A stretch of DNA of 64,000 nt from Algibacter sp. L1A34 (GTDB lineage: Bacteria > Bacteroidota > Bacteroidia > Flavobacteriales > Flavobacteriaceae), in contig NZ_CP047029.1 of the NCBI RefSeq assembly GCF_009796805.1, positions 1,043,501 through 1,107,500 of the forward strand, read 5' to 3'. This document shows, piece by piece, positions 1 through 64,000 of the stretch. The notes under the pieces were generated by a model. That model had not been told where the DNA came from and made no database searches. It worked only from the letters and a program-made list of their open reading frames with translations. A program made the position numbers and the translations under genes. Positions within the stretch are counted from its first letter, which is position 1. Each line of letters begins with the position of its first letter.

Positions 1-1236
1 GATATTAAAATGTTTTGCAAAAGCATAATCACGTTGATCGCCACATGGCACCGACATTACAGCTCCTGTACCGTAACCCGCTAAAACGTAATCGCCAATC
101 CAAATTGGAATTGGTTCTTTAGAAAAAGGATGCTCGGCATAAGCACCAGTAAATGCACCAGAAATTGTTTTTACATCGGCCATTCTATCGCGTTCGCTAC
201 GTTTTGCGGTTGCTAAAATATAAGCATCTACATCTGCTTTTTGTTCAGCAGTTGTGATTTTAGAAACTAAATCGTGTTCTGGAGCAAGCGTCATGAAAGA
301 GACTCCAAAAACAGTATCTGGCCTTGTTGTAAATACATCGATAACGGCATCGTTTTCTTTAACATTAAAAGTTACCGAAGCTCCAACAGATTTACCAATC
401 CAGTTACGCTGACTTTCTTTAAGTGAATCTGTCCAATCAATTTTATCTAAACCTTGAAGTAAACGTTCCGCGTAAGCAGAAATTCGCATACTCCATTGTG
501 TCATCTTTTTTCGCACTACAGAATGTCCGCCACGCTCGGAAACACCATTAACTATTTCGTCGTTCGCTAAAACCGTTCCTAATCCAGGACACCAGTTTAC
601 TTCAGTTTCAGCTAAATATGTTAATCTATATTGTAATAAAATTTCTTGTTGCTCTTTAGATGTATACGCCTTCCATTCTGCTGCTGTAAATGGTTCGATA
701 TTATCATCGCAAACCGCATTTACTGTAGCGTTTCCTTCTGCTTCAAAAATGGTAACTAAAGTTGAAATATCTTCAGCTTTATCGTTATCATTATTAAACC
801 AAGAGTTGAACAATTGAATAAAAACCCATTGTGTCCATTTGTAATAACTAGGATCGGATGTTCTTACCTCACGAGACCAATCGAAAGAAAAACCAATTTG
901 ATCTAACTGGCGACGGTATGTTTTAATATTATCGGCAGTAGTAACCGCAGGATGTTGCCCTGTTTGGATAGCGTACTGCTCGGCAGGTAAACCAAAACTA
1001 TCATACCCTTGCGGATGCAATACGTTAAAACCTTGATGACGCTTGTAACGTGCATAAATATCGGATGCGATATAACCTAACGGATGCCCAACGTGCAAGC
1101 CAGCTCCACTTGGGTAAGGGAACATATCTAGCACATAATATTTTGGTTTTTCACTTTGGTTTTCGGCTTTAAATGTTTGGTTGTCTGCCCAATATTTTTG
1201 CCACTTTTCTTCGATTTTATTGAAATCGTATATCAT
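1..1236 (-). CDS. leuS: Leucyl-tRNA synthetase, N-terminal 412 residues (cut by window edge)
   Basis: Class I aminoacyl-tRNA synthetase that charges tRNA-Leu in the cytoplasm. Reading back from the ATG at 1236 gives a protein starting [16 protein letters not shown]. It has the class I HIGH-type motif as HVGH near residue 48 ([16 protein letters not shown]) and then the inserted CP1 editing domain, including the TTRPDTVFG motif. The 3' part with the KMSKS loop lies beyond position 1, so the gene is partial only because of the window. A -7 box (TAAATTTG) sits at 1301-1294, about 57 bases before the start, and the leader holds a 9-bp hairpin (1264-1282). It is transcribed divergently from the EamA gene. 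Confidence 0.97.
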
Positions 1237-1263
1237 CCTATATCTTGTTTTCGTATTACTATA

Positions 1264-1282
1264 AGGTGGTTTTTAAAACCGC
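1264..1282 (-). promoter_or_regulatory. Hairpin in the leuS 5' leader
   Basis: Inverted repeat of nine pairs (one G-U type) between the predicted leuS -7 box and the start codon. It is GC-rich against a very AT-rich background. No T-run follows, so it is not a simple terminator. Its role is unknown. Confidence 0.4.
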
Positions 1283-1293
1283 CATATTCGGCG

Positions 1294-1301
1294 CAAATTT
1301 A
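1294..1301 (-). promoter_or_regulatory. Predicted leuS promoter -7 box
   Basis: Reads TAAATTTG on the minus strand, matching the Bacteroidota -7 consensus TAnnTTTG. No clear -33 TTG lies at the usual distance. Confidence 0.5.
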
Positions 1302-1382
1302 CGTTTTATAAATCAACTTAAAAATCTTTTATTTTTATAAGTTAATTCACCCAAAAACTATGCTATATCAACATTATCCTTT

Positions 1383-1390
1383 TACTTTTG
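1383..1390 (+). promoter_or_regulatory. Predicted -7 box for the EamA transporter gene
   Basis: TACTTTTG matches TAnnTTTG exactly and lies 19 bases before the TTG start at 1410. I see no good -33 TTG. Confidence 0.5.
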
Positions 1391-1409
1391 TCCTTTAAAA
1401 TAGAACACA

Positions 1410-2324
1410 TTGAATTCTAATACTTATAAAGCCCATTTTGCACTTTTTAGCGCCAACCTTATTTACGGTGCAAACTATATTATAGCAAAAGGCATTATGC
1501 CACATAAAATTGGACCAACCGCTTTTGTTTTTATTCGTTTGGCTTGCTGCGCGATGCTATTTTGGGCATTAAAATTTTTGTTTGTAAAAGAAAAAGTAGA
1601 ACGTAAAGATTTTATACAATTAGGCCTTTGCGGTCTACTTGGAGCTGCTGCTAATATGATGTTTTTTTTTCACGGTATTAATTTAACATCACCTGTAGAT
1701 GCGTCTATAATAATGACCGTTACTCCTGTTATGGTTTTTATTTTTAGCTTCTTTATTTTGAAAGAACGCTTAACAAAAAACAAATTTATAGGCATTATAA
1801 TTGCCGGTATAGGCGCTATATTTTTAATCGCCTATGGAAATAAATCTACGGGAACAAGTTCTTTATTAGGTAATTCACTTGTGTTTTTAAATGCCTCAAG
1901 TTACGGCCTCTATCTAGTAATCGTTAAAACTTTAATGAAAAAATACCATTCCATAACGATTATTAGTTGGATGTTTTTATTCGGATTTATTTTTATTTTA
2001 CCATTCGCCTATCAACCTATAATAGATACTAATTTTGAGTCCTTTAGCACAAACACATATTTAGTTATTGGATATGTGGTTCTTTTTACAACTTTTTTCG
2101 CCTACTTACTTAATGTTTTTGCATTAAACCATGTTATGCCATCGGTTACCAGTAGCTATATTTATTTACAACCGGTAATTAGTTTTTTAATGGTAACTAT
2201 TTACGCTTATGTTTTAATGAAAGACGAATATGCACAAGATATTAACTTTGTAAAAATATTAAGTTGCCTTATGGTGGTAGCTGGCGTTTATATTATTAGT
2301 AAACCACCGAAGAAATTAGCTTAA
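1410..2324 (+). CDS. EamA/DMT-family inner-membrane transporter
   Basis: A 304-residue protein made almost entirely of about ten hydrophobic segments in two repeated halves, as in EamA (DUF6) drug/metabolite transporters. The first half has the family's small-residue-rich loops (SANLIYGANYIIAKG) and the second half begins near residue 155. The substrate cannot be told from sequence; relatives export amino acids, nucleosides or drugs. The start is TTG at 1410: no in-frame ATG lies near the N-terminus, and a -7 box sits just upstream. Monocistronic, with ftsX following after 109 bases. Confidence 0.88.
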   Translation: MNSNTYKAHFALFSANLIYGANYIIAKGIMPHKIGPTAFVFIRLACCAMLFWALKFLFVKEKVERKDFIQLGLCGLLGAAANMMFFFHGINLTSPVDASIIMTVTPVMVFIFSFFILKERLTKNKFIGIIIAGIGAIFLIAYGNKSTGTSSLLGNSLVFLNASSYGLYLVIVKTLMKKYHSITIISWMFLFGFIFILPFAYQPIIDTNFESFSTNTYLVIGYVVLFTTFFAYLLNVFALNHVMPSVTSSYIYLQPVISFLMVTIYAYVLMKDEYAQDINFVKILSCLMVVAGVYIISKPPKKLA

Positions 2325-2433
2325 TTTTTAGTACAAATTAAAGCCCAATAACAACAATTTCAATATGTTTCAGTTTATTTAAATGAAGATTCACTATTCT
2401 TTATTATTTTTACAGTATTAATCGACATCTTTT

Positions 2434-3312
2434 ATGAGTTCATCTTTTGAAAAACATCAAAAACGCAGACTAATTTCATCGTATTTCTCGGTGGTTTTAA
2501 GTATTGCTTTAGTATTATTTTTACTAGGACTTTTAGGTATGTTGGTACTGAACGCCAAAAAAGTTTCCGATCATTTTAAAGAACAAGTAGTTCTTACAAT
2601 TTATTTGAAAGATTCGGCTAAAGATGTTGAAACCAAACAGCTTGAAAAAAGTTTGGCTATGGCCGATTATGTAAAATCTACCGAATATGTATCTAAAGAA
2701 CAGGCTGCCGAATTTATGAAAGCTGAAAACGGTGAAGATTTTATGGATTTTGTGGGTTACAATCCATTGCAAAATTCGATTGATGTACACTTAAAAGCAG
2801 ACTTTGTAACATCGGAACATCTAGAAAAAATTTCAGCGGAAGCTATAAATAAAAACTTTGTAGAAGAAGTAACCTATGATAACGACTTGGTGAACCTTAT
2901 GAACGATAACGTTAAAAAAATTAGTTTTTGGGTTTTAGTGATCAGTGGTATCTTCACGCTTATTGCTGTGTTATTAATAAATAGTTCCATCCGTTTGGCA
3001 GTATATTCTAAACGATTCACCATAAAAACCATGCAAATGGTTGGAGCGACGAAACGGTTTATTAGACGTCCATTTATTTGGAAAAGCGTTCGTTTAGGTA
3101 TTATTGGTGCTATACTCGCTTTAATAGGTATGGCTATTGTTTTATATTATTTAAACAAAACTTTTGCAGAGTTAGAATTACTAAGTAACCCGATTTTAAT
3201 AGCTATTTTATTTGGTGCTATTTTCGCGCTTGGCATTTTAATAACATGGATAAGCACACATTTTGCGACACAACGTTTCTTGAATTTAAAAACAGACGAG
3301 CTGTATTATTAA
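2434..3312 (+). CDS. ftsX: Cell division protein FtsX
   Basis: Inner-membrane partner of the ATPase FtsE. In other bacteria FtsEX transmits cytosolic ATP hydrolysis to periplasmic murein hydrolases at the septum. The 292 residues show the FtsX topology: one N-terminal membrane segment (about 18-40), a periplasmic domain to about residue 165, then three membrane segments. The cytoplasmic loop contains the family signature KTMQMVGATKRFIRRPF. ftsE is not adjacent. The next genes (trpB, glycerate kinase) interrupt what in relatives is, as I recall, a ftsX-DUF3098-uppP-truB run. Confidence 0.95.
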   Translation: MSSSFEKHQKRRLISSYFSVVLSIALVLFLLGLLGMLVLNAKKVSDHFKEQVVLTIYLKDSAKDVETKQLEKSLAMADYVKSTEYVSKEQAAEFMKAENGEDFMDFVGYNPLQNSIDVHLKADFVTSEHLEKISAEAINKNFVEEVTYDNDLVNLMNDNVKKISFWVLVISGIFTLIAVLLINSSIRLAVYSKRFTIKTMQMVGATKRFIRRPFIWKSVRLGIIGAILALIGMAIVLYYLNKTFAELELLSNPILIAILFGAIFALGILITWISTHFATQRFLNLKTDELYY

Positions 3313-3352
3313 ATACAAGCCTTATATTTAGTTACTATAAAAAATCATAACA

Positions 3353-4555
3353 ATGTCTAAAAACTATTTCAAAAACAACCCTGATAAAGATGGGTTTTTC
3401 GGAACATACGGAGGCGCATTTATTCCGCCTAATTTAGAAGAAGAAATGAAAAAAATTAATGATGCTTACTTCTCAATAAGTAAATCTCATAAATTTATTA
3501 CAGAACTACGACAAATAAGGAAACATTTTCAAGGCAGACCAACACCTGTTTATCATTGCAGTAGGTTATCTGAAAAATATGGCGGTCAGATTTATTTAAA
3601 AAGAGAAGATTTAAATCATACAGGCGCGCATAAATTAAACCACTGTATGGGTGAAGCTTTACTGGCAAAACATATGGGCAAGAAAAAGCTAATTGCGGAA
3701 ACCGGAGCCGGCCAGCACGGTGTGGCATTAGCTACTGCAGCCGCATATTTTGGTTTGGAGTGCGAAATCCATATGGGTGAAGTTGATATAGCTAAAGAAT
3801 ATCCAAATGTGCAAAAAATGAAAGTTTTAGGCACCACCGTAATACCAGTTACTCATGGTTTAAAAACGTTAAAAGAAGCTGTAGACAGTGCTTTTGAAGC
3901 TTATTTAAAAGACCCTATAAATTCCATATATTGTATTGGCTCTGTAGTTGGGCCACACCCATTCCCTATGATGGTAAGAGATTTTCAACGTGTTGTAGGT
4001 ATCGAAGCTAAAGATCAATTTTTTGAAATGACGGGAGAATTACCAGATAACGTTGTGGCCTGCGTTGGTGGAGGCAGTAATGCTATGGGTATTTTTTCTG
4101 CATTTTTATTTGATGATGAATGTGCACTTTATGGTATTGAACCTGGTGGAACATCTTTTAAAATGGGCGAACACGCAGCAACAATGACTTTAGGTAAACC
4201 AGGTACTATCCACGGTTTTAAATGTTATGTTTTACAAGATGAAAATGGAGAACCAGCACCCGTGCACTCTATTGCTAGTGGGTTAGATTATCCTGGAGTT
4301 GGACCAGAACACAGTATGTTAAAAGATTTAGAAAAAGTAACTTACGATTCTATTACAGACAAAGAATGTATTGATGCATTTTTTGAATTAAGCCGCTTAG
4401 AAGGTATTATTCCGGCTTTAGAAAGCTCGCATGCGGTTGCATACGCCTTAAAACTAGCTAAGAAAAACCCAAAACAATCTATTTTAGTAAATTTAAGTGG
4501 TAGAGGAGATAAGGATTTAGATTATATTATTGATACTTATGGCATACCAGATTAA
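3353..4555 (+). CDS. trpB: Tryptophan synthase beta chain-like protein (stand-alone)
   Basis: PLP enzyme of fold type II that joins L-serine and indole to make tryptophan. Key residues are visible: PLP lysine K94 in NHTGAHK, catalytic glutamate E116 in AETGAGQHG, the GGGSNA phosphate loop, [11 protein letters not shown], and SGRGDKD near the C-terminus. The length (400) is normal. No trp pathway gene is nearby. The segment around residues 141-153 reads [13 protein letters not shown], so Lys148 aligns by eye with Arg141 of the Salmonella enzyme (ERQ there). This may be a second, TrpA-independent TrpB or a related beta-replacement enzyme. A TATATTTA box lies about 27 bases upstream. Confidence 0.85.
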
Positions 4556-4640
4556 AAAAAAGTAAATACACTTAACAAAATTTAAGAAATAAAAACAGTT
4601 ACTTTGCTTTTTAGTAAAAATTAAGGGAGATATAATTACT

Positions 4641-4895
4641 ATGGGAGATAAAAAACAAAAAGACGCAGTAAAAGCCACATTTGTATTTGGTAAAAAAAAC
4701 TATAAATTCATGTTTATTGGTCTAGCTATTATTGCACTTGGTTTTATTTTAATGTCTGGTGGTGGTAGCGACGATCCTGCTGTTTTTAACCCAGAAATAT
4801 TTAGCTGGAGACGTATCCGTTTGGCACCAATGCTTATTCTTATTGGGTTTGGTATTCAAGTTTATGCTATTTTATTGAATCCGGATAAGAAGTAA
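4641..4895 (+). CDS. DUF3098 family small membrane protein
   Basis: An 84-residue protein with two hydrophobic segments (about 24-40 and 62-78) separated by a short loop containing SGGGSDDPAVFNPEIFSW, the recognisable core of DUF3098. The function is unknown. In flavobacteria this gene usually lies between ftsX and uppP, which suggests a link to cell-envelope growth. Here trpB lies before it and an antiparallel glycerate kinase after it. Confidence 0.85.
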   Translation: MGDKKQKDAVKATFVFGKKNYKFMFIGLAIIALGFILMSGGGSDDPAVFNPEIFSWRRIRLAPMLILIGFGIQVYAILLNPDKK

Positions 4896-4970
4896 AACTT
4901 CTTGATTAATTCCTTATTTTGAATGATATGATTTCTCTTATCGTCGAAATGATGGAAGTATTTTAAAACA

Positions 4971-6104
4971 TCAAGTTGATTGCTGTAAATGTTCGGCAAA
5001 CGTTTTAGCCATTTTTTCAACATAACTTTTGGAGTTCCTCATAGCATCATTTAAATTTTTAGCATAATTCATAACGGCATCGGCATATTCTATTCCGAAA
5101 TCTTTTACATCCTTTCCTTCCAAATCTATAGCACCACAAAACGCAGCCACTTTTATCTGTTTCGCTTTCGCGGAAGATAGCACGCCTTGTATCGTTTTCC
5201 CAGACATGGTTTGAGTATCGAGCTTACCTTCTCCTGTAATAATCCAATCGGCATGATCCAATTGTTCATCGAAATTTGCTAAATCCTTAATAAGCTGAAT
5301 ACCGCGCTCTAAAGTGCCTTTTAAAAATACTTTTGATGCAATCCCCATACCTCCAGCGGCTCCTGCACCTTGAGTTTTTTGAGCATCGATGCCAAAAACG
5401 GCGTCTATAATTTTTGAAAACGATTTCAAACCTTCATTTAACATTTTAATATCGTCCGTGTTTGCACTTTTTTGAGCAGCGTAAACCTCAGCAGCTCCGT
5501 ATTTTCCGTATAACGGATTGGTAACATCGCAGGCCACTTTAAAACTGACTTCGCTAATATTTGGATGTACATTGGTAACATCAATCGATTTAATTTTCGA
5601 TAAATTAGCTCCAATGGGTTTTACCTCCTTTTCATTTTTATCTAAAAAACGATAACCTAAAGCAGTTGCCATACCAATGCCACAATCGTTGGTTGCACTC
5701 CCACCAATACCTAAAATAATGGTTTTAGCTCCCTTATTTAATGCATCCACAATCATATCGCCAGTACCAAGTGTTGTTGCATTTTTACAGTCGAATTCTT
5801 TACGCTTTAAAAGTTTTAAACCCGAAGCTTCAGCCATTTCAATAAATGCCGTTTTAGAATCTTCAGCATATAAATAAGATGCCATTACCGGTTGAAAGAA
5901 AGGATTATTTACCTCAATGGAAACTACCTTACCTTTTAAATAATAATTAACCACTTCTATGGTTCCATCTCCGCCGTCTGCTAAAGGCAGTTTAACAATA
6001 CTCACTTCTGGCATTACAGTTTTAATTCCTGCTTCAACAGCACTGCAAAACTCTAAACCTGTTAAAGAATTTTTAAACTTATCTGGCGCTAGTATAATTT
6101 TCAT
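4971..6104 (-). CDS. Glycerate kinase, GlxK/GarK family
   Basis: Phosphorylates D-glycerate to phosphoglycerate, feeding glycolysis from glyoxylate or serine breakdown. The N-terminus MKIILAPDKFKNSL, the motif LADGGDGT, the glycine-rich LGIGGSATNDCGIGMATALG and the C-terminal WIITGEGKLDTQT are diagnostic. Length 377 is normal. It is the only minus-strand gene between ftsX and the TonB-like protein, which suggests it was inserted into a conserved plus-strand neighbourhood. Its coding sequence contains one copy of the decamer GCTTTCGCGG (5164-5173). Confidence 0.95.
   Translation of the reverse strand: MKIILAPDKFKNSLTGLEFCSAVEAGIKTVMPEVSIVKLPLADGGDGTIEVVNYYLKGKVVSIEVNNPFFQPVMASYLYAEDSKTAFIEMAEASGLKLLKRKEFDCKNATTLGTGDMIVDALNKGAKTIILGIGGSATNDCGIGMATALGYRFLDKNEKEVKPIGANLSKIKSIDVTNVHPNISEVSFKVACDVTNPLYGKYGAAEVYAAQKSANTDDIKMLNEGLKSFSKIIDAVFGIDAQKTQGAGAAGGMGIASKVFLKGTLERGIQLIKDLANFDEQLDHADWIITGEGKLDTQTMSGKTIQGVLSSAKAKQIKVAAFCGAIDLEGKDVKDFGIEYADAVMNYAKNLNDAMRNSKSYVEKMAKTFAEHLQQST
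5164..5173 (+). repeat. Polar decamer GCTTTCGCGG, copy 1
   Basis: Inside the glycerate kinase gene on its non-coding strand. The match to copy 2 extends to 17 bases (GTTTCGCTTTCGCGGAA). Confidence 0.6.
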
Positions 6105-6206
6105 ATATATTTAATAATTCCTCCTTGTTTTTCCGAAATTAGAGATTCTACTTTTAAAGTATAAAATTTTTATAAGATTATCATGACGATACTACGCCAA
6201 TTTTAA

Positions 6207-6214
6207 TATTTTTG
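6207..6214 (+). promoter_or_regulatory. Predicted uppP -7 box, leaderless start
   Basis: TATTTTTG matches TAnnTTTG and ends only 4 bases before the uppP ATG at 6219. Transcription should begin at or next to the start codon. Confidence 0.55.
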
Positions 6215-6218
6215 CGCC

Positions 6219-7013
6219 ATGGAAATAATAGATGCAATTATACTGGGTATTATTCAAGGACTTACCGAATTTCTACCCGTTTCGTCAAGTGGACATTTAG
6301 AAATAGGAAAAGCCATTTTAGGCGATACTCAAGTAGCAGAACAAAGTTTACTTTTTACGGTAGTACTTCACTTTGCAACAGCTTTGAGTACCATTGTGGT
6401 TTTTAGAAAAGATATTTTGAGTCTTATACAAGGCGCGCTTAAATTTAAATGGAACGAGGATTTGCAATTTATTTCCAAGATTGCAATTTCTATGATACCG
6501 GCCGTAATTGTTGGTTTATTTTTTGAAGAACAATTAGAATCTCTTTTTGGCGGTAATATTCTATTAGTAGGTTGCATGTTAATTGTTACAGCTATTTTAC
6601 TTTACTTAGCAGATAAAGCCAAGGACACCAATAAAAACGTAACCTTTAAAAATGCTTTTATAATTGGTATATCTCAAGCCATTGCCATGTTACCAGGTAT
6701 TTCGCGTTCTGGAGCTACTATTTCTACGTCGGTTTTACTTGGAAACGATAAAACAAAAGCAGCACGTTTTTCTTTTTTAATGGTTGTACCTTTAATTTTT
6801 GGTAAAATTGCTAAAGATGTTATAAGCGGTGATTTAGCTTACGATAGCGGAAACTTCACTGCACTTTCTATTGGTTTTGTTGCAGCTTTTATTGCAGGTT
6901 TGTTTGCTTGTACTTGGATGATTTCTTTAGTAAAGAAAAGCAAACTATCCTACTTTGCTATTTACTGCCTAATTGTTGGAATTATTGCCATTACTTATTC
7001 TTTATTAAATTAA
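6219..7013 (+). CDS. uppP: Undecaprenyl-diphosphatase UppP (BacA)
   Basis: Integral membrane phosphatase that recycles undecaprenyl pyrophosphate to the monophosphate carrier used for peptidoglycan and surface polysaccharides. The first motif, QGLTEFLPVSSSGHLEIG, holds the conserved glutamate, serine and histidine; the second is PGISRSGATIS, holding the essential arginine. It has about eight membrane segments and a normal length (264). The start at 6219 is fixed by the -7 box immediately upstream. One base separates its stop from truB, so the two form an operon. Confidence 0.97.
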   Translation: MEIIDAIILGIIQGLTEFLPVSSSGHLEIGKAILGDTQVAEQSLLFTVVLHFATALSTIVVFRKDILSLIQGALKFKWNEDLQFISKIAISMIPAVIVGLFFEEQLESLFGGNILLVGCMLIVTAILLYLADKAKDTNKNVTFKNAFIIGISQAIAMLPGISRSGATISTSVLLGNDKTKAARFSFLMVVPLIFGKIAKDVISGDLAYDSGNFTALSIGFVAAFIAGLFACTWMISLVKKSKLSYFAIYCLIVGIIAITYSLLN

Positions 7014-7014
7014 G

Positions 7015-7707
7015 ATGAAAACAGCCGACGATTACCAGGCGGGTCAAGTTCTATTGATCGATAAGCCACTAACATGGACTTCTTTTCAGGTGGTTAATAA
7101 ACTCCGTTGGGAAATTCGCCAGGCTTTCAATATTAAAAAAATAAAAGTTGGCCACGCTGGAACTTTAGATCCTTTAGCCACTGGCTTATTGGTGATTTGT
7201 ACCGGAAAAATGACCAAGCAGATTGACACCTTTCAAGGACAAATAAAAGAATACACAGGTACTTTTGTTTTAGGAGGCACAACGCCATCTTACGACTTGG
7301 AATCTGAAGTAAATGAAACCTTTGAAACCAGCCATATTACAGAAGATTTAATTTATGGCACTACTGCACAATTCATTGGTGATATTGAACAGTTTCCACC
7401 TATCTTTTCAGCATTAAAAAAAGATGGAAAACGCTTATACGAATACGCTCGTGCCGGCGAAACAGTTGAAATTAAATCGAGAAAAATAAATGTTTCAGAA
7501 TTTGAAATCACCAAAATTGATGATTTAAATATTGATTTCAGAATAGTTTGTAGCAAAGGGACTTACATTCGCTCTTTGGCACACGATTTTGGAAAAGCAT
7601 TACAATCTGGAGCCCACTTATCTGTTTTACGCAGAACAAAAATTGGTGATTTTAATGTGAATGATGGAGACTCTATCGAAGGCTTCATCGCATCGCTAAA
7701 AGTCTAA
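7015..7707 (+). CDS. truB: tRNA pseudouridine(55) synthase TruB
   Basis: Makes pseudouridine 55 in the T-loop of tRNAs. The family signature KVGHAGTLDPLATGLLVICTG contains the catalytic aspartate (near residue 48), and CSKGTYIRSLAHDFG is the conserved motif near residue 185. At 230 residues it lacks the C-terminal PUA extension of longer family members, as is common in Bacteroidota. It lies one base after uppP in the same operon. Confidence 0.97.
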   Translation: MKTADDYQAGQVLLIDKPLTWTSFQVVNKLRWEIRQAFNIKKIKVGHAGTLDPLATGLLVICTGKMTKQIDTFQGQIKEYTGTFVLGGTTPSYDLESEVNETFETSHITEDLIYGTTAQFIGDIEQFPPIFSALKKDGKRLYEYARAGETVEIKSRKINVSEFEITKIDDLNIDFRIVCSKGTYIRSLAHDFGKALQSGAHLSVLRRTKIGDFNVNDGDSIEGFIASLKV

Positions 7708-7759
7708 GTTCATCATTTTTACGTATATTTATTAATTAAAAGCTCCTAAATTCATCGAT

Positions 7760-8485
7760 TTGAACCTAACAGATCAACATAAAGCCCTACTTATCACGCT
7801 TCTAATTGCTGGAACCGTAGTGCTTACCGTATTCAATATTGGGCTTAAACAACAATATGATTTAGCTTCTGAAAGTTATTACGAATTAGAGCCTGAAAAA
7901 GAACTACTCCCTGAAGAAATTAAAATATTGGAAAGCTTAGAAAAGCTTAGTAATGCTAAAGCAGAAACTAATTCGGCATTTAACGAAACACAAAAGAGCA
8001 AACATTTTGCTCAAGCTTATAAAACCCTCGCTCCACCAGAGGATTATGTCCCACAAAACCAAAATAGCTCTGAGAACTCAGATGACTCTGACAATTCTTA
8101 CACTAAGAAATATAAAGCAATAGATTCTAAACTTAATAAAGAGCAATTATCATCTTTTAATAAAGTAAATGATTTATTGAAAAAACAAAAAGATGAAGGA
8201 AATAATTCTAAAAGCACAATAAGTTACTCGTTATCTAATAGAAAAAAAATATTTATTCCTATTCCCGTTTATCTTTGTGAAGTAGATGGTAAGGTTGTTA
8301 TAAACATCTCTGTTAATTCTAACGGAAATGTTATGGAAGCTTATGTTAACTCGTCTTCAAACTCATCCAACGATTGTTTAATAAAACATGCCTTGGAATA
8401 CGCTAAAAAATCGAAATTTAGTAGTGATGGTTCCAAGGCATCTCAAATTGGAAGTATTACTTTTAATTTTATCGGTAAAAGCTAA
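7760..8485 (+). CDS. Membrane-anchored protein with TonB-like C-terminal region
   Basis: A 241-residue protein with one N-terminal membrane segment (about 8-27: LLITLLIAGTVVLTVFNIG), a charged, low-complexity Asn/Ser/Lys-rich middle, and a C-terminal domain (about 155-241) with the pattern VVINISVNSNGNVMEAYV...CLIKHALEYAKKSKF. This resembles the C-terminal domain of TonB energy transducers. I infer a periplasmic, inner-membrane-anchored TonB relative, but the proline-rich spacer of true TonB is missing. The start is a TTG; no in-frame ATG is available. It follows truB by 52 bases, and its stop overlaps the convergent thioredoxin-like gene by 4 bases. Confidence 0.6.
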   Translation: MNLTDQHKALLITLLIAGTVVLTVFNIGLKQQYDLASESYYELEPEKELLPEEIKILESLEKLSNAKAETNSAFNETQKSKHFAQAYKTLAPPEDYVPQNQNSSENSDDSDNSYTKKYKAIDSKLNKEQLSSFNKVNDLLKKQKDEGNNSKSTISYSLSNRKKIFIPIPVYLCEVDGKVVINISVNSNGNVMEAYVNSSSNSSNDCLIKHALEYAKKSKFSSDGSKASQIGSITFNFIGKS

Positions 8486-9102
8486 ACTGATGTAACTGGA
8501 CTTACTTCCGAAAGTATTTTAGTTACATCTTTTATAATATTTTGCCCCTTATCCTTATTATACCAATACTGTAAATCTTCTTTAAATTCTGGAGTTAAAC
8601 TACCATTTTCGGCCTTAAACCTGTTAACCAAATTAGTAGCTTCGCTTGGTCTTGGCCCAAAGGTATTTAAAACTTTACCTGTAGCATTATCAATCATAAT
8701 TACTTTAGGAATAGCACGACCTCCGTTTGTTAAAAAAGCATCTATAAGCTCCAAATTTTCATCACGAAGCACTACTTTCATATCAATATTGTCATTTAAT
8801 TCTGCTATCTTATTAATAGCAGGTAAAACATGAGCTGCGTCACCACACCAACTTTCGGTAATTACTAACCAAGTCGATTTTTGACTAAAAGCTTCAATTT
8901 GCTTTTTATCATCTTCAGAAATTTTAATAGTTTTATCCCAACGCTTCATACGTTTATCGTTAAGCTTAGTATAACCAGCTAAATCCGCATTTTGTTCTGG
9001 ACCCGTATTCGCATTTTTTTCTACTAATTGCTTAACCAAATCTCTATATGCTTGGTAGCTAATACTGTTTTTTAATCCTGAATTTATAATAGCGTTGCTC
9101 AT
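8482..9102 (-). CDS. Thioredoxin-fold family protein (single-cysteine WCGDA motif)
   Basis: A 206-residue soluble protein matching the thioredoxin-like family with SWCGDAAHVLPAINKIAEL (about residues 84-102), probably Thioredoxin_9. The active-site motif has one cysteine (WCGD) instead of CxxC. The cis-proline region reads RAIPKVIMID. Without the second cysteine it cannot do classical dithiol exchange; a monothiol or sensing role is possible. No signal peptide, so cytoplasmic. A -7 box (TAATTTTG) lies at 9131-9124. Confidence 0.8.
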   Translation of the reverse strand: MSNAIINSGLKNSISYQAYRDLVKQLVEKNANTGPEQNADLAGYTKLNDKRMKRWDKTIKISEDDKKQIEAFSQKSTWLVITESWCGDAAHVLPAINKIAELNDNIDMKVVLRDENLELIDAFLTNGGRAIPKVIMIDNATGKVLNTFGPRPSEATNLVNRFKAENGSLTPEFKEDLQYWYNKDKGQNIIKDVTKILSEVSPVTSV

Positions 9103-9428
9103 AACATTCTCTTTTAACTAATACAAAATTAGTATCTTGTACTATGATTTACGATGACTTTTGTCATGTTTTTTTTACTAAACTTACACTATCTTCAATT
9201 GGTTAAAAATCTTGAGACCCTTACACATTGTTTTCATTTTACTTTTTGCAGTGTTTTATTGTATTCAACGCTCTCAGTTAATTGAAAATATCTAACTTCT
9301 AAAAACTTTTATCTATATAGTTTGCCATCTTTATGTGTAATTCTATATTTTGCTTGCTCAATTAAAATTTTGCAGATACAAGTAAAGCAAAAAGAAGAAG
9401 AAATAGCAAAATTAAAACCTTAATTACA
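9103..9428. other. 326-bp divergent intergenic region (thioredoxin-like / tag)
   Basis: Holds the minus-strand -7 box TAATTTTG (9131-9124) for the thioredoxin-like gene and an inverted repeat ATGAC-TTTT-GTCAT (9154-9167). No clear promoter for tag is visible. The 3' part is open in frame up to a stop at about 9422 and could encode a short lysine/glutamate-rich tail, but it has no start codon. Confidence 0.5.
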
Positions 9429-9992
9429 ATGACAAAACACAGATGTGGCTGGTGCGAAGGCGATGCTTTATATGAAGCTTATCACGATGAAGAATGGGGA
9501 GTTCCCGTTTATGATGATGCTACCATTTTTGAATTCTTAATATTAGAAACTTTTCAGGCCGGTTTAAGTTGGATTACAGTTTTACGGAAACGTGAAAACT
9601 TCAAAAAGGCTTTTGATAATTTCGACTATAAAAAAATTGCAGAATACAGTCAAGATAAAATGGACGATTTACTTTTGGATGCCGGCATTATTCGGAATAA
9701 ACTAAAAGTAAAAGCTACAGTTACCAATGCACAAGCCTTTATAAAAATTCAAGACGAATTTGGAAGTTTCAGCAAATACATCTGGGCTTTTGTTAAAGGA
9801 AAACCTATTAAAAACAGTGTAGATCATTATAAAAACGCACCACCAAACACAGCAATTAGCGATGCTTTAAGTAAAGACTTAAAAAAACGTGGTTTTAAAT
9901 TTGTAGGTTCTACCGTAGTTTATGCTCACATGCAAGCTACAGGAATGGTAAACGATCATGAAGTGAATTGTTTTAGGTATGCGGAAGTATAA
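9429..9992 (+). CDS. tag: DNA-3-methyladenine glycosylase I
   Basis: Removes 3-methyladenine from alkylated DNA in base-excision repair. The N-terminal HRCGWCEGDALYEAYHDEEWG with the zinc-binding Cys (the Tag zinc snap uses Cys4, His17 and C-terminal His/Cys residues) and ETFQAGLSWITVLRKRENF are hallmarks. The C-terminal HMQATGMVNDHEVNCFR holds the remaining zinc ligands. Length 187 is normal. Its 3' end overlaps the next gene by 14 bases. Confidence 0.96.
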   Translation: MTKHRCGWCEGDALYEAYHDEEWGVPVYDDATIFEFLILETFQAGLSWITVLRKRENFKKAFDNFDYKKIAEYSQDKMDDLLLDAGIIRNKLKVKATVTNAQAFIKIQDEFGSFSKYIWAFVKGKPIKNSVDHYKNAPPNTAISDALSKDLKKRGFKFVGSTVVYAHMQATGMVNDHEVNCFRYAEV

Positions 9993-10656
9993 ATTAATCT
10001 TTCTATTTTTCATTTTTATAACCTTTGAAATGGTTTCTCAGGAAAACCTCAATACTTTAGGCGAAACTAGAATTGCTGTAAACAAAAAAGTTTCGAAGGT
10101 GTATGATATTAATTTCACACTAAGATCGCGCTATTTTTTATACCAAGATAGCCACTTACATTACGACCAACAACAAGTAGATTTTTATCATTTTTCAAAA
10201 TTAAAATTAGATAAACGCCATACTTTAAGTTTAGGTGTTTATTATAGAACTAGAGCCCCTTTTGATAGTGGTAGTAATGAATTACGCTTCTTTGAGCAAT
10301 TTAGTTATAAGCAGCAAAAACTTGGCGTAAAATACGGCCATAGATTTAGAGCCGAACAACGTATACTAGATGCTAATACTATTTTTAGAGAACGTTATAG
10401 GTTTGCGGCAAACGTTCCTTTAAAGGGTGAAACACTAGACATTGGAGAACCTTATTTGACAAGTGCACTTGAAGGTTTATTAAGTTTAAGTGAAACAGAA
10501 AAACCAGAAACAGATATTAGATTAACCACCCAAATTGGTTGGCAAATTACTGAAGACATAAAATTACAAACCGGCTTAGAGCATAGACTCGAAGCTTTTA
10601 ACCTTGCTGCAAAAAACAATTTATTTATTTTAACATCGGCAACCTTAAATATTTAA
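9979..10656 (+). CDS. DUF2490 family outer-membrane protein
   Basis: A 225-residue protein with a signal peptide (about 1-20, ending near MVSQ), then repeated amphipathic beta-strands rich in aromatic and charged residues (LSLGVYYRTRAPF, KLGVKYGHRFRAEQRI) and a C-terminal strand LFILTSATLNI, typical of an 8-12-stranded outer-membrane barrel of the DUF2490 family. Function unknown. The start overlaps the end of tag by 14 bases, so it is probably co-transcribed, although no functional link to DNA repair is apparent. Confidence 0.75.
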   Translation: MRKYKLIFLFFIFITFEMVSQENLNTLGETRIAVNKKVSKVYDINFTLRSRYFLYQDSHLHYDQQQVDFYHFSKLKLDKRHTLSLGVYYRTRAPFDSGSNELRFFEQFSYKQQKLGVKYGHRFRAEQRILDANTIFRERYRFAANVPLKGETLDIGEPYLTSALEGLLSLSETEKPETDIRLTTQIGWQITEDIKLQTGLEHRLEAFNLAAKNNLFILTSATLNI

Positions 10657-10760
10657 AAACTTCCATTAAAACCTAAACTTCCGCAGTGATATAAAACATA
10701 ACTCTAAATTTCTTTATTAAACATTGATGATTGCTTATTTTAGCTTATCCAAATAATACC

Positions 10761-10768
10761 TAGTTTTG
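10761..10768 (+). promoter_or_regulatory. Predicted -7 box of the LytS-type kinase gene, leaderless
   Basis: TAGTTTTG matches TAnnTTTG and lies 5 bases before the ATG at 10774. Confidence 0.5.
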
Positions 10769-10773
10769 CTTTT

Positions 10774-12624
10774 ATGATTTCAAAATACAAAAGCTTGTGG
10801 CAATTAAGTTTTGTCATTTCTTTTTTCATGTTATTTTTCACTTGTTCAAGGCAAGATACTATTCGTCCCGAGATAGAAAAAAAACTAGTTACATTAGGTA
10901 GTTTAGCTCAAACACAACCTCAACAATCACTTCTAGAATTAGATAGTTTACTCGTAAATAATAAAAACCTAACAACTCTGGAGCGCGCCATGTTGTTGTT
11001 TAATAAAGGAGAAACTCTTTATCTAAACGATAAATTTCAAGAAGCATTTAATGTGCATTTAAAGTGTTACAAATTATTTATTGAGCTAAAAGACATATAC
11101 AATGAGGGCCGTTGCTTAATTACATTAAGTGGTGCATCTCTGCACATGGGGGATTTAGAAACATCTCAAGTTTATGCATTAAAAGCATTGAATTTAGCCC
11201 AATTAATTGGAGATACACGCATAGAGGGTAAAGCCTATAATCAGTTATTTAGTTTACATTTTAGATTAAAAGATTACGACAAAGCATTATCCTACATAAA
11301 AGCAACAGATAGTTTATACTCTAAAGGAACGGATACGCTTTCTATTATTTCCATTAAAAACAACACAGCTAGTGTTTATTTGCAATTAAAAGAATACAAC
11401 AAGGCTTTGGCGAGTTACTCGGAAGCAATGTCTTTAAGCCAATCTAAACGAAACCCAAAAATATTAGTTAGTATTTTAAATAACATAGGATACACTTATA
11501 TTGAAGCTGGTGAATACCAAAGTGCAGAAAAATTTTTAAGAGGAGCCATTTCTTTAAATAAAAATATAAAAGCGATTAATGCCGCGCCATATAAAGGCTT
11601 AGGGAATCTGTTTTTATTAATGACTAAAAACGATTCCGCTCAAGCTAATTATAATAAAGCACTAGATATATATGTTTCTAATAACAACACAAAAGATGAG
11701 ATAGAGGTTAGAGATAAGCTAATCGCTATATCTATTATGTCTGGAGATTATGTAAAGGCTTTAAACAACCAAATAGTTCGGGATAGTTTACAATTAAACG
11801 TAAGCCGTTTAGGAAAAAACAGACTTTTAAATTTTGCTAATGTCAACTATGAAGTAAAACAAAAAGAAACGGAAATTAATCATCAAAAAGAAATTAACTC
11901 CAGAAATCAATGGCTTTTAATAAGTACGGTTATGCTGTTTATATTCCTATCTATAGCAACAGCCTTTTATATATATAACACCAAATTACGTGCCGCCAAC
12001 AAAGCCTCGAAACTAGAACAAAGCTTACTGCGTGTACAAATGAATCCTCATTTTATATTCAATACACTAGCTGCTATTCAGAATATAACTTTAGAAGGAA
12101 ACCCAATAAAGTCATCGAATTATATAGCGAAGTTTTCTAAATTAATTAGGCAGAACTTCGACTATGTTAAAAAAGAATCTATTACGCTAGATAAAGAGGT
12201 CGCCATGATTTCTAACTATATAGAAACACAACAATTACGCTTTAACAATGCATTTACATATTCTATAGAAATCACAGAATCGATAGATAGCGCCATAATA
12301 AAAGTACCGCCAATGCTATTGCAGCCTTTTGTGGAAAACGCCATAGAATACGGCTTAAAAGAGAAAAAAGAAGACGGAAAACTTATCCTTAAAATAGAAA
12401 AAGAAGCACAAGGCTTGAAATTTGTTGTTTTAGATAACGGCATAGGAAGATCTGCAAAAGCAAAGCAAGAAAAAATAACAGAAGAGCTCCACGCAACATC
12501 TATTTTTATAGAGCGTTTAAAAATGAGAAAAAAGGGTGAAGAGAAAACCTTTATTATCGAAGATTTATTTGATAATGACAACAACCCTATTGGTACTAAA
12601 GTATTTTTTAAATTAAAAATTTAA
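10774..12624 (+). CDS. TPR-containing LytS-type sensor histidine kinase
   Basis: A 616-residue sensor. It starts with a lipoprotein-like signal (MLFFTCSRQ, Cys near residue 24), then TPR-type helical repeats (about 35-360) likely in the periplasm, a short coiled coil, a membrane segment (about 381-401), a His_kinase domain with phosphoacceptor His426 in QMNPHFIFNTLAAIQN, and a HATPase with PFVENAIEYGLK and VVLDNGIGRS. It is a Bacteroidota YehU/LytS-like kinase with a TPR sensor. Its stop overlaps the response-regulator start by one base (TAATG), so they are co-translated partners. Confidence 0.92.
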   Translation: MISKYKSLWQLSFVISFFMLFFTCSRQDTIRPEIEKKLVTLGSLAQTQPQQSLLELDSLLVNNKNLTTLERAMLLFNKGETLYLNDKFQEAFNVHLKCYKLFIELKDIYNEGRCLITLSGASLHMGDLETSQVYALKALNLAQLIGDTRIEGKAYNQLFSLHFRLKDYDKALSYIKATDSLYSKGTDTLSIISIKNNTASVYLQLKEYNKALASYSEAMSLSQSKRNPKILVSILNNIGYTYIEAGEYQSAEKFLRGAISLNKNIKAINAAPYKGLGNLFLLMTKNDSAQANYNKALDIYVSNNNTKDEIEVRDKLIAISIMSGDYVKALNNQIVRDSLQLNVSRLGKNRLLNFANVNYEVKQKETEINHQKEINSRNQWLLISTVMLFIFLSIATAFYIYNTKLRAANKASKLEQSLLRVQMNPHFIFNTLAAIQNITLEGNPIKSSNYIAKFSKLIRQNFDYVKKESITLDKEVAMISNYIETQQLRFNNAFTYSIEITESIDSAIIKVPPMLLQPFVENAIEYGLKEKKEDGKLILKIEKEAQGLKFVVLDNGIGRSAKAKQEKITEELHATSIFIERLKMRKKGEEKTFIIEDLFDNDNNPIGTKVFFKLKI

Positions 12625-13361
12625 TGATAAAAGCAGTTATAATAGAAGACGAGTTTAATGCTTTAAATACGTTAGACAAACTTATTAAATACACCCAAAA
12701 AGATATTGAGGTTATTGCTAAAATAGATAATGTTACAGACGCTATAACATTTTTAAAAAGCCAAACTCCAGATCTTGTTTTTTTGGATATTGAACTTATT
12801 GGCGGCAATGCGTTTCAAATACTAGAAGCTCTAGATAGTATTGCTTTCAAAATAATTTTCACAACGGCCTATGATGAGTTTGCTATAAAAGCCATTAAAT
12901 TCGATACTATCGATTATTTATTAAAACCTATAGATTCTGAAGAATTATCGGAATGTATTGATAGATTTAGAATTGCTTTTAAAAAGGAACAAGTTTATAA
13001 AAATGCGATAGATAAGGTTTCGGAAATTAATGATAAGGAACTTCAAAAAACATTATTAATTAAAACTGCAGATGCACAATATTTTCTTCAAACAAAAGAT
13101 ATTGTTCGTTGCCAATCCGATGGTGCTTATACTATTTTTCATACTGTAGACAAAAAAATAATGAGTGCTCGCAACTTAAAATATTATGAAAATATTTTAA
13201 GCGAACACACCTTTGTACGCGTACATCAATCGCATTTAGTAAATATAAAATACATAAAATCGATTAATGCTAACAATACCGTTTGCTTAACAAACGATGA
13301 AAGAATACCAGTCGCTACACGAAAAAAATCTTACTTAAAACAGCTTTTAGACACCCTATAA
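12624..13361 (+). CDS. LytTR-type response regulator
   Basis: DNA-binding partner of the kinase just upstream. An N-terminal receiver domain (about 1-118) has acidic residues EDE near 8-10, phosphoacceptor aspartate in LVFLDIELIGGNAFQIL, and the lysine in LLKPID. The C-terminal LytTR domain (about 140-245) has VRCQSDGAYTIFHT and HLVNIKYIKSI. LytTR proteins usually bind paired direct repeats. The targets are unknown, but the five-gene cluster starting 108 bases downstream on the same strand is an obvious candidate; that cluster has its own -7 box. Confidence 0.95.
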   Translation: MIKAVIIEDEFNALNTLDKLIKYTQKDIEVIAKIDNVTDAITFLKSQTPDLVFLDIELIGGNAFQILEALDSIAFKIIFTTAYDEFAIKAIKFDTIDYLLKPIDSEELSECIDRFRIAFKKEQVYKNAIDKVSEINDKELQKTLLIKTADAQYFLQTKDIVRCQSDGAYTIFHTVDKKIMSARNLKYYENILSEHTFVRVHQSHLVNIKYIKSINANNTVCLTNDERIPVATRKKSYLKQLLDTL

Positions 13362-13424
13362 GCGCAAATACAAAACAGAAAATGGCGAATGTAAAACGGT
13401 TTTAAAATCATCCTATTCAAATCT

Positions 13425-13432
13425 TAGTTTTG
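13425..13432 (+). promoter_or_regulatory. Predicted -7 box of the five-gene unknown cluster
   Basis: TAGTTTTG, 36 bases before the ATG at 13469. An AAAAC-GTTTT inverted repeat (about 13393-13403) lies just upstream and might be an operator. Confidence 0.45.
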
Positions 13433-13468
13433 AGGTATATAAACAAATAACCTTTAAATAAAAAGATC

Positions 13469-13879
13469 ATGGGATTAAAAGAAAACAGATTTACAAGAAC
13501 CTTTCAAGAAGAACAATTTCCAGAATTAAAAGATCAAATAATTGAAGCTGCAAGTTTCGATGTTGCTTTTAATATTGAATGGAGTACTTTATTCGAAGAC
13601 CGCTTTTTACACCTTTATAACGACTCCTACCCAAAAATATATTTCTTACCTCTTATAGAAGCCTTTAAGTCTATCACTACAGACGATATGGGTAAAGAAG
13701 CCTTATCTGAAAGCTTAAAAGAAATACACATCACAAACACTAAAGATCATCACAATCCTAAAAATGCTTATTCATTTTCTAACGGAGTTTTAACTGTAGA
13801 CCACAGCCCGATACTTAATGCAGATGATATTGACAACCGAACTAAGGTGTTAGTTAATTTGTTGGAAAACAATTTATAA
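13469..13879 (+). CDS. Unknown protein with MGLKE/EDRF-HLYND domain (short paralogue)
   Basis: A 136-residue protein with no signal peptide or membrane segment, so cytoplasmic. It aligns without gaps to the first 136 residues of the protein at 15604, about half the positions being identical by my count. The best-conserved stretches are MGLKE at the start, EDRF.HLYND..PKIYFLPL, IEAFK, and HSP..NAD. I do not recognise the family. First gene of a five-gene same-strand cluster with gaps of 42, 15, 38 and 6 bases. A stand-alone copy and a fused copy of one domain in one operon suggests they form a complex or recognise a common partner. Confidence 0.8.
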   Translation: MGLKENRFTRTFQEEQFPELKDQIIEAASFDVAFNIEWSTLFEDRFLHLYNDSYPKIYFLPLIEAFKSITTDDMGKEALSESLKEIHITNTKDHHNPKNAYSFSNGVLTVDHSPILNADDIDNRTKVLVNLLENNL

Positions 13880-13921
13880 GTAAAAGTTTAACGTGTAATT
13901 TAATTAGTAATAGTTATTGAT

Positions 13922-14893
13922 ATGTATAGATCTATTTTTTATATTATTTTAATCGGATTGTTTTTATCGCTTGCGAGTTGTAAAGTTTCTGGAGTGGAAG
14001 CTAAAAAAGGACTTGTAGCATATTTAAAAATGCATCATAAAGACAAGTATGAGGTTCTAACTTTTAAAAGAAACTTTAACGCAGCTAGCATGAACCCAGA
14101 TTTATTTTGGGTAGAATTAGAGCTTAAAGAAAACCCAGATATAGTAATAAGCTTTGAATGGAATGCTAAAAACAAAGCATTATACATCTCCTCTCAATAC
14201 AGCCAAGACAGAAGTATTGAATCTTTAACACGTTACCAAGAAGAAGAAATTGTAATAAAAAAGGAATTACACGAGGCATTGGATGATGATGTTCTAGATA
14301 TGGATGTGAATGTGTTTAACCAAACTATTAGCATCAGTTTAGAAACAGAACCATCTCAAAAAGACTTTGAACACTTTTCGAGAAAAATACGTTACGTTTT
14401 AGAGGATTACCCAAATACCTGGACTAGTGAGGCTCATGTAAACTTTAAAACAAAAACAGAAGAGAAAGGATTTTATCAACTTATAGTAAAACCGAATACT
14501 TACAATGATAGTAACAAATCATTTAGATACTATCCAAACTCGATTGTTACAAATAATTTTGGATCCAAAAAAGCTGAAAACATTGATCGTATTATACAAA
14601 AAAAATTTTCTAAACCAGATGCTCCAGTTTTTCTGAATAACATCTGGGTAAACCAAACGCAACTAAACTCATTTTACATTGCTCTTGAAAAATACGAGCC
14701 ACTAAAAAAAGCTGAAGGAAACAGAAATATAACTGAAGGTGTAGGTATGTATATGGTAAAAATGACCTATCCAAACCTTGAAATGGAAACCTTAGCATAC
14801 TACGATTACAAAACAACACCACGAGATGGCATCTCTCTTTATCTAATAGATCAATTACCAGAAGATTACAAATACTTAATAGAACATTCATAA
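13922..14893 (+). CDS. Unknown lipoprotein
   Basis: A 323-residue protein with a clear lipoprotein signal: hydrophobic residues 5-18 and the lipobox LASC with Cys20, so it is exported and lipid-anchored. The remainder is mixed alpha/beta with no domain I can name. Residues after the cysteine (KVSGVEAKK) lack a strong acidic surface-export signal, so the periplasmic face is more likely. Second gene of the five-gene cluster; it is the only exported member, which separates it physically from the cytoplasmic partners. Confidence 0.75.
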   Translation: MYRSIFYIILIGLFLSLASCKVSGVEAKKGLVAYLKMHHKDKYEVLTFKRNFNAASMNPDLFWVELELKENPDIVISFEWNAKNKALYISSQYSQDRSIESLTRYQEEEIVIKKELHEALDDDVLDMDVNVFNQTISISLETEPSQKDFEHFSRKIRYVLEDYPNTWTSEAHVNFKTKTEEKGFYQLIVKPNTYNDSNKSFRYYPNSIVTNNFGSKKAENIDRIIQKKFSKPDAPVFLNNIWVNQTQLNSFYIALEKYEPLKKAEGNRNITEGVGMYMVKMTYPNLEMETLAYYDYKTTPRDGISLYLIDQLPEDYKYLIEHS

Positions 14894-14908
14894 TATCATT
14901 TTTATACC

Positions 14909-15565
14909 ATGAATAAAACAAGTTATTACAAAGCGTTTGTTGCCCAAACGCCAGAGGAAATCTTACAGTCTGTTTTAAAAAAAAATGAAGATGTATTAAT
15001 AGCCATTTCATTGAGTAATGGAATGTATGTAGAAGGCATAATTCTAGATATTAAAGAAAATAGCAGTCAGCAAAAATCGGTTTGTATGCTTTCTCAAGGT
15101 AAACAAGTATCCTTTTTTAACATCTATAACATAGCATTCATAACTATAAAACAACCAGAAAAAATGGTTGTAGAATTATCTAAAGGCTCTATTAGCAGGC
15201 AAATATCGTCCACCAATCAAGAGCTTACTGTATTGCAACTAAAACGCTGGTTAAATACTGAAAAAAATCTATTCGGAAATCAAATAAAAGAACTCAACAT
15301 AGACCACCTTCCTTTAGATCAATTAAATAACAGATTGAATGTTCAAGATATTTTTGCTGCCTTGAAAAGAGCTATAGATCAAATAACAAAAGACACATTA
15401 GGGCAAGATGCTTGGCAAGGCATCGATACCATTGTTTTGCAACAAGCAGACAAGCTACAGTTAAATATTCAAGTAAAAACCTTAACAATATCTATGGCTG
15501 TTAGCAAAGCCTTACCAGAAAAACTATCTAATATTTTAGAAGAAAAGCTTCTTCAGGTATTATAA
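14909..15565 (+). CDS. Unknown cytoplasmic protein, possible N-terminal small beta-barrel
   Basis: A 218-residue protein without signal or membrane segment. The N-terminal 80 residues (EDVLIAISLSNGMYVEGIILDIKE followed by VCMLSQGKQVSFFNIYNIAFITI) have the strand pattern of an Sm-like or related small barrel. The C-terminal part (about 95-218) is helical, ending in a beta-helix motif like LQLNIQVKTLTISMAVSKAL. No catalytic motif is seen. The barrel reading is inference from pattern only. Third gene of the cluster, 15 bases after the lipoprotein. Confidence 0.7.
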   Translation: MNKTSYYKAFVAQTPEEILQSVLKKNEDVLIAISLSNGMYVEGIILDIKENSSQQKSVCMLSQGKQVSFFNIYNIAFITIKQPEKMVVELSKGSISRQISSTNQELTVLQLKRWLNTEKNLFGNQIKELNIDHLPLDQLNNRLNVQDIFAALKRAIDQITKDTLGQDAWQGIDTIVLQQADKLQLNIQVKTLTISMAVSKALPEKLSNILEEKLLQVL

Positions 15566-15603
15566 AAAATAAAAATTCATTTAAAACATTAAAAAATAAA
15601 ATT

Positions 15604-16758
15604 ATGGGACTTAAAGAAAAAAGAATTATTCAAGCATTTCAAAACGATTTATTTCCAGCATTAGAAACTGAGATTAACACGGCGGCAGGCTACACAGTTC
15701 CCTTAAATATTTCGTGGAACACTTTAATGGAAGATCGTTTTTCTCATTTATATAACGATACGTTTCCTAAAATATACTTTTTACCATTAATAGAAGCTTT
15801 CAAAGCCATTTGTATAGACAGTATGGGGGTAGAACTTTTGCAGACCGGATTAAAAAACGTGATTATTGTAAATGAAAACAACGAGCATAATTTAGAACGC
15901 GCTATTACTTTTGAAGATGGCATTTTAAAAATTAACCACAGCCCCGTTATCAATGCAGATAAGATAAAAGACAGAGCTGCACGTATCACTTCTTTATTAG
16001 AAGATAAATTAGAAGACTTTACTGAAGCACCAACAGAAACCACAACTTCTGAATCTAAAAACAAAGAAGAAGCCAAGGAAACTCCTAAAATGGATATCCA
16101 AGAATTATACAATCAATCGTTTCTTATTTCAGCAGAAAAACAAGAAATTTTTGGAGAAATGGTAGATGGTTTAGGCTGGAGTTGTGATATGCTAGAGGGG
16201 AAGTTAACTTACGGAAACGATAAAGTTTTTGACATACAGGTTATAGGAACATATTCTGAAAATGAAAAGAGCTGGTTATGGGCTTGGGGCAATACACAAA
16301 GTGGTATTCCTGAAAAGTTTTTACAAACCGCTCTAGGTATGAAAGCAATAGGAGAAGCTTATCAAATAGACGATTTAACCAATCCAAAAAAAGAACTAGA
16401 CTCAGACCCAGGTGCTTATTTTTCTACCATTGCTTCTGCCATGTTAAAAGAGAGTTGTTATGTTCCATTAACTTTTAAAGGATTAACTGTTTATGTTACC
16501 ATAACTTCAGAAGAAGCAGACAGTAAAGCGCGAACTGCTCCAGCTCTACTTTGTTCTCATTTTACTAAAATTGCAGCAAGCTATACGTTCCCTCATAAGT
16601 ACAGTCTATATTTTTATCTAAAAGCAAAAGGCTACGAAGTAGAACTTCCAGGTAACAATATTATTGCTAAAAAAGATGATGATCAAATTTTAGGAATCTT
16701 TGACTTAAAAGGAAGACTCATGAAAATTTCTAATTCAAAACTAACAGTTAAAGCCTAA
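15604..16758 (+). CDS. MGLKE-domain and DUF6882-like fusion protein
   Basis: A 384-residue cytoplasmic protein with two parts. Residues 1-136 are the paralogue of the gene at 13469 (MGLKEKR, EDRFSHLYNDTFPKIYFLPLIEAFK). After an acidic Glu/Thr/Lys linker (about 137-162), the C-terminal part (about 165-384) resembles DUF6882, with GWSCDMLEGKLTYG and the distinctive SWLWAWGN. DUF6882 has no known function to my knowledge. Its stop is 6 bases before the M48 protease, so the two are likely translated together. Possible substrate-recognition or scaffold partner of the protease (inference). Confidence 0.75.
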   Translation: MGLKEKRIIQAFQNDLFPALETEINTAAGYTVPLNISWNTLMEDRFSHLYNDTFPKIYFLPLIEAFKAICIDSMGVELLQTGLKNVIIVNENNEHNLERAITFEDGILKINHSPVINADKIKDRAARITSLLEDKLEDFTEAPTETTTSESKNKEEAKETPKMDIQELYNQSFLISAEKQEIFGEMVDGLGWSCDMLEGKLTYGNDKVFDIQVIGTYSENEKSWLWAWGNTQSGIPEKFLQTALGMKAIGEAYQIDDLTNPKKELDSDPGAYFSTIASAMLKESCYVPLTFKGLTVYVTITSEEADSKARTAPALLCSHFTKIAASYTFPHKYSLYFYLKAKGYEVELPGNNIIAKKDDDQILGIFDLKGRLMKISNSKLTVKA

Positions 16759-16764
16759 AATATT

Positions 16765-18258
16765 ATGTCATATACATCACAAACACTTTCAGATTTAGAA
16801 AAAGAACATTTAGCTGCTATAAATACAGCTCAAGAAAAAATGATGACAGATTTAAATGAGGCACAAACCTCAGGAAATCATGAAAAGCTACAAGAAGCAA
16901 GTATTCTATTTCAGAATATAACAACACAATTAGCAGAAGAATACACCAAACGTATCGATGAAATTAATACTTTAAACCATAAAGCTGTGGCTGAAAAAGA
17001 GCCAGAGATTTACACCAATAGCAGAACCGATATAGATTTAAATTTATTAGTATATGATGGTGATAGAGATTATGTTATTGCTTTTCAACAAGACGAATTA
17101 ATTCAAAAAACTTTAGAAAAAGTAAACAAAAACAGTGGTAAATTTAAGTCTAGAAAACATTTATTAAAATCTAGCTTAAGGTTAACAAAAACCTTAGCAC
17201 CAATGCTTCATGAAATAGGAGAGCATTGTAAAAACACATTAAAACTTAAAGCCGATATTGAATTTTTTGTTTACCAAAGCGATATTTTTAATGCATCTTG
17301 CTATCCGCCAGACGATAATAAATTATACATTATTTTATCATCAGGAATCTTAGAACGTTTTTCTAAAGAAGAATTAACTTTTGTTGTTGGCCATGAAATA
17401 GGGCATGTACTTTTTGAGCATTTTGATTATCCAGTACGTCAAATTTTAGATACAGGAGAAAATGAATTAGCACCAATCCATGCCATGAAATTGTATGCAT
17501 GGAACAGAAATGCAGAAATAAGTGCAGATAGAGCTGGTTTATTATGTTGCCAAAACTTTGAAGCTGTAGGTCGTACTTTTTTTAAATTATCATCAGGTGT
17601 AACAACAGATTCTTTAGACTTTCAATTAAATGCATACATCGAACAATTTGTAGATTTAGAAGAAGTTTTAAACGATTCTAATTTAGATCCTTCAGATTGG
17701 TATAGCAGTCATCCTTTTAGTCCTTTAAGAATTAAAGCCCTAGAACTTTTTAATAAAAGCGAGACTTATGCTGCTTTTAATAAATCTATTTCTGGTGAAA
17801 TTACAGAAGAAGCTATGGAGGTTGAAATTAAGCGTATTATGTCTTTAATGGAACCTGAAAATTTAGATGAAGAAGGAGAACATTCTGAAAAAATACAACG
17901 CTTAATGTTTTTAGGTGGTTATCTAATTTCGAATGCAGATGGTGTTGTAGACGATTCTGAAATACAAGCATTAAGTAGTATTGTTGCTCCTAAAGTTTTC
18001 GCCAATTGTATGATGACTATAAAAGGATTAACAGAACAAGAAATGATTGAAGAAGTACAACAGCTTACCAAAGATTTGGATGTTGCCCTGTCCGTTATGC
18101 AAAAGCTAAATATATTAAGAGACTTATCCATTATATCTTATGCCGATGGAGAAATAGATGATAGTGAAGTTAATGTTTTATATAACCTAGCAAGGCTTCT
18201 ATATATAAATACAGATTTTATAGATCGTGTTATTGGTGATGCGCAAGGTGTAAATTAG
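16765..18258 (+). CDS. Soluble M48-family zinc metalloprotease with C-terminal TerB-like domain
   Basis: A 497-residue protein. The N-terminal 70 residues are coiled-coil-like. The protease domain has the zinc site VGHEIGHVLFEHF (HEIGH at 210-214) and the third ligand in EISADRAG (251-258), typical of M48. Unlike HtpX or Ste24 it has no membrane segments or signal, so it should act in the cytoplasm. The C-terminal part (about 375-495) has the TerB/DjlA-like pair of acidic loops (SNADGVVDDSEIQAL and SYADGEIDDSEVNVL), fitting metal-binding TerB helices. Last gene of the cluster, followed by a terminator. Confidence 0.9.
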   Translation: MSYTSQTLSDLEKEHLAAINTAQEKMMTDLNEAQTSGNHEKLQEASILFQNITTQLAEEYTKRIDEINTLNHKAVAEKEPEIYTNSRTDIDLNLLVYDGDRDYVIAFQQDELIQKTLEKVNKNSGKFKSRKHLLKSSLRLTKTLAPMLHEIGEHCKNTLKLKADIEFFVYQSDIFNASCYPPDDNKLYIILSSGILERFSKEELTFVVGHEIGHVLFEHFDYPVRQILDTGENELAPIHAMKLYAWNRNAEISADRAGLLCCQNFEAVGRTFFKLSSGVTTDSLDFQLNAYIEQFVDLEEVLNDSNLDPSDWYSSHPFSPLRIKALELFNKSETYAAFNKSISGEITEEAMEVEIKRIMSLMEPENLDEEGEHSEKIQRLMFLGGYLISNADGVVDDSEIQALSSIVAPKVFANCMMTIKGLTEQEMIEEVQQLTKDLDVALSVMQKLNILRDLSIISYADGEIDDSEVNVLYNLARLLYINTDFIDRVIGDAQGVN

Positions 18259-18302
18259 TTAGTGTTTTAAGGGTGTGAGTCCTTAAAAAGTTTTACCACA
18301 AT

Positions 18303-18334
18303 AAAGGTAGTAATTTAATTTACTGCCTTTTTTT
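18303..18334 (+). terminator. Rho-independent terminator of the M48 cluster
   Basis: An 11-pair stem (one G-U) AAAGGTAGTAA / TTACTGCCTTT with a short AT loop, then a T-run. It closes the five-gene cluster. Confidence 0.8.
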
Positions 18335-18426
18335 ATTTGAATAAACACTTTAGTGTGACATACAAATAGACTAATAATCTAGAAAAAGTTGTTAATTATT
18401 TTTTTATCGATATCTTTAAAAAACCA

Positions 18427-18442
18427 AATTGGTTAACCAATT
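18427..18442. promoter_or_regulatory. Perfect 16-bp palindrome, candidate operator
   Basis: AATTGGTTAACCAATT is a perfect palindrome 22 bases before the lyase start codon. Its size and symmetry suit a dimeric repressor or activator site. Confidence 0.5.
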
Positions 18443-18464
18443 AAAATAATTTCAAACTAATAGC

Positions 18465-19274
18465 ATGTATACAATCGCTAAATCATTAATGCTTTCCCTG
18501 TTTTTTATAAGCTGTTCTAACGAAAAAGCAAATACAGATGAAGAAGACAGTTTAATTAAACTTGAAATCGAAATAGAAGTTGATGATTCAGAAACCGGAA
18601 ATACAACAAAAACACCCAACGGAACTTGCAGTACAACCGTAAATTTCGAAGATTTAGTAGTAGAAACCAGCTGGATATCTCAAGACACAGGAGATCGAGA
18701 TACTTTTGATGCCTGCAGTGTAGATGGAGAAAACTGGATGGATAGATACGATACTGATATTGTTATGTTAACCTGTTTAAGCGGTGATAGCCATAGAACA
18801 GAGTTAAAAGAAAACATAGGAGATGAGGCTGCTTTAGACCACTATAAAAAAATGACATTTACTGCTAAATTTACAAATATCCCTGAAAATGGCGTTACAA
18901 TTGCACAAATTCATAATAGAGGAACCGATGTAAAAAGGCCTTGGTTAAGGCTTTACTTTGATAACAACAAAAACATTAAAATAAAGGAAACAGAAACAAA
19001 CCCAACAGGCAGCAGCTCTGATTACACGACTTACACTGGTCCAGAATACATCGAAAATCAAGAAATTATCATAACGATTATAACAGGTGAAAACAGCGAC
19101 AAAAAAGCAGAAATCAGTTTACAAATGGGCGAGGTATCATGGACACAAACGCTTTGGCCAAATGAAGCTTGGAGTGTTAAAAGTGATACATATTACTTAA
19201 AAGCTGGCGTATATACCGAAGGAAATGATACGACACCAAAAGTAGAATATAGCGCGTTTTCAATAAGTCATTAA
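18465..19274 (+). CDS. PL7-like polysaccharide (alginate) lyase lipoprotein
   Basis: A 269-residue lipoprotein (lipobox FISC, Cys17), followed by an acidic, Asp/Glu-rich linker to about residue 50. The remaining ~215 residues carry the three PL7 signatures in order: RTEL (111-114), QIH (148-150) and YLKAGVY (244-250), which in family 7 supply the catalytic Arg, Gln, His and Tyr of the jelly-roll cleft. QIH rather than QVH is usually taken to favour guluronate-containing blocks. The last motif has YTE where YNQ is usual. It would cleave alginate by beta-elimination on the cell surface or in the periplasm. It stands alone without SusC/D or other lyases. Confidence 0.82.
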   Translation: MYTIAKSLMLSLFFISCSNEKANTDEEDSLIKLEIEIEVDDSETGNTTKTPNGTCSTTVNFEDLVVETSWISQDTGDRDTFDACSVDGENWMDRYDTDIVMLTCLSGDSHRTELKENIGDEAALDHYKKMTFTAKFTNIPENGVTIAQIHNRGTDVKRPWLRLYFDNNKNIKIKETETNPTGSSSDYTTYTGPEYIENQEIIITIITGENSDKKAEISLQMGEVSWTQTLWPNEAWSVKSDTYYLKAGVYTEGNDTTPKVEYSAFSISH

Positions 19275-19288
19275 AACAAACCAAGTTT

Positions 19289-19912
19289 TTATAAATAATC
19301 TAGAAACGTTTCTCTATCGATATCCTCCGCACCTAAACTTTCTAAATGATTGGTATAAACCTGGCAGTCAATAAGCTTGTAATTTGTATTTTGAATAAAC
19401 GTTATAAAGCCAACTTTACTAGCATTACTTACTTTGGTAAACATACTTTCTCCACAAAATACACCGTTACCTAAATCAACTCCGTAAAGCCCAGCAACAA
19501 GCGTATCGTTTTGCCAAACTTCAACAGACTTAGCAAAGCCTTGTTCGTGTAGTTCCACATAAGCATCAATCATATGCTCCGTAATCCAAGTGCCGGCTTG
19601 ACCATCTCGTTTCATTTTAGAACACTCGGTAATTACAGTTCTAAAGTCTTTATTTACAGTAACGACAAAATCAGAATTTCTTAAAACTTGCCGCATACTT
19701 TTAGAAACCTTAAGTTTCTCCGGAAATAAAACAAAACGCGGATCTGGAGACCACCATACGATAGGTTCGGCATCATCAAACCAAGGAAAAATACCCGATT
19801 TATAAGCAAGTATTAAGCGCTCTACAGATAAATCGCCACCAATAGCAAGCACACCTTCGGGAGACGCTTCCGAGACATCGGGAAATTGTATGTTTTCGTT
19901 TAAATAATACAC
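19289..19912 (-). CDS. aat: Leucyl/phenylalanyl-tRNA--protein transferase
   Basis: Adds Leu or Phe from aminoacyl-tRNA to N-terminal Arg/Lys of proteins, marking them for ClpAP (N-degron pathway). Family motifs are clear: FPDVSEASPEGVLAIGGDLS, GIFPWF, WWSPDPRFVLFP, GTWITEHMIDAYVELHEQGFAKSVE, and CGESMFTKVSNASKVG. Length 207 is normal for Bacteroidota. The start is GTG at 19912; a TAA stop lies immediately upstream in frame, so no longer start exists. It converges with the lyase gene. Confidence 0.96.
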   Translation of the reverse strand: MYYLNENIQFPDVSEASPEGVLAIGGDLSVERLILAYKSGIFPWFDDAEPIVWWSPDPRFVLFPEKLKVSKSMRQVLRNSDFVVTVNKDFRTVITECSKMKRDGQAGTWITEHMIDAYVELHEQGFAKSVEVWQNDTLVAGLYGVDLGNGVFCGESMFTKVSNASKVGFITFIQNTNYKLIDCQVYTNHLESLGAEDIDRETFLDYL

Positions 19913-19980
19913 TTAGCAACTGTTATAACATAGCGTTCCCTTTAAATAAATTTAACGAGACTCTATTAATTGTAAAAATA

Positions 19981-20021
19981 AAAAACCTCAACATTTTTTA
20001 TAAAATATTGAGGTTTTTTTA
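19981..20021 (-). terminator. Rho-independent terminator of the DUF3127 gene
   Basis: A-run, 11-pair stem with one C-A mismatch (CCTCAA...TTGAGG core) and a T-run on either strand. It lies just after the DUF3127 stop and before aat, and could work in both directions. Confidence 0.8.
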
Positions 20022-20060
20022 TAAAATCTCTACTCTCGTAGAAATACAAAATCATTTTTA

Positions 20061-20438
20061 TTAGAAAGGTAAATCGTCGTGATCTTCTTCTTTTAAATCT
20101 CCTGCTGGTTCAAAAGCATCTGCAGGTGGTACAGCTGGCATACCTGCACTAGAACCTTCTGCTTGCACTGCTTCAATTCTCCAACCTTGAATTGAGTTAA
20201 AATATTTAGTTTCTCCTTGTGGATTAACCCATTCTCTACCACGTAAGTTAATGCTAATTTTAACTTGTTGGCCTTCTTTATAACTATTTAATAAATCTGT
20301 TTTATCTTGTACAAATTCCACCATAATGTGTTGTGGATATTGCTCTTCTGTTGTCACTACAATCTCTCTTTTTCTAAACCCATTTCCACCGAACGTTTGA
20401 GTTTCTCCAACCATTTTTACTCTTCCTTGAACTTCCAT
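20061..20438 (-). CDS. DUF3127 protein with SSB-like acidic tail
   Basis: A 125-residue protein of the DUF3127 family (MEVQGRVKMVGETQTFGGNGFRKREIVV, then WVNPQGETKYFNSIQGWRIE), which has an OB-fold-like strand pattern over residues 1-90. A flexible Pro/Ala linker follows, then an acidic end terminating in DDLPF. This tail closely copies the C-terminal tip of bacterial SSB (DDDIPF), which docks replication and repair proteins. I infer a single-stranded nucleic-acid-binding role. Own terminator downstream; the flavin reductase gene lies upstream on the same strand. Confidence 0.85.
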   Translation of the reverse strand: MEVQGRVKMVGETQTFGGNGFRKREIVVTTEEQYPQHIMVEFVQDKTDLLNSYKEGQQVKISINLRGREWVNPQGETKYFNSIQGWRIEAVQAEGSSAGMPAVPPADAFEPAGDLKEEDHDDLPF

Positions 20439-20479
20439 TTTATATATATATTAGTATTCGTAAATTTAAAATGCCTCTA

Positions 20480-21349
20480 TTAAGACAGTAATATTCTCCA
20501 AGCATCTTCAACATTACCCAAACTTAAATAATATTGAGCAAGCTCATGCTTTTCATTGTGCGTTGCTGTTTTTATGCTCGGGTTATTCGATCCTAAACTG
20601 GCAACAAATGTTTCAACGCTTTCGGTTGTTGGTAAAGTTTCAACATTACCCAACATCCCTAAATCGTTCCCTGTTAGAACCATGCTGTTTTTAACATGAT
20701 CAGGAAAATTATCAACTCCAACCCCTTTGGTTGCAACTGGTTTTGGTATTTCAAAAAAACCGTTTTTAGCACGACTATAAAAACTACCTCCAGCTCTAGC
20801 CACTAAATCAAGCTTTTCTTGATTTATGGTATCATCTTCATTTAAAACAGCATCATCAATATGCAATTTTACAACCTCACAAATCACCAAATTACCAGCA
20901 CCACCTTCATGCCCTAACCTAATAACTTCATTTACCTTACACTCTATTTGTATAGGAGATTCGGCTACTCGAAACGGTTTCACAATATCAGATTTCAACA
21001 TGGTTAACCCAACTTTATCAAATTCATTAACACCATCGGCATACTCTGTACTTGATAATGACATTTGATGTACTAAATCAAAATTAACCACATTAATTAC
21101 CACCTCTTTCGTCGCTTCTACATTTAATAATGTATGCTTTTCCGTATTATCTTTAACACGTCTAGCCGGCGAAAAAATTAATATTGGCGGCTTTGCGCTA
21201 AACACATTAAAAAAACTAAATGGTGATAAATTAGGATTCCCATCAGCATCCACAGTGCTTGCAAACGCTATTGGCCTAGGCGCTACGGCACTTAACAAAT
21301 AGCTATGCAATTTACTTGTTGCAACACTTTTAGGGTCTATAGATACCAT
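20480..21349 (-). CDS. Flavin reductase-like (DIM6/NTAB) family protein
   Basis: FMN-binding split-barrel protein of 289 residues. The core SAVAPRPIAFASTVDADGNPNLSPFSFFNVFSAKPPI is the typical flavin-reductase-like domain for FMN binding (about residues 17-55). Members reduce flavins with NAD(P)H or act as oxidoreductases on unknown substrates. The C-terminal ~80 residues (about 210-289) are an extra, partly helical extension. A -7 box TACCTTTG lies at 21374-21367 on the minus strand, inside what would be the N-terminal part of the opposite kinase if the longest frame were used. Confidence 0.9.
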   Translation of the reverse strand: MVSIDPKSVATSKLHSYLLSAVAPRPIAFASTVDADGNPNLSPFSFFNVFSAKPPILIFSPARRVKDNTEKHTLLNVEATKEVVINVVNFDLVHQMSLSSTEYADGVNEFDKVGLTMLKSDIVKPFRVAESPIQIECKVNEVIRLGHEGGAGNLVICEVVKLHIDDAVLNEDDTINQEKLDLVARAGGSFYSRAKNGFFEIPKPVATKGVGVDNFPDHVKNSMVLTGNDLGMLGNVETLPTTESVETFVASLGSNNPSIKTATHNEKHELAQYYLSLGNVEDAWRILLS

Positions 21350-21366
21350 TAAGTTTTTAATTTGGA

Positions 21367-21374
21367 CAAAGGTA
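21367..21374 (-). promoter_or_regulatory. Predicted -7 box of the flavin reductase gene
   Basis: TACCTTTG on the minus strand, 17 bases before the start codon at 21349. Confidence 0.5.
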
Positions 21375-21469
21375 ACTATTCTCTTGTGGAACTAAAAACA
21401 GATTTACTAACAACTTTGAACAATAATATTAACAGATTTGCATTATATTACTTGACAATTAATTATAGC

Positions 21470-22636
21470 ATGATTTTCACCAAATATAATGCCGCTTTCC
21501 GCTGGGTAATGATAGCCACATCATTTATCATTGTTTCCTTAATTTTATGGAATACTTACGAGTTTTTCCAGCATTTTAAAAAGGAAGAAAGTATAAAAAT
21601 GGAAAATTGGTCGTTTGCCCAAACCGATTTTATAAACGATGAAACCAATGGAGATTTAGAACTCACACTTAAAATTTTAAGCAGCAACAAAACAACTCCA
21701 ATGCTTGTTATTAATGAAGACGGCAGCTTAGGAAGTTACAACAATATTGATGAAACAAAAGTTACCGACTCCGTTTATGTTCAAAAGTTAATCGCAAAAT
21801 TCAAGGAAGAAAACACACCAAAACACGTAAAAATGGGAGACACTATCGTTAGCACCATTTACTATGGCAATTCTCCTTTACTTAATAAACTAAAGTATTA
21901 CCCGCTGGCTTTATTGCTTATTATTTTTCTGTTTTCGGCCATGATTTACTTTTTTTATAGCAGCAATAAAAACGCGGTACAAAACAAGTTATGGTCGGGT
22001 ATGGCAAAGGAAACCGCACACCAAATAGGCACGCCCCTATCCTCTTTAATTGGCTGGACCGAAATTTTAAAAATAGAAGAAGTAAACCCAGAATATATTG
22101 TAGAAATTGAAAAAGACATAGATAGGCTAAAAACTATTACAGAACGTTTTAGCAAAATAGGTTCGTTGCCAACACTGGAATCTGTCGATATTATAAAAGA
22201 AACTATAGAATCTTTCGATTACTTAAAATCAAGATCGTCCAAGTTAATTGAGTTTGAAATAAAAACACCCGTAGACCCAATTCCCGTAAAAATAAACAAA
22301 CAACTTTATAGCTGGACGATTGAAAATCTTGTTAAAAATGCTATCGATGCCATGAAAGGACGAGGCAAACTAAAAATTGAAATTTCGCAATTAGAGCTAC
22401 AAGTTAAAATAAGCATAACCGATACCGGAAAAGGGATTGCAAAAAAGGATTTTAATAAAGTTTTTGAGCCGGGTTACACCACAAAAAAACGTGGTTGGGG
22501 ACTTGGATTGTCACTTACTAGACGTATTATTGAAGATTTCCACAACGGAAAAATAAAAGTATTACAATCGGAAAAAGGTATAGGTACTACGTTTTTAATA
22601 ACTCTAAAACGCGACTCTCATGAAGAAACAAGATAA
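21470..22636 (+). CDS. Two-membrane-segment sensor histidine kinase
   Basis: A 388-residue kinase: membrane segment about 10-30, a periplasmic sensor domain about 35-140, a second segment about 145-163, phosphoacceptor His185 in AKETAHQIGTPLSSLIGW, N-box NLVKNAIDAM, DTGKGIAKKDF and the G-box GWGLGLSLTRRIIE. Start chosen at ATG 21470: the frame is open upstream to a TTG at 21362, but that stretch contains the opposite gene's promoter and a near-consensus plus-strand -7 box (CAGATTTG, 21433-21440). It is an orphan: no response regulator is adjacent. Its 3' end overlaps the next gene by 17 bases. Confidence 0.88.
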   Translation: MIFTKYNAAFRWVMIATSFIIVSLILWNTYEFFQHFKKEESIKMENWSFAQTDFINDETNGDLELTLKILSSNKTTPMLVINEDGSLGSYNNIDETKVTDSVYVQKLIAKFKEENTPKHVKMGDTIVSTIYYGNSPLLNKLKYYPLALLLIIFLFSAMIYFFYSSNKNAVQNKLWSGMAKETAHQIGTPLSSLIGWTEILKIEEVNPEYIVEIEKDIDRLKTITERFSKIGSLPTLESVDIIKETIESFDYLKSRSSKLIEFEIKTPVDPIPVKINKQLYSWTIENLVKNAIDAMKGRGKLKIEISQLELQVKISITDTGKGIAKKDFNKVFEPGYTTKKRGWGLGLSLTRRIIEDFHNGKIKVLQSEKGIGTTFLITLKRDSHEETR

Positions 22637-22991
22637 ACTAATCACCATAAAAGAAGTTGCATTAAAAAACTATTGCCCAGAATGCTATAGTAATGGCGGC
22701 ATGCAACTCACCTTTAAGCAGCGCTTTATTGAGACTACATTTTACAAGCGTATTACAAACGAGATTAAACATGTGCTTTTCTGTAAAACATGCGATTCTA
22801 TAATTTATCCCGTACAATGGGATGAGCATATTGAGCGTGTTTTTGAATATCAAAAAAGAGCTTTTGTACCAAAAAAAACATCGCGACAATTTAAAAAGCC
22901 GGCTTATCTTATTTTTGCATTGATAGGTGTTGCTATTGTTGCAGTAATTGTTAGTCTTTTAATTTATAACAAGATTATAAATTTGCCTTAA
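22620..22991 (+). CDS. Zinc-ribbon-like protein with C-terminal membrane anchor
   Basis: A 123-residue protein with two cysteine pairs, CPEC (near residue 19) and CKTC (near residue 56), spaced as in a zinc ribbon, then a basic stretch and one membrane segment (about 96-117). I do not recognise the family. Its start overlaps the sensor kinase end by 17 bases, so the two are translationally coupled. The stop overlaps the convergent HIT gene by 17 bases. Confidence 0.7.
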   Translation: MKKQDKLITIKEVALKNYCPECYSNGGMQLTFKQRFIETTFYKRITNEIKHVLFCKTCDSIIYPVQWDEHIERVFEYQKRAFVPKKTSRQFKKPAYLIFALIGVAIVAVIVSLLIYNKIINLP

Positions 22992-23364
22992 TAGCTTCGG
23001 CTAACGCAACAAACTCCTCGGTAGATAATTTTTGTTTCTGAATAAATCGTGCATCTTCCATAGACTGTAACGGTATTAAATGTACATGCGCATGCGGCAC
23101 CTCTAAACCAATAACAGAAACACCAATACGTTTACACGGAACAGCCTTTTCAAGGGCTAATGCTACTGTTCTTGAAAAAGACATTAAACCATTATAAGTG
23201 GCTTCATCTAAATCAAAAATTTTGTCAACCTCCTGCTTAGGTACACAAAGCGTGTGGCCTTTTGCGTTTGGATTAACATCTAAAAACGCTAAAAAATCGT
23301 CGGTTTCTGCTACTTTGTAACATGGAAGTTCTCCGTTTATAATTTTAGTAAAAATAGATGCCAT
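22975..23364 (-). CDS. HIT family nucleotide-binding protein
   Basis: Histidine-triad hydrolase of 129 residues, acting on AMP-lysine/AMP-NH2-type or dinucleotide substrates in relatives. It begins SIFTKIINGELPCYKVAETDDFLAFLD and ends with the triad HAHVHLIPL (about residues 93-101). It is a Hint-type member. It lies downstream of greA on the same strand with a 56-base gap containing the decamer repeat copy 2, so co-transcription is likely. Confidence 0.95.
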   Translation of the reverse strand: MASIFTKIINGELPCYKVAETDDFLAFLDVNPNAKGHTLCVPKQEVDKIFDLDEATYNGLMSFSRTVALALEKAVPCKRIGVSVIGLEVPHAHVHLIPLQSMEDARFIQKQKLSTEEFVALAEAIKANL

Positions 23365-23393
23365 AATTTGTGTGTTTTTTAAATGAGGGTTTC

Positions 23394-23403
23394 GCTTTCG
23401 CGG
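23394..23403 (+). repeat. Polar decamer GCTTTCGCGG, copy 2
   Basis: In the greA-HIT intergenic gap, with a 17-base match to copy 1 (GTTTCGCTTTCGCGGAA). It is not explained by coding sequence. Confidence 0.6.
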
Positions 23404-23420
23404 AAATAAAAAAAATAATT

Positions 23421-23894
23421 CTATCTAGAAATTTCAACTATATCGAATTTCATTACGCCGTTTGGCACTTGAATCTCGGCAACATCACCAACAGACTTAC
23501 CTAATAAACCTTTTCCGATAGGAGAGTTTACCGATATTTTTCCGGTAGCCAAGTCTGCTTCACCATCTGCAACCAAAGTATAATTCATTTCCATACCATT
23601 GGTTTGATTTTTAATTTTCACTTTGCATAACACTAAAACTTTAGAATTATCTAATTGTGACTCATCAATAATACGAGCGCCAGCTAACGCATCTTCTAAC
23701 TTAGAAATTCTCATTTCTAACATACCTTGCGCTTCTTTTGCTGCATCATATTCAGCATTTTCACTTAAATCGCCCTTATCTCTCGCTTCTGCAATGGCTC
23801 TAGATGCCTTTACACGCTCAACATCTTTCAATTGTTTAAGCTCGCCTCTTAATCTTTTTAGTCCTTCAGGTGTATAGTAAGATACTTTACTCAT
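23421..23894 (-). CDS. greA: Transcription elongation factor GreA
   Basis: Binds RNA polymerase through its secondary channel and stimulates cleavage of backtracked RNA. The 157 residues show the N-terminal coiled coil (YYTPEGLKRLRGELKQLKDVERV, with the conserved acidic tip in RDKGDLSENAEYDAAKE) and the C-terminal FKBP-like domain (SPIGKGLLGKSVGDVAEIQVPNG). Standard length. Confidence 0.97.
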   Translation of the reverse strand: MSKVSYYTPEGLKRLRGELKQLKDVERVKASRAIAEARDKGDLSENAEYDAAKEAQGMLEMRISKLEDALAGARIIDESQLDNSKVLVLCKVKIKNQTNGMEMNYTLVADGEADLATGKISVNSPIGKGLLGKSVGDVAEIQVPNGVMKFDIVEISR

Positions 23895-24064
23895 AACTTC
23901 ATCGTTTACTTAATAAAAAAAGATTCCGAAATACAATTTAATAATAATTATTAAAGCATTCGGAACAAAAAAATCCCGTTCACACGAGATTCGAAAACAA
24001 ATATACAAAATAATTAACTCAATTTGCTTTTTGTTGTAAATTGCAAATCAATTTCCCCTTAACT

Positions 24065-24493
24065 ATGCGATTCATATTTCTTTTAATAGCTACCTTAGTT
24101 TTAACTTCTTGCAATGATAACTCGATAGATAATCCTAACTGCCAATTTCTCCTAGACTTAAGTATAAATGAAGTTGTTAACTTAAATTTACCACAATACA
24201 GCCAACTGCAATTTGCAGGAAACTCGGTGTATTTACCTAATGCTGGAAATGGCGGAATTATAGTAGCGAGTACTGGTGTAGATTATTATGCTTGGGATGC
24301 TGCAGACCCAAACCATATACCTAGCTCGTGCTCTATTTTAGTGAATTCTGGTTTAACCGCCACTTGCGGTTGCGATGATAAAAATGAATATAGCTTAGTA
24401 ACAGGGCAAGCTTTAGGTGATAACGACTTACCTTGCACATTGTTATTTTACAGAGTTCAGGTAAACGGGAGTACGTTAATTATTTCAAATTAA
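24065..24493 (+). CDS. Small unknown lipoprotein
   Basis: A 142-residue protein with a lipoprotein signal (MRFIFLLIATLVLTSC, Cys16) followed by NDNSIDNPNC, a mildly acidic export context. The mature part is cysteine-rich (six or so Cys, including CGCDD), suggesting disulfides outside the cytoplasm, and mostly beta. No family recognised. Start chosen at ATG 24065, which gives a canonical signal peptide; the longer frame begins at a TTG 24 bases upstream. It converges with the TonB receptor gene. Confidence 0.75.
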   Translation: MRFIFLLIATLVLTSCNDNSIDNPNCQFLLDLSINEVVNLNLPQYSQLQFAGNSVYLPNAGNGGIIVASTGVDYYAWDAADPNHIPSSCSILVNSGLTATCGCDDKNEYSLVTGQALGDNDLPCTLLFYRVQVNGSTLIISN

Positions 24494-24545
24494 CACCTTT
24501 CTAAACCTCTAGCAAGATTCAGAAAAGTGTCTAATCTATATTTTA

Positions 24546-26681
24546 TTAAAACTTTAATGTAGCACCTATTAAAAAGTTAGAAGTTGCTTGCGGATAGTAC
24601 CCTGAGTAATAACCTGTAGTTGTACCTGTTTGACTTCCAGAATCATCATAATCATAAGATCCGAAATAACCGTTAGACACATATTTTCTATTTAATATGT
24701 TGTTAGCTAATGCAGATAAAGTAATCGACTTAAATATTTTGTTAGTTTTAATAAGGTAGTTTATACTTATATCATTTACAAAATAATCGCTTAAAACAGA
24801 ATCTTCATTATCAATATTCCCCATATACTGTTCGCCAACAAACTTACTTAAAAGTGATAATTGTAAATTTTCTATAGGTGAAAAATTAATAGCGTTCCCA
24901 ATAACAACTTCTGGTGAAAACGAAATATTTGTACTTCCTAAATCGACAACCTCACCATTTATAGACGAATTGAAATTCTCGTTTTTATTAGTACTCAAGG
25001 CAAAATTAGTGGCTATACTAAACATTTTGTTAAATCTAATATTAGCATCAACCTCCAAACCTAAGCGGTAACTTTTGCCGCTAGTTGCTCTAATTGGGCT
25101 TCCAACATCATCCAATTGTCCTGTTAAAACTAATTGGTTTTTATAAAACATATAATATAAATTAGAATTTACACTCACTTTATTTTTATTAAAACGCCAG
25201 CCTAACTCAATATCTTTAAGTGTTTCGTTTTGAGTAACTCCTGCTTCAAAATCATCACGATTAGGTTCTCTATTCGCTATAGCAAACGAGGTGTAAAAAC
25301 TACTAAACTCAGAATTTTTATAAGTTAAACCTACTTTAGGGTTAAAGAAACTAAAACTAGCATCTGCATTAAAATCAACTCTATCAGAATTTAATCCGCC
25401 TGTTTTATAATCTACAAAACGCCCTTGTAAATCAACGAAACCAATAAGTTGATCACTAAATCTAACGGTTGCCTTAGAGAATACACTAAAATCATTTTTA
25501 GTAGCATCACCATCGTAATAATGATCTCTAATATTTGCGTTTGCAGCTAAATCACTACCCCAAATAACTTCTCCAAAATGGTCTCCATCATAAGAACTGT
25601 ACGATAATCCGGTGATAACCTCAACCGCATTGTTCTTATAAGTAACATTAGCATTAACAACGTAGAAATTATTATCTAACCAACGACGCACAATAACATC
25701 CGAATCTTCTTCAATTAAATTATTAAAATCGGCAGCAGATTCTTCTGCTTTGTACTGCTCAAAATATCCTTTTCCTTTAGTATAGTTTAAACCTAAGTTT
25801 GTAGACCAGTTATTATCAAAACGCTCATTCCAATGTAATTGGTAGTGATCTTGCCAGTAATTATCGGTTTCATTATCATAAGTATATGGGTTTTGTCTAC
25901 GATCTTCTTTAAGTTCATCTGCAGTTAAACCATACCATGCTTGGTAAGTTCGCTCTTCATTTCCAAAAGTCAAAGCTTTTATTAATGTGTTACCATCTTT
26001 ATAAACACCTTGTAAAAAATAAGATTTTAAATCTGTAAAAGCACGATCTACATAGCCATCGGATTTTAATTTTGAAAAACGACCAGAAATTTCAAAATGA
26101 TCATTCAGCAAACCTGTACTTAATTTCACGGTATGCTTTCGTGTACCAAAACTTCCAAAACTATTAGAAATTTCACCTGAAGCTTCATCAGAATACGCAT
26201 CGGTTAAAAGATTTAAACTCGCTCCAAAAGCACCAGAACCGTTAGTAGATGTACCAACACCACGTTGCAACTGTAAACTCTCTGTAGATGATGCAAAATC
26301 TCCTAAATTCACAAAAAATGATCCTTGACTTTCAGGATCATTATAAGGAATCCCATTAATAGTAACATTTACACGTGTTCCATCGGTTCCCCGTACACGA
26401 ATACTGGTATAACCTACTCCAGCACCAGCATCACTTGTAGTAACAACTGATGGTAAAAAATTAAGAAGCGTAGGGATATCTTGCCCTAAATTGCGCTTTT
26501 CAAGTTGCTCCTTAGAAAGATTAGAGTGTGTAATTGGCGAATCGGCATTTACACGCACTGCTTTTACTAAAACTTCATCGAGAGTTTCTATTTTAGTAGA
26601 ATCTGTTTGTACTGGGTTTTGTTGTGCATTTGCACAGACTGATAACACAAGAAGTGTTAAAAAAAGAAAAATGTTTTTCAT
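24546..26681 (-). CDS. TonB-dependent outer-membrane receptor, TPP-riboswitch controlled
   Basis: A 711-residue TonB-dependent receptor. It has a signal peptide (MKNIFLFLTLLVLSVCANAQ), a TonB-box-like IETLDEVLV, a plug domain with VRGTDGTRVNVTINGIPYNDPES, and a 22-strand barrel ending in the C-terminal phenylalanine (IGATLKF). Iron receptors look similar, but the TPP riboswitch directly upstream indicates uptake of thiamine or a thiamine precursor, as for the OMR genes with THI elements described in Bacteroidota. It is not a SusC type. It sits directly downstream of the arfB operon, on the same strand. Confidence 0.92.
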   Translation of the reverse strand: MKNIFLFLTLLVLSVCANAQQNPVQTDSTKIETLDEVLVKAVRVNADSPITHSNLSKEQLEKRNLGQDIPTLLNFLPSVVTTSDAGAGVGYTSIRVRGTDGTRVNVTINGIPYNDPESQGSFFVNLGDFASSTESLQLQRGVGTSTNGSGAFGASLNLLTDAYSDEASGEISNSFGSFGTRKHTVKLSTGLLNDHFEISGRFSKLKSDGYVDRAFTDLKSYFLQGVYKDGNTLIKALTFGNEERTYQAWYGLTADELKEDRRQNPYTYDNETDNYWQDHYQLHWNERFDNNWSTNLGLNYTKGKGYFEQYKAEESAADFNNLIEEDSDVIVRRWLDNNFYVVNANVTYKNNAVEVITGLSYSSYDGDHFGEVIWGSDLAANANIRDHYYDGDATKNDFSVFSKATVRFSDQLIGFVDLQGRFVDYKTGGLNSDRVDFNADASFSFFNPKVGLTYKNSEFSSFYTSFAIANREPNRDDFEAGVTQNETLKDIELGWRFNKNKVSVNSNLYYMFYKNQLVLTGQLDDVGSPIRATSGKSYRLGLEVDANIRFNKMFSIATNFALSTNKNENFNSSINGEVVDLGSTNISFSPEVVIGNAINFSPIENLQLSLLSKFVGEQYMGNIDNEDSVLSDYFVNDISINYLIKTNKIFKSITLSALANNILNRKYVSNGYFGSYDYDDSGSQTGTTTGYYSGYYPQATSNFLIGATLKF

Positions 26682-26702
26682 TACGATTATATTTATAATC
26701 GA
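26679..26702 (-). promoter_or_regulatory. Hairpin next to the TonB receptor start codon
   Basis: CGATTAT-AAAT-ATAATCG, a seven-pair stem ending a few bases before the ATG. Together with the aptamer upstream it may form the expression platform by hiding the start region. Inference only. Confidence 0.4.
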
Positions 26703-26787
26703 ATAAAAAGAGGTGATTATTCTTTAAAATTAATTAATTTTCGAAATGCTTAGACAAGCTTAGCATAACTATTCGCACCATTTGCAT

Positions 26788-26869
26788 GATGTTACATTTC
26801 CTAAACAGCATTACCTGTTCTAGGTTCAATGGGTATGATCTCAGCCGATATTAGGCACCCCTTTTTTGA
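26788..26869 (-). promoter_or_regulatory. TPP (thiamine pyrophosphate) riboswitch
   Basis: On the minus strand the conserved thi-box elements appear in order: GGGGTGCC, GGCTGAGATCATACCC, GAACCT, ACAGGTAATGCTG and GGAAATG, with the expected spacing. These are the signature bases of the TPP aptamer. It lies about 107 bases before the receptor start. A six-pair hairpin (CATCAT/ATGGTG) follows, but there is no terminator-type T-run, so control is more likely translational. Confidence 0.93.
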
Positions 26870-26927
26870 GAACGTTGCAAAAGTAAATAACAATTTAGAA
26901 TTAACAATAAGAATAAAACAATTCTTT

Positions 26928-27335
26928 TCAATCTATATTTGGCTTACGCCTATTTACTTTTTTATCAGAAAGGTTCTTTTTGTTTTTTAATCGTTTTCTA
27001 ATAACCGATTTTGGAATTTTTGTTGCAATTCGCCTTTTCGGAATTACAAGCGACGATTTTATTAACGTTAAAAAACGTTTTATAATAAGCTCTTTATTTT
27101 TATGCTGACTTCTACTCTCTCCGCATTGCATTAAAAGCACGTCGTTCTTGGTTAAACGGTGTTTCAACTTTATTAACAAACGTGCTTTTCGAGGTTCGGA
27201 AAACACTAAAGAATTTACCAAATCGAAGCTCAGTTCAATTTTTGAAGATACTTTGTTTACATGCTGTCCGCCCGCACCCGAACTTCTCACCGCTTTAAAT
27301 TGTAACTCTTGAATTAACGCTGCTTCATTAAACAT
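26928..27335 (-). CDS. arfB: Alternative ribosome-rescue factor ArfB (peptidyl-tRNA hydrolase)
   Basis: Releases ribosomes stalled on mRNAs without stop codons. The GGQ catalytic motif is in VRSSGAGGQHVNKVSSKIEL (about residues 16-35), and the C-terminal 40 residues form the long basic tail that reads the empty mRNA channel. At 135 residues it is ArfB (YaeJ)-like rather than RF1/RF2. Its start is one base after the DUF4301 stop; it is the last gene of the six-gene operon. Confidence 0.95.
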   Translation of the reverse strand: MFNEAALIQELQFKAVRSSGAGGQHVNKVSSKIELSFDLVNSLVFSEPRKARLLIKLKHRLTKNDVLLMQCGESRSQHKNKELIIKRFLTLIKSSLVIPKRRIATKIPKSVIRKRLKNKKNLSDKKVNRRKPNID

Positions 27336-27336
27336 A

Positions 27337-28890
27337 TTACCCTTGATGTTCCGGCTTTAAAAGATCATTAACCGTTTTTACCGGACTAAAAGTATTCAAT
27401 GGCACTTCAACAAAAACAGTAATCCAATCGGCCATACTACCATTCCATAAACCGGGAAGTTCTAACGCTTGAATATCGGTTCCATTTTGTGTTTTCATAG
27501 TGATAAAAGCAGCTTCGGGATCAACATAATTTAATAAATTAAACTTTTCACCTTTATAGTTTTTAACACCACAAACTAGATCTGTTGGGTTAAAATGAGT
27601 TGCATTCTTAACAATGTCAGCTTGCGCTTTATTATCTATATCAATTTGAGCAAACTCAACAATTTGTAAAGAAACATCTCCGTTTTTGTCCTTAACCCAA
27701 AACGGACCACCACCAGGCTCACCAACATTTTCAACCATACCGCAAACACGAATAGGTTTATTTAATTTATTTTTCAAGTAATTTTTCTTGTCTTCGGAAG
27801 CCATATCGTCAAATTCATCACCAATAGAGATATTCATTTTGGTTGTAATAAACTGAGCTATTTTCAACATTCCTGCTTCTGAAACCCCTGCTGCTTCATC
27901 TAATTGATTTAAGAAATTAAACGCACGCTCTTGAGCTTCAACTAAAACACCTCCAAGCATTTTTTTATACTCCGAAACATCTTTATTATCATCGAAAACA
28001 ACAATGTTATCAATGTTTTTTATAAAAACAATATCGTGATCTAAGTCGTTTAAATTCTCGATTAAAGCACCATGACCCGCCGGGCGAAACAAAATAGATC
28101 CATCTTCTTTTCTGTAAATTTCATTATCAGTAGTTAAAGCTAATGTTTCCGTTTCTTCTTTTTGATATGAAAAAGAAATATTAAAAACTGTATTTGTTTT
28201 TTCCTCTAAAGCCGATTTAATTTTATCCAATTCAGCATTAAAATATTTATGATGTTTTTCCGAAACTGTAAAATGAAGATTTGCTTTATTATTTGAAGAT
28301 GCATATAAAGTAGATTCTAACAAATGCTCTCTAAAAGCAGTTACTTCAACATTGTTATACTTATGAAATGGTAATAATCCTTTTGGAAAAAAACTATAAT
28401 TTAAAGCATCTTCATCGAGCATCGTTTTTACAAATGCTGTACAAGCTTCACCTTCATTTAAACTATCAAAATTAGGATTTATAGATTTTGCTTTTATTAA
28501 AACGTCATTATAAAATGGAAGTTTTTCTAAGCCTGAAATAAATATTTTTATTAATTTATCATTCTTATTTTCAATGTATTCTTCAATAGATTCTTTGTTC
28601 GCATCAAAGTTTTTAAGAAACTGAAAAAGGAACTTAAACATTCTAGTTGCCGCACCGGAAGCTGGTACAAATTTCACCATATCAAGGCTATTTTGTTTCG
28701 CTTCAAACCCTTTTATATAATTCTGAATTTCAGCATCATTATAACTTTCAATGCCTTTTCCTATATTTCCAGCAGCAATTAAGTTAGAATACGTCATCCC
28801 ATTTTTTATACGAGAAACCTGCGCTTCAACTTGATTTAACGTTATTCCCTTATTTTTAATTTGTTGAATATCTTGTTCAGAAAACATCAT
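27337..28890 (-). CDS. DUF4301 family protein
   Basis: A 517-residue cytoplasmic protein of DUF4301, recognised by FVPASGAATRMFKFL near residue 75-90, FRPAGHGALIENLNDLDHDIVFIKNIDN in the middle and VGEPGGGPFWVKDKNG near residue 390. These are reminiscent of sugar-nucleotide transferases (PASGAATRM, GHGALI), so nucleotidyl-transfer is plausible; no activity is known to me. It lies 4 bases after the NadR-like kinase in the operon. Confidence 0.88.
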   Translation of the reverse strand: MMFSEQDIQQIKNKGITLNQVEAQVSRIKNGMTYSNLIAAGNIGKGIESYNDAEIQNYIKGFEAKQNSLDMVKFVPASGAATRMFKFLFQFLKNFDANKESIEEYIENKNDKLIKIFISGLEKLPFYNDVLIKAKSINPNFDSLNEGEACTAFVKTMLDEDALNYSFFPKGLLPFHKYNNVEVTAFREHLLESTLYASSNNKANLHFTVSEKHHKYFNAELDKIKSALEEKTNTVFNISFSYQKEETETLALTTDNEIYRKEDGSILFRPAGHGALIENLNDLDHDIVFIKNIDNIVVFDDNKDVSEYKKMLGGVLVEAQERAFNFLNQLDEAAGVSEAGMLKIAQFITTKMNISIGDEFDDMASEDKKNYLKNKLNKPIRVCGMVENVGEPGGGPFWVKDKNGDVSLQIVEFAQIDIDNKAQADIVKNATHFNPTDLVCGVKNYKGEKFNLLNYVDPEAAFITMKTQNGTDIQALELPGLWNGSMADWITVFVEVPLNTFSPVKTVNDLLKPEHQG

Positions 28891-28894
28891 TTGT

Positions 28895-29458
28895 TTATTT
28901 AATTAAAAGGTTATCTATATATTTAATAGCTGTTTCAAGACGAGTTTTCATATCACCTTTCAACAACACATAGGGTCGTTTGTTCTTTACTAATTCATCT
29001 TCAAAAGCCTTAAACATAGCTTCTCTTCGTTCTGGCTTGTCACGCAAATCATCTGCTTCCCAAGGCGTGTCAATATAAGTCAAAAAATACAAATCGTAAG
29101 TATTCTCTAACGCGTATTTTTCAAGATCCGGATCACAACTACCTAAGTAATATGCTTCCGAATACACTTTGGTTTCTAACAAATCTGTATCGCAAATTAA
29201 TACGGTATCCGTCTTTTTAGCCAAATCGTTTTCCAGCTTCATTTGGCCTCTAGCAATAGGCAACAAATCTGCTATTTCGCATGTTTTACGCTCGTTATTC
29301 CATTTATCTTGCAAATAATCGCGTGCAAATTCTGGAACCCAAACCGAGTTATAGTATCTAGCTAATTGTCTCGACAAGGTTGTTTTCCCTGTCGATTCTG
29401 GACCAAATAAAACTACTTTTACACAGTTTGAAGGCTCTTGCTTATATTGTTTTTCCAT
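28895..29458 (-). CDS. NadR-like P-loop kinase
   Basis: A 187-residue P-loop protein similar to the kinase domain of NadR, which phosphorylates nicotinamide riboside to NMN. The Walker A is GPESTGKTTLSRQL (about 14-27), followed by VPEFARDYL and the Walker-B-like VLICDTDLLETKVYSE. No adenylyltransferase domain is present. Its start lies inside the PnuC-type transporter gene (40-base overlap), pointing to shared function: import followed by trapping through phosphorylation. Confidence 0.85.
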   Translation of the reverse strand: MEKQYKQEPSNCVKVVLFGPESTGKTTLSRQLARYYNSVWVPEFARDYLQDKWNNERKTCEIADLLPIARGQMKLENDLAKKTDTVLICDTDLLETKVYSEAYYLGSCDPDLEKYALENTYDLYFLTYIDTPWEADDLRDKPERREAMFKAFEDELVKNKRPYVLLKGDMKTRLETAIKYIDNLLIK

Positions 29459-30051
29459 GCTAAATAGCCAAATATGGCAATAAATGTAAATACTAAATAC
29501 TGAAAACTTGTAAATGTAAATCCTTTATAGAAATACAATGGCACTGAAATTATATCTCCCACAATCCAAAATAACCAATTTTCAATTTTTCGTTTAGCCA
29601 TAAGCCACATACCCACAAAAAATATCGCTGTTGTAAGCGTATCAACATACGCCATCCAACTCGTCCATTTCCCAAAAGCATTGTAAACTAAATAAACAAA
29701 TACTAAAGTGGCTAAAAATATAGTTAAACTAAGTTTTTTCTCGTTAAACGTGGTTTTAGAAATAGGTGTAACGTCACTTTCGTCTACTTTACGTGTCCAA
29801 ATATACCAACCATAAACGCTCATAATAAAATAATATGCATTTATCATCATATCTCCTAAAAGCTCCCATTTTAAGAGCAAATAAACAAAGATTAACGTAC
29901 TTATCATACCCGTTGGAAACACCCAAATTTTATTTTGTTTTGAATACCAAACAGAGAACAAACCAAAAATAATGGCTACAACCTCAAGCGCGATATCAAT
30001 AGTTTCATACCCAGAATATTGTTTGAATAAAAATTCGAAAATAGCGTTCAT
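29419..30051 (-). CDS. pnuC: PnuC-family vitamin transporter
   Basis: A 210-residue inner-membrane protein with about seven membrane segments. Family hallmarks: GLFSVWYSKQNKIWVFPTGMIST, MINAYYFIMSVYGWYIW, and NWLFWIVGDIISVPLYFYKG near residue 165. PnuC proteins import nicotinamide riboside; close relatives (PnuT) carry thiamine. Here the coupled NadR-like kinase favours nicotinamide riboside, while the TPP-riboswitch receptor about 2.7 kb downstream favours thiamine. Confidence 0.88.
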   Translation of the reverse strand: MNAIFEFLFKQYSGYETIDIALEVVAIIFGLFSVWYSKQNKIWVFPTGMISTLIFVYLLLKWELLGDMMINAYYFIMSVYGWYIWTRKVDESDVTPISKTTFNEKKLSLTIFLATLVFVYLVYNAFGKWTSWMAYVDTLTTAIFFVGMWLMAKRKIENWLFWIVGDIISVPLYFYKGFTFTSFQYLVFTFIAIFGYLAWKNNISKSLQTV

Positions 30052-30074
30052 AAAAATTATTATCGTGCTTTAAT

Positions 30075-30788
30075 TTATTTCTTTAATGCATTAAAGAACA
30101 ATTCATCTTCTTCAAAAGCCGTACCAATAACTACTAAATCGGCACCCGATTGATATGCTTTTTCCAATTGTTCTAAATTTCGAATACCACCACCAACTAT
30201 TAACGGGATTTCTATTTCCTTTTTTACTTTTGAAATAATAGTTTCCGAAACAGGAAAATCTGCCCCACTTCCGGCTTCTAAATATATTAGTTTCATACCT
30301 AACAACTCACCTGCTTTCGCGGTATCGATAATGTTTTGGGTATTTTTATCAGGCATTGGCAACGTTTCAGTAACCTGCTGCACTGCCGTTTCCTTTCCGC
30401 TTTCAACTAAAATATAACCCGTTGAAATAATTTCTAATTTCGTGTCTCTTAATTTTGAAACCGCTTCCACATGTTTACCTATTAAATATTCCGGATTTCT
30501 CCCAGAAATTAAAGATAAGAACAAAATAGCATCTGCTTTTTTAGTAATTTGAGTAACATCACCCGGGAATAAAACTACGGGTAATTTGGTGTGTTTCTTT
30601 ATTTCTTTGACTAAAACATTAGTAACAAAATCATCAACTATACTCCCGCCTACAAAAATATGTGTAGCTATAGATGTGTTTATTTTTTCAATAAAAGCAC
30701 CTGTTTTTTCAACTAAAAATTTATCAGGATCTATTAAAACCGCAAGTTGCCTTTTACCGCCTTGTATGTTAGAATAAATATTTATCAT
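30075..30788 (-). CDS. Geranylgeranylglyceryl/heptaprenylglyceryl phosphate synthase (GGGPS family)
   Basis: TIM-barrel prenyltransferase that joins sn-glycerol-1-phosphate to a polyprenyl diphosphate, the first step of archaeal-type ether lipids; Bacteroidota carry group II members. Motifs: LAVLIDPDKF at the N-terminus, HIFVGGSI, LPVVLFPGD, IYLEAGSGA and the phosphate-binding IVGGGIRNLEQL and VVIGTAFE. Start chosen at ATG 30788, which overlaps the upstream phosphopantetheinyl transferase stop as ATGA; this gives 237 residues. A longer frame exists but adds seven unlikely residues. Confidence 0.92.
   Translation of the reverse strand: MINIYSNIQGGKRQLAVLIDPDKFLVEKTGAFIEKINTSIATHIFVGGSIVDDFVTNVLVKEIKKHTKLPVVLFPGDVTQITKKADAILFLSLISGRNPEYLIGKHVEAVSKLRDTKLEIISTGYILVESGKETAVQQVTETLPMPDKNTQNIIDTAKAGELLGMKLIYLEAGSGADFPVSETIISKVKKEIEIPLIVGGGIRNLEQLEKAYQSGADLVVIGTAFEEDELFFNALKK
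30313..30322 (+). repeat. Polar decamer GCTTTCGCGG, copy 3
   Basis: Within the GGGPS gene, again in plus-strand orientation although the gene is on the minus strand. Confidence 0.55.
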
Positions 30789-31414
30789 TCTCCAATAGCA
30801 AAAGCACAAACAAATCCTTCAAACTCAAAAAAGTGAACTAAATATCGGTGTTTTTTTTCTTTATAATCAATCCAAGCAATCGTTTCTTCATCTTGCAATT
30901 CAAAAGGAATCACCAAAAAGCATTGTTTAAAACTCGTACCGGGCGTTGCGAAAAGTTTGTATAAGGATTCTTTTACACACCAAACAGTGGTTAGTTTTTT
31001 AATATAATCGACAGCTATTTTATCTAAGTAATCTTCCTCATAGTCAATAAATTTATGGGCAATCACCGTAATTTTATCACGTTGCTTTTCAATATCAATC
31101 CCAATAATATGGCTACTAATAATTACCGCCGAAAAATTAAAAGAATGTGTTATAGAAATTTCTTTACCATCCTTTAAATGTGGTTTACCATTATCATCAT
31201 AAAATAAATCGGCATCCTCATATCCAAATTCCGCAAGTAAGTGGCGTACACTTAAAAACCCACGTTGGTGCAATGTACTCTTCATTCCCAACACCCTTTT
31301 TAAGGTCTCTGGTTTTAAAGTAATTGGATTCATTAAATCATCAAAAGACTCTGTAATCTTCCAGATTTTAACAACAGTTTGTGAATTTGGCGTAATGGTT
31401 TTGTAAAGTGGCAT
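30785..31414 (-). CDS. 4'-phosphopantetheinyl transferase superfamily protein
   Basis: Attaches the 4'-phosphopantetheine arm of CoA to acyl- or peptidyl-carrier proteins. The Sfp-type motifs are present: GKPHLKDGKEISITHSFNFSAVIIS, GIDIEKQRDKI with the magnesium-binding Asp and Glu, and WCVKESLYKLF. Length 209. First gene of the six-gene minus-strand operon, overlapping the GGGPS start by four bases. Confidence 0.93.
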   Translation of the reverse strand: MPLYKTITPNSQTVVKIWKITESFDDLMNPITLKPETLKRVLGMKSTLHQRGFLSVRHLLAEFGYEDADLFYDDNGKPHLKDGKEISITHSFNFSAVIISSHIIGIDIEKQRDKITVIAHKFIDYEEDYLDKIAVDYIKKLTTVWCVKESLYKLFATPGTSFKQCFLVIPFELQDEETIAWIDYKEKKHRYLVHFFEFEGFVCAFAIGE

Positions 31415-31437
31415 TTAATATTCTAAATGTTATTGAT

Positions 31438-31445
31438 TATCTTTG
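31438..31445 (+). promoter_or_regulatory. Predicted ahcY -7 box
   Basis: TATCTTTG, about 100 bases before the ahcY ATG, leaving a long leader. I see no recognised SAH or SAM aptamer in that leader. Confidence 0.45.
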
Positions 31446-31545
31446 CACAATCTTAAACAAATTGTACGATTCTCACGAGCGAATTTAACGATTTTAACAC
31501 GAATCTCAATCCTGTTTAAGTTATTAAATAAAAAAGAACATTGAT

Positions 31546-32862
31546 ATGAGCACAAAAACAATTCCTTACGTAGCTAGCAAAGTTAAAGATCTTTCTCTTG
31601 CAGCTTGGGGACGAAAAGAAATAGAATTAGCCGAAGCAGAGATGCCAGGTTTAATGAGCCTTCGTGAAGAGTACGGTAACTCACAACCACTTAAAGGTTC
31701 GCGTATTGCTGGTTGTTTACACATGACGATACAAACTGCGGTTTTAATCGAAACTTTACAAGCATTAGGTGCCGAGGTAACTTGGAGTTCTTGTAATATT
31801 TTCTCAACTCAAGATCAGGCAGCAGCAGCAATTGCAGCAGCAGGAACAGCAGTTTACGCATGGAAAGGATTAACAGAAGAAGAATTTGATTGGTGTATCG
31901 AGCAAACACTTTTCTTTGGAGAAGATAGAAAACCTTTAAACATGATTCTTGATGATGGTGGCGATTTAACTAACATGGTTTTAGATAAATACCCAGAATT
32001 AGCAGCAGGAATTAACGGGCTTTCAGAAGAAACGACTACAGGTGTTCACCGTCTTTACGAGCGTGTAAAAAACGGAACATTACCAATGCCTGCTATTAAC
32101 GTAAACGATTCTGTAACAAAATCTAAATTCGATAATAAATACGGATGTAAAGAATCTGCAGTAGATGCAATTCGCCGTGCAACCGATATTATGCTTGCCG
32201 GTAAACGTGTAACTGTTTGTGGTTACGGTGATGTTGGTAAAGGTACAGCCGCTTCTTTTAAAGGTGCTGGATCTATTGTAACAGTAACAGAAATCGACCC
32301 AATTTGTGCGCTTCAAGCGGCAATGGACGGTTTTGAAGTTAAGAGACTAGAAACTGTTGTTGGAAATTCAGATATTATTATCACCACTACAGGAAATAAA
32401 GATATTATCCAAGGGCGTCATTTCGAAGCCATGAAAGATAAAGTTATAGTATGTAACATTGGGCACTTCGATAACGAGATCGATATGGCTTGGTTAAACA
32501 AAAACCACGGTAACACAAAAGATACTATCAAACCACAAGTAGATAAATATAATATTAACGGAAACGATATTATTCTTCTTGCAGAAGGACGTTTAGTAAA
32601 CTTAGGTTGTGCAACAGGACACCCAAGTTTTGTAATGTCTAACTCGTTTACAAACCAAACTTTAGCGCAAATCGAACTTTGGACAAACGCAAAAGCATAC
32701 GGAAACGATGTATATATGTTACCAAAACACTTAGACGAAAAAGTAGCAAAATTACACTTAGCAAAAATTGGAGTAGAGCTTACTGAGCTTCGTGAAGAGC
32801 AAGCAACTTACATTGGTGTAACTGTAGACGGACCATACAAACCAGAACATTACAGATACTAA
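31546..32862 (+). CDS. ahcY: Adenosylhomocysteinase
   Basis: Hydrolyses S-adenosylhomocysteine to adenosine and homocysteine, relieving product inhibition of methyltransferases. NAD-binding [17 protein letters not shown] (about residues 225-241), the substrate motif ETTTGVHRL, and the C-terminal [43 protein letters not shown] are diagnostic. Length 438 is normal. Its codon use is biased toward highly expressed genes (many tta/act/gca and acgtaa-type choices). A strong terminator follows. Confidence 0.98.
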
Positions 32863-32915
32863 GAAAACGAAAGTTTTTTTCTACTGAACTTATTTCAGTA
32901 TATCAATTATAAATC

Positions 32916-32947
32916 AAATCCCAAGCAGTTACTGTTTGGGATTTTTT
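32916..32947 (+). terminator. Rho-independent terminator of ahcY
   Basis: Nine-pair stem AAATCCCAA/TTGGGATTT followed by a T-run. Confidence 0.85.
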
Positions 32948-32984
32948 ATTTCAACCTATTTTTGGGCAATTTTATTTTGGTCGA

Positions 32985-33135
32985 AAAGCCCAAAACAAAC
33001 CGCGCTTTCCACTATATCTTTTTCGCGCCACAACATTATCGCTACCCAATTAACAACCTAGCAATACAACATAAAGTCCAAATCAATAAACATTTGGTCA
33101 GCACAAAAAAGGATGCCGCTGCAATCCCTATCGCG
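32985..33135 (-). repeat. Structured intergenic repeat, copy 3 (degenerate, with long insert)
   Basis: On the minus strand the 5' part (from 33135) reads GCGATAGGGATTGCAGCGGC then ATCCTTTTTT, and the 3' part (near 33023-33000) reads AAAAAGATATAGTGGAAAGC. These match the two conserved blocks of copies 1 and 2 (at 39922 and 62749). About 80 bases lie between, in place of the first hairpin loop, including a CCAAAT/ATTTGG hairpin. The closing 3' strand is not recognisable. Confidence 0.6.
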
Positions 33136-33210
33136 AAATTACCGTACAACAGCGGCAAATCAATTTGCAAAGAATTCCACATAAAACATAACAAATTCTA
33201 CACGTATTTT

Positions 33211-33218
33211 TATATTTG
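33211..33218 (+). promoter_or_regulatory. Predicted tyrS -7 box
   Basis: TATATTTG matches TAnnTTTG, 26 bases before the ATG at 33245. Confidence 0.55.
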
Positions 33219-33244
33219 CCAAAGATTACTAAATACACCTAAAA

Positions 33245-34540
33245 ATGATAAAGAATTTTGTTGAAGAACTAACTTGGAGAGGCATGATACACACAGTAAT
33301 GCCAGGAGCGGAAGAACACTTAATGGAGAGCATGCGTAGTGCTTATGTAGGTTTCGATCCTACTGCCGATTCTTTACATATTGGTAATTTAGTCCCTATT
33401 ATGCTACTTGCACATTATCAACGCGCAGGACACAGACCACTAGCGTTAGTTGGTGGCGCTACAGGAATGATTGGTGATCCATCAGGAAAATCGAACGAGC
33501 GCAACTTACTAGACGAAAAAGTACTTCGTCATAATCAAAATTCAATAAAAAAACAATTAGCGCACTTTTTAGATTTTGAGAGTGATGCCGATAATGCAGC
33601 TGTTTTAGTTAATAATTACGACTGGATAAAGGAGTTTTCGTTTCTAGACTTTATACGCGATGTTGGTAAACACATTACGGTAAACTATATGATGGCGAAA
33701 GATTCTGTAAAAAGCAGATTGTCTTCAGAGTCTACAGAAGGTTTAAGTTTCACTGAGTTTACTTACCAGTTAATTCAAGGCTACGATTTTCTTCACTTAT
33801 ATAGAGAGCAAAACTGCTCCATACAAATGGGAGGAAGCGACCAATGGGGAAATATAACTACAGGAACCGAATTAATTCGTCGTGTTGGTAGTGGTAAAGG
33901 TTATGCTATTACTTGTCCGTTAATAACAAAGGCCGATGGTTCTAAATTCGGAAAATCCGAAGGTGGAAATGTATGGTTGGATTCTAATAGAACATCACCT
34001 TATAAATTCTACCAATATTGGTTAAACTCATCGGATGAAGATGCTGAAAAATATATCAAAATTTTCACCTTTCTAACTGAGAATGAAATAAACGCTATAA
34101 CAAAAGAACATAAAGACGCTCCACATTTACGTGTGCTACAAAAACGTTTAGCGGAAGAAATTACAACTATGGTGCATTCTAAAGAAGATTTAGACAATGC
34201 TATAAAAGCAAGTGCTATTCTTTTCGGAAAATCTACTAGCAACGATTTAAAAGGATTAAATGAGCAAACTTTTTTAGATGTTTTTGATGGTGTTCCACAA
34301 ACAGAAATTACTCAAGACGATATTGAAAACGGGATAGATATTATTGCTGCACTAGCCGAAAAAGGTGGTTTTTTAAAATCTAACGGCGAAGCGCGCCGTG
34401 CTTTAAAAGAAAATGCAATATCTGTTAATAAAGAAAAAGTAAAAGACGATTACACCGTAACAACTGCCGATTTAATCAATAATAGATTTGTTCTCCTTCA
34501 ACGTGGAAAAAAGAACTATTTTGTATTGCGTGTAGTTTAA
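33245..34540 (+). CDS. tyrS: Tyrosyl-tRNA synthetase
   Basis: Class I synthetase charging tRNA-Tyr. The HIGH motif is in [18 protein letters not shown] (about residues 36-53), [14 protein letters not shown] is the tyrosine pocket, the KMSKS loop is KFGKSEGG, and the C-terminal 70 residues form the S4-like RNA-binding domain ([17 protein letters not shown]). Length 431 is normal. It ends at a strong bidirectional terminator. Confidence 0.98.
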
Positions 34541-34562
34541 TTAAAACGTTTAAACTTATCAT

Positions 34563-34604
34563 AAAAAAAAGGTCTCTGATTTAATATAATCAGAGACCTT
34601 TTTT
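34563..34604 (+). terminator. Bidirectional terminator between tyrS and the Ig-like lipoprotein gene
   Basis: A-run, perfect 11-bp core GGTCTCTGATT/AATCAGAGACC extended by A/T pairs, T-run. Lies between convergent genes, so it serves both. Confidence 0.9.
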
Positions 34605-34637
34605 ATACCTCATTTTCCAATTATGGAATTGAAATAT

Positions 34638-36242
34638 TTAATCCTTAAACGTCAACGTTTCAGGATAACCCCAATCTGCACGTATTTCTATAGCTTTAAA
34701 GTGACTTACTTTTTCGGGTTGTATCTTTTTTAAATAATTTCCCGTGTCGTATTTCTTGTTACCATTAGCATCATGAATTACCCGAATCTTATAGGTCGCA
34801 GGTTTTACATTCAAAAAATTAACAAGTTCATTAGTTTCAGCAAATTGCTCATATATAACTTCACCTTTATCGTCAGTTAATTGAATTATCAATGGAAACG
34901 AAGCATTTATCAAAGTAAAACGAGCATATCCAAATTCCGATTCCTTTTTTGTTTTAAACGAATAATTTAACGTATCATTTTTATCATCATAGAAATCAAT
35001 AAACGCTTCTGGCAATAGCTGTATTTGATAGCTATTATCTTCAGTTTTATCAAAATCGAATTTGTAGGTATTATTTATAGTATCAAACTTTGTTGTAAAC
35101 GCTACATTAGTAGAATCCTTATCCAAAATCGTCATTTTCTCAGCATTAAAACTAACAAACGGTGTGGTTCCGAAGATAAAAAAAGATTCATTATAACCCA
35201 CTGCTCCCGCAGGTTTCGACTGTATAACTAAGCTATCTCTATCCAATTTCCTTATTCTAACGGTATAATCCTTTTCATAATCAATATTAGAAATACTAAA
35301 CAATAGCGAATCCACTTCCAATTTTGGTTTGTACCAATAATTAAGCGTATCTGTTTTAAAATCCTTAGTAATGCGATAATCAAAACCTTCAGGAACATCA
35401 GAATTCAATTTAATTTTCATCCCTTCGTAAACACCTTCATAACCAAAAGCTATTTTTTCTCCAGCAATAATCATTGGTCGCGTAGCCTTATAATCGAGCA
35501 CTTCATTAAACAATTTCAATTTGTAAAGCGAATCGTTTGGTACGGTAATAAAACTTTTATGGAAAGCAATTTGATCTACTTTTTGTTGAAACTTATTATC
35601 AGAATTCCCATCCTTTAAAGCCATAAGCATATATTTTCCAGCCTTAATATTATCAACAGAAAATGTTGTAAGACTGTCCAATGTATTGGTAATATATTTA
35701 GGCGTTTCCTTATAAACAATAGAATCTGTATAAGTAGAATCGACCTCGTACAACATAACCGAAACAAAAGTATCTGGTTTTTCTTTTACAGCATCTACAA
35801 CGGTTCCTTTTACGCTTAACGAATCAATATAACTCCCAGTAGAGAACACATAACGATAGTAAGGGTATGGATTCCCTTCGTTATTATCTTGAATGCTATT
35901 ACCAAAGTTAAATGCGTAAGTAGTATTGGGCTTAAGCGTATCGTGAATTTTAATAGTAATATATTTACTTGCCGTTCCCAAAGGTGTAATTTCAGGCTGA
36001 TTTACCATGGGTGGCGAAATAATAAGCTGCTTATTTAAATCTTTCATTTTAACGTATTCGTCAAAATAAATCTTTATTTCATCGCCTTTAAAATTGGTTG
36101 TTAAATTTGCAGGCTCTGTTTTCACGATAACAGGAGGAGTCACGTCTTTTGGGCCACCATCGGGCGTTCCACGATTGGCACAATTAAAAAAAATAACGCC
36201 AATAACTGCAGCTAAAATAAAATTTGAAAGTGTTTTATTCAT
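34638..36242 (-). CDS. Large lipoprotein with Ig-like domains
   Basis: A 534-residue lipoprotein: signal MNKTLSNFILAAVIGVIFFNC with Cys21, then an Ig-like (Big_5 type) domain from about residue 35 (PPVIVKTEPANLTTNFKGDEIKIYFDEYVKMKDL). The rest is beta-rich, ending in a domain like KPATYKIRVIHDANGNKKYDTGNYLKKIQPE, which recalls the DUF5103/Ig-fold C-termini of Bacteroidota surface proteins. Role unknown; a structural or scaffold role in the envelope is likely. Start chosen at ATG 36242; the longer frame uses a TTG two codons upstream. Confidence 0.82.
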   Translation of the reverse strand: MNKTLSNFILAAVIGVIFFNCANRGTPDGGPKDVTPPVIVKTEPANLTTNFKGDEIKIYFDEYVKMKDLNKQLIISPPMVNQPEITPLGTASKYITIKIHDTLKPNTTYAFNFGNSIQDNNEGNPYPYYRYVFSTGSYIDSLSVKGTVVDAVKEKPDTFVSVMLYEVDSTYTDSIVYKETPKYITNTLDSLTTFSVDNIKAGKYMLMALKDGNSDNKFQQKVDQIAFHKSFITVPNDSLYKLKLFNEVLDYKATRPMIIAGEKIAFGYEGVYEGMKIKLNSDVPEGFDYRITKDFKTDTLNYWYKPKLEVDSLLFSISNIDYEKDYTVRIRKLDRDSLVIQSKPAGAVGYNESFFIFGTTPFVSFNAEKMTILDKDSTNVAFTTKFDTINNTYKFDFDKTEDNSYQIQLLPEAFIDFYDDKNDTLNYSFKTKKESEFGYARFTLINASFPLIIQLTDDKGEVIYEQFAETNELVNFLNVKPATYKIRVIHDANGNKKYDTGNYLKKIQPEKVSHFKAIEIRADWGYPETLTFKD

Positions 36243-36298
36243 TACCAATTAAAATTTTCACAAACCTACATAATTTTAAAGATATAACGCTTAAAGTC

Positions 36299-36976
36299 CT
36301 AAGCAATTGCCATAGTAGCTATACTTATTTTTATGTTTTTAGCTTGATTCAGAATTAAAATACAAGCTTCCAAAGTTGCACCAGTTGTTATAAGATCGTC
36401 TACTATTAAAACATGTTTATTTTCTATGGATGCCCTATTCTGTAAAGCAAACAATTCTTCACTATTAACCAAACGCGCAATACGCCCTTTATTAGTTTGC
36501 GATTTATTATTCGATATTTTAACCAGCACATCATCTAAATAATCCGCTTCTAAAGCTTCAGCTATTTGCTGTCCAAATTTTTCAACTTGATTAAAACCGC
36601 GTGATTTCAGCTTCTTCTTATGTAAAGGCACAGGAATTATAACATCAACATCACGATAAGTCTCTAACTCCTGAAGCTCGGCTCCTAGCCAATTCCCTAA
36701 TACAAAACCAATGTTTTGATAACCTCGATATTTTAGACCATGAATAAGCTGTTGCACTAAACTTTTCTTTTCAAATCTAAAAAGCGCGGTGCCATTTTCA
36801 ACTTTACAACGTCCGTAAAGCACTTTTTTAACAGCATCACTATTATCAAAATGAAAATTGGTAACCGGTAAATCGTGCCTGCAATCCACACAAATAGTGT
36901 CTTCATTATCGTTTAATGCACCAAGACAAGCATAGCACACCTTAGGAAAAAATATATTTAATACCGATTTAAACAT
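36299..36976 (-). CDS. ComF family phosphoribosyltransferase-like protein
   Basis: A 225-residue ComF-type protein: an N-terminal zinc ribbon with CYACLGAL and CVDC, and a C-terminal phosphoribosyltransferase fold with the PRPP motif HVLIVDDLITTGATLEAC (about 186-203) and VPLHKKKLKSRGFNQVEKFG. In transformable bacteria ComF helps internalised single-stranded DNA. Whether this organism is competent cannot be seen here. Divergent from glyS. Confidence 0.93.
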   Translation of the reverse strand: MFKSVLNIFFPKVCYACLGALNDNEDTICVDCRHDLPVTNFHFDNSDAVKKVLYGRCKVENGTALFRFEKKSLVQQLIHGLKYRGYQNIGFVLGNWLGAELQELETYRDVDVIIPVPLHKKKLKSRGFNQVEKFGQQIAEALEADYLDDVLVKISNNKSQTNKGRIARLVNSEELFALQNRASIENKHVLIVDDLITTGATLEACILILNQAKNIKISIATMAIA

Positions 36977-37037
36977 TTAAATTAAAAGTAGTTCTGTAAA
37001 TTTAGTTAATAATATCGAATAGTTTCAAACGCTTTTT

Positions 37038-37045
37038 TATTTTTG
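37038..37045 (+). promoter_or_regulatory. Predicted glyS -7 box, leaderless start
   Basis: TATTTTTG, 4 bases before the ATG at 37050. Confidence 0.55.
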
Positions 37046-37049
37046 CACT

Positions 37050-38591
37050 ATGGCAAATCAAGATGATAAATTTAAAAAGGTAATATCGCACGCAAAGGAA
37101 TACGGATATGTATTTCAAAGTAGCGAAATATACGACGGTTTAAGCGCCGTTTACGACTACGCCCAAAATGGTGCTGAGTTAAAGAAAAACATACGTGACT
37201 ACTGGTGGAAAGCCATGGTACAAATGAACGAAAATATTGTTGGTATCGATGCCGCGATATTTATGCATCCAACAACTTGGAAGGCATCTGGACATGTTGA
37301 TGCGTTTAACGACCCATTAATTGACAATAAAGACTCAAAAAAGCGTTACCGCGCCGATGTTTTAATTGAAGATTATTGCGCCAAAATTGAAGCTAAAATT
37401 GATAAAGAAGTCGCTAAAGCAGCAAAACGTTTTGGTGAAGCCTTTAATAAAGAAGAATTTTTAGCAACAAACGGACGTGTTGTTGGATATCAAGAAAAAA
37501 TAAATGCAACGCTTTCGCGGATGGGTCAATCTTTGGAAAAAGAAGATTTAGTCGATGTTAAAGCATTAATTGAAGAGTTAGAAATTGCCGATCCCTTAAC
37601 AGGAAGTAGAAACTGGACAGATGTTAAGCAGTTCAACTTGATGTTTGGAACAAAACTTGGTGCTTCTGCAGAGTCTGCAATGGATTTATATTTACGTCCA
37701 GAAACGGCTCAAGGTATTTTTGTTAACTTTTTAAACGTTCAGAAAACCGGACGTATGAAAATTCCTTTTGGAATTGCACAAACCGGAAAAGCCTTTAGAA
37801 ATGAAATTGTTGCAAGACAATTTATTTTTAGAATGCGTGAGTTTGAACAAATGGAAATGCAATTTTTCATTAAACCAGGTACGCAAGCCAAATGGTACGA
37901 CTACTGGAAAGAAACACGTATGAAATGGCATTTATCTTTAGGAATGGGAGCGGAGAACTATCGTTTTCACGACCATGATAAATTAGCACATTATGCTGAT
38001 GCTGCTGCCGATATTGAATTTAAATTCCCATTTGGGTTTAAAGAACTAGAAGGTATTCACTCTAGAACAGATTTCGATTTAAAAGCACACGAAGAGCATT
38101 CTGGAAAGAAATTACAATATTTTGACCATGAAGAAAATAAAAGCTACACACCATATGTATTAGAAACCTCTATTGGTTTAGACCGTATGTTTTTAGCCGT
38201 ATTCTCTAACTCTTTACAAGAAGAAGAACTAGAAAACGGAACAACTAGAACGGTATTAAAATTACCAAGTGTACTAGCTCCAGTAAAAGCTGCCATTTTA
38301 CCATTGGTTAAAAAGGACGGCTTACCAGAAGTGGCTCGTAAAATTGTAGAAGAATTGAAATGGGATTTCAATGTGATTTACGATGAAAAAGATGCTGTTG
38401 GGCGTCGTTACAGAAGACAAGACGCTAACGGAACTCCATTCTGTATTACAGTAGATCACGATACTTTAAAAGATAACACTGTAACTATTAGACATAGAGA
38501 TACTATGGAACAGGAACGTGTTAATATTGATGATTTACAAAAAATAATAAAACAAGAAGTTGATGTACGTACTTGGTTAATGAAGATGTAA
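37050..38591 (+). CDS. glyS: Glycyl-tRNA synthetase (class II, alpha2 type)
   Basis: Charges tRNA-Gly. It is the single-chain (glyQS) type of 513 residues: motif 1/2 region VNFLNVQKTGRMKIPFGIAQTGKAFRNEIVARQFIFRMREFEQMEMQ, motif 3 SIGLDRMF, and a C-terminal anticodon-binding domain with FNVIYDEKDAVGRRYRRQDANGTPFCITVD. The start is fixed by the -7 box just upstream. Confidence 0.97.
   Translation: MANQDDKFKKVISHAKEYGYVFQSSEIYDGLSAVYDYAQNGAELKKNIRDYWWKAMVQMNENIVGIDAAIFMHPTTWKASGHVDAFNDPLIDNKDSKKRYRADVLIEDYCAKIEAKIDKEVAKAAKRFGEAFNKEEFLATNGRVVGYQEKINATLSRMGQSLEKEDLVDVKALIEELEIADPLTGSRNWTDVKQFNLMFGTKLGASAESAMDLYLRPETAQGIFVNFLNVQKTGRMKIPFGIAQTGKAFRNEIVARQFIFRMREFEQMEMQFFIKPGTQAKWYDYWKETRMKWHLSLGMGAENYRFHDHDKLAHYADAAADIEFKFPFGFKELEGIHSRTDFDLKAHEEHSGKKLQYFDHEENKSYTPYVLETSIGLDRMFLAVFSNSLQEEELENGTTRTVLKLPSVLAPVKAAILPLVKKDGLPEVARKIVEELKWDFNVIYDEKDAVGRRYRRQDANGTPFCITVDHDTLKDNTVTIRHRDTMEQERVNIDDLQKIIKQEVDVRTWLMKM
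37511..37520 (+). repeat. Polar decamer GCTTTCGCGG, copy 4
   Basis: Inside glyS, in plus-strand orientation (the gene's coding strand). Confidence 0.5.
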
Positions 38592-38628
38592 AAATCTAAA
38601 GAACTAAATAGGGTATATTTTCAATATT

Positions 38629-38666
38629 AAAAATCCCAATCGAATTGCTTCGGTTGGGATTTTTTA
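38629..38666 (+). terminator. Rho-independent terminator of glyS
   Basis: AAAAATCCCAATCG with CGGTTGGGATTTTTT (one G-U pair) and T-run. It could also stop the convergent gene that ends at 38686. Confidence 0.85.
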
Positions 38667-38685
38667 TGTTTTTATAATTTAAGTA

Positions 38686-39252
38686 TTAGAAACGATATCC
38701 AATTCTAAGATTAAGATTAATGGTGGTATAACCTTCATTTTCAAGATAACCAGCACTTTTGGCAAAGTAATAAGCATAACCAATACCTATTCCGGTTTCG
38801 TAATTAAAATGCTTGCCAATGTTTCTTTTTATACCCCAAGTTGGAATAATTGAAACTTGATTAACAACCTCAACATTATCGTAATTAGAAATTGTAAACC
38901 AATTAGGATGAAAACTAGTTTGTAATGCTAAAAAATTACCAGCATTTCCAGAAATACTTCTAGATTTTGAAACTCGTTTATCCAAATTATAATACCATCG
39001 TGGCTCTAATCGAATTACGGGAGCTAATAAATATCCCGATTTTGGATAAAAATCACCACCCCAAAGACCTAAATCCATTCCGAGTTCTGCACGAAGTGCT
39101 ATTTCATTAGATAATTTAACTTCGCGATGTGCCCAAACTCCTAAAAAACCTGTTTGAATACCATAAGTTGATTTTTCTACACTTGCTTTTTGAGCATACG
39201 TTGCTACTGAAACAACTGCCAATACAAATAGAACTAAGTACTTCTTTTTCAT
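38686..39252 (-). CDS. Predicted outer-membrane beta-barrel protein
   Basis: A 188-residue exported protein: signal MKKKYLVLFVLAVVSVATYAQ, then alternating-pattern strands with many aromatic and glycine residues (YGIQTGFLGVWAHREVKL, ALRAELGMDLGLWGG, YTTINLNLRIGYRF) and a C-terminal phenylalanine, all typical of a small outer-membrane barrel. No specific family recognised. Convergent with glyS. Confidence 0.75.
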   Translation of the reverse strand: MKKKYLVLFVLAVVSVATYAQKASVEKSTYGIQTGFLGVWAHREVKLSNEIALRAELGMDLGLWGGDFYPKSGYLLAPVIRLEPRWYYNLDKRVSKSRSISGNAGNFLALQTSFHPNWFTISNYDNVEVVNQVSIIPTWGIKRNIGKHFNYETGIGIGYAYYFAKSAGYLENEGYTTINLNLRIGYRF

Positions 39253-39317
39253 GAAAATAGTTTTTGATTAATGGTTCAGGTTGAATCAATAATCATTCCA
39301 ATGAATAAAGTTTTAAA

Positions 39318-39788
39318 CTAAATAGTAATCTGTCTATCTATTTGTTGATCTAAAGATATAAATGTTTCCGTACGAGATACGCCTGAAATAGTCTGAATTT
39401 GGTTGTTAAGCAAATGCATTAAATCGGCATTATCTTTACACAAAATTTTGATTAAAACATTCCAATTCCCTGTTGTGTAGTGACATTCGAGAACTTCTGG
39501 CACTTTTTTTAATTGCTTAATTGCTTCTGGATTCTGGATGGCTTTATCTAAATAAACACCAATAAAAGCTACGGTTTCATAACCTAACATTTTTGGGTTT
39601 ATCACAAATTTTGAGCCAGATATAATTCCAGATTTTTCGAGTTTACGTAGACGTTGATGTATGGCTGCTCCAGAAATATCAACATTTCTTGCAATTTCTA
39701 GAATTGGAATTCTAGCATCCTCCATTAAAGTTCTAAGTATTTTTTTATCTATCCCGTCTATGCTAGCACTTTTTTCTTTTGATTTCAT
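39318..39788 (-). CDS. Lrp/AsnC family transcriptional regulator
   Basis: A 156-residue regulator: N-terminal winged helix-turn-helix (GIDKKILRTLMEDARIPILEIARNVDISGAAIHQRLRKLEKSGIISG) and C-terminal RAM/AsnC ligand-binding domain (VAFIGVYLDKA, ECHYTTGNWNVLIKI). It probably senses an amino acid and acts as an octamer. No obvious amino-acid gene is adjacent, so a wider regulon is likely. Confidence 0.94.
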   Translation of the reverse strand: MKSKEKSASIDGIDKKILRTLMEDARIPILEIARNVDISGAAIHQRLRKLEKSGIISGSKFVINPKMLGYETVAFIGVYLDKAIQNPEAIKQLKKVPEVLECHYTTGNWNVLIKILCKDNADLMHLLNNQIQTISGVSRTETFISLDQQIDRQITI

Positions 39789-39921
39789 CCCCTACTATTT
39801 CGAATTAAAAGGTAAAAATAATAATTTCCTTGTAAAATGAAAGTCTTTTGCATGTTTTTGATTACAAAGACCTTGTAAATAGGAATTTACCAATAGGAAG
39901 CATGTAAATATGAGAATAATT

Positions 39922-40033
39922 GCGTTAGGGATTGAACGGCTTGTTTGAAATCCTTTTTTTTGAAAAATAAAAAGATTGAGTAGTGAAAGCCCGACTCCTG
40001 CTGCGCCATAAAAGCGCAGCAGGAGTAACGCCC
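39922..40033 (+). repeat. Structured intergenic repeat, copy 1 (candidate RNA element)
   Basis: Closed by GCGTTA (39922-39927) and TAACGC (40026-40031). Conserved blocks GGGATTGAACGGC and GAGTAGTGAAAGCCCGAC are shared with copy 2 at 62749. Between them is an A/T hairpin (CTTTTT/AAAAAG), and after them a perfect 13-bp hairpin ACTCCTGCTGCGC/GCGCAGCAGGAGT. Copy 2 has a different but still paired sequence at the same place, pointing to selection for structure. Might be the Flavo-1 RNA motif described in Flavobacteria, which I cannot confirm. Strand chosen by the reading direction of the conserved blocks. Confidence 0.75.
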
Positions 40034-40042
40034 TACTAAATA

Positions 40043-41002
40043 TTAATTATCGTTTAAAAGTTTTGAAAGCTCATCTAATTTTGGTGTTAAAATCACCTCG
40101 ATACGACGGTTTTTAGCTTTACCCACTGCTGTTTCGTTTGATGCCACTGGAGCAAACTCACCACGGCCGGCGGCTGTAAGGTTTTCAGCATTTATATCTG
40201 CATTCTCACGTAAAATATTTACGATTGCTGTTGCACGTTTTGTTGATAAATCCCAGTTGCTAGTTAAAATCCCGTTCCCTTTATAAGGCACGTTATCTGT
40301 ATGACCTTCAATTAAAACTGCTATGTCTGGATTGTCTCCAAGTACGCTACCCAATTGTTTTACTGCGCGCTTACCTTCGGCACCAACAGCCCAACTTCCT
40401 GAGCTAAACAATAGTTTGTTTTCCATAGACACATAGACTTTTCCGTCGCGTTGTTCTACGGTTAATCCTTTGCCTTCAAAATCCGTTAAAGCCTTAGAAA
40501 TAGCATTCTTCAAAGCCGTCATAGCTGCATCTTTAGCCGCTATTACACTTTCTAATTCAGCAACACGATTAGATCTATTTTCTAACTCAGATTTAAGTTT
40601 TTCTAAACGCGCATTCTCGGCTGCCAAAGCTTGTTCTTTTGCTTCTAGCTGTGCTAATAACTCACGGTTCTTTTGAGAATTTGCCGCTATAGACGCCGAA
40701 CTATTTTTTTCTAAAGCATCGTAAGAATTCTTTAAATTATCATAGTTCGTTTTTGTTGAATTATAATCGGATTGTAATTTATCTCGTTGTGCTACAGCTT
40801 CATCATAGGCAGTATGCAATTGTTTTAACTCATTTTCGGCTACTGTTTTTTCTCTTAGCAAAGCTTCATTAGCATCCGAAATTTTTCGATTTTCTTGTTT
40901 CAATTTAGCATATTTACTCTCTAATTCTTTGTAAACTTTAGGAGAGACACAACTGGTTAAAACGGCCAGTGTTAATAGTGTGAGTACGGTTTTTTTAATC
41001 AT
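40043..41002 (-). CDS. OmpA-family peptidoglycan-associated lipoprotein
   Basis: A 319-residue lipoprotein: signal with lipobox LTSC (Cys18), a long coiled-coil region (about 25-165, rich in Lys/Glu/Ala/Leu heptads), then an OmpA C-terminal domain (about 200-310) with LIEGHTDNVPYKG and NWDLSTKRATAIVNIL for meso-DAP binding. It ties the outer membrane to peptidoglycan; the coiled coil makes it a spacer-like variant. The structured repeat copy 1 lies just after its stop. Confidence 0.93.
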   Translation of the reverse strand: MIKKTVLTLLTLAVLTSCVSPKVYKELESKYAKLKQENRKISDANEALLREKTVAENELKQLHTAYDEAVAQRDKLQSDYNSTKTNYDNLKNSYDALEKNSSASIAANSQKNRELLAQLEAKEQALAAENARLEKLKSELENRSNRVAELESVIAAKDAAMTALKNAISKALTDFEGKGLTVEQRDGKVYVSMENKLLFSSGSWAVGAEGKRAVKQLGSVLGDNPDIAVLIEGHTDNVPYKGNGILTSNWDLSTKRATAIVNILRENADINAENLTAAGRGEFAPVASNETAVGKAKNRRIEVILTPKLDELSKLLNDN

Positions 41003-41032
41003 TTTTACTAAGGTTCTATTTTGGTTGTTTTT

Positions 41033-41794
41033 CTAATTTTCTATTTCTACTAAAATTGGACAGTGATCGCTATGCACGGCTTCCGTAAGTATAACGGCTC
41101 TTTTAATGTTTTCTTGTAAGGGTTGAGAAACTAAAGCATAATCTAAACGCCAACCTTTATTGTTAGCTCGCGAATTAGCACGGTAACTCCACCAACTGAA
41201 TGTTTGTGTTTCTGGATGTAAGTAACGAAAAGAATCTATATATCCACTATCTATAAACTTCCCTAACCACTCACGTTCCTCTGGTAAAAACCCAGAAACT
41301 CCTTTCATTTTTGGATTATGAATATCGATTTCTTCGTGACAAATATTATAGTCGCCGCAAATTACGAGATTTGGGATATCCTGTTTTAGATTATTTATAT
41401 ACTCTTGAAACATATCCATGTATTCAAATTTATGACTAAGCCGCTCACTGTTTGTACCCGATGGCAAATATAGGCTCATTACCGAAACGCCATCGAAATC
41501 TGCTCGAATATTTCGACCTTCGAAATCCATTGACTCAATTCCTGTGCCAAACTCAACATGATTTGGCTCTATTTTACTCAAAATAGCAACACCGCTGTAC
41601 CCTTTTTTTTGCGCACTAAACCAATAATTATAAATGTATCCTGCCTCTTCAAAAACCTCTAGATCCAATTGCTCCTTCATGGCTTTGATTTCTTGTAAAC
41701 AAATAACATCTGGATTTGCACTTTTTAACCACCCAATAAAATCTTTTTTTAATGCGGCACGAATACCGTTTACATTATATGATATAATTTTCAT
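41033..41794 (-). CDS. xth: Exodeoxyribonuclease III
   Basis: AP endonuclease/3'-5' exonuclease of base-excision repair. Motifs: YNVNGIRAALKKDFIGWL, CLQEIKAM with the catalytic glutamate, YSGVAIL, GDYNICHEEIDIHNPK and the C-terminal SDHCPI with the catalytic histidine. Length 253 is normal. Confidence 0.97.
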   Translation of the reverse strand: MKIISYNVNGIRAALKKDFIGWLKSANPDVICLQEIKAMKEQLDLEVFEEAGYIYNYWFSAQKKGYSGVAILSKIEPNHVEFGTGIESMDFEGRNIRADFDGVSVMSLYLPSGTNSERLSHKFEYMDMFQEYINNLKQDIPNLVICGDYNICHEEIDIHNPKMKGVSGFLPEEREWLGKFIDSGYIDSFRYLHPETQTFSWWSYRANSRANNKGWRLDYALVSQPLQENIKRAVILTEAVHSDHCPILVEIEN

Positions 41795-42010
41795 TGTTCT
41801 TCTTAACCTAATACAAATGACAAGGGATTTTATTTAAATGATGGTCTTAGTTTCAAAGATTGAGACCTTTATCTAGATAGATTTGTTTACCAACAAACCT
41901 AATTTCAGCAAAAATAAATAATACGCTACTTTTACACTATAATTTACAGCAAGAATTTTAACGAAGCTATCAACAAAATATTTTAAAGTTTTTATAGTTT
42001 AAGTGTCTGA

Positions 42011-45000
42011 ATGAAGTTTTTTACATGCATAATTATGGTTTTAATTGGTTTTTGCGGGTTTTCGCAGGAGCAAACCTCTATTTATAAAACTAAAAAGGTT
42101 GCAGTAAAGCCCGCTATACAAATAGATAGCATAAGTATTAACTCCAGTTCTTTTTCTATTAGAAGAATAGATGGCACACTTATAGACTCAAGTTTTTACA
42201 GCATAGACTTCCCTAAAGCGTTATTAACTTTTAAAAAACCGATTGATACGGATTCTATCATTATCAATTATTTAAGATTTCCAGATTTTTTAACGAAAAC
42301 TTATCGTCAATTAGATGAAAATATTATTGTTGAAAACACAGATAACCTTCAGAAATTATATAAATTATCGGAACCGAACACTGAAAAAGAAGTTATCCCC
42401 TTTGATGGTTTAACAACTTCCGGAAGCATTTCGCGAGGTGTTACCATTGGGAATAATCAGAACTCCGTTTTAAATAGCGAACTCGATCTTCAAATTACAG
42501 GGAAATTAAATGATAAGGTTTCGCTGCGTGCTTCCATTCAAGATGCGAATATACCTTTACAAGAAAGTGGATACAGCCAGCGTTTAGATGAATTCGATCA
42601 AGTTTTTATAGAACTTTTTACCAACGATTGGAATATTAGAGCTGGTGATATCGACTTAGTAAACACCGACTCTTATTTCGCAAGTTTTTCTAAACGTGTA
42701 CAAGGTTTAAATTTTAATTTGAAGTTGGGAGACGATAGCGCTAGAACAGATTTGTTTGCTGCAGGCGCATTGGTTCGCGGCCAATTTACAACGAGCCAAT
42801 TTACTGCTCAAGAAGGAAACCAAGGCCCTTATAAATTACAAGGCGCCAATGGAGAATTATTCGTGCTTATTGTATCTGGAAGTGAAACGGTTTATGTGAA
42901 CGGCGTGGCCGTAAAACGTGGCGAAGACCAAGATTATATTATTGATTATAATGCCGGTGAAATTATTTTTAATTCAACATTCCCCATAACTTCCGAGATG
43001 CGAATTACCGTAGATTATCAATTTAGCGACAGAAACTATTCTCGTTTCGTGGCTTACGGTGGCGGTAAATTTGAAAGTGAAAAGCTGAAAATTGGTGTTT
43101 CTATATATTCTGAAAATGATGCTAAAAACCAACCTTTACAACAAAATTTATCGGAAGAGCAGGTTCAAATTTTAGCTGAAGCTGGTGATGATAAATCTTT
43201 AATGGTAGCACCTTCGGAAATTCAAGAAGCTTTAAACGAAAATAGAATTTTATACAAAAAAGAACTGATTGATGGCGCCGAAGTTTTTGTATTCTCTAAT
43301 AGTGAGGACGATGAATTGTATCGTGTAACGTTCTCTCAAGTTGGTGACAACCTCGGTGATTACATATTAAGTAGTAGCAACGCCATTAATAACATTTACG
43401 AATATGTGGGTGTTTTACAAGGTAACTACGCTCCTATTACACAGCTTATTGCTCCAACAAAACTCCAATTAGTTGTGGTGAACGGTGCATATAACCCTTC
43501 GGAAAAAACACATATTAATTTTGAACTTGCAGGAAGTAAAAACGATTTGAATTTATTTTCAACCATCGACGATCAAAATAATGATGGTTTCGCAGGGAAG
43601 TTAAATATTGAACAACAACTTATAAAAACAGACAGTCTTTGGAATCTAAATGCACTTTTTGATTCCGATTATATTAGTTCAGATTTCAGAAATATTGAAG
43701 GACTTTATAATCCGGAGTTCAATCGGGATTGGAATTTAGATTTAACGAACCTCAATGGTATTGGCTCCAATTTAGGAAATCAATTACTTGTAAATTCCGG
43801 TTTTAGCGTATTTCATCGTGAAAAAGGATATTTAAATTATCAATTTGAACATTTAAATTTTTCCGATGGTTTTAATGGAAATCGCCATGTAGCCAATGCT
43901 AATTTAGTTTTTGGTAAATTGAGATTCTCTTCTATCTCTAGTTTTTTAAATGCAGATTCTAATAGTAATACATCCACCTTTTTAAGATCTTACAATCGTA
44001 TTTCTTATAGTTTAAAATCGAGTTGGATTGGTACAAAAATGGCTATTGAAGACAACCAACAAACCGATATTGCAACACAACAATTAACAGAATTAAGTCA
44101 GAAATTTAAATCGTATGAGGTATTTTTTGGAGTTGGAGACAGTACACAAATATTTGCAGAAATAGGTTATAAACATCGTGTAAATGATAGCATTAGAAAC
44201 AATGTATTAGAAAAAGTAAATACATCCAACACATTTTATTTAGATTCAAAATTGGTTCAAAAGAAAAACACCACCTTATCTCTATTTGCCAATTACAGAA
44301 CTTTAAAAAGTGAAGATATTGATATTGCAGATGAGCAATCGCTGAATTCGCGGCTACAATTCAACCAAAAACTATTTAATCAATTAATACAGTGGAACAC
44401 CATTTTCGAAACCAATTCGGGTACTTTACCTCAGCAAGATTTTACTTATATTGAAGTCGAAGCCGGCTTAGGCACATATACTTGGGTAGACTATAATGCA
44501 AACGGTATTCAGGAACTTGATGAGTTTGAAATTGCACAGTTTCAAGATCAAGGAAAATATATTCGGGTGCTATTACCTAATCAGGTGTATATTAAAACGC
44601 ACCAAAACCGTTTGAGCCAGACATTAACCATTAACCCATCGAAATGGTCGGTTTCCAAAAAGAAAACAGAAAAATTTTGGTCGCATTTTTATAATCAAAC
44701 CGCTTATTTAATCGACCGAAAAATAAAACGTCAGGGAAATAAATTCAACTTAAATCCTTTTGAAAAAAACGCGAACGATCAATTAGGTTTACAGTTAAAT
44801 TTTAGAAATGTATTGTTTTTTAATCGCGGCAAACAGCACTACACAACATCTTACACCTTTTTAGATAACACTACCCGAAGTGTTTTATCTATTGGCTATA
44901 TCGAGAATAGCATCAAAAGTCATCAACTTAATTTTAATCATAAAATATCGGGTAATTGGTTAATAAACGTGCTTTCAACTTTTGAAAACAATGAAAGTGT

Positions 45001-45433
45001 GAGTGAAAACTATTCTAGTAGAAATTACAATTTTGATGAAACGCGATTCAACCCCAAACTCTCTTATTTATTTAACGATAATTCTAGCTTTGATATATTT
45101 TATCAATATGAAGACAAAACAAATACTATAGGCGATTTTGAAGCTTTACAGCAACAAAAATACGGCGCATCGTTTACGCTTAACAATAAAGACAAAGGTG
45201 CTTTAAATGGAGAGTTTAACTATTTATCTAATACTTTTGAAGGTTCTGCTGGCACGCCTGTTGCTTACCAAATGTTAGAAGGGTTACAGCCAGGAAAAAA
45301 CTTTACTTGGACATTGCTTGCGCAAAAAAAACTAACTAATTTCTTAGATTTAAATTTTAGCTACTTCGGAAGGAAAACAGAAACTAGCAAAACCATCCAC
45401 ACAGGCTCTTTTCAACTGAAAGCTTATTTTTAA
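42011..45433 (+). CDS. Very large predicted outer-membrane protein of unknown function
   Basis: A 1140-residue exported protein: signal MKFFTCIIMVLIGFCGFSQ, an N-terminal beta domain (about 30-140) and then repeated amphipathic strands typical of a large barrel (SLRASIQDANIPLQES, DYNAGEIIFNSTFPITSEMRITVDYQFSDRNYSRFVAYGG, LNINGEFNYL-like segments), ending in a barrel-type final strand HTGSFQLKAYF. A calcium-loop-like DYNANGIQELDEFE sits near residue 830. It resembles a family of long Bacteroidota outer-membrane proteins without SusC/TonB features, possibly translocation- or surface-related. No function is known to me. Confidence 0.7.
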   Translation: MKFFTCIIMVLIGFCGFSQEQTSIYKTKKVAVKPAIQIDSISINSSSFSIRRIDGTLIDSSFYSIDFPKALLTFKKPIDTDSIIINYLRFPDFLTKTYRQLDENIIVENTDNLQKLYKLSEPNTEKEVIPFDGLTTSGSISRGVTIGNNQNSVLNSELDLQITGKLNDKVSLRASIQDANIPLQESGYSQRLDEFDQVFIELFTNDWNIRAGDIDLVNTDSYFASFSKRVQGLNFNLKLGDDSARTDLFAAGALVRGQFTTSQFTAQEGNQGPYKLQGANGELFVLIVSGSETVYVNGVAVKRGEDQDYIIDYNAGEIIFNSTFPITSEMRITVDYQFSDRNYSRFVAYGGGKFESEKLKIGVSIYSENDAKNQPLQQNLSEEQVQILAEAGDDKSLMVAPSEIQEALNENRILYKKELIDGAEVFVFSNSEDDELYRVTFSQVGDNLGDYILSSSNAINNIYEYVGVLQGNYAPITQLIAPTKLQLVVVNGAYNPSEKTHINFELAGSKNDLNLFSTIDDQNNDGFAGKLNIEQQLIKTDSLWNLNALFDSDYISSDFRNIEGLYNPEFNRDWNLDLTNLNGIGSNLGNQLLVNSGFSVFHREKGYLNYQFEHLNFSDGFNGNRHVANANLVFGKLRFSSISSFLNADSNSNTSTFLRSYNRISYSLKSSWIGTKMAIEDNQQTDIATQQLTELSQKFKSYEVFFGVGDSTQIFAEIGYKHRVNDSIRNNVLEKVNTSNTFYLDSKLVQKKNTTLSLFANYRTLKSEDIDIADEQSLNSRLQFNQKLFNQLIQWNTIFETNSGTLPQQDFTYIEVEAGLGTYTWVDYNANGIQELDEFEIAQFQDQGKYIRVLLPNQVYIKTHQNRLSQTLTINPSKWSVSKKKTEKFWSHFYNQTAYLIDRKIKRQGNKFNLNPFEKNANDQLGLQLNFRNVLFFNRGKQHYTTSYTFLDNTTRSVLSIGYIENSIKSHQLNFNHKISGNWLINVLSTFENNESVSENYSSRNYNFDETRFNPKLSYLFNDNSSFDIFYQYEDKTNTIGDFEALQQQKYGASFTLNNKDKGALNGEFNYLSNTFEGSAGTPVAYQMLEGLQPGKNFTWTLLAQKKLTNFLDLNFSYFGRKTETSKTIHTGSFQLKAYF

Positions 45434-45443
45434 AAGTTTTAAT

Positions 45444-46388
45444 TTATTTAATATCATCTACTTTTTCGAATACAGAAATAATAGTTTTTACCGCATTTAT
45501 GTAAAACTCAGGTTGAATATTCTCGAAATCATCGGTTGGTTCGTGATAATCTTTATGATCGTCTACTCCAAAATATAAAAATGGAATATCTTTTTTATAA
45601 AAGTTACCATGATCTGATGAATATGTCCAATTTTCCAAACCATCATAACCATCATGTCCTGGAATAAGCTTTAGATTTCCCGAGCCTTCAACTGTAGCTA
45701 CAATATTTTTTAAAGTTTCGTTATAGGCCGTACCTACAGCAAATAACTCATTTTTATCACTGCGGCTAATCATATCCATATTAAGGTTGCAACTTATATT
45801 TTTATAGGCCAAGGTTTCACTCTTTATAAAATATTTAGAACCTTGTAAACCTAATTCTTCACCATCGAAGGCCGCTAAAATAACAGAATGCTTAGGTGGG
45901 TTTTTCTGAAAATATTCTGCAAAACTAAATAAAGCGCTTAGTCCTGATGCATTATCATCGGCTCCATTATAAATTTTTCCCATTTTGATACCTTCATGAT
46001 CGTAATGCGCACTTATTACAATATATTTTTTAGATAATTCAGATCCTTTTATAAGTCCCAAAATATTGACTCCAGTATAGGTTTCTCTTTTTGCATAAAA
46101 ATGAAACGACTGCTGATAATTCTTCATAAAAGGTAAAACCTCTAAAGCATGAAACTGGTTAATAATATATTTTCTCGTTTTTTCTGCTCCCTTAGTTCCT
46201 GTCCGTCTTCCTTCAAAAGCATCAGACGATAAAGATTTCAGATGCTTTAATAGGGTGGTTTCGTTAAATAAAAACGTAGAGCTTTCTTGAGACTGACTTG
46301 TTCCTTCAAAAGAAAACACAACACAATGAAGGGTAATTAAAAATAGGTATTTAAGCATATTTGGGGTTGATAATCTGTAGTTTTTCAT
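45444..46388 (-). CDS. M28 family aminopeptidase, exported
   Basis: A 314-residue zinc peptidase with an N-terminal signal (VVFSFEGTSQ). Zinc-site motifs: VISAHYDHEGIKMG, YNGADDNASGLSALFSFAEYF, and AFDGEELGLQGSKYF, as in M28. It likely removes N-terminal residues from peptides in the periplasm. The true start may be the ATG at 46358 (MLKYLFLITLHC), which gives a more typical signal peptide than the longer start used here. Confidence 0.88.
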   Translation of the reverse strand: MKNYRLSTPNMLKYLFLITLHCVVFSFEGTSQSQESSTFLFNETTLLKHLKSLSSDAFEGRRTGTKGAEKTRKYIINQFHALEVLPFMKNYQQSFHFYAKRETYTGVNILGLIKGSELSKKYIVISAHYDHEGIKMGKIYNGADDNASGLSALFSFAEYFQKNPPKHSVILAAFDGEELGLQGSKYFIKSETLAYKNISCNLNMDMISRSDKNELFAVGTAYNETLKNIVATVEGSGNLKLIPGHDGYDGLENWTYSSDHGNFYKKDIPFLYFGVDDHKDYHEPTDDFENIQPEFYINAVKTIISVFEKVDDIK

Positions 46389-46456
46389 CTTAAAAAAACA
46401 GACTCATTAATGGTGAAATAAATATACGTAATTTTTTACATATTAGATTTTTTAAT

Positions 46457-46489
46457 AAAAAAAGCATCTCCGTAGAGATGCTTTTTATT
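46457..46489 (-). terminator. Rho-independent terminator of nrdBA
   Basis: AAAAAGCATCTC-TACG-GAGATGCTTTTT read on the minus strand, 53 bases after the nrdA stop. Confidence 0.9.
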
Positions 46490-46541
46490 AACACTTACCT
46501 ACTACCGTAGGATTTACTTAACACTATATTTTTAGTGAAGG

Positions 46542-48335
46542 TTAACCTTCACAACTTTTACATTCTTTCTTCTGCTTAAATTTTTGTGCAGCATTCATAC
46601 TGTGTTGGTAGTATAAAGACTTAACACCTAATTGCCAAGCAGTAACATATATTTTATTAATCTCTTTTACAGGCATATCTGGATGCACCATAATGTTTAA
46701 AGATTGTGCTTGATCGATATGGTTTTGTCTGTTAGCAGCCTGATAAATAATAGTCATCTGGTCGATTTCAGAATACGTTTTAAACACATCTTTTTCATGA
46801 TCGGTAAGTTCTTCTAAATGTTGAACAGAACCATCGTTATCACGAATAGACCTCCAAATTTCACTAGTATTAATTCCTTTTTCTTTTAAAAGATCTAATA
46901 AAAACGGGTTCTTGATAGTTGTTTTAATTTTAGCAATATCTTTTACATAACTGTTAGACCAAATTGGCTCGATACCTTGAGAAACTTGTCCTAAAATAAA
47001 TGCTGAAGATGTTGTTGGAGCTACAGCGTTAAGCGTTGTATTACGTCTGCCATAACCTTTTAAAACTTCTGGCTCACCAAATAATACCGCTAATTCTTTT
47101 GATGCTTTAACAGATTTTTCTTTAATAGTTTTAAAGATTTCACTGTTTAAATCGAAAGCTTCTTGACTATCAAAACCTACCATTTTAGATTGTAATAATG
47201 AGTGCCATCCTAAAGCGCCCATACCTAAAGCTCTGTTTTCTTTAGCGAAAGTATAAGCTTTTTCCATAAACATGAACGTGTGTCTATCATCACGACTATC
47301 AGAATCTCTATAAACTTCTAATTTTGTAATAAACTCTTCTAATACCGCATCTAAAAAGTATACCATAGTTTCTACAGCATCGGTATCTTTCCATTTATCG
47401 TAATGTAATAAGTTTATTGAAGATAATACACAAACAAAAGACCAACGATCGTTTGTAGGTAGCATAATTTCAGAACATAAGTTACTTGCGTAAATCTCAT
47501 GGTTCTTATCTTTATAAACATCAGGAGCATTATTATTTGCATTATCTCTGAAGAAAATATAAGGATATCCTATTTCTCCTCTACGTTGTAATACTTTTGC
47601 CCAAATAGCTCTTTTATCAGCATCACCATCAATCATTTCTTGCATCCACTCGTTACCAACTGTAACACCATGGGTTAATTCTTGAATTGGGTTTCCTTCT
47701 GTTCCTATTTCTAAAAACTCGTGAATATCTTGGTGCTCTATTGGTAAATAGGGTGAAAAACGACCGCGACGTACAGACCCCTGACTTACAACATCTACCA
47801 TTTTTTCGAAAAGTTGCATGATGTGAACTGCACCAGAAGACTCTCCATTATTTTTTACAGGCGCACCTCTATGGCGCAATTTCCCGAAATAACCAGATGT
47901 ACCACCACCAAGTTTAGACATCATTCCAACTTCCGATTGTGTATATAGAATATCTCCCATATCATCAGAAATATGCGAACCAAAGCAACTAATTGGTAAG
48001 CCACGACGCTTGCCAAAGTTAGACCATACTGGCGAAGCTAAAGAGTAATACCCTTCTGCCATGTACCCGTAAAATTTATCTGCAAAGCCATCGATTTTTA
48101 AAATCTCTTCGGCTCTTTCTGCTATTTCTCTAATTCTTTGTTCCGGTGTAGCATCATCGGTAAGGTATCCAGAGGCTAAAAACTGACGACTATTTTCGGT
48201 TAACCATTTTATTTCTGGCTGTTTTCCAATTTCTTTTCTAGCTTCTTTTCTTGCTTTCTTTAAATCATCATAATTAGATGATTTTGTGTTTTCATTTAAA
48301 CTCGTGTCGGTTTGATTTTTTGTCTGATTGTTCAT
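46542..48335 (-). CDS. nrdA: Class I ribonucleotide reductase large subunit (no ATP-cone)
   Basis: Reduces ribonucleoside diphosphates to deoxy forms. At 597 residues it is short because it lacks the N-terminal ATP-cone allosteric domain. Catalytic residues: Cys in LPISCFGSHISD, NLCSEIMLP carrying the radical Cys and Glu, a second redox Cys in FVCVLSSINL, the tyrosine pair in LYYQHSMN, and the C-terminal shuttle CKSCEG. The partner nrdB lies directly upstream (2-base gap) on the same strand. Confidence 0.95.
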   Translation of the reverse strand: MNNQTKNQTDTSLNENTKSSNYDDLKKARKEARKEIGKQPEIKWLTENSRQFLASGYLTDDATPEQRIREIAERAEEILKIDGFADKFYGYMAEGYYSLASPVWSNFGKRRGLPISCFGSHISDDMGDILYTQSEVGMMSKLGGGTSGYFGKLRHRGAPVKNNGESSGAVHIMQLFEKMVDVVSQGSVRRGRFSPYLPIEHQDIHEFLEIGTEGNPIQELTHGVTVGNEWMQEMIDGDADKRAIWAKVLQRRGEIGYPYIFFRDNANNNAPDVYKDKNHEIYASNLCSEIMLPTNDRWSFVCVLSSINLLHYDKWKDTDAVETMVYFLDAVLEEFITKLEVYRDSDSRDDRHTFMFMEKAYTFAKENRALGMGALGWHSLLQSKMVGFDSQEAFDLNSEIFKTIKEKSVKASKELAVLFGEPEVLKGYGRRNTTLNAVAPTTSSAFILGQVSQGIEPIWSNSYVKDIAKIKTTIKNPFLLDLLKEKGINTSEIWRSIRDNDGSVQHLEELTDHEKDVFKTYSEIDQMTIIYQAANRQNHIDQAQSLNIMVHPDMPVKEINKIYVTAWQLGVKSLYYQHSMNAAQKFKQKKECKSCEG

Positions 48336-48337
48336 TT

Positions 48338-49612
48338 TTAAAATAAGTCGTCGCTAGTTATACTTTTTGTTCTTTTACTGTAGTTTATTGAGCGTTTCAC
48401 GAAGAAATCGCCGTGTTTAGTACCGATTATTTCATCGTCAAACCATTCGGTTTTTTGCACTAATTCTTCGTTAACTTCAAATACTTTTTCAATACCAATA
48501 CTCTCTAAAGAGTTGTTGAAACGGTTTTTAATAAACTCGTTAACCACATCTTTTGGTAAGAAATCTAATTCACCGTCTTCAAAAATCCAGTCTACAATAT
48601 CACTTTCAGAATCGAAAGCTTCAATACATAACTTTTTAATTAAGTCTGCATGCTCGTCATCAAACCATGTTGGGTTTTCTTCTTTTATAATTTTAATAAT
48701 ATCAATACCAAAATCACCGTGTATTTGCTCTTCTTTAGAAGTTGCTTCAACAACATTAGACACTCCTTTAAGCATGTTTTTATGCTTATTAAAGGCCATA
48801 ATGATTAAAAACTGAGAAAATAAAGACACGTGTTCTATAAATAAAGAAAACAACAAAATAGATTCTGCATAATCTCTATTGTTTTCACTTTTGGCATTTT
48901 TTAAGGCGGTTTCTAAATAATGAACCCGTCTCATTATTACTGGTTTTTTCTTTAAATCTTTAAACTCGTTGTTAAGGCCTAATATTTCCAATAAATGCGA
49001 ATATGCATCATGGTGACGCACTTCACTTTCTGCAAATGTAGCACCTACAGAACCAATCTCTGGTTTAGGCATTTTGTTATAGATATCTCCCCAAAAACTT
49101 TTTACAGCAACTTCAATTTGAGAAATAGCCAACATAGTATTCTTAATGGCGTTTTGCTCAATTGGAGTTAGTCTTGTTTTAAAATCTTGTATATCACTTG
49201 TAAAATTAAATTCTGAATGAATCCAGTATGAGTGACGAATAGCATCCACATAATCATTTAATGCAGGATACTCATAAGGCTTTAAATTAATTCGTTTTTC
49301 GAAAATATTTGTCTTTCTACTTCTCGCTTGCTCATTTCTATATAGTATGTAAGCTTTTGCTACATCATGAAAAGAGCTCTCCATTAATTTATCCTCAACA
49401 AGATCTTGAACTTGTTCTACATTAGGTAAATAATTAATATCTTTTTCTTTTCTATCTAATAATGTTCTTAAAACTTCTATAGCGATAACTTCTGCATCCT
49501 CTTTACTTCCGTTTCCAACTGAAAGCATGGCTTTTTCAACTGCACTAGAAATTTTAGTTAAAACAAAAGGACTTGTTTCGTAATCTCTTTTTATTATTTG
49601 TGTAATCTCCAT
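48338..49612 (-). CDS. nrdB: Class I ribonucleotide reductase small subunit with N-terminal ATP-cone
   Basis: Generates the radical for NrdA. Residues 1-95 are an ATP-cone (ISSAVEKAMLS, YLPNVEQVQDLVEDKLMES, AYILYRNEQARSRK), an allosteric domain normally on NrdA. The ferritin-like core has metal ligands D140, E197, H200, E260, E295 and H298, plus Tyr204 in the radical-tyrosine position. This architecture matches the Leeuwenhoekiella blandensis enzyme, where ATP/dATP switch NrdB between dimer and tetramer, and the manganese subclass Id described in flavobacteria. Length 424 against about 330-375 for ordinary NrdB. A possible -7 box TAATTTTG is at 49670-49663. Confidence 0.96.
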   Translation of the reverse strand: MEITQIIKRDYETSPFVLTKISSAVEKAMLSVGNGSKEDAEVIAIEVLRTLLDRKEKDINYLPNVEQVQDLVEDKLMESSFHDVAKAYILYRNEQARSRKTNIFEKRINLKPYEYPALNDYVDAIRHSYWIHSEFNFTSDIQDFKTRLTPIEQNAIKNTMLAISQIEVAVKSFWGDIYNKMPKPEIGSVGATFAESEVRHHDAYSHLLEILGLNNEFKDLKKKPVIMRRVHYLETALKNAKSENNRDYAESILLFSLFIEHVSLFSQFLIIMAFNKHKNMLKGVSNVVEATSKEEQIHGDFGIDIIKIIKEENPTWFDDEHADLIKKLCIEAFDSESDIVDWIFEDGELDFLPKDVVNEFIKNRFNNSLESIGIEKVFEVNEELVQKTEWFDDEIIGTKHGDFFVKRSINYSKRTKSITSDDLF

Positions 49613-50226
49613 AATTATCTTTTGTTAATAGCTAGACACTCATTTGAATATTGATGTTAATCCAAAATTATGTTCGTTAATCGGTAAAATCGTGTTATAT
49701 TTTTCTTTAAGAGAAATAAAAAGAGGCTTGTGTTGCATCACTTATCTAAAAAATAAAGTAGAAAAGTTTTGCTTTTTTTGCCGACAACAAAGATTGACAT
49801 TTGTTCCTGAAAATGAAAGGGTATTTTATAAACATTGTCAACAAGTTTTTAACAATTATATAATCTCGCAAAAAACAGGTGCTTTTTTTATGACATTCTT
49901 ACTTTATTGAATATCAAATTATTATAAATAAATAAAATCAAACTTCAGCCTATAAATTCACTGTACAAATTCATACTAGAACCCCTTATTTCACACTTGT
50001 TAATACGAGATTTTAGACATTGATTTACCTTCGAATTTCAATGAATTCTTAAAGTATAAATTTTAAATACCGGGTATTGAATTTTATTAAAATCAAAATA
50101 TTTAGACAGCTTTTTTTATTTTTTTTCTGAAAAAATATTTTGAAAATGAAATTTTATTTTAAATGAATTTGAAGTTTTTTAGATCTCGGTTTCATTTTTT
50201 TAAGAAGAAGAATATTCAAAATCTAT
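49613..50226. other. 614-bp gene-poor region upstream of nrdB
   Basis: The longest gap in the window. It holds a candidate nrdB -7 box (49670-49663) and otherwise very AT-rich DNA with A/T runs. An 88-codon open frame (49644-49910) contains a CxxC but lies over the promoter and shows no family resemblance. I see no NrdR-box-like pair, no tRNA and no strong hairpin. Confidence 0.5.
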
Positions 50227-50790
50227 TTACATAGTCTCGGCTACTTTTTCTAATTCGGCATACCAATCTTCGCCAAATTTTCGAATAAGCGCTTCCTTAA
50301 CAAATTTATAAACTGGCACACCTAATTCTTCACCAAGCGTACAAGCATCATCACAAATTTGCCATTTATGATAATTTACAGCAGAAAACTCCGAGTAATC
50401 TTGAATTCTTACTGGATACAAATGGCAAGACACTGGTTTTTTCCAGTCTACCTCACCTTGATTATAAGCTTCTTCAATAGCACATAGCGCAACGTTCTTT
50501 TCATCGAAAATTACATAAGCACAATCGGCACCATTAATTAAGGGTGTTTCTAAGTCGCCATCTTCCGAAGTTACATAAGTACCTTGCGCCTCTATAGCAT
50601 CAATGCCTTCCTGTCGTAAAAACGGTTTTACCTTAGGATAAATAGCCTCCATGATTTTAATTTCGTCTTCCTCTAAAGGAGCGCCTGCATCACCATCGAT
50701 ACAACAAGCACCTTTACACGCCGAAAGGTTACACAAAAAATCTTTTTTTATTACATCTTCTGAAATAATGGTCTTACCTAATTGAAACAT
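50227..50790 (-). CDS. DUF3109 family cysteine-rich protein
   Basis: A 187-residue cytoplasmic protein with the DUF3109 pattern FLCNLSACKGACCIDGDAGAPLEEDEI near the N-terminus and further cysteines (DCAYVIF, ALCAIEEAY, SCHLYPVRI, QICDDACTLGEELGVPVY). Seven to nine conserved cysteines suggest an iron-sulfur or zinc centre, as in YkgJ-like proteins. Function unknown. A -7 box TATTTTTG lies at 50821-50814. Confidence 0.88.
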   Translation of the reverse strand: MFQLGKTIISEDVIKKDFLCNLSACKGACCIDGDAGAPLEEDEIKIMEAIYPKVKPFLRQEGIDAIEAQGTYVTSEDGDLETPLINGADCAYVIFDEKNVALCAIEEAYNQGEVDWKKPVSCHLYPVRIQDYSEFSAVNYHKWQICDDACTLGEELGVPVYKFVKEALIRKFGEDWYAELEKVAETM

Positions 50791-50857
50791 ATTGTATTTT
50801 ACGTTAGAAAATGCAAAAATAGTTAATCTTAAATTGAAATTAATTAATTTAATAATC

Positions 50858-50865
50858 TACTTTTG
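50858..50865 (+). promoter_or_regulatory. Predicted marC-operon promoter
   Basis: TACTTTTG with a TTG at 50834-50836, spacer 21 bases, a full match to the flavobacterial TTG-N17-23-TAnnTTTG promoter. The leader to the ATG is about 85 bases. Confidence 0.6.
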
Positions 50866-50954
50866 CCGAAAAATTGAGATTTCTCAGTTTAAACAGATTT
50901 AACTAAGAAAAACGTAAACATTATTACGATTTATTAAAATTACAAAAAAAAGAA

Positions 50955-51542
50955 ATGCAATTTAATTTAAAAGAAATATTCACAGCTTTTATGGTACTAT
51001 TCGCAGTAATCGATATTATTGGCAATATTCCCATAGTAATCGATTTACGCAAAAAGGTAGGACACATACAAAGTGAAAAAGCTTCTATTTACGCAGGAGT
51101 GATATTAATCGTTTTCCTGTTTTTAGGAAAAAGTATTTTAACCCTTATTGGTATAGATGTAAATTCTTTTGCTGTAGCAGGTGCCTTTATTTTATTTTTT
51201 ATTGCTTTAGAAATGATACTCGGTATTACACTATATAAGCAAGAGGAAGAGGCTTCTATGACTACAGCCGTATTCCCATTGGCATTTCCGCTTATTGCGG
51301 GACCAGGAAGTTTAACTACCTTACTATCATTAAGAGCAGAATTTAGAACAGAAAACATTATTGTTGCTGTTTTAATGAATGTTATTATTATTTTTATCGT
51401 TTTAAAAACATCTTCAAAAATCGAAAGTATAATTGGCCAAAATGGTATTAACATTATACGAAAAATATTTGGCGTTATTTTACTAGCTATTGCAGTAAAA
51501 TTATTTGCACATAATATTAAAGCGCTATTTGAAGTAATATAA
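50955..51542 (+). CDS. MarC family inner-membrane protein
   Basis: A 195-residue protein with about six membrane segments and the MarC-type segments VIDIIGNIPIVIDLRKK and VFPLAFPLIAGPGSLTTLLSL. MarC was once linked to multiple antibiotic resistance but its role is unknown. First gene of a three-gene plus-strand operon (gaps 10 and 2 bases) with a small membrane protein and a FAD-binding protein. Confidence 0.9.
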   Translation: MQFNLKEIFTAFMVLFAVIDIIGNIPIVIDLRKKVGHIQSEKASIYAGVILIVFLFLGKSILTLIGIDVNSFAVAGAFILFFIALEMILGITLYKQEEEASMTTAVFPLAFPLIAGPGSLTTLLSLRAEFRTENIIVAVLMNVIIIFIVLKTSSKIESIIGQNGINIIRKIFGVILLAIAVKLFAHNIKALFEVI

Positions 51543-51552
51543 ATATTATAAT

Positions 51553-51756
51553 ATGAAAATTTTAACCGTAGTTTTTAGCATCCTTGCCTTAGGACTTATT
51601 ATTTTTAATTTCACTGAAATAAATTTAGACAACCCTTTTCAAGGTCAAAGCATGATTGCTATAATAACCATTGTAGCATTGCTATGTGTAATATTAATGA
51701 TGTTGATTTTAAGAGTCTCTAAAAGAATTGAGCAAAAAGTAAAAGACATTAAATAA
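51553..51756 (+). CDS. Small two-segment membrane protein
   Basis: A 67-residue protein with two hydrophobic segments (about 3-19 and 33-55) and a lysine-rich C-terminal tail (RVSKRIEQKVKDIK) placed in the cytoplasm by charge. No family name recognised. It lies between marC and the FAD protein with almost no gaps, so it is a real operon member. Confidence 0.7.
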   Translation: MKILTVVFSILALGLIIFNFTEINLDNPFQGQSMIAIITIVALLCVILMMLILRVSKRIEQKVKDIK

Positions 51757-51758
51757 AT

Positions 51759-52364
51759 ATGTACGATGCTTTAATTATTGGTGGTGGTGCAGCAGGCTTA
51801 TCATGTGCATTAGTTTTGGGTTCTGCCCAAAACAGAGCATTTACAAAAGATAAACGGATTGCTATTATTACACACCAAAAAACATCGCATCTACAAACCG
51901 CCTTGTTTAATAATGTTTTAGGTTTAGCTCCTGGTACAACTGGTGAATCTATTTTAGATGAAGGCAAAAATCAACTCGCTTCCCTATACCCACATGTTGA
52001 GCAAATAGATCATGAAAAAGTTTTAGAAATTGAAAAACAACATGATGGTTTTAAAGTTTCAACCAACAAAACGACATATAGCGCTAAAGCAGTAGTTATT
52101 GCCGTAGGTTACACCAATTTATTAAACATAAAAGGCTTAGAGCCATTTATAGAAGTACATCCAAGAGCTGCGATAGAAAAAGATAGAGTTTGGCTAAAAA
52201 ACACAGACCATTTAATTGAAGAAAATCTATACGTTGCGGGCACTTTAGCAGGATGGCGCAGTCAATTTGCCATGGCTTCTGGAAGCGGCGCACATGTAGC
52301 TACAGATATTTTAACACTTTGGAATGGCGGTAAACATGTAAAAGTGCATGATAAAAAAATATAG
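51759..52364 (+). CDS. Short FAD-binding oxidoreductase (thioredoxin-reductase-like, truncated domain set)
   Basis: A 201-residue flavoprotein with the N-terminal GxGxxG motif DALIIGGGAAGLSCALVLG, a middle AVVIAVGYTNLLNIKGLEPF, and the C-terminal FAD motif NLYVAGTLAGWRSQFAMASGSGAHVA. The NAD(P)H-binding domain and CxxC found in thioredoxin reductases (about 310 residues) are missing. An external reductant or a regulatory role is possible. Last gene of the marC operon, followed by a terminator. Confidence 0.82.
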   Translation: MYDALIIGGGAAGLSCALVLGSAQNRAFTKDKRIAIITHQKTSHLQTALFNNVLGLAPGTTGESILDEGKNQLASLYPHVEQIDHEKVLEIEKQHDGFKVSTNKTTYSAKAVVIAVGYTNLLNIKGLEPFIEVHPRAAIEKDRVWLKNTDHLIEENLYVAGTLAGWRSQFAMASGSGAHVATDILTLWNGGKHVKVHDKKI

Positions 52365-52384
52365 CAACATTACTGTTGTAAAAT

Positions 52385-52418
52385 AAAAAAGCTCTGATAA
52401 ATTATCAGAGCTTTTTTT
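52385..52418 (+). terminator. Bidirectional terminator between the FAD protein and pckA
   Basis: AAAAAAGCTCTGATAA paired with TTATCAGAGCTTTTTTT, between convergent genes. Confidence 0.9.
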
Positions 52419-52431
52419 ATGCCATATTATT

Positions 52432-54048
52432 TTAGAAAGCATAACGTTGTGGTCCACCTCGTCGAATTTCTTCACTACAATGTGCCTCGAACTTCTTAAA
52501 GTTTTCACGGAAAGCATTCGTGAGTTTAAAAGCTGTTTTATAATACGCTTCATCATCATTCCAAGTTGCTCTCGGACTTAAAACCTTAGTTGGTACTCCA
52601 GGACACTCTCTTGGTTGCGCTACACCAAATACTGAATGAATATGGTACTTATCATAAGAATACAGTCCTAAATCTCCATTTAAAACCGCATTAATCATAG
52701 CACGTGTATATTTAAGTTTCATCCGGGTTCCAACACCATAAGGACCGCCAGTCCAGCCTGTGTTTACTAACCAAACATTTACATTAGCATCAATCATTTT
52801 TTTACTTAACATTTCGGCATATTTTGAAGGATGCAAAGGCATAAATGGCGCTCCAAAACAAGCAGAAAATGATGGTGTAGGCTCTACAACACCCGCTTCT
52901 GTACCGGCAACTTTAGCCGTATATCCAGAAATGAAGTGATATGCCGCCTGACTTGGCGTTAACTTAGAAATTGGAGGTAAAACTCCAAAAGCATCAGCCG
53001 TTAAAAAGAAAATATTTTTCGGGTTCTTTCCAATAGATGGTTTTCTAATATTTTCAATGTGATCTATTGGGTAACTTACCCGTGTATTTTGAGTTATTGA
53101 TGTGTCAGCAAAATTAACATGTCCGTTTTCATCTAAAATAACATTTTCTAAAATCGCTCCTTTTTTAATAGCTGCGAATATCTCAGGTTCATGATCCTTA
53201 TCTAAATTAATCACTTTAGCATAACAACCACCTTCAAAATTAAATACCGAGTTTTCTTCGGTCCAACCATGCTCATCATCTCCAATTAAACTTCTATTCG
53301 GATCGGTAGAAAGCGTTGTTTTCCCCGTTCCGGAAAGTCCAAAGAAAATAGCCGTATCCCCATCTTTACCAACATTAGCACTACAGTGCATTGGTAACGT
53401 ATTTTTAAACACCGGTAAAATGAAGTTTAATGCAGAAAATATACCTTTCTTAATTTCTCCAGTATAACCGGTACCACCAATTAAGGCAATTTTTTTAGTG
53501 AAATTTAAAATAGCAAAATTATGTTGTCGCGTGCCGTCTTCATCCGGAACTGCCATAAAACTTGGTGCATTTACAATAGTCCATTCTGGAGTAAAATTTT
53601 CTAACTCCGCTTCGGTTGGACGTAAAAACATATTATAAGCAAATTGATTGCTCCACGGAAATTCATTGATAACTCTAATATTCAGCTTATAATTTTCATC
53701 TGCACAAGCATAACTATCACGAACAAAAAGTATTTTTCCCGAAAGGTAGTCTACAACTTTATTATATAGTTTATCAAATTTATCTGTATCGAAGGGGATA
53801 TTGACATCGCCCCACCATATTCTATCTTTTGTAATATCATCTTTAACGATAAATCGATCTTTTGGAGAACGGCCTGTAAATTCTCCTGTATTAACCGCTA
53901 AAGCTCCTGAAGAAGCCTCTACGGCTTGCCCATTTTCAATAGCAATATTATGCAACTCTTCTGGTGATAATTGATAATGAACTTTGGCGTTTTTTATGCC
54001 GTAAGTTTCTAACTCAAACGTTTTCGTAAATTGTGCGTAATTACCCAT
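52432..54048 (-). CDS. pckA: Phosphoenolpyruvate carboxykinase (ATP)
   Basis: Converts oxaloacetate to phosphoenolpyruvate with ATP, the entry to gluconeogenesis. Motifs: the ATP-type P-loop FFGLSGTGKTTLS (near 240-252), FTGRSPKDRFIV, GGCYAKVINLDKD, NTGWTGGPYGVGTRM and the C-terminal ECPGVPTKVLSPRATW. Length 538 is normal for the ATP-dependent bacterial/plant type. Confidence 0.98.
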   Translation of the reverse strand: MGNYAQFTKTFELETYGIKNAKVHYQLSPEELHNIAIENGQAVEASSGALAVNTGEFTGRSPKDRFIVKDDITKDRIWWGDVNIPFDTDKFDKLYNKVVDYLSGKILFVRDSYACADENYKLNIRVINEFPWSNQFAYNMFLRPTEAELENFTPEWTIVNAPSFMAVPDEDGTRQHNFAILNFTKKIALIGGTGYTGEIKKGIFSALNFILPVFKNTLPMHCSANVGKDGDTAIFFGLSGTGKTTLSTDPNRSLIGDDEHGWTEENSVFNFEGGCYAKVINLDKDHEPEIFAAIKKGAILENVILDENGHVNFADTSITQNTRVSYPIDHIENIRKPSIGKNPKNIFFLTADAFGVLPPISKLTPSQAAYHFISGYTAKVAGTEAGVVEPTPSFSACFGAPFMPLHPSKYAEMLSKKMIDANVNVWLVNTGWTGGPYGVGTRMKLKYTRAMINAVLNGDLGLYSYDKYHIHSVFGVAQPRECPGVPTKVLSPRATWNDDEAYYKTAFKLTNAFRENFKKFEAHCSEEIRRGGPQRYAF

Positions 54049-54121
54049 ATTTTGATGTTAAATTAATTATCCCGTAAATTTAAAACAAATAAATTGAATT
54101 TTCTTTAAATTAAATTCAAAA

Positions 54122-54508
54122 TTAGTTTTGTTTTTTTAAGAAATCAATAAACAAGAGCACCCAAGCCACTATTAAAAGTAGCCCACCAATTGGTGTAATT
54201 ACACCAATAGTTTTAAAATCGAAACTGGTTAATACATTAGTTGATAAGCCATATATTGACCCCGAAAAAAAGAGCAACCCAACAACTACTAAATAAAATA
54301 TTTTGGTTTTAGATCTTACAGAAACATAAGTCGTACTTCCAACAAATAAAAGAAACAAAGCATGATACATTTGGTAACGCACACCCGTTTCAAAAGTTTG
54401 TACAGATTCTGGAGAAATTAAAGCCTTTAAACCATGTGCACCAAAAGCCCCTAAAATAATACTTGTAACACCTAAAATGGCTGCTGTTAATAAAATAGTT
54501 CTGTTCAT
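54122..54508 (-). CDS. DUF423 family membrane protein
   Basis: A 128-residue protein with four membrane segments and the DUF423 start ILGVTSIILGAFGAHGLKALISPESVQTFETGVRYQMYHALFLL. Function unknown; widely conserved. Lies between pckA (same strand) and the saccharopine-dehydrogenase-like gene (divergent). Confidence 0.92.
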   Translation of the reverse strand: MNRTILLTAAILGVTSIILGAFGAHGLKALISPESVQTFETGVRYQMYHALFLLFVGSTTYVSVRSKTKIFYLVVVGLLFFSGSIYGLSTNVLTSFDFKTIGVITPIGGLLLIVAWVLLFIDFLKKQN

Positions 54509-54607
54509 ATCCTTATAAATCGTTTAAATATTCATTAAATTAGTGAAGTCGAAACCATGTTCTACTTACAATCGACCACTAAACAAAACTACTCAACTAA
54601 ACTCAAT

Positions 54608-55972
54608 ATGCGAAAAATTTTAATCATTGGTTCAGGAAAATCCACTTCTTATCTTCTAAAATATTTATTAGAAAAATCTGAAGAGGAAAACTTATTTATC
54701 ACCATAGGCGATTTACATATTGAACATGCTCAAAAACTAACAAGCGGACATAAAAATGTAAAAGTGATAAAGCTCGATGTTTTTGATGAAAGCTCAAGAA
54801 AAACAGCCATTCAAAATGCCGGCATTGTGATATCTATGCTTCCTGCACGCTTCCATATTGAAGTGGCGAAAGACTGCGTTTTCTATGGTAAACACATGGT
54901 AACAGCTTCTTACATAAGCCCGAAAATGCAAGACTTAAACCAAGAAGCTATAGAAAAAGGTGTGGTTTTAATGAATGAAATTGGTGTAGACCCCGGGATA
55001 GACCACATGAGCGCCATGCATGTTATTGATAAAATCAGGGACGATGGCGGGGAAATTATACTTTTTGAATCTTTTACAGGCGGACTTGTAGCACCAGAAA
55101 GTGATAACAACTTATGGAATTACAAATTTACCTGGAACCCAAGAAATGTAGTAACAGCAGGCCAAGGTGGTCCCGCAAAGTTTTTACAAGAAGGTACATA
55201 TAAATACATTCCTTATAATCGATTATTTAGAAGAACTGAATTTTTAGATATAGAAAATTTTGGACGTTTTGAAGTTTATGCCAACCGAGACTCCTTAAAA
55301 TACCAAACCATCTATGGCCTTCAAAATATAAAAACGCTTTACCGCGGTACTATGCGTCGCGTTGGGTTTAGTAAAGCATGGCACATATTTGTAACGCTAG
55401 GCATGACCGATGACAGCTATACTATAGATGATAGTGAAAACATGAGTTATCGTGATTTTGTAAACGCCTTTTTACCATACAGTCCAACAGATTCCGTAGA
55501 ACTTAAACTGCGCTATCAACTAAAAATTGATCAAGACGATATTGTTTGGAACAAACTTATTGAACTCGATATTTTTAACCCAAACAAAAAGGTTGACCTA
55601 AAAAAAGCAACACCCGCACAAATACTTCAAAAAATACTTATGGACAGCTGGACACTATCTCAAAAGGATAAAGACATGATTGTTATGTATCATAAATTTG
55701 GTTATGAAAAAGCTGGAAAAAACTATCAAATAGAATCTAACATGGTTACTATTGGCCAAGATCAAACCTATACCGCCATGGCAAAAACAGTTGGCCTACC
55801 AGTTGCTATTGCCACAATTGCTATTTTGAATAAGGCTATTACAACACCCGGAGTACAATTGCCTATTAATAAAGAAGTTTACACTCCAATTTTAAAAGAG
55901 TTACAAAATTTCGGAATTACCTTTAAAGAAAAACAAGTACCATATTTAGGCTACAATCCTTTAAACCATTAA
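54608..55972 (+). CDS. Saccharopine dehydrogenase-like protein
   Basis: A 454-residue oxidoreductase: N-terminal NAD(P)-binding MRKILIIGSGKSTSYLLKYLL, then SMLPARFHIEVAKDCVFYGKHMVTASYISPKM and NEIGVDPGIDHMSAMHVID, as in saccharopine dehydrogenase/lysine biosynthesis LYS9-like families. In relatives these enzymes act in lysine breakdown or in carboxynorspermidine-type reactions; the substrate here is not known. Start chosen at ATG 54608, which begins exactly at the Rossmann motif; the longer frame starts 51 bases upstream with a poor sequence. Confidence 0.9.
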   Translation: MRKILIIGSGKSTSYLLKYLLEKSEEENLFITIGDLHIEHAQKLTSGHKNVKVIKLDVFDESSRKTAIQNAGIVISMLPARFHIEVAKDCVFYGKHMVTASYISPKMQDLNQEAIEKGVVLMNEIGVDPGIDHMSAMHVIDKIRDDGGEIILFESFTGGLVAPESDNNLWNYKFTWNPRNVVTAGQGGPAKFLQEGTYKYIPYNRLFRRTEFLDIENFGRFEVYANRDSLKYQTIYGLQNIKTLYRGTMRRVGFSKAWHIFVTLGMTDDSYTIDDSENMSYRDFVNAFLPYSPTDSVELKLRYQLKIDQDDIVWNKLIELDIFNPNKKVDLKKATPAQILQKILMDSWTLSQKDKDMIVMYHKFGYEKAGKNYQIESNMVTIGQDQTYTAMAKTVGLPVAIATIAILNKAITTPGVQLPINKEVYTPILKELQNFGITFKEKQVPYLGYNPLNH

Positions 55973-55994
55973 ACTTTTCAAGTATATAAAATGC

Positions 55995-56444
55995 TTAGTT
56001 TAAGTTTCTTCTTTCTATAAAAAACTGTTTCATAAGCGCCGAAGCTTCTTCTGCTAAAACACCTCCTTTTATAGTTGTTTTGGGGTGAAGCTTAGTGTTT
56101 AAGTTAATACAACCACGCTCCATATCTCGAGCACCATACACAATATTAGAAATCTGACTCCAATACAAAGCACCGCCACACATTTGGCAAGGCTCTAGCG
56201 TAACATACAAAGTACAGTTTTGTAAATACTTACCTCCTAAAAAATTTGCAGCTGCAGTAATGGCCTGCATTTCCGCATGTGCTGTAACATCGTTCAGAGT
56301 CTCAGTTAAATTATGTCCGCGAGCAATAATTTTATTATCAATAACAATAACGGCTCCAACAGGAATTTCACCACTTTTATAAGCGGCTTCAGCTTCCTGA
56401 AGTGCTTTTTTCATAAAATACGTATCATCAAAAGGTTGTATCAT
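55995..56444 (-). CDS. tadA: tRNA-specific adenosine deaminase TadA
   Basis: Deaminates A34 of tRNA-Arg to inosine. Zinc-site motifs: TAHAEMQAI (His and catalytic Glu) and LEPCQMCGGAL. Length 149. Start chosen at ATG 56444: a -7 box TATTTTTG (56457-56450, minus) ends 5 bases upstream, so the longer frame beginning at 56471 would start upstream of transcription. Confidence 0.93.
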   Translation of the reverse strand: MIQPFDDTYFMKKALQEAEAAYKSGEIPVGAVIVIDNKIIARGHNLTETLNDVTAHAEMQAITAAANFLGGKYLQNCTLYVTLEPCQMCGGALYWSQISNIVYGARDMERGCINLNTKLHPKTTIKGGVLAEEASALMKQFFIERRNLN

Positions 56445-56449
56445 AAAAG

Positions 56450-56457
56450 CAAAAATA
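56450..56457 (-). promoter_or_regulatory. Predicted tadA -7 box, leaderless start
   Basis: TATTTTTG on the minus strand, 5 bases before the ATG at 56444. Confidence 0.5.
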
Positions 56458-56558
56458 CAATTTGAAATCATTTATTTAAGCTTCGGCAAGAAAATTGATA
56501 ATAATAATTAACGCACACAGTTCATCTAGATTTATTAAAATTCAAAATCTGTTTTAAT

Positions 56559-57530
56559 ATGAAAAAATTCTACTCCATTTCTATCCCTAAACCTTGCCAT
56601 GAGAATTGGAACAACATGATTCCCGAAGAAAAAGGTCGATTTTGTAACTCTTGTTCTAAAACCGTTATCGATTTTACTCAAATGGATACTATGGAAATTC
56701 AGGATTTTATTGATCAAAACAAAGAGAATAATATCTGTGGGCATTTTAAACAAACACAACTAGATAGTATTAATCTGCATATTCCATCGCATGTTTTAAC
56801 ACAAAGACAAAGCTTTAACCACATATTTTTATGGACGCTACTCATTGTAATGGGGACCACTTTAATGAATTGCACCAATAAAAACGGTGCCAAACAAAAA
56901 ATTGACAGTATTGAAATTGTAGACTCTATATCCAGTAAAACTATCAATATTTTAGAAGCGTTACCAAAAACAACTAAAAAAGATAGCGTCGCAAAAAAAT
57001 CATGCAGTACTATTTCAAAAGAAATAAAAATTACAGATGGATTAATAATTACTGACACTCTTGGCGAGCCAACAATATTAGAAACTCCACCACCGGTATT
57101 AGAACCGATAATTATTCCAGATATAAAAGTAATAGAGCCTATTATCATGGGTGATCTTATAACAGAAGCTCCAATAACAATCGGTTTTCTTACAATAGAA
57201 TCTCCACCAGAATTCGAAAACACACCAAAAAGCCTCACAATTAAAGAAAAAAGAGACTATTTTTCTGAGCGCATCTCAAAAATAGTTACTAAAAATTTCG
57301 ACACTTCAATTTGCCTAGAATTAACAGGTAAACAAAAAGTTTTTGTTCAATTTATAATAAACGAACACGGTAAGGTCGCTAACATTAAAACAAGAGCACC
57401 GCACCCTAACTTAGAGAAAGAAGCAGAAAGGGTTATTAATCTTTTACCACAATTTACTCCAGCAAAGCAAGCAAATAAGCCTACAAGTATAGTTTACTAC
57501 TTACCAATTGTTTTCACTGTAGAAGAATAA
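56559..57530 (+). CDS. TonB-like membrane protein with N-terminal cysteine domain
   Basis: A 323-residue protein. The N-terminal 65 residues carry four cysteines (C13, C29, C32, C60) in PCHENWNNMIPEEKGRFCNSC and NNICGHF, likely a cytoplasmic metal site. A membrane segment (about 90-107) follows, then a Pro/Ile/Thr-rich spacer with PPPVLEPIIIPD-type repeats, and a TonB C-terminal domain (about 225-323) with VFVQFIINEHGKVANIKTRAPHPNLEKEAERVINLLPQFTPAKQ. The cysteine domain appears in other Bacteroidota proteins; its role is unknown. The dxs promoter overlaps the 3' end of this gene. Confidence 0.78.
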   Translation: MKKFYSISIPKPCHENWNNMIPEEKGRFCNSCSKTVIDFTQMDTMEIQDFIDQNKENNICGHFKQTQLDSINLHIPSHVLTQRQSFNHIFLWTLLIVMGTTLMNCTNKNGAKQKIDSIEIVDSISSKTINILEALPKTTKKDSVAKKSCSTISKEIKITDGLIITDTLGEPTILETPPPVLEPIIIPDIKVIEPIIMGDLITEAPITIGFLTIESPPEFENTPKSLTIKEKRDYFSERISKIVTKNFDTSICLELTGKQKVFVQFIINEHGKVANIKTRAPHPNLEKEAERVINLLPQFTPAKQANKPTSIVYYLPIVFTVEE

Positions 57531-57549
57531 TAAAAATCATGTACTTTTG
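57518..57549 (+). promoter_or_regulatory. Predicted dxs promoter (TTG-N21-TACTTTTG)
   Basis: TTG at 57518-57520 and TACTTTTG at 57542-57549 with 21 bases between match the flavobacterial consensus. The box ends 4 bases before a GTG at 57554, implying a leaderless mRNA. Confidence 0.65.
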
Positions 57550-57553
57550 CCAC

Positions 57554-59311
57554 GTGAAAAGCAAACTTTTAAACCACATAAACTCACCCAAAGAACTTCG
57601 TCTTTTAAACCAAAAAGACTTACCTCAACTTGCTCGAGAATTACGTGAGTTTATTATTGATATTGTTGCAACCAAAGAAGGACATCTAGGTGCCAGCCTA
57701 GGCGTAGTTGAATTGACTATTGCATTACACTATGTATTTAACACACCAGACGATCAACTTATTTGGGATGTTGGCCACCAAGCGTACGGTCATAAAATAT
57801 TAACCGAACGTCGTGAAAACTTTCACACCAACAGACAGTTAAAAGGCATTAGCGGTTTTCCAAAACGAAGCGAAAGTATTTATGACACTTTTGGAGTTGG
57901 GCATGCTTCTACATCTATTTCGGCTGCTTTAGGCATGGCTATCGCCTCAAAATTAAAAGGGAATTTTAACAAACAACATATTGCCGTAATTGGAGACGCA
58001 AGTATTGCGGGCGGCATGGCATTCGAAGGATTGAATCACGCTGGTGTTACCGATGCTAATTTACTGGTTATTTTAAATGACAACGCTATTGGAATCGACC
58101 CAAGCGTCGGCGCCTTAAAACAATACTTAACCAACGTTAAAAAAGGCACAAAAAAACAAGACAACATTTTTGAGGCTTTAAATTTCAACTATTCTGGACC
58201 TATAGACGGACAGAATTTACCAAAGCTAATTGCAGAGTTAGAACGTTTAAAAACCGTTAAAGGCCCTAAGTTTTTACACGTAATAACAACTAAGGGCAAA
58301 GGCTTAAAACAAGCTGAAGAAGACCAAGTAAAATACCACGCACCAGGAAAATTTAATGCCAAAACTGGCGATTTAAATATAAAAACACCCATCGTTGAAC
58401 CTCCAAAATATCAAGATGTTTTTGGACACACTATTGTAGAATTAGCTAAAACAAACAAAAACATAGTAGGCATTACACCTGCCATGCCAACAGGAAGTTC
58501 ATTAAAATACATGATGAACATAATGCCCGACCGTGCTTTCGATGTCGGTATTGCCGAACAACATGCTGTTACCTTAGCCGCTGGTATGGCAACACAAGGC
58601 TTAGTGGTATTCTGTAATATTTACTCAACGTTTTTACAACGAGCTTACGATCAAATAATTCACGATGTAGCCATACAAAAACTACCTGTTATTTTCTGTC
58701 TAGATCGATCTGGTTTGGTTGGTGAAGATGGCGCTACACATCATGGTGTTTTCGATTTATCATATTTAAGATGCATTCCTAATTTAATAATTTTTGCACC
58801 AAGAAATGAAATCGAATTACGCAACATCATGTACACCGCACAATTAGGTTTAGAGTTTCCTATTGCCATAAGGTACCCACGAGGGCGAGGTGTAACTATA
58901 GATTGGAAACAACCATTTTCTAAAATTGAAATTGGTAAGGCCACACAATTAAAAAAAGGAAAAAACTTAGCGGTTTTAAGTATTGGTAGTATTTCAAAAA
59001 ATGTAAGTGAAGCGATTGAAGACCTCGATGTTTCTCATTTTGACATGCGTTTTGTAAAACCTTTAGATGCTAAATTACTACACAGTATCTTTAAAGAAAA
59101 TGCAACAATTATTACTATTGAAGACAACGCAATTACTGGTGGTTTTGGATCTACTATTTTAGAGTTTGCTGCGCAACACAACTACAAAAACACCATTAAA
59201 ATTCTAGGTGTTCCTGATCGATTTATGGATCACGGTAAAGTTGATGAATTATTCAAATTAATCAACTTAGATGTTGATGGATTAAAGCAATACTTCAATC
59301 AATTCACTTAA
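57554..59311 (+). CDS. dxs: 1-deoxy-D-xylulose-5-phosphate synthase
   Basis: Thiamine-diphosphate enzyme that condenses pyruvate and glyceraldehyde 3-phosphate, starting the MEP isoprenoid pathway. Motifs: GHLGASLGVVELTIALH, WDVGHQAYGHKILTERR, the ThDP-binding GDASIAGGMAFEGLNHAG...NDN, DVGIAEQHAVTLAAGMA with the catalytic glutamate, and DRSGLVGEDGATHHGVFD. Start moved from ATG 57539 to GTG 57554 (585 residues), because the former lies upstream of the -7 box. Isoprenoid supply also feeds UppP's carrier and the GGGPS product in this window. Confidence 0.95.
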   Translation: MKSKLLNHINSPKELRLLNQKDLPQLARELREFIIDIVATKEGHLGASLGVVELTIALHYVFNTPDDQLIWDVGHQAYGHKILTERRENFHTNRQLKGISGFPKRSESIYDTFGVGHASTSISAALGMAIASKLKGNFNKQHIAVIGDASIAGGMAFEGLNHAGVTDANLLVILNDNAIGIDPSVGALKQYLTNVKKGTKKQDNIFEALNFNYSGPIDGQNLPKLIAELERLKTVKGPKFLHVITTKGKGLKQAEEDQVKYHAPGKFNAKTGDLNIKTPIVEPPKYQDVFGHTIVELAKTNKNIVGITPAMPTGSSLKYMMNIMPDRAFDVGIAEQHAVTLAAGMATQGLVVFCNIYSTFLQRAYDQIIHDVAIQKLPVIFCLDRSGLVGEDGATHHGVFDLSYLRCIPNLIIFAPRNEIELRNIMYTAQLGLEFPIAIRYPRGRGVTIDWKQPFSKIEIGKATQLKKGKNLAVLSIGSISKNVSEAIEDLDVSHFDMRFVKPLDAKLLHSIFKENATIITIEDNAITGGFGSTILEFAAQHNYKNTIKILGVPDRFMDHGKVDELFKLINLDVDGLKQYFNQFT

Positions 59312-59655
59312 TATTCCCTTCCTATTTTATACATATTGATACCTATCAATTAACAAATGAACTGTTTCGATTTCTAGAAGATTAGTGATCTTAAGAAAAT
59401 CTATTTTTTTAAACCTATCACATTAAACATCATGTAAACTGGATAAAAAGCACTAATAAACAAAGAATTACCTAAACACTACCTTACAAAAAAAAGTTTT
59501 GTACATTTACATTAGACCTAAATATTGCCTTACAAAATCAATAAAATATAGAAAAACTTAAGAACCTTTGCCTTTTACATTAAATATATCATGAAAGCCT
59601 AGCATAATAACTAGATGGTATTTAAATTATAATTTACATTAAATGAGACACCCGC
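59312..59655. other. 344-bp intergenic region upstream of the PAS sensor kinase
   Basis: Contains an imperfect direct repeat (CCTAAA-N5-CCTTACAAAA at 59471-59491 and 59516-59536) and three copies of TTTACATTA (59506, 59574, 59633). No clear TAnnTTTG box and no ORF. Likely regulatory. Confidence 0.5.
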
Positions 59656-61422
59656 ATGTTTCCAATTGATATTCGAACCCTTTATTTATGCTTCACTCTA
59701 ATTAATATTATTAATATAGTGTTGATTAGCTCCTTACATTTTCAGGTAAAAAAGAGGTTCTCTGGCACTTTTATAATACTCATAAGCTTCTACTTTAGTG
59801 CCGTAGGAAATGTTTTAATATTTTTTCGTGGTTTTGTTCCCGATTGGGCTTCTATACCTTTAGGCAACGTTCTACTTATTTCGTCGTTAATTGCATTATT
59901 AATGGGCTTAGAACAATTTATTGATAAAAAAGGAAGCCATATTCACAACTACATTCTAACCGCTATTTTTCTTCTTGTACATTCTTATTACACCTTTATT
60001 GAGCCTAATTTAAATGCTAGAAATATAAATATTGCCCTAGCCTATGTTATTATTAGTTATCAAATTGCTTTTTTAGTGTTTAAAAAAACACCAAAACCTA
60101 TGCGCAGAATAACGCGCTCTATTGGGTATCTTTTTTGTGCTGTTTTTATTATACAATGCATTCACATTATTTACAACTTACAAAAAAAAGAAGCTATATC
60201 AGATTATTTTAAATCTACATCTATAGAATCGCTATTTCTTTTATCTTGGATTATTATTACCATTCTTATGCCATATATTATAACCTTAATGTATAATAAG
60301 CGCTTAGTTCTAAATATAAACAAACAAGAAGAAAAGTTCTCCAAAGCCTTCCATGCCGCTCCCTTTGTTATTACATTATCAAAATTTAGCGATGGTAAAA
60401 TTTTTGAAGTAAATAAAAGTGTAGAAACCATTTCGGACTACAAAACAGAAGATTTAATAGGCATGAATTCTGCCGAACTAAATTTATGGGGACAGAAGAG
60501 TGATCGTCAAAAATTCTTATCAAGCTTAAGCTCAAAAGGTTTTGTTAAAGAAAACGAATATATATTTCGAAAAAAATCTGGAGAGCTGTTCCCTGGATTA
60601 ATGACAGCACAAGTGATTAACATTAATAATGAAGATTGTATTATTTCCGTAATAAATGATATTAGTAATAGAAAAAAAGCAGAGTTAAATCTAAGAAATA
60701 GTGAAGCCACTTTAAGAGAATTAAACTCCACAAAAGATAAGTTTTTCTCGATAATTGCACACGATTTGCGAACACCTTTTAATGGTATTATAGGCTTTAG
60801 TCAAATATTAAGCGACCAAATTAAAGAGAAAAACTACGAAGATATTGATGAGTATGCCGAAATTATCCAAACCTCATCAGAGCACGCCATGGCTTTACTA
60901 TCCAACCTCATGGAGTGGTCGAGATCTCAATCTGGACAAATGAAATTTAACCCAGAGTATATCGATTTAATCACTTTGATACAAAAGACCTTAGAATTAC
61001 TAAAAACCTCTTCGGAACAAAAACAAATAAGCATTAACCTTGACGCACCCACTAACATTATTGTGTATGCCGATAAAAAGATGATAGAAACAATACTACG
61101 AAACCTTATCTCTAACGCCATAAAGTTTACTCCTCAAAATGGAGTTATTAGCATAAATGCTGAAGAAAACGAAACCGAGCACCTCATATCTATAATAGAT
61201 AGTGGTGTTGGTATTGCGAATGCTAACCTTGAAAAACTTTTTCAAATAGATAGATTGCACTCAACCTCTGGTACAAACGATGAAAGTGGAACAGGACTAG
61301 GACTAATACTATGTAAAGATTTTATTGATTACCATAAAGGAAAAATTTGGGCAGAAAGCGAAGTTGGCGTAGGCACCAACATGCAATTTTGCCTACCAAA
61401 AATAAATCCTTCAACGAATTAA
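59656..61422 (+). CDS. PAS-domain sensor histidine kinase
   Basis: A 588-residue kinase: six to seven membrane segments in residues 1-215, a PAS domain (about 225-340: FHAAPFVITLSKFSDGKIFEVNKSVE, IFRKKSGELFPGLM), phosphoacceptor His369 in FFSIIAHDLRTPFNGIIGFSQIL, and a HATPase with NLISNAIKFTPQNG, IIDSGVGIANANLEKLF and GTGLGLILCKDFIDYHKG. The multi-pass N-terminus is a 7TM-type sensor. No response regulator is next to it, so it is an orphan sensor. Confidence 0.9.
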   Translation: MFPIDIRTLYLCFTLINIINIVLISSLHFQVKKRFSGTFIILISFYFSAVGNVLIFFRGFVPDWASIPLGNVLLISSLIALLMGLEQFIDKKGSHIHNYILTAIFLLVHSYYTFIEPNLNARNINIALAYVIISYQIAFLVFKKTPKPMRRITRSIGYLFCAVFIIQCIHIIYNLQKKEAISDYFKSTSIESLFLLSWIIITILMPYIITLMYNKRLVLNINKQEEKFSKAFHAAPFVITLSKFSDGKIFEVNKSVETISDYKTEDLIGMNSAELNLWGQKSDRQKFLSSLSSKGFVKENEYIFRKKSGELFPGLMTAQVININNEDCIISVINDISNRKKAELNLRNSEATLRELNSTKDKFFSIIAHDLRTPFNGIIGFSQILSDQIKEKNYEDIDEYAEIIQTSSEHAMALLSNLMEWSRSQSGQMKFNPEYIDLITLIQKTLELLKTSSEQKQISINLDAPTNIIVYADKKMIETILRNLISNAIKFTPQNGVISINAEENETEHLISIIDSGVGIANANLEKLFQIDRLHSTSGTNDESGTGLGLILCKDFIDYHKGKIWAESEVGVGTNMQFCLPKINPSTN

Positions 61423-61543
61423 GGATCGGTAAATATCATGCTTACAAACTTATATAAGTTATAATAAATCACTCTTATATTTCAAGAAAATAATAGAAGT
61501 CTATTATCGTTTTACAAATTACATTTTTAGTATTTTAGTCTTT

Positions 61544-62323
61544 ATGAATAAAATTGATATTCGCACTGTAGATGTTACACAATATGTGCATCCGTTAAGA
61601 GAAGGAGGTTCACTCCCGGCCATAGTTAAAGCCGATGATGGTTTTCTATATGTATTAAAATTTAGAGGTGCCGGACAAGGCAAAAAAGCATTAATTGCTG
61701 AGTTTATTGGCGGAGAAATGGCACGCGCCATTGGCTTAAAGGTTCCTGAATTGGTCTTTATGAATTTAGACGACTCGTTTAGTAAAACCGAACCAGATGA
61801 AGAAATCCAAGACTTACTTAAATTTAGTGTAGGGTTGAATTTAGGCTTACATTTTTTATCAAGCGCGATTACTTACGACCCGTTGGTTAGCACAACAGAC
61901 AGCTTAACAGCATCTAAAGTGGTGCTTTTAGATAGTATTATTAGTAATATTGACAGAACTGCAAAGAACACCAATTTATTACAATGGAATAAAGAACTTT
62001 GGGTGATAGATAATGGCGCTAGTTTTTATTTTCATCACGACTGGAAAAATTGGGAGAACCATTTAACCAGAACATTTCCGTTAATAAAAGACCATGTGCT
62101 TTTACAAAAAGCCACACGTTTAAAAGAAGCTTCGATAGAAATTAAAGACCTGCTAAGTGAAGTTAAAATTGCAGAAATAATATCTAATATACCTGAAGAT
62201 TGGCTTATAAGCGAATCGGATACTATGAGTAGTGATGACATGAGAGCAGCTTATATTGAGTTTATAAATTCGAGATATTCTAAGATTGATTTACTAGTTA
62301 AAGAAGCTGAAGATGCAAGATAG
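61544..62323 (+). CDS. HipA-like (HipA_2 type) kinase
   Basis: A 259-residue protein with a short HipA-like kinase fold: nucleotide-binding lysine K39 in FLYVLKFRGAGQG, a catalytic loop SNIDRTAKNTNLL with D137 and N142/N144, and the metal-binding IDNGASF with D156. It lacks the N-terminal part of classical HipA, and no HipB-type DNA-binding partner is present. Instead the DUF3037 gene overlaps its end by 11 bases. Toxin, signalling or housekeeping roles are all possible. Confidence 0.8.
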   Translation: MNKIDIRTVDVTQYVHPLREGGSLPAIVKADDGFLYVLKFRGAGQGKKALIAEFIGGEMARAIGLKVPELVFMNLDDSFSKTEPDEEIQDLLKFSVGLNLGLHFLSSAITYDPLVSTTDSLTASKVVLLDSIISNIDRTAKNTNLLQWNKELWVIDNGASFYFHHDWKNWENHLTRTFPLIKDHVLLQKATRLKEASIEIKDLLSEVKIAEIISNIPEDWLISESDTMSSDDMRAAYIEFINSRYSKIDLLVKEAEDAR

Positions 62324-62696
62324 ATATACATTTGAGTACGCCGTTATTAGAGTTGTACCTAAGGTAGAACGCGAAGAATTTTTTAATGTTGGAGTTATTC
62401 TTTTTTCGAAGCGTAAAAAATTTCTTGGTATAAAATATTATATAAACCCACATAAACTAAAAGCGTTTTCTCCGGAAGTAGAATTGGAGTTATTTAATGA
62501 TTATTTAAAAGCTTGGGAACTGGTTTGCGCCGGAAACCCAAATGGAGGTAGAATAGAAAGGATGGAACTATCGGATAGGTTTAGATGGTTAACAGCTTGC
62601 AGAAGCACCATTATACAAAGCTCTAAAACACATTCTGGATTGTGCGATAATCCTGAAAAAATGCTAGAAGATATTTTTAATAGCCATGTGCTATAA
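62313..62696 (+). CDS. DUF3037 family protein
   Basis: A 127-residue cytoplasmic protein recognised as DUF3037 by FEYAVIRVVPKVEREEFFNVGVILFSK. It is paired with HipA-like kinases in other bacteria, and here the 11-base overlap indicates translational coupling. It may be a substrate, inhibitor or cofactor of the kinase; the direction of the relationship cannot be read from sequence. Confidence 0.82.
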   Translation: MQDRYTFEYAVIRVVPKVEREEFFNVGVILFSKRKKFLGIKYYINPHKLKAFSPEVELELFNDYLKAWELVCAGNPNGGRIERMELSDRFRWLTACRSTIIQSSKTHSGLCDNPEKMLEDIFNSHVL

Positions 62697-62748
62697 ATAA
62701 GCAAACTCACAAAAATTCATTGAGAAAAACTAACCTTAGCTGATGAGC

Positions 62749-62846
62749 GCGTTAGGGATTGAACGGCCTGTTTGAAATCCTTTTTGTTTTTGCGAAAAAA
62801 CAAAAAGATTGAGTAGTAAAAGCCCGACCCTTTTCGGGTAACGCCC
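62749..62846 (+). repeat. Structured intergenic repeat, copy 2 (candidate RNA element)
   Basis: GCGTTA at 62749-62754 pairs with TAACGC at 62839-62844. The first block (GGGATTGAACGGC, TGTTTGAAATCCTTTTT) and third block (GATTGAGTAGT.AAAGCCCGAC) match copy 1 almost base for base. Its hairpins differ: CTTTTTGTTTTT/AAAAACAAAAAG instead of the shorter A/T stem, and ACCC/GGGT instead of the 13-bp stem. It lies between two convergent gene ends. Confidence 0.75.
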
Positions 62847-62854
62847 AAAAAAAA

Positions 62855-64000
62855 TTAAAATCCTAGTATAGCCTTTGCTATAAGAAAATAGATAAGTATT
62901 CCAAAAATATCATTACTTGTAGTGATAAACGGCCCTGTGGCAATAGCAGGATCAACACCACGTTTATCTAAAATAATAGGCACAAACGTACCGATTAATG
63001 CAGCCATAATGATAACGGTAATTAGTGCGATACCAATAGTCATAGACACAAGATACGAGGTTTTAAAGCCAAAGTGACTGATAAGCAAAACGATGAGCGC
63101 AATGGCAACACCATTTACTAAACCAAGCGAAAATTCTTTAAGTAAACGTTTTAACAATTTACCCTTTATTGTATTGTTTGCTAGACCTTGAACTACAATA
63201 GCTGAAGATTGTACGCCAACGTTTCCGGCAGTTGCCTGGATAAGCGGAATGAATAGCAGTAACTCTGTATATTTAAGCATCGCTCCCGTAAAACCACTAA
63301 TAATACTTGCGGCTCCAAGCCCTCCAAACATACCAATAAGTAACCACGGTAGGCGGGCTTTGGTAAGTTCCCAAATACTATCATCGGCTTCTACATCTTG
63401 CGAGATACCGGCAGCTAATTGGTAATCTTTTTCAGCTTCTTCTTTTATGATATCTACAATATCATCGATGGTAATACGGCCTAAAAGAATTTGTTTTCCA
63501 TCGACTACAGGAATAGCTTCTAAATCGTATTTAACCATAACTTGAGCGACAACTTCAACGCTATCGTGCACATTTACAGAATCGACACTTGAGATATAAA
63601 TATCAGCAATTTTTTGTTCATTCTTTGCAACAATAAGATCTTTTAACGATAGACGACCTACGAGTTTGCCTTGTTTATTTACAACATAAACGGAGTGTAC
63701 ACGAGTAACCTCTTCGGCTTGGCCACGAATACGACGTAAACAACCGGCAACCGTCCAGGTATCATAAACTTTCACAAGTTCTTTTGCCATGAGTCCACCT
63801 GCGGTATCTTCATCATAGGCTAAAAGTTCAGTAATTTCAGCTCTATGTTCTTCATCTATTATTTGAGCAATAACTTCTTGCTGGCGTTCTTCTGGGAGTT
63901 CGGCAATAATATCGGCAGCATCATCGGTGTCAAGCTCCTCAATTTCATCGGCGATTTCTTTGGCTGAAAGATTTTTTAATACTTTTTCTCGATTATCTTC
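62855..64000 (-). CDS. mgtE: Magnesium transporter MgtE (start beyond window)
   Basis: Mg2+ channel of the inner membrane. Reading continues through position 64000 without a stop: the N-terminal MgtE_N domain (DIIAELPEERQQEVIAQIIDEEHRAEITELLAYDEDTAGGLM) runs into two CBS domains (about 90 to 210 residues into the visible part) and five membrane segments, with the pore-region motif IPLIQATAGNVGVQSSAI and the C-terminal FITTSNDIFGILIYFLIAKAIL. The CBS-controlled gate closes at high cytosolic Mg2+. An internal ATG at 63790 is not the real start because the frame stays open and homologous upstream. Confidence 0.96.
   Translation of the reverse strand, partial: EDNREKVLKNLSAKEIADEIEELDTDDAADIIAELPEERQQEVIAQIIDEEHRAEITELLAYDEDTAGGLMAKELVKVYDTWTVAGCLRRIRGQAEEVTRVHSVYVVNKQGKLVGRLSLKDLIVAKNEQKIADIYISSVDSVNVHDSVEVVAQVMVKYDLEAIPVVDGKQILLGRITIDDIVDIIKEEAEKDYQLAAGISQDVEADDSIWELTKARLPWLLIGMFGGLGAASIISGFTGAMLKYTELLLFIPLIQATAGNVGVQSSAIVVQGLANNTIKGKLLKRLLKEFSLGLVNGVAIALIVLLISHFGFKTSYLVSMTIGIALITVIIMAALIGTFVPIILDKRGVDPAIATGPFITTSNDIFGILIYFLIAKAILGF

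Follow-up and report, generated by a model that had tools for sequence, protein, structure and literature searches.

Parts of the locus reported here have counterparts in described systems. In LytTR systems (PMC6193735) a LytTR regulator is found together with a neighbouring target operon and with direct repeats of about 21-bp period placed shortly before the promoter, the repeats being 9-mers with 11-13 bp between them. The block that we describe in the window (the whole 64,000-nucleotide stretch of Algibacter sp. L1A34 DNA analysed here) has the same arrangement. It differs from these systems in that its sensor is a TPR histidine kinase, its repeat does not match the consensus tabulated there, and its target resembles a proteolysis operon and not bacteriocin or competence genes.

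The last protein of the block, E, shares with the M48 proteases HtpX and LoiP a zincin domain with HEXXH and a downstream glutamate. However, its NCBIfam matches lie far below cut-off, it has no membrane or export segment, and it carries an N-terminal coil-like region and a C-terminal TerB domain. As in the TerB proteins of tellurite resistance, the Pfam TerB domain of E has two DG..D..E acidic motifs; unlike in those systems, it is fused to a protease, and no other ter gene was recognised by Pfam among the seven genes of the unit. The same protease-TerB architecture occurs in a distant protein (L092) that lies near VWA and Tubulin_2 genes and thus has partners different from those in the window. 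Finally, Hfq carries a YKH Sm2 motif and an Sm1 motif with an NGxxxxG-like spacing. The predicted fold of residues 12-92 of protein C resembles Hfq/Sm-like proteins, but this barrel is fused to another domain, has no Hfq sequence match and lacks YKH.

Extent, promoter and inheritance of the block

An earlier note on this DNA described five genes on the same strand with gaps of 42, 15, 38 and 6 bases, and the open reading frames agree with this: gene A (13469-13879, 136 aa), gene B (13922-14893, 323 aa), gene C (14909-15565, 218 aa), gene D (15604-16758, 384 aa) and gene E (16765-18258, 497 aa) all lie on the plus strand. The -7 box and the shared terminator that had been proposed are also present. 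The probable intrinsic terminator, at 18303-18330 on the plus strand, is a stem of 11 base pairs followed by a T tail; of 200 shuffles of 18262-18345, 199 fold less well than the native sequence (z -3.08), and terminator-like sites in the region show no excess (3 versus 2.4 in shuffles). The five-gene cluster is real and conserved, but the unit is larger than first stated, as two further plus-strand genes directly upstream belong to it and bring it to seven. These encode a sensor histidine kinase, HK (10774-12624; Pfam TPR_12 3.8e-21, His_kinase 4.3e-20), and a response regulator with a LytTR DNA-binding domain, RR (12624-13361; Pfam LytTR 9.2e-20, Response_reg 1.6e-15). HK has an N-terminus that looks hydrophobic by eye and stays below the hydropathy threshold of 1.6, a TPR region, one clear transmembrane segment near residue 382 by hydropathy, a LytS-type His_kinase domain with an MNPHFIFN H-box, and HATPase. 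The TPR region is probably periplasmic. A kinase with an H-box adjoining a LytTR regulator places the pair among the LytTR two-component systems.

The kinase and regulator travel with the cluster. Scanning 84,980 species genomes with an A-domain profile yielded 24 named loci, in Algibacter, Maribacter, Zobellia, Pseudozobellia, Tenacibaculum, Aquimarina, Zhouia, a Dokdonia MAG and Saccharicrinis, a set from which distant relatives are missing because one short conserved pattern was used; we take Saccharicrinis to lie outside Flavobacteriaceae. Co-conservation, by which the earlier note wished its cluster to be judged, is high: A and E occur in all 24 loci, D in 23 and C in 22. Zhouia lacks C and D and Aquimarina lacks C, so E does not strictly need either protein. 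The orthologous HK-RR pair lies directly upstream in 23 of the 24 named loci, the exception being Aquimarina (L063), which has another TPR kinase and another LytTR regulator downstream. In a further comparison of eight relatives' loci, each containing E, the pair immediately precedes A in every one, although the outer flanks vary between genera. Taken together (24 named loci, these eight and the window, with five contigs common to both sets by length and position), HK-RR stands immediately before the block in 27 of 28 distinct loci, the window included. Additionally, when 60 relatives were searched for HK at 1e-60, the seven with the cluster matched and no others did; four of these belong to one genus, so they do not represent seven independent events. 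That HK and RR form one inherited unit with A-E is well supported. Among titles in the open-access literature we saw nothing relevant on TPR kinases with LytTR regulators in Bacteroidota.

Between RR and A lies a direct repeat, AATACAAAAC-13-TGTAAAAC, in 21-bp phase (13367-13397, plus strand), followed 27 bp after its second copy by TAGTTTTG (13425-13432, plus strand), a -7 box of the Bacteroidota consensus type TAnnTTTG. We compared 25 promoter sequences (the window, 22 named loci, L028 and L030). Both repeats and the -7 box, written as one fixed IUPAC pattern, matched 19 of them, and a looser expression (AATAYAAAAY or CTTATAAAAC, a gap, a second TNTRAAAC-like repeat and TAnnTTTG), loosened after inspection of the promoter sequences themselves, matched 23. 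In these 23 the gap between the repeats is 13 bp (21 loci) or 12 bp (2 loci), within the 11-13 bp of LytTR operators, and the second repeat precedes the -7 box by 27 bp in 22 and by 28 bp in one. The remaining two (L050 and L028) deviate at a single base of the first repeat and, inspected by eye, agree with the pattern elsewhere. These counts come from a pattern that was itself shaped on the loci counted, of which many are closely related. The repeat pattern has a single match in the 4.64-Mb genome (reversed control 0), and its fixed form had none in 100 shuffles of the window. The Aquimarina locus, without the orthologous HK-RR, is also without the repeat by eye, and in Saccharicrinis (L065) HK-RR is present and the repeat was not seen by eye. 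The repeat fits a LytTR site and is a probable operator, with RR as the candidate protein to bind it; RR would act there with A-E as its main target. A sigma-70 promoter scan gave 20 sites versus 23.5 in shuffles, and an Rfam scan of the window returned nothing at gathering thresholds.

The unit is patchily distributed. At 1e-20, E occurs in 6 of 299 family genomes, our own included, and at 1e-10 it matches 13 of 395 phylum genomes: two full-length (our own and G005), one with a distant M48-TerB protein (G539) and ten through the M48 part. Spread by plasmids was considered for E and rejected, as 4 of 72,556 plasmid records matched, all below 60% identity and none covering 80%. A genome of the same genus, G003, offers a clean empty site without A, E or HK. 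The genes at 9979-10656 and 19289-19912, separated here by 8.6 kb (10657-19288), have relatives in G003 that lie 8 bp apart; the further flanking genes are mostly collinear, the gene at 20480-21349 also being missing there. The downstream gene at 18465-19274, with an Alginate_lyase2 match (2.4e-14), is gone from G003 together with the block. We regard it as a separate neighbour because it is absent in Algibacter miyuki and in G001 while the unit is present.

The protease and its companions

E was proposed to be a cytoplasmic M48 protease with a TerB-like tail, and this description holds. The Peptidase_M48 profile matches at 64.9 bits against a cut-off of 20.3 (1.1e-17) and, at the C-terminus, TerB at 41.6 against 24.4 (1.7e-10). 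In a hydropathy scan of A, C, D and E no segment reached a mean of 1.6. E falls outside the HtpX subfamily (best NCBIfam score 22.3 bits versus 245, no transmembrane segment), and a sequence search of solved structures found none at 0.01. The protease motifs are conserved: the zinc-binding HEIGH (residues 210-214; 17392-17406, plus strand) conforms to HEXXH, and this motif and RNAEISADR, the region of the third zinc ligand, are intact in all 24 named loci. Both TerB acidic motifs are found in 23 of 24 by a strict pattern, and E is 67-91% identical across loci. It can therefore be described, from sequence, as a soluble M48-TerB protein and a putative protease with intact ligands. The distant L092 protein is 28% identical to E over residues 128-495; the 15 kb examined around it hold no profile match to A, B, C or DUF6882 and no orthologous HK-RR.

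B, taken for a lipoprotein in the earlier note, is an exported protein with a lipobox-like LASC, and to that extent the assignment stands; as a general property of the block it does not. B is an optional member, intact in 7 of the 24 named loci, while at least 4 others have a truncated or degraded copy (shortened frames in L056, L062 and L067, a stop-interrupted remnant in L057), and the lipobox cysteine is missing in 3 of 9 aligned copies. No solved structure matched its sequence at E 10. D contains DUF6882 (16099-16506; 94.5 bits versus a cut-off of 23.9, 6.9e-27) and was modelled with a mean pLDDT of 87. In Tenacibaculum soleae D carries an inserted LRR_5 domain (Pfam), the D proteins of L057 and L062 being equally long, and in Saccharicrinis an LRR_5 gene adjoins E. 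In BFVD, D matches uncharacterised giant-virus proteins with E-values down to 1.3e-7; the match table gives no query range, and the matches presumably cover the DUF6882 part. A, B and C have no significant Pfam match, and NCBIfam and PADLOC gave nothing above cut-off for A-E.

For C, a possible small-barrel protein had been suggested, and its AlphaFold2 model (mean pLDDT 89) indeed contains a barrel with an Hfq/Sm-like fold at residues 12-92 (14942-15184, plus strand). The best Foldseek match is Hfq 6gwk (E 1.2e-3, probability 1.00; none at 0.001 or below), and VIA aligns Hfq 3hsb with Z 9.6 over 68 residues at an rmsd of 2.5. VIA matches also include WYL regulators and YaeO, which have Sm-like barrels. 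On the sequence level C has no match to Pfam Hfq at E up to 1 and a non-significant match to SmD1 (E 0.2); its alignment keeps an NGxxxxG spacing resembling the Sm1 motif. The genome itself has no Hfq above the Pfam cut-off. We therefore predict an Hfq/Sm-like fold for this barrel that does not extend to Hfq sequence membership.

The MGLKE domain and its wider family

The small domain that A was thought to share with the DUF6882 fusion is common to both (51% identity over 136 residues) and makes up the whole of A and the N-terminus of D (15604-16011). Two such proteins had been counted and there are three, as C bears the domain at its C-terminus (about residues 108-218; 15230-15562, plus strand). 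This rests on an hhalign comparison of C with A (probability 95.9, E 5.8e-9 over C residues 116-196), on the models of C and D, in which the helices and strands of the domain follow in the same order, and on a C-profile search of the phylum that matched the A gene itself in five genomes. The domain has no significant sequence match in Pfam, NCBIfam or the PDB; a search of solved structures with A gave one match at E 6. Foldseek of the D model against the PDB returned no match at 0.001, and no recognised fold relative emerged for the A-domain, whose fold was searched as part of D and C. We set aside a reading of the A-domain as a degenerate zincin because its best VIA match, to the zincin-like 4l7a (131 aligned, rmsd 6.3), has a Z of 6.8, under the level that the tool calls meaningful. 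A viral origin was likewise dropped: 19 stretches of viral contigs carried the pattern of the A-domain profile and none encoded a relative. Across the 24 named loci A is 61-85% identical; in Algibacter lectus it is interrupted by an in-frame stop.

Relatives of A also occur outside the cluster. In the 60 relatives 9 genomes matched A, 7 strongly and 2 weakly. In the 395 phylum genomes its profile matched 12, two of them with the full cluster and one (G486, E 0.004, internal stop) a weak match removed before counting. The other nine genomes contributed ten loci which, with L031 and L032, make up 12 loci with A in which E is absent from the stretch fetched. A relative of C lies next to A or one gene away in 8 of these 12 by profile (L031 being itself part of the C profile used, and L088 being cut off by the end of its contig); a further one, in L087, was recognised by eye. 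The C-profile search itself matched 11 of 395 genomes, among them the five on the A gene, a weak match in G425 (E 0.004) and one in G650 (E 1e-4). It was left unused for counting C genes because of the matches on A and because it missed C genes relative to the search of open reading frames. B-like proteins adjoin A in L084 and L032, and small-domain genes have a mixed set of neighbours, DUF1266 and TPR genes among them. In L084 and L091 the A-C pair has TPR kinases of other classes nearby, with a similar one in L032; as such kinases are common in these genomes, this is suggestive at most. Given that the pair occurs without E in other Bacteroidota loci, it looks like a core on which HK-RR, D and E are an elaboration.

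Possible functions of the block

Two-component control of the block is well supported, and is considerably more likely than any reading in terms of stress proteolysis. An induced response is likely in view of the sensor kinase, the regulator and the phased repeat at the promoter, and the protease-centred stress or surveillance system of the earlier note fits in this respect, while its link to defence gained no support. With a probability of about one half, we read the block as a seven-gene, two-component-controlled cytoplasmic proteolysis module, induced by an envelope signal, in which the proteins with the shared domain would be adaptors. An envelope or periplasmic signal would be read by HK through its TPR region, and phosphorylated RR would bind the repeat and switch on A-E. 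A, C and D could meet via the domain they share. The Hfq/Sm-like barrel of C would form a ring and serve as the scaffold, and D might recognise targets through DUF6882 and, in some species, the leucine-rich insert, a role suggested by the insert in T. soleae D and the LRR_5 gene beside Saccharicrinis E. The M48-TerB protease E would cut the proteins brought to it, and lipoprotein B, where present, could be an accessory at the envelope. We infer these steps of sensing, activation, assembly and proteolysis, and the shared-domain proteins may be adaptors or substrates. Rather unlikely, and put forward tentatively, is the further idea of a new signalling-to-proteolysis machine, in which a periplasmic TPR sensor and a dedicated promoter would control a ring made from an Hfq-fold barrel with a new adaptor domain fused to it, and the paralogous adaptors A and D, docked on this C ring, would hand clients to E. 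On this view the A-C pair would be the older component, combined in other Bacteroidota with effectors and TPR kinases of other kinds.

In 8 of 12 other loci A and C form a pair with no E in the vicinity, so that proteolysis may not be the core function. The block could chiefly be a post-transcriptional regulator in which C is an Hfq-like RNA binder, A and D are its partners and E adjusts their level. The best structural matches of the C barrel, the Sm1-like spacing, the lack of a recognisable Hfq in this genome and the presence of the A-C pair beyond the cluster point this way. Yet C has neither a Pfam Hfq match nor the YKH motif, the similarity to SmD1 is not significant, and Sm-like barrels are also found in WYL regulators and YaeO, so that we consider this role unlikely; a general Hfq substitute it is not, as E is present in merely 6 of 299 family genomes. 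Alternatively, the proteins with the A-domain might serve unseen partners as immunity-like proteins or as chaperones and be cleared by the protease. This would suit a small soluble domain with several paralogues beside varied genes, but no toxin was recognised in the flanks, which were scanned in part, and A is not hypervariable, which makes this very unlikely.

A defence or conflict system, in which sensor and lipoprotein would detect an attack and effectors would be activated or destroyed by the protease, appears quite unlikely. Patchy, block-wise presence with an empty site would be expected of it, and the distant M48-TerB protein beside VWA and Tubulin_2 genes also points in its direction. 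A study of jumbo phages reportedly contains TerB, tubulin and vWA. PMC7159879 places vWA and tubulin components in conflict systems and does not mention TerB. However, PADLOC gave no match below E 0.02 for A-E and none at 0.001 for nine proteins of related loci, no variable effector was seen in the flanks as far as these were scanned, E is well conserved across loci, and the pattern scan of viral contigs found no relative of A. The marine hosts and the alginate-lyase-like gene downstream might alternatively suggest a sensor-controlled accessory of polysaccharide use. This gene is absent after E in two of three Algibacter relatives (G001 and G002) and was not seen among the listed neighbours in other genera, and by Pfam the unit itself has no recognised carbohydrate enzyme or transporter, which leaves this the least probable explanation.

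No such system is described in the title or opening of the abstract of the open-access articles among the matches listed. The work on this block defines a domain without significant sequence match in Pfam, NCBIfam or the PDB and shows where a predicted Hfq-fold protein is located in a genome without a recognisable Hfq. Moreover, the block now has a named sensor, a regulator, a probable operator and an enzyme.

Gene D and interrupted copies of the cluster

The predicted structure of gene D (window 15604-16758), which joins an MGLKE domain to DUF6882, matched uncharacterised giant-virus proteins in BFVD with E-values down to 1.3e-7, and these matches are probably made through DUF6882. In Tenacibaculum soleae, D (L056:9696-11534) carries inserted BspA-type leucine-rich repeats. 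Repeats of the same type form a gene of their own in Saccharicrinis (L065:9833-10435), where they adjoin gene E, the M48-TerB protease, and are themselves adjoined by a DUF7691 gene. Two interruptions were seen within Algibacter: an in-frame stop close to the start of gene A in Algibacter lectus (L047 / L025), and a frameshift in gene D of another genome (L023). Each may reflect decay or a sequencing error.

Flanking genes and a possible replacement controller

Just downstream of the cluster, outside the conserved block, lies an Alginate_lyase2-like gene (window 18465-19274). The Aquimarina locus is without an orthologue of the histidine kinase and LytTR regulator pair found upstream of gene A in the window; a different LytTR regulator and a TPR-HisKA_2 kinase (L063:11396-14060) lie there 244 bp after E, perhaps as a replacement controller.

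Related domains in other settings

In three loci that pair gene A with gene C (an Hfq/Sm-like barrel with an MGLKE-type domain), DUF1266 and large TPR genes are found nearby: Pfam matches bear this out for L084 and L086, whereas in L032 they were judged only from similar-looking neighbours. L092 (G539:C1:135000-150000) encodes a distant M48-TerB protein within a run of same-strand genes; VWA and Tubulin_2 (PF13809) belong to this run, as do several large proteins that lack a Pfam match. The run is possibly a separate conflict-type system. Finally, one A-domain protein (L085:7446-7940) has an apparent signal peptide, judged by eye, with the GLADRR motif immediately after it; the A-domain may also function outside the cytoplasm.
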